Positions 1 to 36,770 of a DNA stretch of 36,770 nucleotides are shown here, piece after piece (the stretch's first letter is position 1; each line of letters starts with the position of its first letter). Position numbers and translations under genes: made by a program. The stretch is from Candidatus Cryptobacteroides onthequi (GTDB taxonomy: Bacteria; Bacteroidota; Bacteroidia; Bacteroidales; UBA932), in the NCBI GenBank assembly GCA_018066125.1, contig JAGHSA010000074.1, forward strand, positions 1 through 36,770, read 5' to 3'. A model generated the notes under the pieces. The model worked only from the letters and a program-made list of their open reading frames with translations, did not search any database and was not told the DNA's origin.

Positions 1-1
1 T

Positions 2-298
2 GAGGAGCTCCAGCAGAAACCAGACAAGGAAAGATTCGAACAGGAGATGGTATTCTATCTGGAGAAGCTCGACATCAACGAGGAAAGGGTACGTCTCCGC
101 CAGCACTGCCAGTATTTCATGGACACCATCGACGGAGAGCCATATCCGGGCAAGAAGCTTGGATTCATCATCCAGGAGATGGGACGCGAGATCAACACTA
201 CGGGATCAAAAGCGAACCACGCCCCCATCCAGAAGAGCGTGGTCCGTATGAAAGATGAGCTCGAGAAGATACGCGAGCAGTCTATGAATATCCTCTAA
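2..298 (+). CDS. YicC/YloC family endoribonuclease, C-terminal part (5' end outside window)
   Basis: The reading frame is open from base 2 and ends at the TAA at 296-298, so this is the last 98 codons of a gene that starts to the left of the window. The motif DINEERVRLRQH, then GKKLGFIIQEMGREINTTGSKA and a closing MKDELEKIREQ helix are the hallmark of the C-terminal DUF1732 domain of YicC/YloC proteins. E. coli YicC is reported to be an endoribonuclease acting on small RNAs; the family is about 290 residues, so roughly a third is seen here. The stop codon overlaps the stop codon of the convergent nucleotidase gene by three bases. The family call is firm; the activity in this organism is inferred from the family. 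Confidence 0.92.
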   Translation, partial: EELQQKPDKERFEQEMVFYLEKLDINEERVRLRQHCQYFMDTIDGEPYPGKKLGFIIQEMGREINTTGSKANHAPIQKSVVRMKDELEKIREQSMNIL

Positions 299-1098
299 TC
301 CGCAAGCTCGAGCACTCCAGCCTCATATCCCCAGCACCAGTTCTGGACAACAGGCACATCTCTGCCGTCAGCGTCCTGACACACCGTCATCTCATCGAGA
401 CGGGTGTGTGAGTGTCCGCCTATGACGGCATCCACATTGTGCAGTGAAGGCACGGCAGCCATATCCTCCTTGTAGCCTGCATGGCTGAGGACCAGCACCA
501 TATCGCACTTGGCCTCGTTCTTGAGGTAGGACGCCCATTTGTTGGCCACTTCCTCGTATGTCCCGAGCACGGGGATGCGATCTGCGGTATTGCGGTCCAC
601 CACGCTCGAAATGTCGCAGAGGATACCCACGATGCCGATATTCATTCCCGCTTTGCGGACAATGGCAAACGGAGTGATGTACCTTCCCGCCTCGAAAGGC
701 GAGAAATCATAATTGGCGCATACACATGGGCAGCGCAGGTTGCCGACACGGCGGCCGAGTTCCTCGATGCCGTTGTCGAACTCATGGTTGCCGAGAGTCA
801 CACAGTCATACCCCATCGCATTGATGAGGTCGATCTCAAGGTCGCCCTTGAGAATGGTGAAGTATGACGAGCCCTGGCTGAAATCGCCGGCGTGAACCAA
901 CAGGACATTGTCCACTCCCCTCGCCATGCGCATGCTGTCGACAAATGCTGTCCTTTCGATGACACCTCCGTCGCCGGAACGCATCGGGTCCAGATGGCTG
1001 TGGGTATCATTGAAATGAATTATCACAAGATCCTTGGAGTGGTCGCAGGAGCAGAGACAGAGCGCTGCGAGAGCGATTGAAACGAACAGTTTTCTCAT
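295..1098 (-). CDS. 5'-nucleotidase metallophosphatase-domain lipoprotein (N-terminal half of a split UshA-type enzyme)
   Basis: A 267-residue protein with a lipoprotein signal (Cys near residue 18, after LCLCS). The calcineurin-like phosphoesterase metal-binding blocks appear in order: HFNDTHSH, HAGDFSQGS, LGNHEFDNG, LSHAGYKED and GGHSHTRLD. These ligate two metal ions in UshA-type 5'-nucleotidases, which dephosphorylate nucleotides outside the cytoplasm. The C-terminal substrate-specificity domain is absent here and is encoded by the gene just upstream on the same strand (1102-1950), three bases away. The two proteins probably act together, as in other Bacteroidales that carry the enzyme as two genes. 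It is the last gene of the holA-led operon. Exact substrate is unknown. Confidence 0.9.
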   Translation of the reverse strand: MRKLFVSIALAALCLCSCDHSKDLVIIHFNDTHSHLDPMRSGDGGVIERTAFVDSMRMARGVDNVLLVHAGDFSQGSSYFTILKGDLEIDLINAMGYDCVTLGNHEFDNGIEELGRRVGNLRCPCVCANYDFSPFEAGRYITPFAIVRKAGMNIGIVGILCDISSVVDRNTADRIPVLGTYEEVANKWASYLKNEAKCDMVLVLSHAGYKEDMAAVPSLHNVDAVIGGHSHTRLDEMTVCQDADGRDVPVVQNWCWGYEAGVLELAD

Positions 1099-1101
1099 AA
1101 G

Positions 1102-1950
1102 CTATTTCCCCTCCACAGGTGTTTCTGTCTTGATGATGGTGACTCTGTCATCGATCTCACCCCTGATGCTGCGTCCCTCTGCGGTGATGCGCCTGATATA
1201 CGGGATGACCACATCGCTGACCTTCTTGTCAGTAATGATGAGATCCTGAGCATTCCTGGCCAGATTGAGGCCATCCCCTCCATTGAGGAGGAAGTCTATG
1301 GTCACCAGTCCGTATATCTTCTTGTCATCGACAGGCTGCCCTCCCACAAGAAGACTTTCGAGCCTGCGGTCTCTGACAACCATCTGCACTCCTCCCACCG
1401 CCTGGACTCCGTGCTCGGCCATACGCTCGAAGATGTACTTCACATCTGAGCCCTTCAGGGCGACATAAGCCGGGAAGTTGTTGAACGGGAAGATGCTGAG
1501 AATATCATCCACAGTCACATTGCCTTTTGGCAGATCGGCACGTATGCCGCCGAAATTGTATATGCCGATATCCACCGGCCTGTCCACTGCCTCGGAGGTG
1601 GTCTTCATCAGCACATCGACGAACCAGTTGGACAGCTCGCACTGCGGCTTGTGACGCACCATCTCCTCTTCAGAGTAGCCGATCACCTCCTTTACATGAG
1701 CCAGCGCAGGCTGGGCTTCGGTCATGAGCCTTGCGACCTCAACCGTCGAGCCGCCCCTGTACTTCCTGCCGTTCGGGGCTGTGTAGGTATTCTTCTCCAC
1801 CACGCCTATCGTGGCACTGAGATCATTGGGATTCGGCATGGAGGTGCCGGTACGGCTGCCATCCATCCTCACGGTCTTCCACTTGAAGTCTATGCCGTAC
1901 GACGACGTGACGGCAAGGAAGAAGAGAATGATAGAGATAAACCTTTTCAT
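1102..1950 (-). CDS. 5'-nucleotidase C-terminal-domain protein (exported)
   Basis: The start was set at the ATG giving MKRFISIILFFLAVTSSYG, a clear signal peptide. The open frame extends 47 codons further upstream, but that part overlaps the ABC permease gene and has no signal sequence. The product is about 282 residues. It carries the 5_nucleotid_C domain: ELSNWFVDVL, the IYNFGGIRADLPKG block, DILSIFPFNN, and NGGDGLNLA near the end. In one-chain UshA enzymes this domain binds the nucleotide base; here it is separate from the metal-binding domain encoded directly downstream. It follows the ABC permease gene by four bases, so it is cotranscribed. Function as the partner of the downstream gene is inferred from adjacency and family knowledge. 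Confidence 0.88.
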   Translation of the reverse strand: MKRFISIILFFLAVTSSYGIDFKWKTVRMDGSRTGTSMPNPNDLSATIGVVEKNTYTAPNGRKYRGGSTVEVARLMTEAQPALAHVKEVIGYSEEEMVRHKPQCELSNWFVDVLMKTTSEAVDRPVDIGIYNFGGIRADLPKGNVTVDDILSIFPFNNFPAYVALKGSDVKYIFERMAEHGVQAVGGVQMVVRDRRLESLLVGGQPVDDKKIYGLVTIDFLLNGGDGLNLARNAQDLIITDKKVSDVVIPYIRRITAEGRSIRGEIDDRVTIIKTETPVEGK

Positions 1951-1954
1951 GAGC

Positions 1955-3340
1955 CTACTGTCTGATCCACCTGAGAAGATCCTTCCATGAAGACTTCTTG
2001 CCGAACATGAGGATGCCAACCTTATATATACGTGCAGAGAGATATGCGCAGAGCACGAACGTTCCCACGAGCAGGGCGATCGAGAGTGCAAGCTGCCATA
2101 CAGGCACGCCGAATGGAATGCGGGCGAGCATCACGATAGGAGATGTGAAAGGAATCATCGATCCCCAGAGCACAAGGGCGCTGTCCGGAGCCTTGTATGC
2201 ATACAGGGCTATGAAGAATCCCAGGAGCAGCGGGATTGTCACAGGTATCTGGAGCTGCTGGGTGTCGCCTTCGTTCTCCACGGCAGAGCCGATGGCGGCA
2301 AAGAGAGATGCGTACAGGAGATAACCGAAAATGAAGAAGAGGACAAATGCCACAAGGATCTGAGCGATCGGAAGGTTCTTCACAGTCTCGATGGCTGCAG
2401 CAAATCCGCCGTCTTCATCTTCAGCCTGAGCCATCAGATCGCTCACATTCATATTCATGCCGGCCGCATCGAGCTGGTCTGTGCTGACGCCCATGGACTC
2501 AACCATGGCCATAGGGTCACCGCCTGCCTGCGACAGGAGATTCTTGCCCATGATGCCGCTCACGACACCGACAATGGCCGCCGTGAGGACGATCCAGAGC
2601 ATAAACTGTGTGAGAGCCACGAGAGCTACTCCTATGATCTTGCCGAACATGAGCTCGGTTGCCTTGACAGATGACACAAGCACCTCGACCACCCTGCTTG
2701 ACTTTTCTTCGATGACGCTTGACATCACAGAGCCGCAGAACATGGCGATGAACATGTAGATGATCATGCCGAGAAGCATGGATACGAGCATATACACTCC
2801 GGATTCGGAAATGGTTTCCTTGCCTTCCGCATCGAGAGTGTATGACTTGAGCCTGATATTCGGCTTGACATCGTCCATGATGGCTGAAAGGTTCTCGATG
2901 CCATAGGAGTCGACTCTGAACTTCTGGATGGCGTCATTGATCTTGTTTGATATGATCTCCGAAGTCTCCATACCGAGAGGCTTTTCCGAGAACGACTCGG
3001 CAGCCACGCTCTTCGTCGCCTCGTCGAGGGCTGAGATGCTCAGGACCACGTCGAGTTCCATATCCTTCATGTTGGCCTTCAGCGTATCGACCTCAAGCAT
3101 GGAAAAATCCACGAACCTGATGGTCTTGCTGTCCTCGAGCGTCGGAACGACGATGCCCGACTTGTCCACCACAGCCACAGTCTTGGCCTGCTCCTTCGCG
3201 CCCATCATGATGACGGTAGGAAGAATACACATGGCTGCGAAGAGAATAGGGCCGAGGAAAGTGATGATAAGGAATGATTTCTTCTTTACACGGGTCTTGT
3301 ACTCCCGGCCGATGATCAGATTGATGACATGCATGTTCAT
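1955..3340 (-). CDS. ABC-2 type transporter permease (NatB-like)
   Basis: A 461-residue membrane protein. It begins with a cytoplasmic NxxIGREYKTRVKKKSF segment typical of NatB/YhaP-like permeases, followed by one transmembrane helix and a large extracytoplasmic domain. Several hydrophobic helices occupy residues about 185-440, including the segment VIEEKSSRVVEVLVSSV, which is highly characteristic of the ABC-2 family. Upstream by three bases is its ATPase gene (3344-4255), so the two form an exporter. NatAB of Bacillus exports sodium, but the family also moves other ions, drugs and peptides, and nothing here selects a substrate. A Met/Asp-rich stretch (residues about 270-320) lies in the periplasmic loop between helices. 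Confidence 0.9.
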   Translation of the reverse strand: MNMHVINLIIGREYKTRVKKKSFLIITFLGPILFAAMCILPTVIMMGAKEQAKTVAVVDKSGIVVPTLEDSKTIRFVDFSMLEVDTLKANMKDMELDVVLSISALDEATKSVAAESFSEKPLGMETSEIISNKINDAIQKFRVDSYGIENLSAIMDDVKPNIRLKSYTLDAEGKETISESGVYMLVSMLLGMIIYMFIAMFCGSVMSSVIEEKSSRVVEVLVSSVKATELMFGKIIGVALVALTQFMLWIVLTAAIVGVVSGIMGKNLLSQAGGDPMAMVESMGVSTDQLDAAGMNMNVSDLMAQAEDEDGGFAAAIETVKNLPIAQILVAFVLFFIFGYLLYASLFAAIGSAVENEGDTQQLQIPVTIPLLLGFFIALYAYKAPDSALVLWGSMIPFTSPIVMLARIPFGVPVWQLALSIALLVGTFVLCAYLSARIYKVGILMFGKKSSWKDLLRWIRQ

Positions 3341-3343
3341 GGC

Positions 3344-4255
3344 TTACTCTCCTTTAACAAGTTTGATGAAAATGTCATTCATCCTAGGGATGAGCTCCTT
3401 GAATGAATTGACTGTTACGCCGCAGCCTATGATGGCCTGAAGAGCCTCATTGCCGCTGACTCCCTCGCCGAGAGAGAGCACCGCGGTGTGACGGGTGCCG
3501 TTGGCATCGTCAGAGAGGACCTCGAAAACGCCCGGTGCGCTCACGATAGGAGTCTCGCCGGTGTATATCAGCTCGATATTGTTGTTTCCCCACTGGTGGC
3601 GGATATCATTCACGCCTCCTGCCACCACGAGCTTAGACTTGTTGATGAGTGCGATATTGTCGCAGAGCTCCTCGACAGACTCCATATTGTGGGTCGAGAG
3701 GATGATGGTGGCACCCTCTGCCTTGAGCCTGAGGATCTCGGTGCGTATGAGCTCCGCATTCACGGGATCGAAGCCCGAGAAAGGCTCATCCAGGATCATG
3801 AGCGACGGCCTGTGCACCACAGTGGTGATGAACTGCACCTTCTGGGCCATGCCCTTCGACAGCTCCTCGACCTTCTTTTTCCACCAGTCCTGGATGCCGA
3901 AACGTATGAACCACTCCTTGAGTGCTGTCTGCGCCTCGCGGGCGCTCATGCCCTTGAGCTGGGCCAGGAACATGGCCTGCTCTCCGACTTCCATCTTGCG
4001 GTAGAGGCCTCTCTCCTCAGGCATATAGCCTATCTTTTCCACATCGCTCTGTGCGATGGGATTGCCGTTGAACAGCACCACTCCGCTGTTGGGGATGGTG
4101 ATCCTGTTTATGATGCGTATGAGTGTCGTCTTTCCGGCGCCGTTCGGTCCGAGGAGACCGAAGATCTTTCCCTCCGGAATATCAAGCGACACATTGTCGA
4201 GAGCCACCTTCTCTCCGAAGGATTTGCTCACATTCTTGCATTCGATGATTCCCAT
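3344..4255 (-). CDS. ABC transporter ATP-binding protein (NatA-like)
   Basis: A 303-residue ATPase of the ABC-2 exporter type. Walker A is GPNGAGKTT at residues 36-44, the signature is LSKGMAQK at about 132-139, Walker B is LMILDEPFSGFDP at about 152-164, and an H-loop STHNME follows. The last 90 or so residues form the extra C-terminal domain (DUF4162-like) seen in NatA homologues, with a closing PRMNDIFIKLV segment. One base separates the holA stop from its start, and it precedes the permease gene by three bases. It energises transport by that permease. Substrate unknown. Confidence 0.93.
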   Translation of the reverse strand: MGIIECKNVSKSFGEKVALDNVSLDIPEGKIFGLLGPNGAGKTTLIRIINRITIPNSGVVLFNGNPIAQSDVEKIGYMPEERGLYRKMEVGEQAMFLAQLKGMSAREAQTALKEWFIRFGIQDWWKKKVEELSKGMAQKVQFITTVVHRPSLMILDEPFSGFDPVNAELIRTEILRLKAEGATIILSTHNMESVEELCDNIALINKSKLVVAGGVNDIRHQWGNNNIELIYTGETPIVSAPGVFEVLSDDANGTRHTAVLSLGEGVSGNEALQAIIGCGVTVNSFKELIPRMNDIFIKLVKGE

Positions 4256-4256
4256 A

Positions 4257-5300
4257 TTACATATTAAGTATTTTCGTTACCAATTCCACAAGAAGAGTGC
4301 CCGGCTCAGTGTCTGAGCTGACGTCACCGCCCTTGCCTTTGAAATCATATTCGTTAAGCAGTGATATGACCGCCGTGCTCTTCTGCGGCGGATAGTTCCT
4401 GACCGCCATGTCATACTCCCTGAAAAAGAAAGGATTGACACCAAGCACTCTCGCCTTGGCATCAGGGGCCGGGTTGCGGTCGCGGCTGAGGAGCGCCTCA
4501 TATTTGAGGATGCGGTAAAAATGCGTGAAGAGAGCGCTCACCGCCATCGGCATGGCGAATTTGGAAGACTCGCCTATGTGGGCTGCAATCTTCACGGCCT
4601 TGGGGCCGTTTCGATACGAGAGCTCCTTCGTGAGCTCGAATATGCTGTACTGCCTGCTGATTCCGACATTCTTTTCAATGTCTTCCACTTTGATGGACAC
4701 GGTTCCCTCCGGAAGAGCCTTCAGAAGCTTGTCGGTTTCCACCGCAATGGTACCCAGATTCACGCCGGCGTACTCGCCCAGGAGCTGGGCGGCCGACGGA
4801 TCGATCTCCAGGCCGCGCCCATGATAATAGGAGATGATCCAGTTCGCGATCTCATAATCCCTCACCAGTGGAGAATCCACCACCACGCCGACCTTCTGGA
4901 CACTTTTATAAAATGCCTTGCGCTTATCCGCCGACGCTCCGTGCATGAGTACGACGAATACGGTGGAATCCAGAGGATTGGCGCAGTACAGCGAGAACTG
5001 CTCGATGTCCTTCATCAGCTGCGCCTCTTTGACCACCACCAGCTGGCGTTCGGCCATCATGGGATAGCGTCTGGCGGCAGAGATGACGGTATCGGCATCG
5101 ACATCAGAGCCGTAGCATATAGTCTGATTGAAATCCCTTTCCGACTCGTCGAGACAGTTGTCTATGATCTCCTGACAGACCATGTCGGGATAAAATGCCT
5201 CCTCACCCATGAGAAGATAGACCGGCTTGAACACACCTGCCCGCACATCACGGATGATTTCCCGGCACTGGGAATCGACATTGATCGAAACTTTAGCCAT
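4257..5300 (-). CDS. holA: DNA polymerase III delta subunit
   Basis: A 347-residue protein, the usual length of HolA. It opens with a conserved block PVYLLMGEEAFYPD, as in other delta subunits, and has the RRYPMMAERQLVVVKE block that follows it. The middle part (NLGTIAVETDKL) and the helical C-terminal collar region are also delta-like. Delta is the clamp-loader subunit that opens the sliding clamp during replication. It is the first gene of an operon with the ABC exporter and the split nucleotidase; such grouping is probably incidental. The start codon lies only 18 bases from an excellent -7 box, so the transcript has a very short leader. Confidence 0.9.
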   Translation of the reverse strand: MAKVSINVDSQCREIIRDVRAGVFKPVYLLMGEEAFYPDMVCQEIIDNCLDESERDFNQTICYGSDVDADTVISAARRYPMMAERQLVVVKEAQLMKDIEQFSLYCANPLDSTVFVVLMHGASADKRKAFYKSVQKVGVVVDSPLVRDYEIANWIISYYHGRGLEIDPSAAQLLGEYAGVNLGTIAVETDKLLKALPEGTVSIKVEDIEKNVGISRQYSIFELTKELSYRNGPKAVKIAAHIGESSKFAMPMAVSALFTHFYRILKYEALLSRDRNPAPDAKARVLGVNPFFFREYDMAVRNYPPQKSTAVISLLNEYDFKGKGGDVSSDTEPGTLLVELVTKILNM

Positions 5301-5317
5301 ATCTGCAAAAATAAATT

Positions 5318-5350
5318 CAAATATACGAGGAATTTTCTTATTTTTGCAAT
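5318..5350 (-). promoter_or_regulatory. Candidate promoter of the holA operon
   Basis: On the minus strand an exact Bacteroidetes -7 box TATATTTG (TAnnTTTG) lies at 5318-5325, with an ATTG about 21 bases upstream as a weak -33 element. A second exact match, TATTTTTG at 5306-5313, would start transcription almost at the holA ATG. Either gives a leader shorter than about 15 bases. Confidence 0.4.
5339..5346 (+). promoter_or_regulatory. -7 box of the tRNA-Ser promoter
   Basis: TATTTTTG matches the Bacteroidetes -7 consensus TAnnTTTG and ends 10 bases before the first base of the tRNA, which suits a start a few bases upstream of the mature 5' end. No good -33 TTTG was found. Confidence 0.45.
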
Positions 5351-5356
5351 CACAAA

Positions 5357-5444
5357 GGAGAGATGCTCGAGTGGCTGAAGAGGCACGCCTGGAAAGCGTG
5401 TAAACTCCTAAAGGGTTTCACGAGTTCGAATCTCGTTCTCTCCG
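5357..5444 (+). tRNA. tRNA-Ser (anticodon GGA)
   Basis: An 88-base cloverleaf can be drawn. The acceptor stem GGAGAGA (5357-5363) pairs with TCTCTCC (5437-5443), with G as discriminator base. The anticodon stem CACGC/GCGTG encloses the loop CTGGAAA, giving anticodon GGA. A long variable arm, as expected for serine tRNAs, precedes the T arm ACGAG-TTCGAAT-CTCGT (5420-5436). CCA is not encoded. The 3' half is overlapped antisense by the end of the gene at 5408-6703. Confidence 0.96.
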
Positions 5445-6703
5445 CAGATAAGAAATGACCTCCTGACCGCCTCGGACGCGGCAGAGTCGATGATTTCCCG
5501 GGCGCGGGCCAGTCTGGCTGCAGCTGCTCCGGGATTTTCAATTATAGACCTGATGACCGCCGACGCCCTGTCGGAAGCACCGTCCTCGTCTATGTCCAGC
5601 AGCCACTCTCCGAGGCCTATTGTGTTCCACATATCGCTCTTGTTCCCGAATCCCGAATGTCTGAGCACGACTGCGGGGACTCCGTTGCCGGCCGCCATGA
5701 CCTGAGAGTGCATCTCTATGCCATAGACACAGAGCGAATGCATATATACGGACAGCGCCAGATCAGGAGCCCACAGGCTCTCCAGATATGTGCAGAACGG
5801 CTTGACATCCTCCGGCAGACGGTCATAGACAAGCTCTTTGCACAGACGGACTTCAGGGATCTGTTCAGCACAGATGAGTACCTTGAGTCCCCTCTCCCTG
5901 ACCGTCTCGATTATCGTGCGGCGCAGGATATCGTTGTCCCGGTCAAGGCACTCATCGTTCTTCGCCTGCTTCTTTGAATTCACATGCCCTCCGAAAAACT
6001 CCCATTTCGGAGTATATCTGAAACCGGGGATGCAGCAGATGAATCCCCGGTCAGACAATCCGTGGGCTTTCATGAACCCGGCTGCACCGGCTTCGTCTGT
6101 ACAGTCGAAATCGAAGACGGCATCAGGCACCCAGCCTGTCAGAGACGGGGTCGTATCCTTTTCCTTCGCAAGGCCTGCCGATATCTCGTCCCTGAACCAT
6201 GCGAAATCCATCCCCCGGAGGTACTTGTCTTCCGATCCTGCATATCCTATCGCATATGCCCCTGACGGCTTGGATGTATGCTTACGGTATTGTTCAAGAG
6301 ACGGTCCCACTGCGATGCCGCTCCCCGATGAGACCAGGAAGAGATCCGACTCCGCCACAGCATCTCGCAGCTCTGGAGACGCCTCGGACGGATTCTCATA
6401 CTGACCGCAGACTATCCTGACCTCCGGGAACCGCCTTTCCATCATAGCTGACAGAGTGCTGTCCAGAGGCGCCGATGCCCATATCGTGATATCGACATCG
6501 GCCGGGAGATGCTTTTTCAGAACATTGAGCGTAGCCGGTCCATGAGCGGCTGTACCTATATTGTAGTTGATGACCCTGCCGTCATAGACAGTCCTGAAAT
6601 CCCTCAGCAATATGTGTCTGTATCGTGGTTCCGGGGTGCCGTGGTCCCGGCAATGGCAAGAAGCCACCGCCAGAAGAGAGAGCAGTATGAGTATGCGTTT
6701 CAT
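5408..6703 (-). CDS. Polysaccharide pyruvyl transferase family lipoprotein
   Basis: The start was placed at the ATG giving MKRILILLSLLAVASC, a lipoprotein signal with Cys16; the open frame begins 12 codons earlier, inside the GH92 gene. The body resembles the polysaccharide pyruvyl transferase fold (PF04230): an N-terminal NYNIGTAAHGPATLNVL region, a central WFRDEIS, and a late EMHSQVMAAGNGVPAVV block, the nucleotide-sugar-side motif of the family. Known members add pyruvate ketals to glycans in the cytoplasm; a lipoprotein version should face the periplasm or surface, so the reaction may differ. It follows the GH92 gene by eight bases and shares its operon. The last 12 residues and stop codon are read antisense through tRNA-Ser. 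Family moderately sure; function open. Confidence 0.75.
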   Translation of the reverse strand: MKRILILLSLLAVASCHCRDHGTPEPRYRHILLRDFRTVYDGRVINYNIGTAAHGPATLNVLKKHLPADVDITIWASAPLDSTLSAMMERRFPEVRIVCGQYENPSEASPELRDAVAESDLFLVSSGSGIAVGPSLEQYRKHTSKPSGAYAIGYAGSEDKYLRGMDFAWFRDEISAGLAKEKDTTPSLTGWVPDAVFDFDCTDEAGAAGFMKAHGLSDRGFICCIPGFRYTPKWEFFGGHVNSKKQAKNDECLDRDNDILRRTIIETVRERGLKVLICAEQIPEVRLCKELVYDRLPEDVKPFCTYLESLWAPDLALSVYMHSLCVYGIEMHSQVMAAGNGVPAVVLRHSGFGNKSDMWNTIGLGEWLLDIDEDGASDRASAVIRSIIENPGAAAARLARAREIIDSAASEAVRRSFLICGENEIRTRETL

Positions 6704-6711
6704 GGCGGTCA

Positions 6712-8898
6712 TCAGTCTGCCCACATCTCCTTTCCCCACTCCCCGGGCGCAGACCCCATGACGAATTCGAGTCGGCCGCCGCGCATCAGATCCTCATGCG
6801 GTATGGTGGAGTACGGGTACGGCTTCCCATTGAGGGTGGCCGAGGTGATATAGCGGTTTTCAAGCGACAATCCCTTCGCCACTATGGTGAATTTCTTACC
6901 ATTCGAGAGCCGTATCACAGACTTCGGCAGCGACGGGGTATGGAGCAGGTAGAATGGGAATCCCGCATCGGGGTACAACCCCAGCGTGTGGAAGATGTAC
7001 CACGCGGACATCGCTCCGGAATCATCATTTCCCGGGATGCCGCATGGCCCCGCAAAAAAGCCGTCCAGCAGGTCCCTGACGCGGTCATAGCTCCTGTCCG
7101 GGCGACCCACCCAGTGATAGAGGCACGAGCTCAGGAACGAAGGTTCATTCCCGGCATCGATATAACCTCCGTCAAAGCATACATCGAGCCTGCGCTCAAA
7201 TTCTTCCCTGCCGCCGCAAAGGGCGATCAGCCCTTCCACATCATGCGGCACGCACAGACACGATTCGATGGAGTTGGCTTCGTAGAACTGTATCCACCAT
7301 GTATTCTCAAGTCCCTTCGAAAGCGGCTCCGGATGCACCGCAATCCCTTCCCGCGGGATGCGCATCAGCATGATGGTATCGGCAAAGGCACCATTCTCGG
7401 CCTTCGGCACCATAAAACCGCTGAGTCCAAGCGCGCTGGCAGTCGGGTCCCAGATGTTTTTCCAATTGTGGCTGCGTTTCTCGAGATCGGCTGCGACATC
7501 ACGCCTGCCGAGGGAATCCGCCACCCGGGATATGAGATAATCCAGGAAAGAATAGTCTATGGTCCGGCTTCCGGCCCGGATATACCTGTCACTCGGTACA
7601 TACCCGAGACGCATATAGTCATCAAGGCCCCTTCTTCCTTCCGCATCGCCTTTCGGTCCCGGATCCTTATAGGCATCCGTCAGCATCGCATCGAGGGCGG
7701 TCTGATAGTCTATCCCCTTGACACCCTTGAAGAAAGCATCCGAAATGACCACATCGGCGGTGGTCCCGCCCTGGATGCTTCCATTGACACCTCCTGCGCG
7801 GAGATCGGGAAGGTATCCCTCCCTCTTCCATATCTCAAGCATGGCGTTGATCAGGTCAGCGGCACGTTTCTCATCGAGTATCGTGATGAGAGGCATCACT
7901 GTCCTGTATGTATCCCAGAGGGCATAGTAGTCATCATAATCCACCGCACCGCCGCCAGGCACCTCGCCGGTACGGTCAGTAGGCATCTGATATGCGTGGA
8001 AAATGCCCGTATAGAGCATCTTCTTGACATTTTCAGGAGTATCCCCGGGGACCCTTATCTGCTCGAGCAGCGGACGCCATGCAGCCAGAAGGTCCTTCTC
8101 CGCCCTGTTGAAATCCCCCGGAACAGAATGGGCGTTCTCTTCTGCCTTCTCATGGGACAGATAGGAAATGCCTACCCTCGCCGTGACTACGTCGGCATCG
8201 AATACCAGATTGACAGCCTTGTCCATCCTCACGCACTTCACTGCCGGCGAAGACAGCAGTATATGGAAATAAACTGTATAAGGTTCAGTATGGCCCACTC
8301 CACCGTCTGTCATGGAGTAACCAGCGACCACGCAGGGATCCGCTTCATCCCAACGTGCCTCCCCATCGATATTCCATTGGAAGGAATGGTCTTCATTCGG
8401 TTCACAGTCACCAAGGCAGTGGCCTGCGTCTATCTCCAGTCCATGCAGAGGAGCCGATGCCGGATAGCTTATCCTGTAGACGGCAGCCCGGTCTCCGGCA
8501 GTAATCTCCGTCTTGATGCTGCTGCCTCCGAGGACACAGGCGTAGTGGCCGAGAGTCATTTCTTCTGTCTCCCGCATTGCGGTGTGGTCATCCTTATCCA
8601 GTCCCCTTGAGAAAGGCATCAGCAGGACATTGCCATACCTTGAAGGGCCATCAGTGCCTGAAAGGTGGTTCTGAGAGAAGCCTTCCACCGGTATCTTCAT
8701 AGGCATGTATCCGGTGGTATAGAAATCAGTACAGTCCGGCCCCGGCTTGACCATACCGAAAGGCATGGAAGGGCCTACAGTTGTGGAACCGGCACAGTCG
8801 GCACCGATGATCGGATCGACATATCCGGTCAGATCCTCTGTGCAGGAACACGCCATCAGCACGAAGGCGGCCGCCAGAATATTTACAGTATGTTTCAT
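6712..8898 (-). CDS. GH92 family alpha-mannosidase (lipoprotein)
   Basis: A 728-residue exported lipoprotein (Cys17 or Cys19). After the signal it starts YVDPIIGADCAGSTTVGPSMPFGM, of which the VDPxIG...G.T.PGA/SMPFGM pattern marks GH92. HLSGTDGPSRYGNVLLMP and the C-terminal GNDDSGAMSAWYIFHTLGL block are also diagnostic; the paired Asp residues of the latter are the catalytic base region in characterised enzymes. GH92 enzymes are calcium-dependent, inverting exo-alpha-mannosidases acting on N-glycans or yeast mannan. The expected acid region reads FYEANSIESCLCVPHD, where most members have an aromatic residue after the Asn. It is the first gene of a two-gene operon divergent from susCD, so it belongs to the same PUL. 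Confidence 0.93.
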   Translation of the reverse strand: MKHTVNILAAAFVLMACSCTEDLTGYVDPIIGADCAGSTTVGPSMPFGMVKPGPDCTDFYTTGYMPMKIPVEGFSQNHLSGTDGPSRYGNVLLMPFSRGLDKDDHTAMRETEEMTLGHYACVLGGSSIKTEITAGDRAAVYRISYPASAPLHGLEIDAGHCLGDCEPNEDHSFQWNIDGEARWDEADPCVVAGYSMTDGGVGHTEPYTVYFHILLSSPAVKCVRMDKAVNLVFDADVVTARVGISYLSHEKAEENAHSVPGDFNRAEKDLLAAWRPLLEQIRVPGDTPENVKKMLYTGIFHAYQMPTDRTGEVPGGGAVDYDDYYALWDTYRTVMPLITILDEKRAADLINAMLEIWKREGYLPDLRAGGVNGSIQGGTTADVVISDAFFKGVKGIDYQTALDAMLTDAYKDPGPKGDAEGRRGLDDYMRLGYVPSDRYIRAGSRTIDYSFLDYLISRVADSLGRRDVAADLEKRSHNWKNIWDPTASALGLSGFMVPKAENGAFADTIMLMRIPREGIAVHPEPLSKGLENTWWIQFYEANSIESCLCVPHDVEGLIALCGGREEFERRLDVCFDGGYIDAGNEPSFLSSCLYHWVGRPDRSYDRVRDLLDGFFAGPCGIPGNDDSGAMSAWYIFHTLGLYPDAGFPFYLLHTPSLPKSVIRLSNGKKFTIVAKGLSLENRYITSATLNGKPYPYSTIPHEDLMRGGRLEFVMGSAPGEWGKEMWAD

Positions 8899-8918
8899 AA
8901 GGATTGAAATGACTGTGT

Positions 8919-8948
8919 CAAAATTACAAATTTATTTTTTTACTCAAA
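8919..8948 (-). promoter_or_regulatory. Promoter of the GH92 operon
   Basis: On the minus strand TTTG (complement of 8945-8948), an 18-base spacer and TAATTTTG (complement of 8919-8926) fit the Bacteroidetes -33/-7 promoter closely. A second -7-like box, TAAATTTG, lies just upstream. The start would be about 15 bases before the GH92 ATG. Confidence 0.55.
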
Positions 8949-9046
8949 TGCGTGAATTGCAGCAGATTGCACGAAATGAGCATAATGGCAGTTAACAAAA
9001 CAGTTAATTACAGGACATACATATTGCGCAAAAAACGACAAAAAGC

Positions 9047-9078
9047 TTGTTTTCAAAACCAAAATATTCATATATTTA
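9047..9078 (+). promoter_or_regulatory. Candidate promoter of susC-susD
   Basis: TTGT (9047-9050), 20 bases, then TATATTTA (9071-9078), one base off TAnnTTTG. This predicts a leader of about 50 bases before the susC ATG. The divergent gap 8899-9136 holds nothing else recognised apart from A/T-rich sequence. Confidence 0.4.
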
Positions 9079-9136
9079 CTGAATAAATAAGTAACACTTT
9101 TACAACCATTATTTATTAACCTTCATTATCAACACA

Positions 9137-12100
9137 ATGAAAAGAACAATCTTTATGAGATTGGCACTCGTTGTTGCGACTCTTCTTGTGAGCGTCAACA
9201 TGTTCGCTCAGAAGGTGACCGTCACCGGTAAGATCACTGACGCTTCTGGTCAGCCTGTCATCGGTGCTGCTGTCTTCGAGAAGGGAACCTCCAACGGTGC
9301 TGCCACAGATGTTGACGGTAGCTACTCTATCTCCGTCAATGCTGGTGCCACACTGGTTTATTCCTGCATAGGTTATGCAGATGCTACCAGGACCGCAACT
9401 TCAAATGGTGCTATCAACGTGACCCTCGATGAGGATACAACCATCCTCGACGAGACCGTTGTCGTTGGTTACGGTACCCAGAAGAAGGTCAACCTTACAG
9501 GTGCTGTGGACGTTGTCACAAGCGAAGTGCTTGACAACCGTCCTGTATCCAACCTCACCCAGGGTCTCCAGGGTGCAGTTCCAAACCTTCAGATCACTTT
9601 CGCCGACGGTAAGCCTAACCGCAGCTCTGACTATCAGGTGCGTGGTACAGGTTCTATCGGTCAGGGTGGTGCCGCACTCGTCCTCATCGACGGTGTAGAA
9701 GGTGACCCTGCAATGCTCAACCCTAGCGACGTGGCTTCAGTCTCTGTCCTCAAGGACGCATCTTCAGCTGCCATCTATGGTGCCCGCGGTACATTCGGTG
9801 TGATCCTCATCACCACCAAGGACCCTAACAAGGAGAAGACATCCGTTACCTATTCTGGCAATGTCCTCATCAAGGCTCCTACCGTTGTCCCTAACGTAGT
9901 GACCGACGGTCTTGAGTTCACTGAGTACTACCTCGAGGCTTACCAGAACTGGCAGGGCGCAAAGCCTACCAAGTTCCACTCTTCTCTCAAGATCTCTGAC
10001 GCATGGCTCGAGACTCTCCGCGGAGGCCAGACAGGTGTCGTCACCGAGAAGAACGGCAACTACTCTTACTATGGAAGCACAGACTGGTTCGACCTCCTTT
10101 ATAAGGACAGCGCTATCGGTCAGGAGCACAACATCACTGTACAGGGCGGCGGCAAGAAGGCCAACTTCCTCGTATCAGGACGTCTCTACAGCCAGGGTGG
10201 TATCTTCAACTACGACCCTGACAACTACAACATGTTCAACATCCGTGCAAAGGGTTCAGTACAGGTTACCGATTGGCTCAAGGTCAGCGACAATGCAGAG
10301 TTCTCTGACATGACCTACCACAACCCTATGAACGTCGGCGAAGGATCTGTATGGTACGCTATCGAGTCTGAGGGTCAGCCTGTCAATGTTCTTTACAACC
10401 CTGACGGCACACTCTCACAGGCAGGTGCAACCATCCTCGGTTCGTTCATCTATAAGAACAACTACCAGGATACCGACAGAAGAATCTTCCGCAACACAGC
10501 AAGCGCAGTTGCAAACCTCTTCAAGGACGTCCTTACATTGAACGCAGACCTCACACTCCGCTACACTGACAACCGTATGAACGGCGTTCAGTCTCCAGTG
10601 CCTTACACAGCTGCAGAAAACGGTGCAAAGAAGTATATGGGTAGTTCCTTCGATGGCATCTACACTACTAACGCATCCAAGAGATATCTTGCAACCAACG
10701 TATATGGCCAGTTCGCGAAGACATTCGGCATCCATGACATCAAACTCATGGCCGGATACAACTACGAGCAGGAGGTATACAACTACAAGTTCATGCACAG
10801 AAATGGAAAGATCTATGAAGGCGCTGACGACATCGCCCTCACCACCGGTACCGCTAAAATCAATAGCGACTACACCAAGTGGCGCATCGCCGGCGGTTTC
10901 TTCCGTGCGAACTATGTCATCGCTGACCGCTACCTCCTCGAGGTTAACGGACGCTATGACGGTTCTACAAAGTTCCCTACTATCCAGCAGTGGAAGTTCT
11001 TCCCTTCAGCATCTCTCGGTTGGAGAGTATCACAGGAGCCTTGGTTCAATATCGACCCATCAAAGGTATCTAATGTAAAGTTCCGTGCTTCTTACGGTTC
11101 ACTCGGTAACGGTAATATCTCACCTTACCAGTTTGAGGAGCTCTTCAGCATCTGGAATCAGAACCGTCTCCTCAATGGCTCAAAGAACCTTGCAACAAGT
11201 GCTCCAAAGCCAATCCCTTCAAGTCTTACATGGGAGACTTCAACAACAGCCAACTTCGGTGCTGACCTCGGTTTCCTCAGCGACAGGCTCACACTCACTG
11301 CTGACTACTACATCCGTAACACTACGGATATGTACTGCTCAGCAACTGAGCCACCTGCAGTTTATGGAGCAGATGCTCCTAAGGGCAACTACGCAGACAT
11401 GACCACCAAGGGTTGGGAAATCGTTCTCACATGGAAGGATCAGTTCGACCTCGGTGGCAAGCCATTCGGATATCAGATCAAGGGTACTCTTGCTGACTCA
11501 AAGTCTGTCATCACAAGCTATCCTAACGACGAGAAGTATTACAATGCAGCTCCTGGAACAAATATCACAAAGTTCAATTATTACGAAGGAATGACCCTCG
11601 GCGAAATCTGGGGACTTGTGAACGACGGATATTTCACCTCAGCTGATTTCGATGCAAACGGAAAGCAGATCGCAGGTCCTGACCAGAGCTTCCTCCAGAA
11701 CAACAATAACAAGACATGGCAGGCTGGTGACCTTAAGTTCAAGGATCTCAACGGCGACGGCAAGATTGACTTCGGAAGCAGAACCGTTTCTGACAGCGGC
11801 GACCGTAAGGTTATCGGTAACACACTTCCTCGATACACATTCAGCCTCAACACAAGTTTCGACTGGAACGGAATCTTCCTTTCTGCATTCTTCCAGGGTG
11901 TAGGGCATCAGGATTGGTGGGCAGGTGGCGACAACTCCATGTTCTGGGGTCAGTACTCACGTCCATACTCAAACATCCCTGCTGACATGGTCGGCAACTG
12001 GTGGACACCAGACAACCAGGATGCATACTGGCCAAGATATGTAGGTTACATCGCACACCAGGCGGCTCGTACACTCCATGTACCTCAGACCAAGTATCTC

Positions 12101-12406
12101 CAGAATGTTGCATACATCCGTCTCAAGAACCTCCAGATAGGATACAATCTTCCTAAGAGCTGGGTTGAGAAGATCAAAATGGAGAACGCCAAAGTATATC
12201 TCTCTGGAGAAAACCTCTGGGCTTGGTCACCTCTCTACAAGCATAGCCGCCAGTTTGACGTCAACAGCATCATGGGCGAGGATACCGAGACTCTCGAACT
12301 CGTTAAGAACGGCCTCTATTCTTCTCCTATCATGGCTGATGGTGGTTCAAACTACAGCTACCCTATCCTGAAGACCTTCACTTTCGGTATTTCTGTAACC
12401 TTCTAA
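9137..12406 (+). CDS. susC: SusC/RagA family TonB-dependent outer-membrane transporter
   Basis: A 1089-residue protein of typical SusC length. A signal peptide ends near residue 25. A carboxypeptidase-D regulatory-like domain covers about 27-105 (VTGKITDASGQPVIGAAV). Then comes the TonB box region DETVVVGYGTQKKVN and the plug domain, with VLIDGVEGDPAMLNP and SVLKDASSAAIYGARGT. The rest is a 22-strand-type barrel ending in FGISVTF with terminal Phe. It imports glycans through the outer membrane, capped by the SusD protein encoded 12 bases downstream. Codon choice is strongly biased (CTC Leu, GGT Gly, CCT Pro, AAC Asn) compared with neighbours, which suggests high expression. No sigma/anti-sigma pair or hybrid two-component regulator is visible in the window. 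The gene symbol refers to the family. Confidence 0.96.
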   Translation: MKRTIFMRLALVVATLLVSVNMFAQKVTVTGKITDASGQPVIGAAVFEKGTSNGAATDVDGSYSISVNAGATLVYSCIGYADATRTATSNGAINVTLDEDTTILDETVVVGYGTQKKVNLTGAVDVVTSEVLDNRPVSNLTQGLQGAVPNLQITFADGKPNRSSDYQVRGTGSIGQGGAALVLIDGVEGDPAMLNPSDVASVSVLKDASSAAIYGARGTFGVILITTKDPNKEKTSVTYSGNVLIKAPTVVPNVVTDGLEFTEYYLEAYQNWQGAKPTKFHSSLKISDAWLETLRGGQTGVVTEKNGNYSYYGSTDWFDLLYKDSAIGQEHNITVQGGGKKANFLVSGRLYSQGGIFNYDPDNYNMFNIRAKGSVQVTDWLKVSDNAEFSDMTYHNPMNVGEGSVWYAIESEGQPVNVLYNPDGTLSQAGATILGSFIYKNNYQDTDRRIFRNTASAVANLFKDVLTLNADLTLRYTDNRMNGVQSPVPYTAAENGAKKYMGSSFDGIYTTNASKRYLATNVYGQFAKTFGIHDIKLMAGYNYEQEVYNYKFMHRNGKIYEGADDIALTTGTAKINSDYTKWRIAGGFFRANYVIADRYLLEVNGRYDGSTKFPTIQQWKFFPSASLGWRVSQEPWFNIDPSKVSNVKFRASYGSLGNGNISPYQFEELFSIWNQNRLLNGSKNLATSAPKPIPSSLTWETSTTANFGADLGFLSDRLTLTADYYIRNTTDMYCSATEPPAVYGADAPKGNYADMTTKGWEIVLTWKDQFDLGGKPFGYQIKGTLADSKSVITSYPNDEKYYNAAPGTNITKFNYYEGMTLGEIWGLVNDGYFTSADFDANGKQIAGPDQSFLQNNNNKTWQAGDLKFKDLNGDGKIDFGSRTVSDSGDRKVIGNTLPRYTFSLNTSFDWNGIFLSAFFQGVGHQDWWAGGDNSMFWGQYSRPYSNIPADMVGNWWTPDNQDAYWPRYVGYIAHQAARTLHVPQTKYLQNVAYIRLKNLQIGYNLPKSWVEKIKMENAKVYLSGENLWAWSPLYKHSRQFDVNSIMGEDTETLELVKNGLYSSPIMADGGSNYSYPILKTFTFGISVTF

Positions 12407-12418
12407 TGAATTGAACAA

Positions 12419-14155
12419 ATGAAAAAGTATATATTCTTAGCATTTGCCCTGATCGCTTTTGCGTCATGCGACATGTACGAGAATCCAAAGGCTTCGGTCG
12501 GCAAGGATGCATTGTTCGCAAGTGAGAGTGGTCTGAAAATGTATACAAACTCCATGTACGATGTTATGCCGGGCCTCGGCAGCGGTATGACATCATGGGG
12601 ACAGACTGGTACCAACATTGTCAATCCTTACCTCGGTGTTCGTGAGAGATTCCAGACCTCATATAGCGCGGACATGAGAGGCAAGTGGGGTTGGACTACC
12701 CTCCGCAACATCAACTATTTCCTCGACAACAACACCAACGAGAATGTCAGCGCAGCAGTACGCGACAACTACAATGGTATCGCCCGTTTCTGGAGAGCAG
12801 TATTCTATTTCACAATGACCCAGGAGTACAATGACGTACCATGGATCGATCATGCTCTTGAAATCGACGATGAGCTTCTTCACGCTCCTCGTGACAAGCG
12901 TGATGTAGTCGCTGAGCACATGTATGAGGACCTCCAGTTCGCCATCGAGCACATCAGCGAGAGCTCCAACTCAACGGCCTCTGTAGTCACAAGCCTCGTT
13001 GCTGCAGGTATGCAGTCACGCTTCTGCCTCTGGGAAGGTACTTTCCGCAAGTATCACGGAGAGGCCAATGCAGACAAGTGGCTCCAGCGTGCAGCTGACG
13101 CAGCTGACATCGTAATGAAGAGCGGCAAGTTCTCTGTTTACATGGGCGGAAGCGCTCCTTACAGAGCTCTCTTCGTTGCAAAGGACCCTATCGCTACTGA
13201 GGTAATGCTCGCTACTGTTTACGACGCGACTCAGGGAATGGTTAACGGTGAGAACAGAAGGTGCACTGCAGCAACTCTGGGCAACCCATTCTGCACCAGC
13301 CGCCAGTTCATGAACCTCTACCTCAATCTTGACGGTACCCGTTACACTGACAACGAGGCATACAAGACTCAGGAGTTCATGCATGAGTTTGACGGTCGCG
13401 ACAAGAGAATCGGCCAGACCTTCCGTATCCCTGGTACAATCCGTTCAAACGGTCCTGCATATCCAGACTGGGGTTACACCTTCACAGGCTACATGGGTAT
13501 GAAGTTCTGTACAGATGACGCAGATCTCGATGGTAAGTACATGAACGAGAACAACTATGTATGGATGCGCTACGCTGAGGTCCTCCTCAACTACGCAGAG
13601 GCAAAGGCTGAGCTCGGAACACTTACCGACGCAGACTGGGCAAAGACCATCGGCGCTCTCCGCAAGCGTGGCGGTATCACAGCTGGCACAGAAACAAAGC
13701 CAACAACTGTTGATACATACCTCCAGCAGACCTGGTTCCCTAAGATCACTGACGCTACCGTCCTTGAGGTACGCCGTGAGCGTCTCATCGAGCTCATCTG
13801 GGAAGACACGCCTAATGCATTCGGCGATGTACAGCGCTGGGCATGCGGTGAGCTCCTCTTCATGAAGTGGCAGGGTATCTACATCAAGGAGTTCGATAAG
13901 AACATCGACCTCGACCTTGATGGCACACCTGATGTATACTTCATCAAGGACAGCGCGAAACCTAAAGCTGAGGGACATGTAGCATACATCGACGTGAAGA
14001 ACAGCAACTGGTCTATCGACACAGATGGTCATACTATCCTCTTCTCACCTGCAAGTAGGGCACTTGAGACTTGGACAGAGAGAATGTACTTCGCTCCTAT
14101 CTCTTCAAGTGACCTCGCACTCAACCCTAACCTCGGCCAGAACCCTGGTTACTAG
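12419..14155 (+). CDS. susD: SusD/RagB family nutrient-binding outer-membrane lipoprotein
   Basis: A 578-residue lipoprotein with Cys17 (FALIAFASC). The SusD fold is recognised by its N-terminal helices (RGKWGWTTLRNINYFLDN), the FWRAVFYFTMTQEYNDVP block, the TPR-like RYAEVLLNYAEAKAELG helix and the VRRERLIELIWED segment that precedes the C-terminal part. SusD binds glycan at the cell surface and forms a lid on SusC. It follows susC by 12 bases, and the pair ends at an intrinsic terminator. Codon bias is the same as in susC. The ligand cannot be read from the sequence. Confidence 0.96.
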   Translation: MKKYIFLAFALIAFASCDMYENPKASVGKDALFASESGLKMYTNSMYDVMPGLGSGMTSWGQTGTNIVNPYLGVRERFQTSYSADMRGKWGWTTLRNINYFLDNNTNENVSAAVRDNYNGIARFWRAVFYFTMTQEYNDVPWIDHALEIDDELLHAPRDKRDVVAEHMYEDLQFAIEHISESSNSTASVVTSLVAAGMQSRFCLWEGTFRKYHGEANADKWLQRAADAADIVMKSGKFSVYMGGSAPYRALFVAKDPIATEVMLATVYDATQGMVNGENRRCTAATLGNPFCTSRQFMNLYLNLDGTRYTDNEAYKTQEFMHEFDGRDKRIGQTFRIPGTIRSNGPAYPDWGYTFTGYMGMKFCTDDADLDGKYMNENNYVWMRYAEVLLNYAEAKAELGTLTDADWAKTIGALRKRGGITAGTETKPTTVDTYLQQTWFPKITDATVLEVRRERLIELIWEDTPNAFGDVQRWACGELLFMKWQGIYIKEFDKNIDLDLDGTPDVYFIKDSAKPKAEGHVAYIDVKNSNWSIDTDGHTILFSPASRALETWTERMYFAPISSSDLALNPNLGQNPGY

Positions 14156-14190
14156 TAAAGCAAGAGGATATTATCCTCGACATAACAATG

Positions 14191-14225
14191 AGGGCGACCC
14201 GAAACGGGCCGCCCTTATTTGTATA
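14191..14225 (+). terminator. Intrinsic terminator after susD
   Basis: The arms AGGGCGaCCCG and CGGGcCGCCCT (14191-14215) pair around a three-base AAA loop with one internal mismatch, then follows T-rich TATTTGTATA. It sits 36 bases after the susD stop, and the mirrored stem may also serve the convergent operon. Confidence 0.8.
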
Positions 14226-14242
14226 TTATATGTAGTGCAGTG

Positions 14243-14803
14243 CTACTCTCCCCTGACAGCAGCGGCTGTCCAGTTGCGGAAGAACCTCAGAACCTTGTCC
14301 CTGTCATATCCTTCACCATCCTCGAGATAGCTCGAGTCCTGGAAATGAAGCACCTTTCCCTCAGAGTCGAGCACCACCATCACAGGGAAACCGAAGCGCA
14401 TTGGATTGCCAAGTTTCGCCATGGCATCAGAATATGTCTCATTCTTTCCAGTCTCAGGATTCTTGTGACGGACATTGATGTGGACATAGACATAATCGGC
14501 GTCAACAAGCTTGGATATCTCTTCATCAGAAGTGATGAAGTCTGCGAACCTGAGGCACCATGGGCACCAGTTGCCTCCCACCTGGCAGATGACATTGCGG
14601 CCGGATGAGGCCGCTTCACTGATGGCTGCATCTATCTGTGCAGAAGGGTCGGCGTCGTCATCATACACCCTTGCAAGAGCGCTGACGTCCGCATTCTTCT
14701 CGACAGGAGCCGCTTCAGTCTGTGATCCGTTCTGATTTGAGCAGGACAGCGCAAGCACTGCTGCGGCCGGCACGAGTGCCAGCTTCAAAAATAGTCTCTT
14801 CAT
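14243..14803 (-). CDS. Thioredoxin-fold lipoprotein
   Basis: A 186-residue lipoprotein with Cys21 (LALSC). A linker of about 35 residues precedes a thioredoxin domain with the active-site motif GGNWCPWC at 76-83 and a FPVMVV segment holding the cis-proline. The WCxWC form places it with thioredoxin_7/DUF255-like proteins rather than classical WCGPC thioredoxins. It would act as a thiol-disulfide exchange or chaperone-like protein in the periplasm. It follows the GH3 gene by five bases and is the last gene of the GH2-GH3 operon, so it may help fold or protect the exported hydrolases; that role is inference. Confidence 0.85.
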   Translation of the reverse strand: MKRLFLKLALVPAAAVLALSCSNQNGSQTEAAPVEKNADVSALARVYDDDADPSAQIDAAISEAASSGRNVICQVGGNWCPWCLRFADFITSDEEISKLVDADYVYVHINVRHKNPETGKNETYSDAMAKLGNPMRFGFPVMVVLDSEGKVLHFQDSSYLEDGEGYDRDKVLRFFRNWTAAAVRGE

Positions 14804-14808
14804 ATTAT

Positions 14809-17223
14809 TTAAAGTGTAATTGTTTCCTTGAGTCTTATATCTTCACTGCTGGCTCCTATCCTGAGCTCGAACTCCCCTGGCTCGACCGTCCATTTCATAT
14901 CCTTGTCAAGCATCTGGAAGTTCTCCGGAGTCAGTGTGAACGATACTTTCTTTGTCTGACCAGGTTCAAGAGACACACGCTCGAAGCCGCGGAGCATGGA
15001 GTCATACGCGACCACAGAGCTGACCATATCCCTGATGTAGAGCTGCACCACCTCATCACCGGCACACCTGCCGGTATTGGCTACATTGCAGCGCACCTTC
15101 ACCGTGCCGTCTTCCCTCTTTTCGACTTCCATGTCAGAATACTTGAATGTGGTATAGCTGAGGCCGTATCCAAAAGGATATAGCGGGCCGAGAACTCTTG
15201 TAGAGCCACTTCCATTGGGACCATGTGATGACTGGCGTCCATGTGATCCCTTCTTGTACGGGAAGTTATACTCTATCTGTCCCACAGTCTTAGGGAAGGT
15301 GACAGTAAGTTTTCCGCTCGGGTTATTCTCTCCGAAAAGAGTCTGTGCGAGCACACGCCCTCCAAGATAGGTAGGGAACCACATTTCAAGTATTGCAGGA
15401 AGATTGGCATCAGCCCAATTCACCGTAAGCGGCTGGCCGTTGATCAATACCAGCACCACAGGTTTTCCTGTAGCCTGCAGACGCATCAGATATTCTCTCT
15501 GGTGGCCCGGGAGATCCAGAGACACACGTGAGTGGCTTTCGCCTACGATATCATCGCTCTCTCCCATCACTGCTATGATGACATCCGCTTCTGACGCCCT
15601 TTCGACGCCACGCTGCATCATCGAGGACTCGGCGTCAGTGATAGGGAAAGGCATCACGTCACTGACAGGGAAATCGGCATCCACGACATCACATCCCTTC
15701 TCATACATCACCTCGACTGAGTCACCGAGATATTCTCTCAGTCCTCCGAGCATGGTGACAGGATCAAGTCCATTAGGGCCATAACGGCTGAACATGTAGT
15801 CAGAATAGTCGGCAAGCGGTCCGGTGACAAGCACCTTGCGGAGTGCGCTCTTATCCAGAGGAAGGAGCGCCCCTTCATTCTTCAGAAGCACCACGGCCTG
15901 GCGTCCCATGTCCATGATGAAATCCTCATGACAATCTGCACCGGCATACTTGTCGGCAAGAGTACCGTCACCGCTGTACGGATTGTCGAACAGGCCAAGT
16001 CTGAACTTGACGCTGAGCACCTCCCGCACCCTCTGATCAATGGTCTCCTGCGATATGAGTCCATTGGCATATGCAGACCTGAGGGCAAGAGTGAAATTTT
16101 CCGGTTTGGTGAAGTGGGTTCTCACATTGAGACCGGCTTCCAGAACCTGACGGACTGCATCCTCGTATGACGTCGCGACATTGTGCTTTGTATAGACATA
16201 CTCCACAGCCTCGCTGTCGCTGACAACGTATCCGTCAAAGCCATATGTGTCGCGAAGCAGTTCCGTGAGGAAATAGTGTGATGCAGACACCGGTTCTCCA
16301 TTCCAGTCATTGTAGCTGCTCATCACCTCCATAGGATGCACCTTGCGTATCACCTCCGCGAAAGGATAGAGGAAAAGCTGGTGCAGATCCCGGGGCGTGA
16401 TGTGAGGGTCCGTCCTGCACTGTCCGTCACGTCCTCCTTTCGGAACACCATAAGCCGCATAATGTTTCAGTCCGGACGCCACGCCCTGACTCTGGACACC
16501 GGCAGACATCTCCGTACCGAGCTGTGCCACAAGATACGGGTCTTCGCCATAACACTCCACGGTACGTCCCCATCTCTGATCACGGGCGACATCAAGTATA
16601 GGTGCATAGACGCTGTGGTAGCCGATAAGGCGTGCCTCATAGCCCGCAATCTCGCCTGCTGTGCGTACAAGGTCACGGTTCCAGGTACTACCGATGCCTA
16701 TCGGAGCCGGAAGCGGGGTGGCCTTTGTATGATTCAGTCCATGGATACCCTCATTGGAAAACTCCACCGGAATACCCAGACGAGTCTCTTCAACGAAGAA
16801 CTTCTGTACCTTGTGGAGAGCCTCGACATGGTTTGAGAAAGGATATATGAGTTCTCTTGCAGTCCAATATCCCTTTCCGACACCGTTCAGCTGCTCGTCT
16901 ATGTTGGCTATGCCGTCTTTCCACACGCGTGTCTTCCACTCTGCGGTAGGAAGAGAGTCCGCAAGGACTCTCTTGTAGCCATACAATGTGGTCAGCTGGC
17001 AGGTCTTCTCATCCATATTCATCTGGCTGAGGAGATCCTCGACACGGTCTTCTACACTGCGTGAAGGGTCCTCATATATATCCTTCACACCGTTCTTGTT
17101 GAAATCGATCCAGCCTTTATGATAGATGGAGGAACGGCCGGTCTGCGCAAGGCACATGCCTGACGGAATAAAAAGAGTCATGGCTGACAGCGCAGCCATG
17201 ACCGGATAGAAGCGGAATCTCAT
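14809..17223 (-). CDS. GH3 family glycoside hydrolase (beta-glucosidase/xylosidase-like)
   Basis: An 804-residue exported enzyme with a signal peptide ending near CLAQ. An insert DFNKNGVKDIYEDP resembles a calcium-binding loop. The GH3 N-domain shows NEGIHGLNHTKATPLPAPIG, RWGRTVECYGEDPYLVAQLG and GLKHYAAYG. The nucleophile is Asp336 in YVVSDSEAV. The second domain follows (VLVTGPLADYSDYMFSRYG), and the C-terminal fibronectin-III-like domain has FGYGLSYTTFKYS. GH3 enzymes retain configuration and remove terminal beta-glucose, xylose or similar sugars; specificity cannot be assigned. The ATG directly abuts the GH2 stop codon (TAAATG), so the two are coupled. Confidence 0.93.
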   Translation of the reverse strand: MRFRFYPVMAALSAMTLFIPSGMCLAQTGRSSIYHKGWIDFNKNGVKDIYEDPSRSVEDRVEDLLSQMNMDEKTCQLTTLYGYKRVLADSLPTAEWKTRVWKDGIANIDEQLNGVGKGYWTARELIYPFSNHVEALHKVQKFFVEETRLGIPVEFSNEGIHGLNHTKATPLPAPIGIGSTWNRDLVRTAGEIAGYEARLIGYHSVYAPILDVARDQRWGRTVECYGEDPYLVAQLGTEMSAGVQSQGVASGLKHYAAYGVPKGGRDGQCRTDPHITPRDLHQLFLYPFAEVIRKVHPMEVMSSYNDWNGEPVSASHYFLTELLRDTYGFDGYVVSDSEAVEYVYTKHNVATSYEDAVRQVLEAGLNVRTHFTKPENFTLALRSAYANGLISQETIDQRVREVLSVKFRLGLFDNPYSGDGTLADKYAGADCHEDFIMDMGRQAVVLLKNEGALLPLDKSALRKVLVTGPLADYSDYMFSRYGPNGLDPVTMLGGLREYLGDSVEVMYEKGCDVVDADFPVSDVMPFPITDAESSMMQRGVERASEADVIIAVMGESDDIVGESHSRVSLDLPGHQREYLMRLQATGKPVVLVLINGQPLTVNWADANLPAILEMWFPTYLGGRVLAQTLFGENNPSGKLTVTFPKTVGQIEYNFPYKKGSHGRQSSHGPNGSGSTRVLGPLYPFGYGLSYTTFKYSDMEVEKREDGTVKVRCNVANTGRCAGDEVVQLYIRDMVSSVVAYDSMLRGFERVSLEPGQTKKVSFTLTPENFQMLDKDMKWTVEPGEFELRIGASSEDIRLKETITL

Positions 17224-20200
17224 TTATTTCCTTTTTATGATGAACTCGAAATGAGCGTCTGAGAACACTCTGTCTTCCTTGAGAGGAGCAGGACCGCAGC
17301 TGTCGCCGCCAAGACCGGTGACCGCAGCATCGAGGCAGAGCCATGTATCTCCAGGAGCTGGAAGCTCATACTGATGCGCCGCAAAGGTCATGTCGTAGGC
17401 ACTGTACGGGAGAGCGCATACCGACATCACAGGAAGACCTGAGTCACTCTTGCGAAGGCTGTTTCCGGCAGCCTCGAAAACCACTCCCCTGCCGTTCCTT
17501 CCTGTCAGGCTTGCCCATCTCACCTGCTCATGATTTGACATGTCCTGAGGCTTGGTATAGTCGACTACCTGCTCCTTGACAGTGCCGGAATACTTGCCGA
17601 CAAACGCGCAGGTATAACGGTCAGAGTAGTTTTCTACCGGGCCTCTTCCATAGTAGGTGAAATTGTCAAGAGACTGAGGCACACGTACTACATAGCCGAG
17701 TCTCGCCAGAGGAAGTTCAGGCTTGTCTGAGCTTATGTCTGACTTGCAGAGGATGGAACCGTCACGCTTGACAGTCCAGCAGAGTTTCTGTGTGAATACA
17801 GCCACGTCTGTCTTCTCCGGGAGCTGCTCGACAGAGCTTGTCGCAGATGCTGTAGTTCCCACGAGACGCGATGCGTTCTTTGCCTTTGAGGTGACTGTGA
17901 AGCAGATCTCATAGGCATCACCGGCGGCATTGACCTTCATGTCTGATGCGGAGTGCTCGAGATTCTCAAGACCGTTCTCGAACCAGCCGTCAACTGCCCA
18001 TCCGTCATTGTTGATGTAAGCTCTATATACATTGAGTTCAGGACCCTGATCCTTGCAGATGACATCTCTGCCTCTGTATCTGAGGCTTGAGATGGTACCG
18101 GTGGCGGCATCGAAGGTGACTGCGAAACGGCGTCCCTTCACGCATACATCACCTGTAGAAGGATCCTGCTTCATCTTGAGCTTTCTGCCCTTGACATTGT
18201 CAGTGGCAGCCGGAGCGGCAGCCTGGAGGAAGAGCTGCTCCCTGCAAGGCTCATATCCCTTGTCAGCCCAGAGCATGTCTTCCTGATATGCGTAATAGAC
18301 ATTGAGGTAGCACTCCCTGCCCTGAGGGAGCTGTCCTATGCTGATGGTCTTCTCGGTTGCAGTGCGTGGAGCAAGACCCTCAGCCTCGAACGAGCCGGCA
18401 GCGACTATGTCACCGTCAGCGACAAGCTCCCATCTTCCGTCATAGGATGCGGCTTCGAAATAGTTCTTGTTGAATATCTTCACCGTGACGCTGCCTGCAG
18501 ACTGCGCGGCGAGCGTGGTGATGAGATTCTGGTAAACCTTCTTCACCTCCTCGTACTGAGGCTTCGGGGTACGGTCACCGAAAAGGATGCCGTTCATCAC
18601 GAACTGGCCGTCATTAGGTGTATCGCCGAAGTTGCCTCCAGACGCAAGGTATCTTGTACCGTCTGCGGTGTAGTTGTAGAGTGACTGGTCCACCCAGTCC
18701 CAGATGGCGCCGCCCATGAAGAAGTTGGTCGAATCCATGGATGTCCAGTACTGGGCGAAGTTGCCGAGGGCATTGCCCATGGAGTGGGCGAACTCATTGA
18801 TATGGTATGGATACTTCACATTTCCCTTTCCTGTGGCCACACGTGCCACCCACGGAACTGAAGGATACTGGCTGCAGCCGATATCGGAGATGTCATTGTT
18901 TCGCTCATACTGGATGAGACGCATGGCATCCAGAGCCCTTGCTGCTGCGTAGGTGACCTTGAAGTTGTCTCCAGGACCGGCCTCGTTGCCCATGCTCCAG
19001 ATGATGATGGATGGGTGGTTGTAGTTCTGGCATACCATCTCCGTCATTCGGGCGACATGGGCGTCCGCAAGCTCTGCAGGATGAGAGAGAGAAGCCACTC
19101 CGTAATGATAGTGATGGCTCTCGATGTTGGCCTCGTCCATCAGGTAGATACCGTACTTGTCGCAGAGCCAGTACCAGTATGGATCGTCAGGATAGTGGGA
19201 GTCGCGCACATGATTGATGTTGGCGCGCTTCATCAATATCACATCCTGCTCCATCACCTCGCGGGTGACTGCATGCCCCATGGACGGTTCGGTCTCGTGA
19301 CGGTTCACTCCGCGGAGCTTGACTGTCTTGCCATTGAGGTAGAAATAGCGGCCTTCGATACCGAACTCGTCCTCCTCTGCAGGAGTGTCCTTGATGGCAA
19401 CAGTGCGGAATCCTGTGGTCGTAGAGAAGATATCGAGCGTCTTTCCCTCGGCGTCCTTGAGCTGACCTACGAGGGTGTAGCGGTGTGGAGCCTCTGCAGA
19501 CCATGGCTTGGCTGCCTCGAAAGGAAGGGTGCAGTCGAGCGCCTGTCCCTTGAACTCCTGCACGAGTTCATTCTCGTCAGAATAGAGCTTATTCTCGTAG
19601 AGCGCGTAATCGACGGTGAGGCCTTCTGCACCGGTGACGCATGCCTCGACATGGAGGCTGTTCATCGAAGGGGTGACGCGGATGTCACGCACTGACACCT
19701 GAGGCTTCGCCTCCAATGCCACGGTGCGGAAGATACCCGGGAGGCGGAACATGTCCTGAGCCTCGAAGTTGGAAGCATCGCTGTTGCGGTACACCTCGAC
19801 CGCGAGCACGTTCTCCCCTGCCTTGAGGTAATCGGTGATATCGAACTGAGCCACATTGCGGGAGTTCTTTGAGAAGCCCACATATGTGCCGTTGACCCAG
19901 AGATAGAAGAATGAGTCCACTCCGTCGAAGTTGATGAACACGCGCATGCCTGACCATGAGTCAGGGCAGGTGAAGCTGCGGCGGTATGAGCCTACCTCAT
20001 TGCGGGCCTTGTACATTGTCCAGGTCTGAGGCGGTTCACGCATCACTCCGAGACGCCAGTCATCCGGTTTGATCTCGTGATACCACGGAACATTCACGTT
20101 GACGTAGATAGGTGTTCCGTATTTCTGGCTGCCATCCTTGCCGACTCCGACGATATTCCAGTTCGAAGGGACTTCAATATCGTCCCAGCCGGTCACATCG

Positions 20201-20475
20201 TAATCCATCGCATAGAATGTCTGCGGACGCTCTTCAGGGTTTGCGACCCAGTTGAACTTCCATGTGCCGTTGAGGCTCTGCCAGTAAGCACTGTTTTCCG
20301 GCAGGACACGGCGGGCTGATTCTGTGTCGTTGAACGAGAAGAACCATGCATGCGGCGCTTCCTTGTTCAGAGACAATTCCTTGAAGGACTGCCACTCTGT
20401 CCCTGTCGGGGCATCCTGACGTCCGTAGGCGAAGCCTGAGAGAGCTGTCGCCAGCAGTAACAATAATGTCTTCAT
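17224..20475 (-). CDS. GH2 family beta-galactosidase (LacZ type)
   Basis: A 1083-residue protein, the length of LacZ-type enzymes, with an N-terminal signal peptide (cleavage near GFAYG). Sugar-binding and immunoglobulin-like domains precede the barrel, and a Bgal_small_N domain follows (DNFTYYGRGPVENYSDR). The acid/base is Glu498 in SMGNEAGPGDN and the nucleophile Glu561 in HINEFAHSMGNALG, matching E. coli LacZ Glu461 and Glu537. RGVNRHETEPSMGH is also typical. It should release terminal beta-galactose in the periplasm or at the surface. First gene of the GH2-GH3-thioredoxin operon, divergent from the phosphoesterase. Confidence 0.94.
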   Translation of the reverse strand: MKTLLLLLATALSGFAYGRQDAPTGTEWQSFKELSLNKEAPHAWFFSFNDTESARRVLPENSAYWQSLNGTWKFNWVANPEERPQTFYAMDYDVTGWDDIEVPSNWNIVGVGKDGSQKYGTPIYVNVNVPWYHEIKPDDWRLGVMREPPQTWTMYKARNEVGSYRRSFTCPDSWSGMRVFINFDGVDSFFYLWVNGTYVGFSKNSRNVAQFDITDYLKAGENVLAVEVYRNSDASNFEAQDMFRLPGIFRTVALEAKPQVSVRDIRVTPSMNSLHVEACVTGAEGLTVDYALYENKLYSDENELVQEFKGQALDCTLPFEAAKPWSAEAPHRYTLVGQLKDAEGKTLDIFSTTTGFRTVAIKDTPAEEDEFGIEGRYFYLNGKTVKLRGVNRHETEPSMGHAVTREVMEQDVILMKRANINHVRDSHYPDDPYWYWLCDKYGIYLMDEANIESHHYHYGVASLSHPAELADAHVARMTEMVCQNYNHPSIIIWSMGNEAGPGDNFKVTYAAARALDAMRLIQYERNNDISDIGCSQYPSVPWVARVATGKGNVKYPYHINEFAHSMGNALGNFAQYWTSMDSTNFFMGGAIWDWVDQSLYNYTADGTRYLASGGNFGDTPNDGQFVMNGILFGDRTPKPQYEEVKKVYQNLITTLAAQSAGSVTVKIFNKNYFEAASYDGRWELVADGDIVAAGSFEAEGLAPRTATEKTISIGQLPQGRECYLNVYYAYQEDMLWADKGYEPCREQLFLQAAAPAATDNVKGRKLKMKQDPSTGDVCVKGRRFAVTFDAATGTISSLRYRGRDVICKDQGPELNVYRAYINNDGWAVDGWFENGLENLEHSASDMKVNAAGDAYEICFTVTSKAKNASRLVGTTASATSSVEQLPEKTDVAVFTQKLCWTVKRDGSILCKSDISSDKPELPLARLGYVVRVPQSLDNFTYYGRGPVENYSDRYTCAFVGKYSGTVKEQVVDYTKPQDMSNHEQVRWASLTGRNGRGVVFEAAGNSLRKSDSGLPVMSVCALPYSAYDMTFAAHQYELPAPGDTWLCLDAAVTGLGGDSCGPAPLKEDRVFSDAHFEFIIKRK

Positions 20476-20523
20476 ATGCTTTATTTTTTGGTAATTCGAT
20501 TTTGGAACTCAATCCATAAATAT

Positions 20524-20547
20524 AGTGATAATTTTTCACTAAATTTG
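20524..20547. promoter_or_regulatory. Divergent promoter region with inverted repeat
   Basis: In the 96-base gap between GH2 (minus) and the phosphoesterase (plus) lies an exact -7 box TAAATTTG at 20540-20547 for the plus strand. A weaker TATATTTA serves the minus strand. The inverted repeat AGTGA-N7-TCACT (20524-20540) sits between and touches both, as an operator might. Confidence 0.35.
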
Positions 20548-20571
20548 TGAATACACCAAATCAGATTCGAT

Positions 20572-21735
20572 ATGAAAAAGACACTCGTCACCATAATCTG
20601 CCTTGCCCTCGCATTCGCGGCACAGGCTCAGGACAGAATAGAACTCATCCATGGTCCATATCTCCAGGATATAGGCACCACAGAAGCCACCGTGGTATGG
20701 ATAGCCAGCACCAATTCTGTGGGATGGGTCGAGCTTGCACCTGATGACGGAAGCCACTTCTACGAGACTGAGAGGCCGAAATATTTCGACAGCAGGAACG
20801 GCATAAAGACTGAGTCAAGGGTGCACTCCGTGAAGATCACCGGTCTCAAGCCGGGCACCACGTACAGATACAGGGTATTCTCTACAGAAATCACTGAGCA
20901 CAAGGCCAATTTCGTCAGCTATGGCAGGACAGCTTCCACAAGGGTTTTCCAGAAAGAGCCTCTCCGCCTGACTACTCTGGACCCAGAGAAAGAGAGTGTG
21001 TCTTTCGCAATGCTCAATGACATGCACGGAGACACACTGAAGCTTGAGAAACTCATCGGATATTGTGACATGGCCAAGACCGACATGGTGCTCTTCGTCG
21101 GTGACATGGTGTCGATTTTCAACAGCGAGGAGCAGGTGTTCAGCGGATTCATGGACAAGGCCACGGAGATTTTTGCTGCCGAAAAGCCTGTGTTCTATAC
21201 AAGGGGCAACCATGAGACCAGAGGGGAACTCGCATACTGTTTCCAGGATTATTTCTCTCCTTCAAAGGAGCACATCTACTATATGTTCAGGCAGGGCCCT
21301 GTATGCTTCATCGCTCTTGACAGCGGTGAGGACAAGCCAGACAGCGATATCGAGTACAGTGGCATCAATGTGTATGACGAGTACCGCAGCGAGCAGGCAG
21401 AATGGCTGAAGAAGGCCGTGCAGAGCGAAGAGTTCAGGACAGCGCCATTCAAGATTGTGACCTGCCATGTGCCCGCGATGGGCGGCTGGCACGGCGAAAA
21501 GGAGGTAAAGGAGAAGTTCATCCCTATCCTCAATGAGGCCGGCGTGGACATCATGCTCACCGGCCATCTCCACAGGCGCATGCACCGCAATGCCGGCGAT
21601 GACGGTGTCAATTTCCCGGTGCTCGTGAACTCCAGTGAGGACGTGCTGCAGTGCACCGTCAGCGGCCAGGAGCTCAAGATCCGCATCGTGGACCTGCAGG
21701 GCAAGACGGTCGACACTCTTACCATCAAGAAATAG
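20572..21735 (+). CDS. Purple-acid-phosphatase-like metallophosphoesterase (exported)
   Basis: A 387-residue protein with a signal peptide (AFAAQAQ). Residues about 25-110 form a fibronectin-III-like purple acid phosphatase N-domain (IELIHGPYLQ, TTEATVVWIAS, LKPGTTYRYRV). The catalytic domain shows the metal-binding blocks NDMHGDT, FVGDMV, TRGNHETRG, VTCHVPAMGG and LTGHLHRRMH, in the usual order. It should hydrolyse phosphate esters in the periplasm using two metal ions. The first block is DMHGD rather than the common DxH/GD variants, but the order and spacing are normal. It is a single gene divergent from the GH2 operon. Substrate unknown. Confidence 0.9.
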   Translation: MKKTLVTIICLALAFAAQAQDRIELIHGPYLQDIGTTEATVVWIASTNSVGWVELAPDDGSHFYETERPKYFDSRNGIKTESRVHSVKITGLKPGTTYRYRVFSTEITEHKANFVSYGRTASTRVFQKEPLRLTTLDPEKESVSFAMLNDMHGDTLKLEKLIGYCDMAKTDMVLFVGDMVSIFNSEEQVFSGFMDKATEIFAAEKPVFYTRGNHETRGELAYCFQDYFSPSKEHIYYMFRQGPVCFIALDSGEDKPDSDIEYSGINVYDEYRSEQAEWLKKAVQSEEFRTAPFKIVTCHVPAMGGWHGEKEVKEKFIPILNEAGVDIMLTGHLHRRMHRNAGDDGVNFPVLVNSSEDVLQCTVSGQELKIRIVDLQGKTVDTLTIKK

Positions 21736-22072
21736 CGGGTCGCGGCGGAGAACGGCAGCAATGTTTCGTCGCAGCAAGGGCCGGCCGGGCACCGGACTCC
21801 ACGTCTCGGCGGCTGCTCAAGCGCTTCGGTCCTATCCCTGCAGGGGGCTAAGCCGCCCCCTGAACCCCTTGCGTCCCTCAAGTGCCTTTCCGTATTTGCA
21901 CTATGTCCTTGCAATCTGCAAATACCCGGCACCGGGCCGGTTCGCTGATGCTCACCTTTAACGGTCGTCACACAAAATCCGCTCCCGGGCGGAGCCCTCA
22001 GCGCTGTCGCTGTCCCGCCGCCTCGACGGATCGTCCTGCACCCGGCCGACCCTTGCTGTCTCAGACCAGAAA
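21736..22072. other. GC-rich stretch without a recognised gene
   Basis: No credible coding region was seen on either strand; the open frames here mostly extend antisense into the phosphoesterase gene. The stretch is full of palindromes: CAGGGGGC/GCCCCCTG around 21841-21862, GTATTTGCA (21892-21900) with TGCAAATAC (21917-21925), CCCGG/CCGGG near 21926, and GCTCC/GGAGC near 21981. It contrasts sharply with the AT-rich genes that follow. Confidence 0.5.
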
Positions 22073-22156
22073 ACATGCAGCCAGAGGTGGCCTGCAGATC
22101 TTTTTCCTACATTACAGCGTTTTGGACACACTTGATGAAACACTACCGATGCTTAC
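22073..22156. repeat. Repeat R2, copy 1 (downstream block of the Rhs-immunity modules)
   Basis: The first 21 bases (22073-22093) are identical to 23641-23661. The following 50-60 bases are related but diverged, with small insertions, ending at a shared CGATGCTTAC/GGACGCTTAC. On the minus strand it follows the module terminator. Confidence 0.75.
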
Positions 22157-22198
22157 TTGCATGCTGCCATTTCATCATATACCCGTCGAACAAATATG

Positions 22199-22226
22199 AA
22201 AAAGCCTGCGTCGGTTAGGCGCAGGC
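22199..22226 (-). terminator. Intrinsic terminator after the immunity genes (module B)
   Basis: On the minus strand GCCTGCG...CGCAGGC (22204-22226) forms a stem followed by five T. It lies about 10 bases after the stop of the 22237-22815 gene. It differs from the module A terminator by only two bases within the hairpin. Confidence 0.8.
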
Positions 22227-22236
22227 AGGAATGAAG

Positions 22237-22815
22237 TTATAAAATATTGTCCAAATAGTAGCAAACTGAATAATCAAAAACTTCGGTACTTGTCATGTCG
22301 CAGTCAAATGAAGCAAGATAGGATAACACCATTTCCTGAGTAAGCCTATCTCTCTTATATTTTGATTTGTACTTCTCAGTCTGTTCATATTCTCGAGGAA
22401 CGCCTTGTTCATAATACACCCACCTGTCATTCTCCTTCATTGAGTACACATACCTGACAGTGTGATATGTTTCATTTACTTTACCATGAAAATAATGGAT
22501 TCCCTGTTCCCAGCCATGTTCAGGGAGATAAATATTGAACCCCGCAAATTCAAGACTTAAATCTTCACATAAACGATTAATTGCAAAATAATGATTACTT
22601 CCCTCATCGCTCATGAAAATGCAATACGGCTTACCTTTAGGATTCCATAGATATGCATGACAAGTATGTCCTCCTCGTAGCAATCGCATTGTTAATGCCG
22701 CTTCTGACATGTCGCCAGAGAATTTACTTACAACAATACGTCTATTCCAAGTCGTAAACATATCTCGTAGTGTTTCGATATCCTTGAAGATAATGATACA
22801 GTGGGTTGGGTACAT
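22237..22815 (-). CDS. Hypothetical protein, probable immunity protein (module B, second gene)
   Basis: A 192-residue, probably cytoplasmic protein with no signal or membrane segment. Not recognised as a named family. It is rich in aromatic residues, and its last third has WVYYEQGVPREYEQ followed by KRDRLTQEMVLSYLASF; I have the impression that this layout recurs in Bacteroidetes proteins beside Rhs toxins, but cannot verify it. It is AT-rich against its surroundings, follows another small gene by 59 bases, and ends at a conserved terminator. Placed directly after an Rhs toxin remnant, an immunity role is the simplest reading. The ATG has no clear ribosome-binding site; a Met at codon 19 is an alternative start. 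Confidence 0.6.
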   Translation of the reverse strand: MYPTHCIIIFKDIETLRDMFTTWNRRIVVSKFSGDMSEAALTMRLLRGGHTCHAYLWNPKGKPYCIFMSDEGSNHYFAINRLCEDLSLEFAGFNIYLPEHGWEQGIHYFHGKVNETYHTVRYVYSMKENDRWVYYEQGVPREYEQTEKYKSKYKRDRLTQEMVLSYLASFDCDMTSTEVFDYSVCYYLDNIL

Positions 22816-22874
22816 ATAATACTATTATTTGGGTGTGAATGTCACTATTTTTTCGGAATTATTCCACTTGAGTC

Positions 22875-23348
22875 TTACTTCCAGAGATTACGACTCAAAC
22901 TGTCATAGTAGGCAAGAAGTATACTATCTTTCGGGACATATACCGCATCCTTGTAGATACCCTGCATCTCGCATATGCCAGTTGGGTGTAATGAGTCTGC
23001 CGCACGCTTTATATACGGGAACACCGTGTTGAATGACTCCTGGGGCATGATGTTCATTCTTTTGGCATGATAAAAATCACTGACAGCTAGGTACAACAAC
23101 GCGCATGCATCAGGATTATTGTCAACATCTGCGAGAAACATTGCATAGGGAATTGATGCTTCATGACCATATCTTTCGAAGAGATGATCAAGATACTCAT
23201 AGTCATGATATTTTACAATATTCTTTTGTAAATATTCACGATAACTCCTGTTGGATTTTTGGATGGCTAACTGTCTGCCCAAGTAGGCATTTGCGCATAG
23301 TGACACTATCAATGATGATAAGATGACAATCTTTGATATCGTTTTCAT
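22875..23348 (-). CDS. Hypothetical exported or membrane-anchored protein, probable immunity protein (module B, first gene)
   Basis: A 157-residue protein with a hydrophobic N-terminus (residues about 5-22) that is a signal peptide or a single anchor; the rest should lie in the periplasm. No known domain recognised; helices with a DNNPDACALLYLAVSDFYHAK segment suggest a small helical repeat fold. The ATG overlaps the TAA of the Rhs-toxin tail (TAATG at 23346-23350), which is translational coupling typical of toxin-immunity pairs. Codon and base use are AT-rich. A periplasmic location would imply that the lost toxin acted there; this is inference. Confidence 0.65.
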   Translation of the reverse strand: MKTISKIVILSSLIVSLCANAYLGRQLAIQKSNRSYREYLQKNIVKYHDYEYLDHLFERYGHEASIPYAMFLADVDNNPDACALLYLAVSDFYHAKRMNIMPQESFNTVFPYIKRAADSLHPTGICEMQGIYKDAVYVPKDSILLAYYDSLSRNLWK

Positions 23349-23548
23349 TATTTCATTAGTCTTTCATTTAACAACTCAAGATAATTGTGCAAATCCGACT
23401 GATTGCCCGGCACTATGTCTAATAATGAGCTTCCGTCCGCCGTCTCGGCGTATGACGGCAAAGTTAGGCAATTGCACGATATTTCCAATCCCTTCCTGCC
23501 GTCGCTTTTGTACCACCAAACAGGCTTTTCCGTACGAAACGGACAGAT
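23348..23548 (-). pseudogene. Rhs/YD-repeat toxin remnant, module B (tip plus in-frame C-terminal tail)
   Basis: On the minus strand the frame reads PFRTEKPVWWYKSDGRKG, LEISCNCLTLPSYAETADG, then SSLLDIVPGNQSDLHNYLE and ends NERLMK-stop at 23348-23350. The DGRKGLEIS-N-LNLP...DGSS pattern is the YD-repeat core of Bacteroidetes Rhs proteins. After GSSL the sequence departs from the Rhs pattern and gives a 25-residue tail, the likely end of a toxin domain. No start codon or upstream Rhs body is present, so this is a fragment. It is coupled to the downstream immunity gene by TAATG. Confidence 0.7.
23424..23542. repeat. Repeat R1, copy B (Rhs tip)
   Basis: 119 bases aligned without gaps to 24537-24655, with six mismatches counted by eye (about 95% identity). 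It encodes the conserved Rhs tip on the minus strand. Confidence 0.9.
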
Positions 23549-23585
23549 TGAGGCGATTGGTACGGAAAGACCGGCTTTGTGGTAC
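23510..23585. repeat. Imperfect inverted repeat
   Basis: GTAC-bounded 26-base arms at 23510-23535 and 23560-23585 are inverted copies with 21 of 26 bases matching, around a 24-base loop. The left arm lies inside repeat R1; the right arm has no counterpart beside copy A. Confidence 0.6.
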
Positions 23586-23640
23586 GAAGACTCTGTATCA
23601 GCTCTCGAATGATGGCAGGCTCGGTGGCATCTTCAGCGGT

Positions 23641-23710
23641 ACATGCAGCCAGAGGTGGCCTACGGGGCTTTCCCTACATCACAGCATCACGTGGTTCATC
23701 GGACGCTTAC
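23641..23710. repeat. Repeat R2, copy 2
   Basis: Identical to 22073-22093 over its first 21 bases and related for about 50 more. It lies between the module A terminator and the module B Rhs tip. Confidence 0.75.
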
Positions 23711-23735
23711 GAAAATACGAATGGCATAGGCAAAG

Positions 23736-23763
23736 AAAAAGCCTGTGTCGGTTAGACGCAGGC
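23736..23763 (-). terminator. Intrinsic terminator after the module A immunity gene
   Basis: On the minus strand GCCTG-c-GTC, loop TAACC, GAC-a-CAGGC (23741-23763), then five T. It stands six bases from the stop of the 23770-24333 gene and is nearly identical to the module B terminator. Confidence 0.8.
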
Positions 23764-23769
23764 GAGGGA

Positions 23770-24333
23770 CTAAGATTTTTTAATAGACAATGCTCTATGT
23801 CTGTTTAATACTGTTATTTCGCAATCAAAACAGGTATATAATAGTAACAATTTAGGCGATGCATAAAAGAAAGGTGTTCCACTAGATTCATCCCTTCTTT
23901 TCATCGGTATGTGTAAGCTATGCTGATAGTATGAGCGATCATCATACAATAGAGTATCTGGAGCATCCTTTTTCCATGTAAAAAAAACCTCAGGATCAAT
24001 TATGTCATCCTCATAAACTCTATTATATAGGATGTAATCAAGACTATCGCACGGGTCATCACATTTATATAAACTATGAATATCCTTAGATATTAGAACA
24101 AACAATTGATTTTTACGAGGGCGGTCTACAACTTTATAATAGTTATCGGAACCATTTACCTGAAAAAGAATCGTCCGCTCTTTTGTTGAATAACGATATG
24201 TAAGAAAAGCCAGTATACCAAGACATATTATTGCACAAATACAATATTGCAATAATCTCAGTGTTTTAATTGCCTGTTTGGGATAAGTTAGACAAACTAT
24301 CAGCAATAATGATAAAAAGATTACAGCGAGCAT
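23770..24333 (-). CDS. Hypothetical membrane protein, probable immunity protein (module A)
   Basis: A 187-residue protein with two predicted membrane helices (about 1-16 and 27-45) and then a hydrophilic domain of about 140 residues. It is not recognised as a family. A Shine-Dalgarno-like AGGAG directly precedes the ATG. The base composition is strikingly AT-rich (many ATA, TTA, AAT codons), unlike the btu and PUL genes on both sides. It begins 32 bases after the stop of an Rhs-toxin tail and ends at a conserved terminator, the position of an immunity gene. Two helices with a large domain would suit protection against a toxin acting at or across the inner membrane; this is inference. Confidence 0.65.
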   Translation of the reverse strand: MLAVIFLSLLLIVCLTYPKQAIKTLRLLQYCICAIICLGILAFLTYRYSTKERTILFQVNGSDNYYKVVDRPRKNQLFVLISKDIHSLYKCDDPCDSLDYILYNRVYEDDIIDPEVFFTWKKDAPDTLLYDDRSYYQHSLHIPMKRRDESSGTPFFYASPKLLLLYTCFDCEITVLNRHRALSIKKS

Positions 24334-24365
24334 CTCCTAAAACTTATTTGTTTGAAATTACATAA

Positions 24366-24660
24366 TTATTTCGCCAAAATACTTGGATATCCAATAAAGT
24401 AATAACCATACTTTTGAGCATTTACAGAACTATCTGATTCTTTTGTATAACTGAGTTTTCCATCAAAAATTGAACTAATAGTTTGCAATAAATCAAATGC
24501 GACACCTTGGTCCCGTCAGCCAGGTAGGTGTATGTCAATGAGCTTCCGTCCGCCGTCCCGGCGTGTGATGGCAAATTTAGACAATTGCACGATATTTCCA
24601 ATCCCTTCATGCCGTCGCTTTTGTACCACCAAACAGGCTTTTCCGTACGAAACGGGTAGA
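24366..24660 (-). pseudogene. Rhs/YD-repeat toxin remnant, module A (tip and frame-shifted C-terminal tail)
   Basis: The minus strand reads FRTEKPVWWYKSDGMKGLE, ISCNCLNLPSHAGTADGSS, LTYTYLADGTKVS. YLADGTK is a diagnostic Rhs/YD-repeat end motif in Bacteroidetes. Beyond it, the in-frame reading soon stops, while the -1 frame gives an AT-rich tail AFDLLQTISSIFDGKLSYTK ending IGYPSILAK-stop at 24366-24368. This tail looks like the end of a toxin, so a frame break lies near 24500. There is no Rhs body upstream; the btuBG terminator is about 50 bases away. Confidence 0.7.
24537..24655. repeat. Repeat R1, copy A (Rhs tip)
   Basis: Direct repeat of 23424-23542 (119 bases, six mismatches, no gaps), 1113 bases apart. 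Encodes the conserved Rhs tip. Confidence 0.9.
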
Positions 24661-24703
24661 TGTGTACGGCAGGATGGAGCGTTCCGGAAACAGGCCCGGC
24701 GCG

Positions 24704-24736
24704 AAACAAAAGCGCCGCCACTGAAAAGTGGCGGCG
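24704..24736 (-). terminator. Intrinsic terminator of the btuB-btuG operon
   Basis: On the minus strand CGCCGCCAC-TTTTCA-GTGGCGGCG (24713-24736), a nine-pair perfect stem, is followed by CTTTTGTTT. It lies 12 bases after the btuG-like stop codon. Confidence 0.88.
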
Positions 24737-24747
24737 GCATCAAGGCA

Positions 24748-26667
24748 TCAGTCGGCGGCGAAGTGGGACGGGCAGACGCCGACCTGTTCTTTGGACTGGA
24801 ACTGGCCGGCAGCGTTGAAGCGGGAGAGATGTCCGCGGTTCACATAGTTGCCGGCGTCGGTGATGAAGACCTCACCGTCAGGAGCGATGAATATGCCATA
24901 TGGAGCAACCTGAGCCTTGATGGCATCGGACACACTCTCGGAGATGATTCCCTGAGTGACAGCAGGTGTTCCGCTTGACATGTCGATCGTATTGAGATAG
25001 TAGGTATATCCGTATGTGACATAGCTGAACTCGGAGCCGACCGTGTAGAACTTACCTGCATAGGTCGTCGCGTAGGTTGATGGTCCCTCCAGATAATCTA
25101 CCACTTCCTGGGTCTCACAGTCGAAAATAAAGGACGCAGCAGGAGTCATGTAGTAGTCTCCAGAGCTGTTCACAAGGACATATCTAGGATAGCGGTCGTT
25201 CTGGACGAAAGCGCCGTAGAGGTTGATGAGACCGGTGTCAACCTTCTTTATTTCCTTCATGGTCTCGGCGTCGATAACCGAGATGCTCTGCTCATATCCA
25301 TGGGAACCGAGGTATGCATAACCGCCGGAATTTGCCACAAAGAGTTTTCCGTCATATATGACAATGCCTTCTGGCTCATATCCTGTCTTGCAGGTAGCAA
25401 CCACATTGAAGGAAGTGAGGTCGATCTTGGCAACATATCCATCCTCGGCATAGGAAGTCACATAGGCATACTTCTGGGACGGGTCCACAGCCACTTTGCG
25501 GCAGTTGGCCACACCTTCGGTCTGGGCGATGGCCTTGCCATCGCGGTCACAGAACTGAATGATGTTTGAGCCATTGAGTACGATGATCAGATAGTCATCG
25601 GTCAGGGCAATGTCGTTGCCTGTATCACCTAGAGGGGTGCTGTTCACTGTAGAGAACCACGAGTTTGTGACTGTCCATGTGGCCGGATCGATCTTGGTAA
25701 GGCTGGCATTGTTGGAGCCGAAGCCGCCCTCATTGAGGAGATAGAGATTGTTGAACTTTCCCCTCTGGCTGACGGTCAGTGTGCCAAAGCAGTCTCCCTT
25801 GCGGCTGTCGATCACCTTGATGGCACCGGTACGCGCATAATCTCCTTCATTGGCGGAAACGGAGACATTGACCTTGTAGTCAGCCATGGCCCTGGTCTGA
25901 GCCTGCGAGATCCACTCCGGGAATTCAAGAGTGTAATCCACATTGGTGGAGAAGCTGAACTGGAGATCGCCACCGGCTGCAGGCATCGTCGCACTGTCGA
26001 GCACGGTGTTGAATGCGCGGGTCTCGAAGTTGACTTTCAGCACCTTGCTGTTGGTATTGGCGCCGGCAGAGGCATTGTCGATCACGGTCGCCACGATATT
26101 GACAGAAGTACGCTCCCCTGCCTCGAATGCCACCGTGCCGACACCGTCCTTGATGTCAGAAACGACAAAATTCATGTCCGAGTCGCCATACACGACCACA
26201 TAAGGGTCAAGTGCATCTGTCACTTTGAATGTGGCGACACCTGAATAAACTCCGACCTCGCAGCCGGTAAATTCGAGATTGATCACACGTGGATTGCGGG
26301 GCAGTGCGAGACGGCCGCCATCCTCAAGATTGAAGATGACATAGTCATTCTCTATCACCACGCTCTTGATGCCGGCAATGCCGTCGATAACTGACACTCC
26401 CGGCTCGCCCTGGGCGCCGTCGACGCCATTCTTCAGAGAGAAGCTCTCTCCATTTGACAGGAGCATTTCGAATCCCGACGCGGTTTCACGGACCTCCTTG
26501 ACATAAACCTGAGCCTTTACGAGAGCCTCGATGTCGCTCACGCTTTTCACGAGAGAGTCCATTTCTCCCTCCAATACATCCATGCGGTCGTTGAGATCGG
26601 CAAGACAGGATGTCAGGCCGAATGCGGCAACGAGCGCGAAAAACGGTCTAAATAGATTTCTTTTCAT
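24748..26667 (-). CDS. BtuG-like surface corrinoid-binding lipoprotein (coiled coil, BACON domain, beta-propeller)
   Basis: A 639-residue lipoprotein with Cys21 (FGLTSC). Residues about 24-60 form a short coiled coil (LNDRMDVLEGEMDSL) as in DUF4988 proteins, followed by a GVDGAQGEPGVS hinge. A BACON-like domain covers about 215-305 (PAAGGDLQFSFSTNVDYTLE to GTLTVSQRG). The rest is a YncE/DUF5074-type beta-propeller (LYLLNEGGFGSNNASLTKID, then repeated blades such as DPSQKYAYVTSY). BtuG of Bacteroides is a surface beta-propeller that captures cobalamin and passes it to BtuB. The ATG overlaps the btuB stop (ATGA), and the operon has a cobalamin riboswitch, which supports the role. The extra N-terminal domains are longer than I would expect for BtuG. 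Confidence 0.8.
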   Translation of the reverse strand: MKRNLFRPFFALVAAFGLTSCLADLNDRMDVLEGEMDSLVKSVSDIEALVKAQVYVKEVRETASGFEMLLSNGESFSLKNGVDGAQGEPGVSVIDGIAGIKSVVIENDYVIFNLEDGGRLALPRNPRVINLEFTGCEVGVYSGVATFKVTDALDPYVVVYGDSDMNFVVSDIKDGVGTVAFEAGERTSVNIVATVIDNASAGANTNSKVLKVNFETRAFNTVLDSATMPAAGGDLQFSFSTNVDYTLEFPEWISQAQTRAMADYKVNVSVSANEGDYARTGAIKVIDSRKGDCFGTLTVSQRGKFNNLYLLNEGGFGSNNASLTKIDPATWTVTNSWFSTVNSTPLGDTGNDIALTDDYLIIVLNGSNIIQFCDRDGKAIAQTEGVANCRKVAVDPSQKYAYVTSYAEDGYVAKIDLTSFNVVATCKTGYEPEGIVIYDGKLFVANSGGYAYLGSHGYEQSISVIDAETMKEIKKVDTGLINLYGAFVQNDRYPRYVLVNSSGDYYMTPAASFIFDCETQEVVDYLEGPSTYATTYAGKFYTVGSEFSYVTYGYTYYLNTIDMSSGTPAVTQGIISESVSDAIKAQVAPYGIFIAPDGEVFITDAGNYVNRGHLSRFNAAGQFQSKEQVGVCPSHFAAD

Positions 26668-28634
26668 ATTGTAACTGTTAATTTAAACATCACATTGATT
26701 CCCGGCATAGGGTAGCGCGTCACCACTTCATACTGCTGATTGAAGATATTGTTGACATCCAGGCCGAGCCTGGACTCCACGCCGCGCACTTCAAACGCCC
26801 TCGAGACACTCAGGTCCGTGGTCGTCCATGGGGCGAGCCTGTTCTCAGGGAAATTGTCGGAAGCCCTGTAGCGGACGCCTGTCCAAAGCCACGACATACA
26901 GGCCGTCCATTTCCGCCAGGTCGCATCTGCAACCACGGATGCAGAATGCCATGGCGTATATGGTATCTGGCCGCCGTAGTAGTCATCTTCGGGATCGGTC
27001 ACGTCCCGGGCTTCTTCATAGGAGTAGCAGGCGGTGGCTTTAAGTTCGGCATCACCCAAACGCAGGATGTGGCTCCACGATGCATTGAGGCCGAGTCCCT
27101 TCACCATGCCGAAATTCATCATGGTCCAGCGGAACTGGCTTTTCACCGGCATGGCGACAATCTTGTCCTCCACCATATTGTAGAAAAGGTCGGCGCTGAG
27201 TTTCATGCCGTATGATTCACTGATCTGCGGGGCATAGTCGAACCCTGCATCCAGCTGCCGTGCGTATTCCGGTTTCAGACGGGCATTTCCGACAAGGGTA
27301 TAATACAGATCGTTGAGTGTAGGCGCCCTGAATATGGTCTTGTAGAAGCCGCGGACCGTAATATCTCCGCCGGACCATCCTGCCGTAAGGGCCGGAACCA
27401 TGCGGGAAAGCGGTTCGGATCCGCCCTTGACGATGTCCTGGATATAAGTGTAAAGCAGAGACGCCTGTGCCGTGAAATCCCCGATACGAAGGTTCGAGGC
27501 AAGTGCCGCTCTTGAGTCGAAGCGCTGGACGTAATTGTAGTACTTCACGTCGCAATTCAGGTCGGACCAACGCTCGTCGAATGCCATATTGAAGGAAATC
27601 CATCTGGCAGGGAACCACGAAACGGCGCCGGAGCCGTAAAGGTCTTTCTGGAAATAGTGATTGTCAACCCTCGAAGCTGCATTCCCGACAGGGTCGGAGA
27701 GGTACTCGAGCCAGTCCAGACTGCCCTTGGCATTGAGAAGGAAGCCGACACGGCGAATCGAACGGCGCCATGAAAGCTGGAGGAAAGCATTCTCGTCCCA
27801 CTGCCGGTCGGTGGAGGCGTACTGGTCCGACAGCCTTCTGACCACGGGGCCAGGCAGTCCCCTCTCCGACTTGTACCAGTATGCATGAGACTGGAAATCG
27901 CCGCCCAGAAGCCTGGCGAACAACGCGGCCTCCGCCCTCATGGCATGAACATCTCCATTGAAGCGCCGTGATGTCGTATCCTCGATTTCGTTGCGTATGG
28001 TGAAAGGATAGTCGCCGCGGGTGGTGAGATACATCAGCTCGGAACTGAGCGACACGCCCTTGATACGGCGCTCATACCTCAGGCTCGGGCTGAGCGTGCC
28101 GAAAGAGCCGTATTTCATGCGTGCCTTGAGATTGTACGGACTGTCCCCGAATACAGGAACCCGCGTCCTGAGATAGACGGAGCTGGCAGAAGCGTATTCC
28201 GCGGCAGACTGCAGAGATTCCCCTTTCTGGCCGTTGTAGAGAGACACAGCCTCCATGTTGTCCAGGGAATAGCGCCCGAGATCCACCTGACCGTTCTGAG
28301 CATTGTGAATCTTGACTCCGTCATAGAATATGCCCACATGCTGGGCTCCGAGGGAACGGACATTGACAGTCTTGAGTCCTCCGACTCCGCCATAGTCCTT
28401 GATCTGGACACCGGAGAAATAGCGCAGGGCATCTGCGACAGAGTGCTCGGACAGGCGCTCGATGGTCTTTCCATCCATCACCTGCACGGGCGTGATGCGG
28501 CGGATGGCATGGTCTGTCACCGCGACTGCATCAAGCGTGTCTGCAAGTTCCGCCGCATGGTACAGGCTGTCCTGAGCATGCGACAAAAGGCTCCAGAAAA
28601 GGAGCGCTATGAGAATCAAGAATCTGTCTTTCAC
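26664..28634 (-). CDS. btuB: TonB-dependent cobalamin/corrinoid outer-membrane receptor
   Basis: A 656-residue protein beginning with GTG at 28632-28634, chosen because GGGAGG lies eight bases upstream and a signal peptide follows directly (LLFWSLLSHAQ). The plug domain (about 45-165) contains VADALRYFSGVQIKDYGGVG and VNVRSLGAQHVGIFYDGV. The barrel includes FRAPTLNDLYY and a LGLDVNNIFNQQYEVVTRYP block near the C-terminus, typical of BtuB. It imports vitamin B12 and related corrinoids using TonB. Control is by the cobalamin riboswitch just upstream. It overlaps the btuG-like gene by four bases. Confidence 0.92.
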   Translation of the reverse strand: MKDRFLILIALLFWSLLSHAQDSLYHAAELADTLDAVAVTDHAIRRITPVQVMDGKTIERLSEHSVADALRYFSGVQIKDYGGVGGLKTVNVRSLGAQHVGIFYDGVKIHNAQNGQVDLGRYSLDNMEAVSLYNGQKGESLQSAAEYASASSVYLRTRVPVFGDSPYNLKARMKYGSFGTLSPSLRYERRIKGVSLSSELMYLTTRGDYPFTIRNEIEDTTSRRFNGDVHAMRAEAALFARLLGGDFQSHAYWYKSERGLPGPVVRRLSDQYASTDRQWDENAFLQLSWRRSIRRVGFLLNAKGSLDWLEYLSDPVGNAASRVDNHYFQKDLYGSGAVSWFPARWISFNMAFDERWSDLNCDVKYYNYVQRFDSRAALASNLRIGDFTAQASLLYTYIQDIVKGGSEPLSRMVPALTAGWSGGDITVRGFYKTIFRAPTLNDLYYTLVGNARLKPEYARQLDAGFDYAPQISESYGMKLSADLFYNMVEDKIVAMPVKSQFRWTMMNFGMVKGLGLNASWSHILRLGDAELKATACYSYEEARDVTDPEDDYYGGQIPYTPWHSASVVADATWRKWTACMSWLWTGVRYRASDNFPENRLAPWTTTDLSVSRAFEVRGVESRLGLDVNNIFNQQYEVVTRYPMPGINVMFKLTVTI

Positions 28635-28671
28635 GATAAAAGCCTCCCGCCTTCCCGCAGGTTACTGAAAT

Positions 28672-28795
28672 CATCGTTCTGGCAGGTATTCTGGCTTGTC
28701 CTCTAAAGAGGATTTACAGTAGCGGGAGCTGTCTCGGTCTTTCACCGTGTTTCCCTGTTGATCCGGACGCTGGGTCCGGAAACCAAAACTGACGC
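28672..28795 (-). ncRNA. Cobalamin riboswitch upstream of btuB
   Basis: The minus strand has the conserved core: CAACAGGGAAACACGGTGAA, then GACAGCTCCCGCTACTGTAA and the B12 box AAGCCAGAATACCTGCC. The hairpin TCCGGACCCAGCGTCCGGA comes before the core. CTCCCGC of the core (28722-28728) is complementary to the GCGGGAG that holds the btuB ribosome-binding site (28644-28650). Binding of cobalamin would therefore be expected to hide the site and lower btuB translation; this mechanism is inferred. Confidence 0.93.
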
Positions 28796-28821
28796 AAAAT
28801 TACAAAAATTCCCTATATTTG
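28795..28821. promoter_or_regulatory. Back-to-back -7 boxes for btuB and the DUF486 gene
   Basis: TAATTTTG on the minus strand (28795-28802) fits the btu leader start; TATATTTG on the plus strand (28814-28821) fits the DUF486 gene, whose ATG is 22 bases on. Both match TAnnTTTG exactly. Clear -33 boxes were not found. Confidence 0.5.
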
Positions 28822-28843
28822 CGCGCTAAAATTTCATATCATC

Positions 28844-29212
28844 ATGCAGGCACTCTGGACAGTATTGCTTCTGATCGTTTCCAACATATTCATGACCTTT
28901 GCATGGTACGGGCATCTCAAGCTCTCGGACATGCACATCTCAGACAGCTGGCCTCTTATACTGGTTATCCTCTTCTCTTGGGGCCTCGCCTTCTTCGAGT
29001 ACTGCGCCCAGGTCCCTGCCAACAGGATAGGATCCAATCTCAACGGCGGACCTTTCACGCTCATCCAGCTGAAAGTCATCCAGGAAGTCATCTCTCTGAC
29101 GGTATTCACACTCATCGTCATGCTCTGCTTCAAGGGCGAGACACTGCACTGGAACCACTTCGCTGCCTTCGGATGCCTCATCCTGGCAGTCTTCCTCGTC
29201 TTCCTGAAGTAA
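28844..29212 (+). CDS. DUF486 family small membrane protein
   Basis: A 122-residue protein made of four hydrophobic helices. It starts LWTVLLLIVSNIFMTFAWYG and contains FFEYCAQVPANRIGSN, the signature of the DUF486 family (related to small multidrug-resistance/DMT transporters). Family members are about 115 residues, and their transport role is unproven. It stands alone, divergent from the btu operon, and converges on the last fimbrial-operon gene with a 24-base gap that contains only a weak CAGCC/GGCTG hairpin. Confidence 0.9.
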   Translation: MQALWTVLLLIVSNIFMTFAWYGHLKLSDMHISDSWPLILVILFSWGLAFFEYCAQVPANRIGSNLNGGPFTLIQLKVIQEVISLTVFTLIVMLCFKGETLHWNHFAAFGCLILAVFLVFLK

Positions 29213-29236
29213 GGCAGCCAAGACCGGCTGACAGGA

Positions 29237-29977
29237 TCAGTTCATCACCTGTATCGCATAGTCTGTTCCACCTGCATGCAGGTGGAATGCGGAATTCTCG
29301 TTCTGCTTATCAAGCTGGCCCTTCATGGTGATTTCGATTCCGCGGCCTATGAGGGTTTCAATCTGCTTCACTTCGATTCGGTCACCGACATGGCTTATCT
29401 GGAGGTCATCCTTCTGCGATGAGAATGGATATACATTGACTGTGTACTCTGCCGGCAGCACTGTGATATCCTTCAAGGCATACTCCTTCCCCGTATTACA
29501 CTCTATCGCCGTATCATCGTCAGGCATAAAGACATAACAGTCGACGTCGGTTCTCGGGAAAGTGAAGGCCATCACCTTTCTGGTGCTCTGCATGACCTCG
29601 ATGTCAAGGGCACCCGATTTCAGACGCTCACCACATGCAGCCTCGGCATCACGATACAGTCTTCTGGCATTACCGAAAACAAGCTCGATGTGATGCTTCC
29701 CGGGAGCCAGACGCGGGAGGCTGATGTCCTGCTCCGGCATATTCAGCAAGGTAGTCCCTGCCGCGTTCAGTATGGTCACAGGCTCCCCGTCTATGACAGC
29801 CTGACATGGTATGTACATATCCACGGCTTCTGTGCGTGACACATGGATGACCGGACGCTCATATTCAAATATCTTGTCTGAGGCTGTAAGGCTGAAAAAG
29901 ACATCAGGCGACTGCTGTTTTTCACAGGATGAGAACACAAGCGACAAAGTCGCGATTGCTAGGTAAATCTGTTTCAT
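29237..29977 (-). CDS. Lipoprotein of unknown function, last gene of the fimbrial operon
   Basis: A 246-residue lipoprotein with Cys18 (LSLVFSSC). No family recognised. The first half reads as a beta-sandwich (RPVIHVSRTEAVDMYIP, LPRLAPGKHHIELVFG), and the second half is also beta-rich (TVNVYPFSSQKDDLQIS). It follows the DUF4906-type gene by 22 bases, so it is cotranscribed with the fimbrial genes. It could be an accessory tip protein or anchor, by position only. Confidence 0.65.
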   Translation of the reverse strand: MKQIYLAIATLSLVFSSCEKQQSPDVFFSLTASDKIFEYERPVIHVSRTEAVDMYIPCQAVIDGEPVTILNAAGTTLLNMPEQDISLPRLAPGKHHIELVFGNARRLYRDAEAACGERLKSGALDIEVMQSTRKVMAFTFPRTDVDCYVFMPDDDTAIECNTGKEYALKDITVLPAEYTVNVYPFSSQKDDLQISHVGDRIEVKQIETLIGRGIEITMKGQLDKQNENSAFHLHAGGTDYAIQVMN

Positions 29978-29999
29978 ATGGAATTATGTTTTGGGGTTA

Positions 30000-31634
30000 T
30001 CATCTCCGGATTGTGACAGTGTCCCATGACGGGCATGACTCTTCACCATCAACAATGACATACAGTGTATAGCCACGGAGGCTCTCAGGCAAGAGTTCGC
30101 GTTCCGGCATATCGGCAGGCCCAGGTCCTCTGTTGACTCCGGTCGTGACAATCTCCACTGTTTCAGCATATTGTGCGCATGCAGGAATGCCTGGAATACG
30201 GAATCTGCATGGGAGCCTCTGCCCATCCGACGTGACCGCTTCAAACCTCAGCCATTCCGTCAAGGTGTTTTCGGTCACTTCTCCTGTCTGGTCTTCATCA
30301 TAGTCCCACTGATAGTCATATATGCACCACAAAGTGAACTCCGGGCGGTATCTCAGCGCGGTCACGGCACATGTGGCAGTAAGCACTCTGTCCCAGCTGA
30401 CAGCAGTCAGAGTTCCTGTCACATCGGAGCTGAGTTTCTTCGTCTGACTGAGTGACATCGCAGCAGGGTCAAAGCTCACACCCGCGCTGAGGAGATTATC
30501 TGACAGTGAAAAGGAGCAGCCGTCACTGCCTGAGAGAGAAACGACCTGCGTATCCCCATAGCGGACAGAATACTGATCCGGCCAGAAAGACAGAGTCCGG
30601 CTGTCGGAAAGGATATGTCTCTCCGCTTTCCATGTTGCCCGGAGGAAGCCGTCATCTGACAGGATGAGGGTCATGTCATGATACGTCCCTCTGATCACGT
30701 CGAAATTTGTGGTGCTGTTCTCTCCGAGATACATACGGTAGGTATGCTCAGCCTGCATTCTTCCTGTCCTGTCAGTATAGATGCCTTTCAGTTCTATGTA
30801 TGTACATGTCTCTGCAGGGGCCCCGACAGATGATGGGACCTTCGCCCATGGGTCTGTATTGCCGCTGAGCAGCGTACCCTGCGCATTCTCGAGGATGTAG
30901 AATGGAACAGTTCCGCCGCTGTTAAGCGCAGCAAGGTCATTTCTGACAGCATAGTCCCCATCTGCTACATCTTCTGCTGAAATGGCACGGCTGACCGGTG
31001 CAAGAGGCTGGACAGACGATGGCGCCTGGCACAGCTGAAGCGAAGTCACAGCAAAAGAACCGTGACCAAGATGGCTGCAGTCGATCTTCAGATCGAAACG
31101 GGACATCAGACGGGTGAACACAAGATTCAGCACCGGCTCCCTGTCAGACATGGTCACACCGGCGTCAAGGCAGGACATCGGGCAGCCGGGCAACCTGTCC
31201 GGCAGGCTCCCGTACTCGTATGTCATAGAGTTCAGGGCGGCTTCCGTGGCATTCTCATCCAGCCAGCCGGTGACGTCACCCATATTCATGACGGCCATGA
31301 AATGATATCTCACACCCATTCTCCCCTGCACCGACAATCTGCCCTGCAATGAGGGGAAGTAATATGAATGATACAACGTGCCATCGGGTGTAAACTGGAA
31401 CAGTGTCATATTGTTCATAGCTCCTTCAAAGGCAAGGATGTCGGCCTGGCCGCCTACCGACGAACGCGTGGGCACATCCTGGAGATCAAGAACCGTGACG
31501 TTCACCGGCACCTCCATCTCAGCGCCGTGGAAGTTCAGCTCCGCAATGTCACAAGACACGAGAGCTATCAGTGACAGAAGCATCGAGGCAATTCGTCCCT
31601 GATGCAGAAAGTATCGTCTGGAATTCATATGCAT
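30000..31634 (-). CDS. DUF4906-type fimbrial accessory/tip lipoprotein
   Basis: The start was set at the ATG of MHMNSRRYF; AGG lies four bases upstream, and a second ATG two codons on would serve as well. The open frame begins 21 codons earlier, inside the preceding gene. About 544 residues with a lipoprotein Cys at 28 (LIALVSC). The N-terminal part (EVPVNVTVLDLQDVPTRSS), YYFPSLQGRLSVQGRMGVRY and NFDVIRGTYHDMTLIL resemble FimA/Mfa-family fimbrilins with a DUF4906 domain. Such proteins form the minor tip subunits of type V pili in Bacteroidales. It follows the Mfa2-type gene by 26 bases. Confidence 0.7.
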   Translation of the reverse strand: MHMNSRRYFLHQGRIASMLLSLIALVSCDIAELNFHGAEMEVPVNVTVLDLQDVPTRSSVGGQADILAFEGAMNNMTLFQFTPDGTLYHSYYFPSLQGRLSVQGRMGVRYHFMAVMNMGDVTGWLDENATEAALNSMTYEYGSLPDRLPGCPMSCLDAGVTMSDREPVLNLVFTRLMSRFDLKIDCSHLGHGSFAVTSLQLCQAPSSVQPLAPVSRAISAEDVADGDYAVRNDLAALNSGGTVPFYILENAQGTLLSGNTDPWAKVPSSVGAPAETCTYIELKGIYTDRTGRMQAEHTYRMYLGENSTTNFDVIRGTYHDMTLILSDDGFLRATWKAERHILSDSRTLSFWPDQYSVRYGDTQVVSLSGSDGCSFSLSDNLLSAGVSFDPAAMSLSQTKKLSSDVTGTLTAVSWDRVLTATCAVTALRYRPEFTLWCIYDYQWDYDEDQTGEVTENTLTEWLRFEAVTSDGQRLPCRFRIPGIPACAQYAETVEIVTTGVNRGPGPADMPERELLPESLRGYTLYVIVDGEESCPSWDTVTIRR

Positions 31635-31660
31635 GCTGCCTATATCTTTATGGTTTTCAA

Positions 31661-32461
31661 TCACGCAGTAGGAGTCAGTGACCCTCCATCTTCCCATGGT
31701 CCCATGATGATGGACGCAGAAGCCGAGCTGACGGAGAATTCAAGGGTTATATCTTGCAGATCATCTGCGGTCCAGTCATATCCGAGAGAGTCAAGCAGGG
31801 CCGTCAGGTCATATGAAGCTGCAACTCTGCCGTTATCATAGAGATTCGCCCTCAGATCACCGAATCCCTGTCGGGGAAGGGTAAAAGAAAGGTACCCTGA
31901 CTCATCAGGATATCTGATTGCAAGGAATTCTCCCTGGACAGGTGACAGATCGTCAAGTCTCATTCCTGCAGTGCTGCTGCTGACGCCTATCAGAAGATCG
32001 CGCATCCTGTCCTGGGGCAATCCAGTGACGACAAGAGTCATGACGCAATGCTGACGGTGCGGTACAACTTCATCACGAAGATACTCCCCAGCCATCACCA
32101 GCTCAGCGGCAGACGAGACATAGAGCGGATCACATTCCTTCCCGAATGGGATACTGTAGCAGCGCTGTTTCACGTCATTCTTCGAGTCCGACAGGCCGAA
32201 CCAGGCACAATACGAGAAAGGTCCCTTGGGCACACTGAACTCTGCCGCATTTCCCATATCTCTTGAAAGGTCAACCCTTTTGTCAAACAATGTCCCGCCA
32301 TCATTCCAGCCATCGAGATGTACGCCTCCGGTCAATGAGACACACGCGTCCAATCCTATCTCCAAGCGACCGGGACACGGCATTCTGTCTTCCTTGATGG
32401 AACAGGACATCGTCACAACAGCCATCGCTGCGGCACAGATAATCTTTGATATTGTATTCAT
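31661..32461 (-). CDS. FimB/Mfa2 family fimbrial anchor lipoprotein
   Basis: The start was placed at MNTISKIICAAAMAV, giving a lipoprotein signal with Cys20 (VVTMSC); the open frame begins 26 codons earlier without a signal. About 266 residues. The sequence after the lipid Cys, SIKEDRMPCPGRLEIGLDA, is the typical opening of FimB/Mfa2 proteins. Those anchor type V fimbriae to the outer membrane and limit fibre length in Porphyromonas. It lies 98 bases after the major fimbrilin gene; that gap has a short GGCGG/CCGCC hairpin and no T run, which might reduce downstream expression. Confidence 0.85.
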   Translation of the reverse strand: MNTISKIICAAAMAVVTMSCSIKEDRMPCPGRLEIGLDACVSLTGGVHLDGWNDGGTLFDKRVDLSRDMGNAAEFSVPKGPFSYCAWFGLSDSKNDVKQRCYSIPFGKECDPLYVSSAAELVMAGEYLRDEVVPHRQHCVMTLVVTGLPQDRMRDLLIGVSSSTAGMRLDDLSPVQGEFLAIRYPDESGYLSFTLPRQGFGDLRANLYDNGRVAASYDLTALLDSLGYDWTADDLQDITLEFSVSSASASIIMGPWEDGGSLTPTA

Positions 32462-32559
32462 TGTCGCAATATTGAATATGAGGCCGGGGGCGGAACCGAC
32501 CCGCCATGGCACCAGAAATGTAACTGGCACATTCTCCACTGCCCGGCCTGAGAATCAGA

Positions 32560-33573
32560 CTACAAAGTCTCGTCGTATGAACCGCCGTCAGTCCAGTCTG
32601 CAATGGTGATGCTTCCGGTGGCTCCTGCATCATCCCACTCTCCGTCAGGATCTGAAATACCTTTCTTGGTGACGGTGAGAGAATTGATGGTATAGATATG
32701 ATTCGGTTCAACGGTGGCAAGAGTCACTGGGTAATAGACAGTCTCTCCTCCAATGGTGCATTCCAGGCACACGCGTGTCTTTCTTGGGCTCCAGCTGGCA
32801 TCGTGGGTATCTGTCACCGTGAAATTCGGATACGCATACAGGGTCTTCCCCACAGAAGCCACAGTACCGTCCGCAACTGTCTTGTTAATGCCTCCTGCAT
32901 AGAGATAACGGTCGCAGTCAGACTGTTCAAACTTCCTCTTGTTGTACCAGAGCGACGGCTGGAACGTGGAAAGTCCGTTCTGTACAGCATCATATGATAT
33001 GTCTCCGGCGGCATTTATCACAAGCACACCGACAATTGTGAAATTCTGAGAAGAGAGTGCCGGGGAATCGAAGTTGAGCTTTACATCCTTGAACACGAAC
33101 TTGGCAGCAGCTCTCTTGACAGATATGGTGAAGCTCGATTTTCCTGAGACAGTAACCTCTTGGCATCCTATCATCAGAAAGCCGTCAAGGTCACTCTTCA
33201 AACTGGCTGTATTGGCAAGAAGATCCTTGACAGTACCTGATTTCTGAGCGATATCAGAGCCACCGTTCACGACACCGTAGAACAGTTTTGTTCCTTTATT
33301 CAGGGTAAATGACACAGAGGAGCCTGACCAGTCCTTGTAGGACTCGAGCACGCCTGTAGCCTTGTCATATACAAGAATGGAGGCAGTCCTGTATGCACTT
33401 TCTGTTGCGGTCGGAGTCACATCCGATGCCTTTGTACTCACTGACAGGTCGACACCCATGAGTGAGACTTCCACATTGAATTTCTCATCAGGGATATTCA
33501 CAGCTGAGTTTTCCCTGTTACATGATGCCAGCGCCGATATGACAGCGGCTGCCATTAATAATGTTCTTTTCAT
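32560..33573 (-). CDS. Major fimbrilin (FimA/Mfa1-like), type V pilus subunit
   Basis: A 337-residue lipoprotein precursor with Cys18 (SALASC). Two beta domains are suggested: the first with SILVYDKATGVLESY and KRAAAKFVFKDVKLNF, the second with RYLYAGGINKTVADG. The C-terminus WTDGGSYDETL resembles the donor-strand tail of FimA/Mfa1 fimbrilins. In Porphyromonas the precursor is lipidated, exported and cut after an Arg/Lys to allow polymerisation; a basic residue occurs at VSTKASD here. The order in the operon (major subunit, then Mfa2 anchor, then tip proteins) matches fim/mfa clusters. Confidence 0.85.
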   Translation of the reverse strand: MKRTLLMAAAVISALASCNRENSAVNIPDEKFNVEVSLMGVDLSVSTKASDVTPTATESAYRTASILVYDKATGVLESYKDWSGSSVSFTLNKGTKLFYGVVNGGSDIAQKSGTVKDLLANTASLKSDLDGFLMIGCQEVTVSGKSSFTISVKRAAAKFVFKDVKLNFDSPALSSQNFTIVGVLVINAAGDISYDAVQNGLSTFQPSLWYNKRKFEQSDCDRYLYAGGINKTVADGTVASVGKTLYAYPNFTVTDTHDASWSPRKTRVCLECTIGGETVYYPVTLATVEPNHIYTINSLTVTKKGISDPDGEWDDAGATGSITIADWTDGGSYDETL

Positions 33574-33620
33574 GATAGATTAAGTTTTGATAGTTTATAA
33601 TTGAAGTAAATGATGCTCTT

Positions 33621-35570
33621 CTAGGGCAGATCCTGTCTGTTCAATCCATACTCCCGGATCAATGATGAAACTTCAGGGTCAAGATTGCCTCTGTGAACAT
33701 ATGACGCATCCTGCGCGCAGGCGTCAAGGTAAGACTGGACGGCATCCGAGATTCTTCCCTTTCTGGCATAGACCACGGCAAGCATATAGTTCACCCTTGC
33801 ATTCCGCTCAAGGCTGGAAAGGATAGACAGTGCGCTTTCGTTATAGTCCATACAGCAATACGCCACCGCTGTATTGTAGTCGGCATAAGGTCTGAGAAGG
33901 GTGACTGCCGTCTCATAATCCATGTCTCTGATGGCCTGGACACCCCTCATATATGTCGAATCAAGAACCGTGGTATGGACTGTATCCTTGACCATGCCCT
34001 TTCTGTGCAGATGGAAATCAAAACAGACCGTACGCAGACGGGGATAAAGATTCTGACGGAAATATGGGTACCATGGGTAACTCTGCATCATCTTTTCTCT
34101 CACGTCCGGATCGGATACAGGCTTCAGCTTTCGGTACTCTTCTTTCTGAGCTTCATCAATCTCATCGTCACTTTCGACAATGGCATCAAGCATATTCCAG
34201 TTTTCCGGATTGTTTCGCGACACGAAACGCAGATCAAGACTCTTCTCAGTACTTCTGAACTCTTCATCTAGAGAAATTCTCAGCCCTTCGGCAGAAGAGA
34301 GAGAATCTCTGACTCTTTTCAGATACGCGCCGAAGTATCTGGAAACCGCTTCTGAACGCTTCTGTGAAAGAGCGTCATTGGCGCTGAAACGTCCCTCCGG
34401 TGACGCAGAGGCAGTCACCACGATCGAGTCAAGTTCATATGTCTCATTCTGAAGCAGTGATAGAAGATTGTCCTGAATCCTGGAGATTTCAGCCATGTTA
34501 TCCGACAAGGAAAGGTTGACATCATGGCTGCCCTGGGCGAAGTCTATATAGCATGCCGTGTTGGCCTCGACACTCCTTTCAATAACCTCAGACAGATATC
34601 TTTCGCTCAAGTCAGCAAATGCCGAAATGGACGAAATATAATAAGTCAGCGGCCCTGTCTGCGGAATCGTGTAGATACGGTTGTCCTGTTCATAGATACT
34701 TCCTGCGAGAGAGATGTCTACCCTTCTGAGTTTCGGGCGTGTCATAACTGTCTGAGTGTACTTGTAGATAAAATCCCCGTTGACGGCCTGCATGACGGTA
34801 TCCAGCCTGAGGCCTTCATTTTCAATAGGGACTTTGACAAAGCGTCTGAACTTCTTATCGGTAAGAGAGCGTCTGTAGTCATTATACCTCAATCTCAGAT
34901 GATTGGTATAATGATCTATGGCATCCTTCTCTGAGACACCGAAAAGCGATGAGAATCTTTCATCTGAAACATAAGTGGTATCTGTCTTCAGCGCATATAT
35001 CTGAGGAAGATTTCTCTTCAGAAAAATCTCCAGCTGATAATCATCCATCAGACGGTCCGGATCAGTATCAAGCGATCTAAGGAATCTCTCATACTGCTGA
35101 TAGCCACGCAACTGGGCCCTGCGGTAATCCCGGCCGGTCACAATAACGGGATCCAGGGATACGGAGTCGCCAAGAACTACCATCTCAGGATAGAATCTGA
35201 GCTGCCATTTACTGTCTTGGAGCCTTTCAGGAACGATAATATCAAACTGGAGATCGACTTTGCCATGCCTTTCAGCCACATTTCGGAATCTGGCCACAAC
35301 TCTTGATGCTTCAATGAAGTCTGTAGCGACCATTTCCCCATCTTCATCCTTGACAGCATTCATGATCAATATCTCATTGTCATCGGCATCATGAACCACA
35401 ATCGTATCAGCCTTCGCGATGTCGAATTGGAGTGAATCAGAAACGTCCGAGTCAGGGATAGAAATCTCGGCAGAGATACTGTCCTGCATCAGCCTGTCAA
35501 CCTTCTTCTGCGTTCCACAAGAGATGAAAAGCAGGAGAGAAAACATGAAAGTGGTCAGATTCTTAGCCAT
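33621..35570 (-). CDS. OmpA-like/TPR outer-membrane lipoprotein of the fimbrial operon
   Basis: A 649-residue lipoprotein with Cys18 (LLLFISC). Residues about 50-150 are a beta domain. The middle has long charged helices (DDYRRSLTDKKFRRFVKV is of this kind). Around residues 380-400, DSIVVTASASPEGRFSAND followed by LSQKRSEAVSRYF is an OmpA-like peptidoglycan-binding core. The C-terminal 100 residues are short TPR-like helices (YETAVTLLRPYADYNTAVAY). It could anchor or assemble the fimbriae at the outer membrane. It follows ssb by four bases and precedes the fimbrilin by 47. Family name uncertain. Confidence 0.7.
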   Translation of the reverse strand: MAKNLTTFMFSLLLFISCGTQKKVDRLMQDSISAEISIPDSDVSDSLQFDIAKADTIVVHDADDNEILIMNAVKDEDGEMVATDFIEASRVVARFRNVAERHGKVDLQFDIIVPERLQDSKWQLRFYPEMVVLGDSVSLDPVIVTGRDYRRAQLRGYQQYERFLRSLDTDPDRLMDDYQLEIFLKRNLPQIYALKTDTTYVSDERFSSLFGVSEKDAIDHYTNHLRLRYNDYRRSLTDKKFRRFVKVPIENEGLRLDTVMQAVNGDFIYKYTQTVMTRPKLRRVDISLAGSIYEQDNRIYTIPQTGPLTYYISSISAFADLSERYLSEVIERSVEANTACYIDFAQGSHDVNLSLSDNMAEISRIQDNLLSLLQNETYELDSIVVTASASPEGRFSANDALSQKRSEAVSRYFGAYLKRVRDSLSSAEGLRISLDEEFRSTEKSLDLRFVSRNNPENWNMLDAIVESDDEIDEAQKEEYRKLKPVSDPDVREKMMQSYPWYPYFRQNLYPRLRTVCFDFHLHRKGMVKDTVHTTVLDSTYMRGVQAIRDMDYETAVTLLRPYADYNTAVAYCCMDYNESALSILSSLERNARVNYMLAVVYARKGRISDAVQSYLDACAQDASYVHRGNLDPEVSSLIREYGLNRQDLP

Positions 35571-35574
35571 AACG

Positions 35575-35922
35575 TCAGAATTCGTACTGGAATGGTGAAG
35601 GATCCTCTATGAGATTCATCTGACTGGCAGCCACATCATAATTGATGCGCTCGATGCCATCATTATCAGTATATCTCTGACAACGGATGCGGCCGATGAC
35701 ATGAATCTTTGCTCCCTTTTCAATCTGAGCGAAATCCGGCATGCCCTTGCCATCCCATGCCGTGACATTGTGCCATGTGGTCTCGATGACAGGCTCACCT
35801 GAGCGACCCTTATAGACATAATTGGTCGCAACACTCAAATGAACAACTCGCTTGTCATTCACATTCTGGACGCGGACAAATCCGACATTCCCTCGTAGTT
35901 CTACTCTGTTTAACTGTTCCAT
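35575..35922 (-). CDS. ssb: Single-stranded DNA-binding protein (short)
   Basis: The start was placed at MEQLNRVELRGNVG; the open frame begins 17 codons earlier, inside a hairpin. About 115 residues with one OB-fold: NVGFVRVQNVNDKRVVHLSVATNY, of which the first half is typical, then TTWHNVTAWDG and the GAKIHVIGRIRCQRY strand. The flexible linker is missing and the tail is PSPFQYEF, not the acidic DDDIPF tail that recruits partner proteins in housekeeping SSBs. It is the first gene of the fimbrial operon, four bases before the OmpA-like gene. It is probably an accessory SSB, with the main one elsewhere in the genome. Confidence 0.85.
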   Translation of the reverse strand: MEQLNRVELRGNVGFVRVQNVNDKRVVHLSVATNYVYKGRSGEPVIETTWHNVTAWDGKGMPDFAQIEKGAKIHVIGRIRCQRYTDNDGIERINYDVAASQMNLIEDPSPFQYEF

Positions 35923-35935
35923 AGTGATAGTATTT

Positions 35936-35968
35936 AAAAAACCGCCACTCGAAATGATGAGCGACGGT
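35936..35968 (-). terminator. Terminator-like hairpin in the ssb leader
   Basis: On the minus strand ACCGTCGCTC and GAGTGGCGGT (35941-35968) pair fully in RNA, counting two G-U pairs, around an eight-base loop. A run of T (35936-35940) follows. It ends 13 bases before the ssb ATG. On the plus strand two pairs are lost and there is no T run, so it works on the minus strand only. Confidence 0.65.
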
Positions 35969-35982
35969 TGCAAAGGAAATAT

Positions 35983-36186
35983 ATGGATCAGTCGAATTCA
36001 CATGAGCATAAAATAAGAGTGTCAGATTTAGAAGAGTTTTACTCAATGACGCAATTCTTTAAGCAGCTTCTTAGAAACTTGCAGAAAAAATTGTGTGAAT
36101 ATTATGTATTAAACAACAATCATGGATCAAAAAACTCTTTTAAAAAAAGAAAGAAAAAGCAAATAAGATATAATAAACAGGAATGA
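35983..36186 (+). CDS. Possible small basic protein, unknown
   Basis: A 67-residue frame beginning at ATG with AAAGGA just upstream. The sequence MDQSNSHEHKIRVSDLEEFY continues with a helical part (FFKQLLRNLQKKLCEYYV) and a lysine-rich C-terminus (KKRKKKQIRY). It lies in AT-rich DNA, divergent from ssb, and points the same way as the zinc-ribbon gene. No homologue is recognised; it could be a chance frame. Confidence 0.35.
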   Translation: MDQSNSHEHKIRVSDLEEFYSMTQFFKQLLRNLQKKLCEYYVLNNNHGSKNSFKKRKKKQIRYNKQE

Positions 36187-36225
36187 TATTTATGATTGTT
36201 TGAATGTTGAATAAAGGATGATAAC

Positions 36226-36639
36226 TTGACAGAAAAACAAAAGAAGGACATGAAGGAGTATGATATAAAGAAAACAGAAAAATGCTGTCTGGAGTGCGGA
36301 AATGAGATGGAATACTATAGAAAAGGGAAAATGTTCTGTAATGACCTATGCAGATCGAGATATCATAACAGGACAAAGAACTGGACACGCCATTATCACA
36401 GCAAAGTCATAGGAATACTAGAAAGAAACAGTAGCATCCTGGATGATCTGATACGGCAGGATATTACCAGCGTCGACCTTGGGGATCTGACTTTGTGGGG
36501 ATATAATATAGAGTATGCAACTTCGGTCAGAAAACTCAGAACACACCTTGAGTATAGATGTTTTGAATACAGATTCTATAGAAGTGACAACAGAATCTAC
36601 TGTATTGAAAAGTTAGGCCCTGTCAAAAAAAAGAGATAA
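36226..36639 (+). CDS. Small zinc-ribbon protein, unknown function
   Basis: About 137 residues starting at TTG (36226-36228), with AAAGG a suitable distance upstream; an ATG at 36250 is an alternative. The N-terminal part holds a four-cysteine zinc site, CLECGNEM...KMFCNDLCRSRYHN, similar to the FCSDxCRxRYHN ribbons found in many small bacterial proteins. The C-terminal 80 residues are basic and helical-plus-beta (SVDLGDLTLWGYNIEYATS). It lies in AT-rich DNA between the fimbrial operon and an rRNA operon. It may bind nucleic acid, by its zinc site and charge; no more can be said. Confidence 0.75.
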   Translation: MTEKQKKDMKEYDIKKTEKCCLECGNEMEYYRKGKMFCNDLCRSRYHNRTKNWTRHYHSKVIGILERNSSILDDLIRQDITSVDLGDLTLWGYNIEYATSVRKLRTHLEYRCFEYRFYRSDNRIYCIEKLGPVKKKR

Positions 36640-36649
36640 ACAGAGACAC

Positions 36650-36682
36650 AAAAAAAAGAGCCCGAGACAAAGTCTCGAGCTC
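36650..36682 (-). terminator. rRNA operon terminator
   Basis: On the minus strand GAGC-t-CGAGAC and GTCTCG-g-GCTC (36658-36682) form a ten-pair stem with one mismatch and a three-base loop, followed by eight T. It lies directly after 5S rRNA. Confidence 0.9.
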
Positions 36683-36687
36683 TCAAA

Positions 36688-36770
<83 letters not shown>

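Follow-up and report, generated by a model that had tools for sequence, protein, structure and literature searches.

Orphan Rhs tips are said to arise by C-terminal displacement, a process reportedly set out by Jackson in 2009. Displaced tips of this kind have been described in enterobacteria and bee gut symbionts (PMC8125069). T6SS immunity-gene arrays of Vibrio cholerae arise by sequential displacement (PMC5361080), and the Salmonella rhs open reading frame carries internal promoters that are common to main and orphan rhs copies (PMC7043789).

Here we describe a locus, within a 36,770-nt stretch of DNA (the window), in which two antidote units left over from lost weapons appear to survive in a gut bacterium, each probably switched on, judging from its sequence, by a scrap of the weapon gene itself. 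Comparable leftovers recur in relatives. What is new here is the tip as a retained promoter-like element; internal rhs promoters are already known in Salmonella. We give a probability of roughly 60% to the reading that this is a pair of displaced Rhs modules standing on its own: each retains its immunity gene or genes after loss of the core and almost the entire toxin, and each forms an autonomous unit with an rhs-derived promoter. The modules would have been displaced by recombination, with loss of the Rhs core and nearly all toxin sequence; an intragenic TTG-N19-TAnnTTTG promoter inherited from the rhs coding sequence would drive each module, with the toxin 3' stub as a leader, followed by the immunity gene or genes and a terminator. 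The products may then guard the cell against Rhs toxins from neighbors that still carry them.

Layout and Rhs origin of the modules

The two modules lie in tandem on the minus strand (as do all features given below unless stated), flanked by a BtuG-like gene and a metallophosphatase. In each, a 125-nt head is followed by a short toxin 3' stub and then by one or two AT-rich genes, and the terminators that close the two modules are nearly identical. The initial annotation had proposed this tandem arrangement with near-identical terminators, and repeats of 125, 29, and 31 nt confirm it. The array begins past the terminator hairpin of the upstream BtuG-like gene (24713..24736; a 10-pair stem, then a T run), about 50 nt from the repeat. 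The heads (repeat D1; 24537..24661 in module A and 23424..23548 in module B) are 125-nt copies with 94% identity, and that of module A comprises about 42 nt without recognised Rhs homology and the Rhs tip. The 29-nt 3'-end repeats (23735..23763 in module A and 22198..22226 in module B; 93% identity) are both hairpins with T runs (fold z of -3.5 and -3.2), and neither was listed by a simple terminator scan. The 31-nt 3'-flank repeats (D3; 23641..23671 in module A and 22073..22103 in module B) share 87% identity. Sequence similar to 22124-22149, near the module B copy, also occurs 3' of the rhs locus on contig C18 of the same assembly. An imperfect palindrome precedes module B (inverted repeat I4, 23507..23588; 35-nt arms at 23507-23541 and 23554-23588) and was rejected as a strong fold, with a z of only -1.3. 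An opposite-strand open reading frame (ORF) across head B (23323-23808; 161 aa) was taken as spurious.

The Rhs origin that had been ascribed to the tips holds. An HMM made from 12 same-genus Rhs frames (483 model positions) matches tip A at 24497-24619 (E value of 8e-10; model positions 282-322), and relatives have open frames of about 2000 aa that match the window tip. Tip B (23420-23506) gave no match from the HMM and matches tip A with an E value of 7e-11. The toxin domain is not retained, and we infer from position that the short frames behind the tips are toxin 3' stubs. By ORF list and frame check, stub A (24366..24488; 40 codons) differs in frame from its Rhs tip, and by frame check stub B (23348..23423; about 24 codons) is in frame with its tip, its stop overlapping the start of gene B1. 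The stubs differ from each other, as had been claimed for the toxin tails.

No intact rhs gene was seen in the window, as first reported, and thus none upstream of the modules. Elsewhere in the assembly, Rhs sequence was seen only at the end of contig C18, which holds another rhs 3' end and stops inside an rhs core. In 60 relatives, nothing matched the whole-module DNA. A search for the BtuG-like gene gave hits at an E value of 1e-30 or lower in 12 of 151 genomes (that of the window included); the surroundings of this gene in 4 of the 11 others, those that were fetched, gave no Rhs hit, and one of these contigs stops about 430 nt past the gene. Thus, the parental arrangement was not recovered.

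Genes A, B1, and B2 and displaced modules in the genus

None of the three genes, i.e., A (23770..24333; 187 aa, putative membrane immunity protein), B1 (22875..23348; 157 aa, putative immunity protein with an N-terminal hydrophobic segment), and B2 (22237..22815; 192 aa), matches a family above cut-off in Pfam, PADLOC, or NCBIfam. All three are in the ORF list (GC content of 32 to 40%, versus 51% for the whole window), and B2 was assigned by family comparison. Membrane or signal segments had been reported for the small genes; by eye, these are plausible in A and B1 and not evident in B2. Gene A has no convincing relative among 400 genus genomes, its marginal matches, which include acetyltransferase-like and other unrelated proteins, being rejected. 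Convincing relatives of B1 were likewise not found; its rejected marginal matches include two proteins aligned over the N-terminal region, which we take to be S1/P1-nuclease-like. The immunity role proposed for A and B1 therefore rests on their position.

For B2, this role has Rhs contexts behind it. The family has four relatives in the genus, two of them Rhs-associated. One of these (G146) starts about 35 nt behind an ORF of 420 codons, itself displaced, with an Rhs core and an Ntox10-like end (25.0 bits, just below the 26.8 cut-off); the other (G421) closes a parentless Rhs-module array. For the remaining two, the stretches retrieved (10.5 and 19 kb) contain no Rhs hit, which goes partway toward what the initial annotation had named as evidence against its own reading, the wide occurrence of the small proteins away from any Rhs gene. 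A B2 relative in G089 adjoins a barstar gene (41.7 bits), and Rhs debris lies downstream of a B2 relative in a Paludibacteraceae MAG. Three B2 relatives have dN/dS values of 0.10, 0.14, and 0.42, the last of which rests on 8 changes. A B2 model from 6 sequences has a mean pLDDT of 60.5 and a pTM of 0.62. The Rhs contexts support B2 as a putative member of an Rhs-toxin immunity family. As the heads are true Rhs sequence and, of the B2 relatives, one stands behind an Rhs core-toxin frame and another closes an Rhs-module array, we interpret the array as probable displaced, detoxified Rhs immunity modules, in agreement with the initial annotation.

The array had been presented as an immunity store, and it is not a singular one: 25 of the 83 fetched stretches of the genus contain displaced Rhs pieces but no long rhs frame. 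Two genomes (G339 and G177) have modules of comparable architecture, with a tip, a toxin stub, and an immunity gene. Their immunity genes have a low dN/dS of 0.16, and the G177 stub has a nonsense codon.

A promoter-like element in the heads and its rival readings

Rather than reduced coding sequence, the tips are more plausibly a DNA element that has been retained, probably as a promoter. Both heads contain a perfect match, with a spacing of 19, to the Bacteroidota promoter consensus TTG-N19-TAnnTTTG (motif scan: TTG-N19-TAAATTTG at 24572..24601 in module A and TTG-N19-TAACTTTG at 23459..23488 in module B). Across both strands of the 36.8 kb, it occurs only at 24601 and 23488, with no further match between the heads and genes A or B1. 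When the genus consensus was re-derived from 141 upstream regions, TAnnTTTG was found 70 times, whereas resampled sequence gave 12 occurrences and the opposite strand of these regions 38; TTG preceded it by 18, 19, and 20 nt in 5, 9, and 6 cases, versus 0.2 to 0.3 expected from resampling and 2, 2, and 5 on the opposite strand. The form of the element found across the genus has TTAACTTG at its end in place of TAnnTTTG, and this form is not enriched in front of ordinary genes (none in the 141 regions). At codon 288, just two of 148 tips show a perfect match, window tip A and that of an intact gene in G085; window tip B has one in addition.

The element, scored with a PWM built from the same tips that were later classified, is present in 18/36 core-lost modules, 3/18 core-kept modules, and 7/66 intact rhs genes. 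It is thus more common after loss of core and toxin than in intact rhs, and half of the core-lost modules (18/36) are without it. A common start of all displaced modules at the element was ruled out, as 43 begin later; 41 of these have no element within 500 nt, and 2 have it upstream. The gene that follows the copy at L195:8678 is preceded by a canonical promoter of its own, and the copies in L050, L051, L165, L181:6160, and L200 have no nearby same-strand ORF. We propose that the intragenic promoter may have been kept to express orphan immunity genes. A wider claim is tentative, and we would put it at clearly less than even odds: the 33-nt element TTG-N9-TACAAT-N4-TTAACTTGCC in rhs of one Bacteroidales genus would be a DNA-constrained, portable promoter by which orphan immunity genes outlive both the toxin and the whole rhs gene, so that the genus would hold a scattered, self-expressed immunity store, with ordinary neighboring genes captured in places.

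The main rival keeps the displaced modules but takes the conserved 33-nt stretch as a recombination or cassette-exchange site, or a homologous-recombination hotspot, and not a promoter. Some fragments begin at the TTG or beside it (L022, L178, and L181), others end right after TTAACTTGCC (L195, L186, and L202), a 1474-aa gene in L181 is bracketed by element copies, and TTAACTTG is no general promoter box. We nevertheless regard this as unlikely: the 12 flanking proteins scanned gave no recombinase or integrase family, the starts of element-bearing displaced fragments are not fixed but spread over model positions 216-288, and the window and G085 variants depart from the others by forming a perfect -7 box in register.

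We consider it somewhat less likely still that the modules are functionless, decaying rhs debris, with frames open because decay is recent and a codon pattern that reflects the shared ancestry of one rhs subfamily. Tail A is indeed out of frame, GC content is low, and A and B1 lack convincing relatives; however, all three ORFs are intact, each module has a terminator and a consensus promoter, and dN/dS is low in comparable immunity genes. The codons bear on both sides. TTG stands at codon 288 in 34 tips (<90% identical); in these, Asn293 is AAT in 30/33, Leu295 is CTT in 25/28, Asn296 is AAC in 28/30, and Leu297 is TTG in 27/30 (usage in intact rhs: AAT, 48%; CTT, 22%; AAC, 52%; TTG, 14%), whereas codons such as 291, 298, and 301 vary at the third position, which supports the promoter reading and argues against debris. 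Yet bias in these tips extends outside the element (Asp283 is GAC in 27/30, Gln289 CAA in 9/10, and Phe290 TTC in 11/13), so ancestry may explain part of it, and constraint and ancestry are inseparable in this sample. Finally, it is highly improbable that a parent rhs beside the tips was dropped from the assembly because rhs cores are repeats: contig C18 does stop in such a core and the assembly is 85% complete in 75 contigs, but the window contig is unbroken through the array, the terminator of the BtuG-like gene comes just before the repeat, and parentless pieces recur in the other stretches counted above.

If displaced, promoter-bearing immunity modules are the right reading, antidote genes would stay expressed after the weapon is lost, since the regulatory signal would sit in a conserved stretch of the weapon's own coding sequence and move along with them. 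Orphan immunity genes could then be found from the head sequence alone, without protein homology, which would offer a testable way to trace cognate toxins in gut Bacteroidales that have not been cultivated.

Comparison with known systems

The array overlaps partially with several known systems. With orphan Rhs tips (PMC8125069), it has in common the tandem order of Rhs fragment, toxin end, and immunity gene in mutually unrelated modules; in contrast, the window locus has no upstream intact rhs, its toxins are stubs, and every module is framed by a promoter-like head and a terminator of its own. The retention of orphan immunity genes whose effector has been lost, and growth by displacement, are shared with the Vibrio cholerae arrays, which lie in the 3' region of T6SS clusters, whereas the array described here is free-standing and Rhs derived (PMC5361080). 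Like AID-1 and rAID, it belongs to Bacteroidales and has small, co-oriented, putative orphan immunity genes, but a tyrosine recombinase and conserved intergenic motifs are the defining marks of rAID, and the window array has Rhs tips instead (PMC12247911). No recombinase family turned up among the 12 flanking genes scanned, which sets the array apart from rAID in structure and is in line with the original statement that it does not resemble the acquired-immunity clusters of Bacteroidales in structure. The closest parallel to the element itself is in Salmonella (PMC7043789), where a promoter (here predicted) likewise lies within conserved rhs coding sequence, serves the toxin/immunity end, and occurs in main and orphan copies. 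The Salmonella promoter is 89 nt before the PxxxxDPXGL motif, and the element described here is about 190 model positions before the core end; it differs further in phylum and promoter type and in being kept after toxin loss.

Architecture and Rhs origin of the array

The minus strand carries a tandem pair of modules, flanked by a BtuG-like gene (24748-26667) and a metallophosphatase gene (20572-21735), and the pair begins about 50 nt past the BtuG terminator. Each consists of a 125-nt head (module A, 24537-24661; module B, 23424-23548; 94% identical), a short stretch unlike between the modules, the module's gene or genes, a hairpin terminator (93% identity across 29 nt), and, at the end, a 31-nt flank repeat. 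Gene A (187 aa) is alone in module A, and module B carries B1 (157 aa) and B2 (192 aa), all at 32-40% GC versus 51% for the window. The initial annotation had described this organization of head, differing tail, one or two AT-rich genes, and near-identical terminator correctly, and its naming of the neighbors as btuB and btuG is consistent with a cobalamin riboswitch at 28665-28802, upstream of the btuB-like gene. Tail A has a reading frame different from that of tip A, the Rhs fragment within the head. Tail B is in frame with tip B, and its stop shares one base with the start of B1, as expected for a toxin end coupled to its own immunity gene. Ahead of module B lies a 35-nt imperfect palindrome (23507-23588); because one of its arms belongs to the 125-nt repeat, module A is also headed by half of the palindrome.

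As judged by similarity, the heads are Rhs sequence, as the initial annotation had proposed. A profile made from 12 Rhs frames of the same genus matches at 24497-24619 (E = 8e-10, model positions 282-322 of 483). The 40-aa tip has matches in 56 of 121 genus genomes, its own included (E ≤ 1), some of them in frames of roughly 2000 aa, and, at E ≤ 0.01, a profile built from 12 of the matched proteins finds tips in at least 141 of the 400 genomes searched.

The claim that the array lacks a parent rhs gene stands as far as the assembly goes. The only match to the Rhs core model over the cut-off is at the end of another contig, C18 (65.6 bits, cut-off 32.5); two further Rhs models have none in this assembly, and a 2083-aa Rhs query matches C18 and the window tip only. 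C18 terminates within the Rhs core, which makes an assembly break at a repeat likely at that point; a break of this kind may also lie at the window array. A search of 151 genomes finds the BtuG-like gene in 11 besides this one, and no Rhs adjoins it in the four of these loci fetched. The rhs end on C18 (L019:12862-14210) has a Peptidase_M91 match in its toxin part (31.2 bits, cut-off 25) and a 187-aa gene behind that part, with an overlap like that of tail B and B1. A 26-nt sequence, 96% identical, lies 3' of both module B (22124-22149) and the C18 rhs locus (L019:12563-12588), a hint that the rhs loci of this genome have a 3' flank in common.

Putative immunity genes and displaced modules in the genus

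The proposed immunity function finds partial support. In 400 genomes of the genus, B2 has four relatives (E < 1e-6). One, in G146, occupies the cognate position: it comes immediately after a displaced Rhs frame whose toxin end resembles Ntox10 (25.0 bits, under the cut-off of 26.8), and more Rhs debris follows. In G421, another closes an array whose Rhs fragments have toxin ends, with no parent rhs within the 6.8 kb fetched upstream. The stretches fetched around the other two (G089, where the relative adjoins a barstar gene, and G358) contain no Rhs, leaving two of the four genus relatives of B2 associated with Rhs. For genes A and B1, no convincing relatives were found; from their position, they are inferred to be immunity proteins. 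Outside the genus, a B2 relative at a contig start in a Paludibacteraceae MAG (L264:65-1060) is immediately followed by Rhs debris. Three MAG species, from buffalo, yak, and roe deer, have in common a ~620-640-bp block with a B2-family gene, 97-98.6% identical in DNA (L103:296-886, L104:8126-8716, L105:9262-9852). Its ends are sharp and just outside the gene, its surroundings differ, and a short AATTTATCT repeat is seen by eye at both ends; this is apparently a single-gene transfer.

The free-standing array is not a single case. Among 83 stretches selected by Rhs tip matches (mostly short frames) or B2 relatives, 25 have displaced Rhs pieces located 2 kb or more inside the stretch and no Rhs frame of ≥1000 aa, which shows recurrence but not frequency, given the bias toward short frames. 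A further 10 have such a frame, 45 reach an edge, and 3 lack an Rhs match. Some of the 25 retain toxin ends; therefore, not all are detoxified. G339 and G177 share one immunity gene (dN/dS 0.16) that is preceded by a tip and a toxin stub; in G177 the stub has a nonsense codon. The ratio of the stub is also low (0.13, few sites), and the stub may thus record a formerly active toxin.

A candidate promoter within the rhs coding sequence

In 141 regions upstream of genes of this genus, TAnnTTTG occurs 70 times; resampled sequence gives 12, and the opposite strand 38. A TTG lies 18-20 nt ahead of it in 20 cases (<1 expected, 9 on the opposite strand), an arrangement that we take to be the Bacteroidota promoter consensus. 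With both strands of the window searched, TTG-N19-TAnnTTTG occurs exactly twice, once per head (24601 and 23488); a spacing of 18 gives one match, at 8947, and a spacing of 20 gives none. Two of the eight positions at which the heads differ are inside this element: one affects the spacer, the other a base of the -7 box that the consensus leaves unspecified. Because the head matches the consensus and no further match separates the heads from genes A and B1, each module could be read as promoter, leader, immunity gene(s), and terminator.

The same place in rhs shows what appears to be a DNA-level signal across the genus. TTG is at codon 288 in 45 of 148 distinct tips. In the 34 of these that are mutually <90% identical, Asn293 is AAT in 30/33, Asn296 AAC in 28/30, Leu295 CTT in 25/28, and Leu297 TTG in 27/30, versus about equal use of the two Asn codons and 14% TTG among Leu codons in intact rhs; third positions vary at codons such as 291, 298, and 301. 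Common ancestry of one rhs subfamily could also produce this bias, as codons 283, 289, and 290 are biased as well. Trained on 28 of these tips, a 33-nt weight matrix has 57 distinct matches, 50 of them within Rhs-profile matches; a single resampled copy of the loci yields none. Among the matches listed for loci from L122 onward, drawn with profile A1 (earlier loci left out), the element is in 7/66 intact, 3/18 core-kept displaced, and 18/36 core-lost displaced modules (Fisher: lost versus intact, 2e-5; lost versus kept, 0.02; kept versus intact, 0.44), with 10 edge tips, 4 bearing the element, set aside. A wider sample, in part chosen for its similarity to the window tip, gives 7/69, 7/24, and 24/45, respectively.

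Several Rhs fragments are reduced to little beyond the element, which lies 73-163 nt ahead of same-strand genes in G339, G149, G177, G395, and G085. Genes behind it include a 656-aa gene and a 1474-aa lipoprotein-like gene. The latter is headed by an element-bearing tip and a toxin-stub-like leader (L181:6128-10765, L174:10153-14680), within a 4.7-kb block 98% identical in two species; a second element lies past the gene in L181. Against a promoter, however, the common form of the element ends in TTAACTTG, not a general promoter box in the 141 upstream regions; some copies lack a suitable gene downstream, and one element-bearing gene has its own promoter too. Moreover, half of the core-lost modules lack the element, as do 41 of 43 later-starting modules within 500 nt. 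The element might possibly be a recombination site instead.

Relation to known systems

Both the displacement of Rhs ends into arrays and orphan immunity genes are well described (PMC8125069, PMC5361080, PMC10539506). As outlined in PMC12247911, the recombinase-associated immunity (rAID) clusters of Bacteroidales have their own arrangement, with a recombinase; no recombinase family was found among 12 genes scanned around the window array, in keeping with the structural difference claimed initially. Among the papers listed in literature searches, none describes an internal rhs promoter in Bacteroidota in its title or abstract opening, which is weak evidence of absence because only open-licence papers are covered. 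In Salmonella, internal promoters inside the rhs frame are common to main and orphan copies, as shown in PMC7043789. What would be new here is a candidate Bacteroidota version, an intragenic rhs promoter that outlives its toxin.
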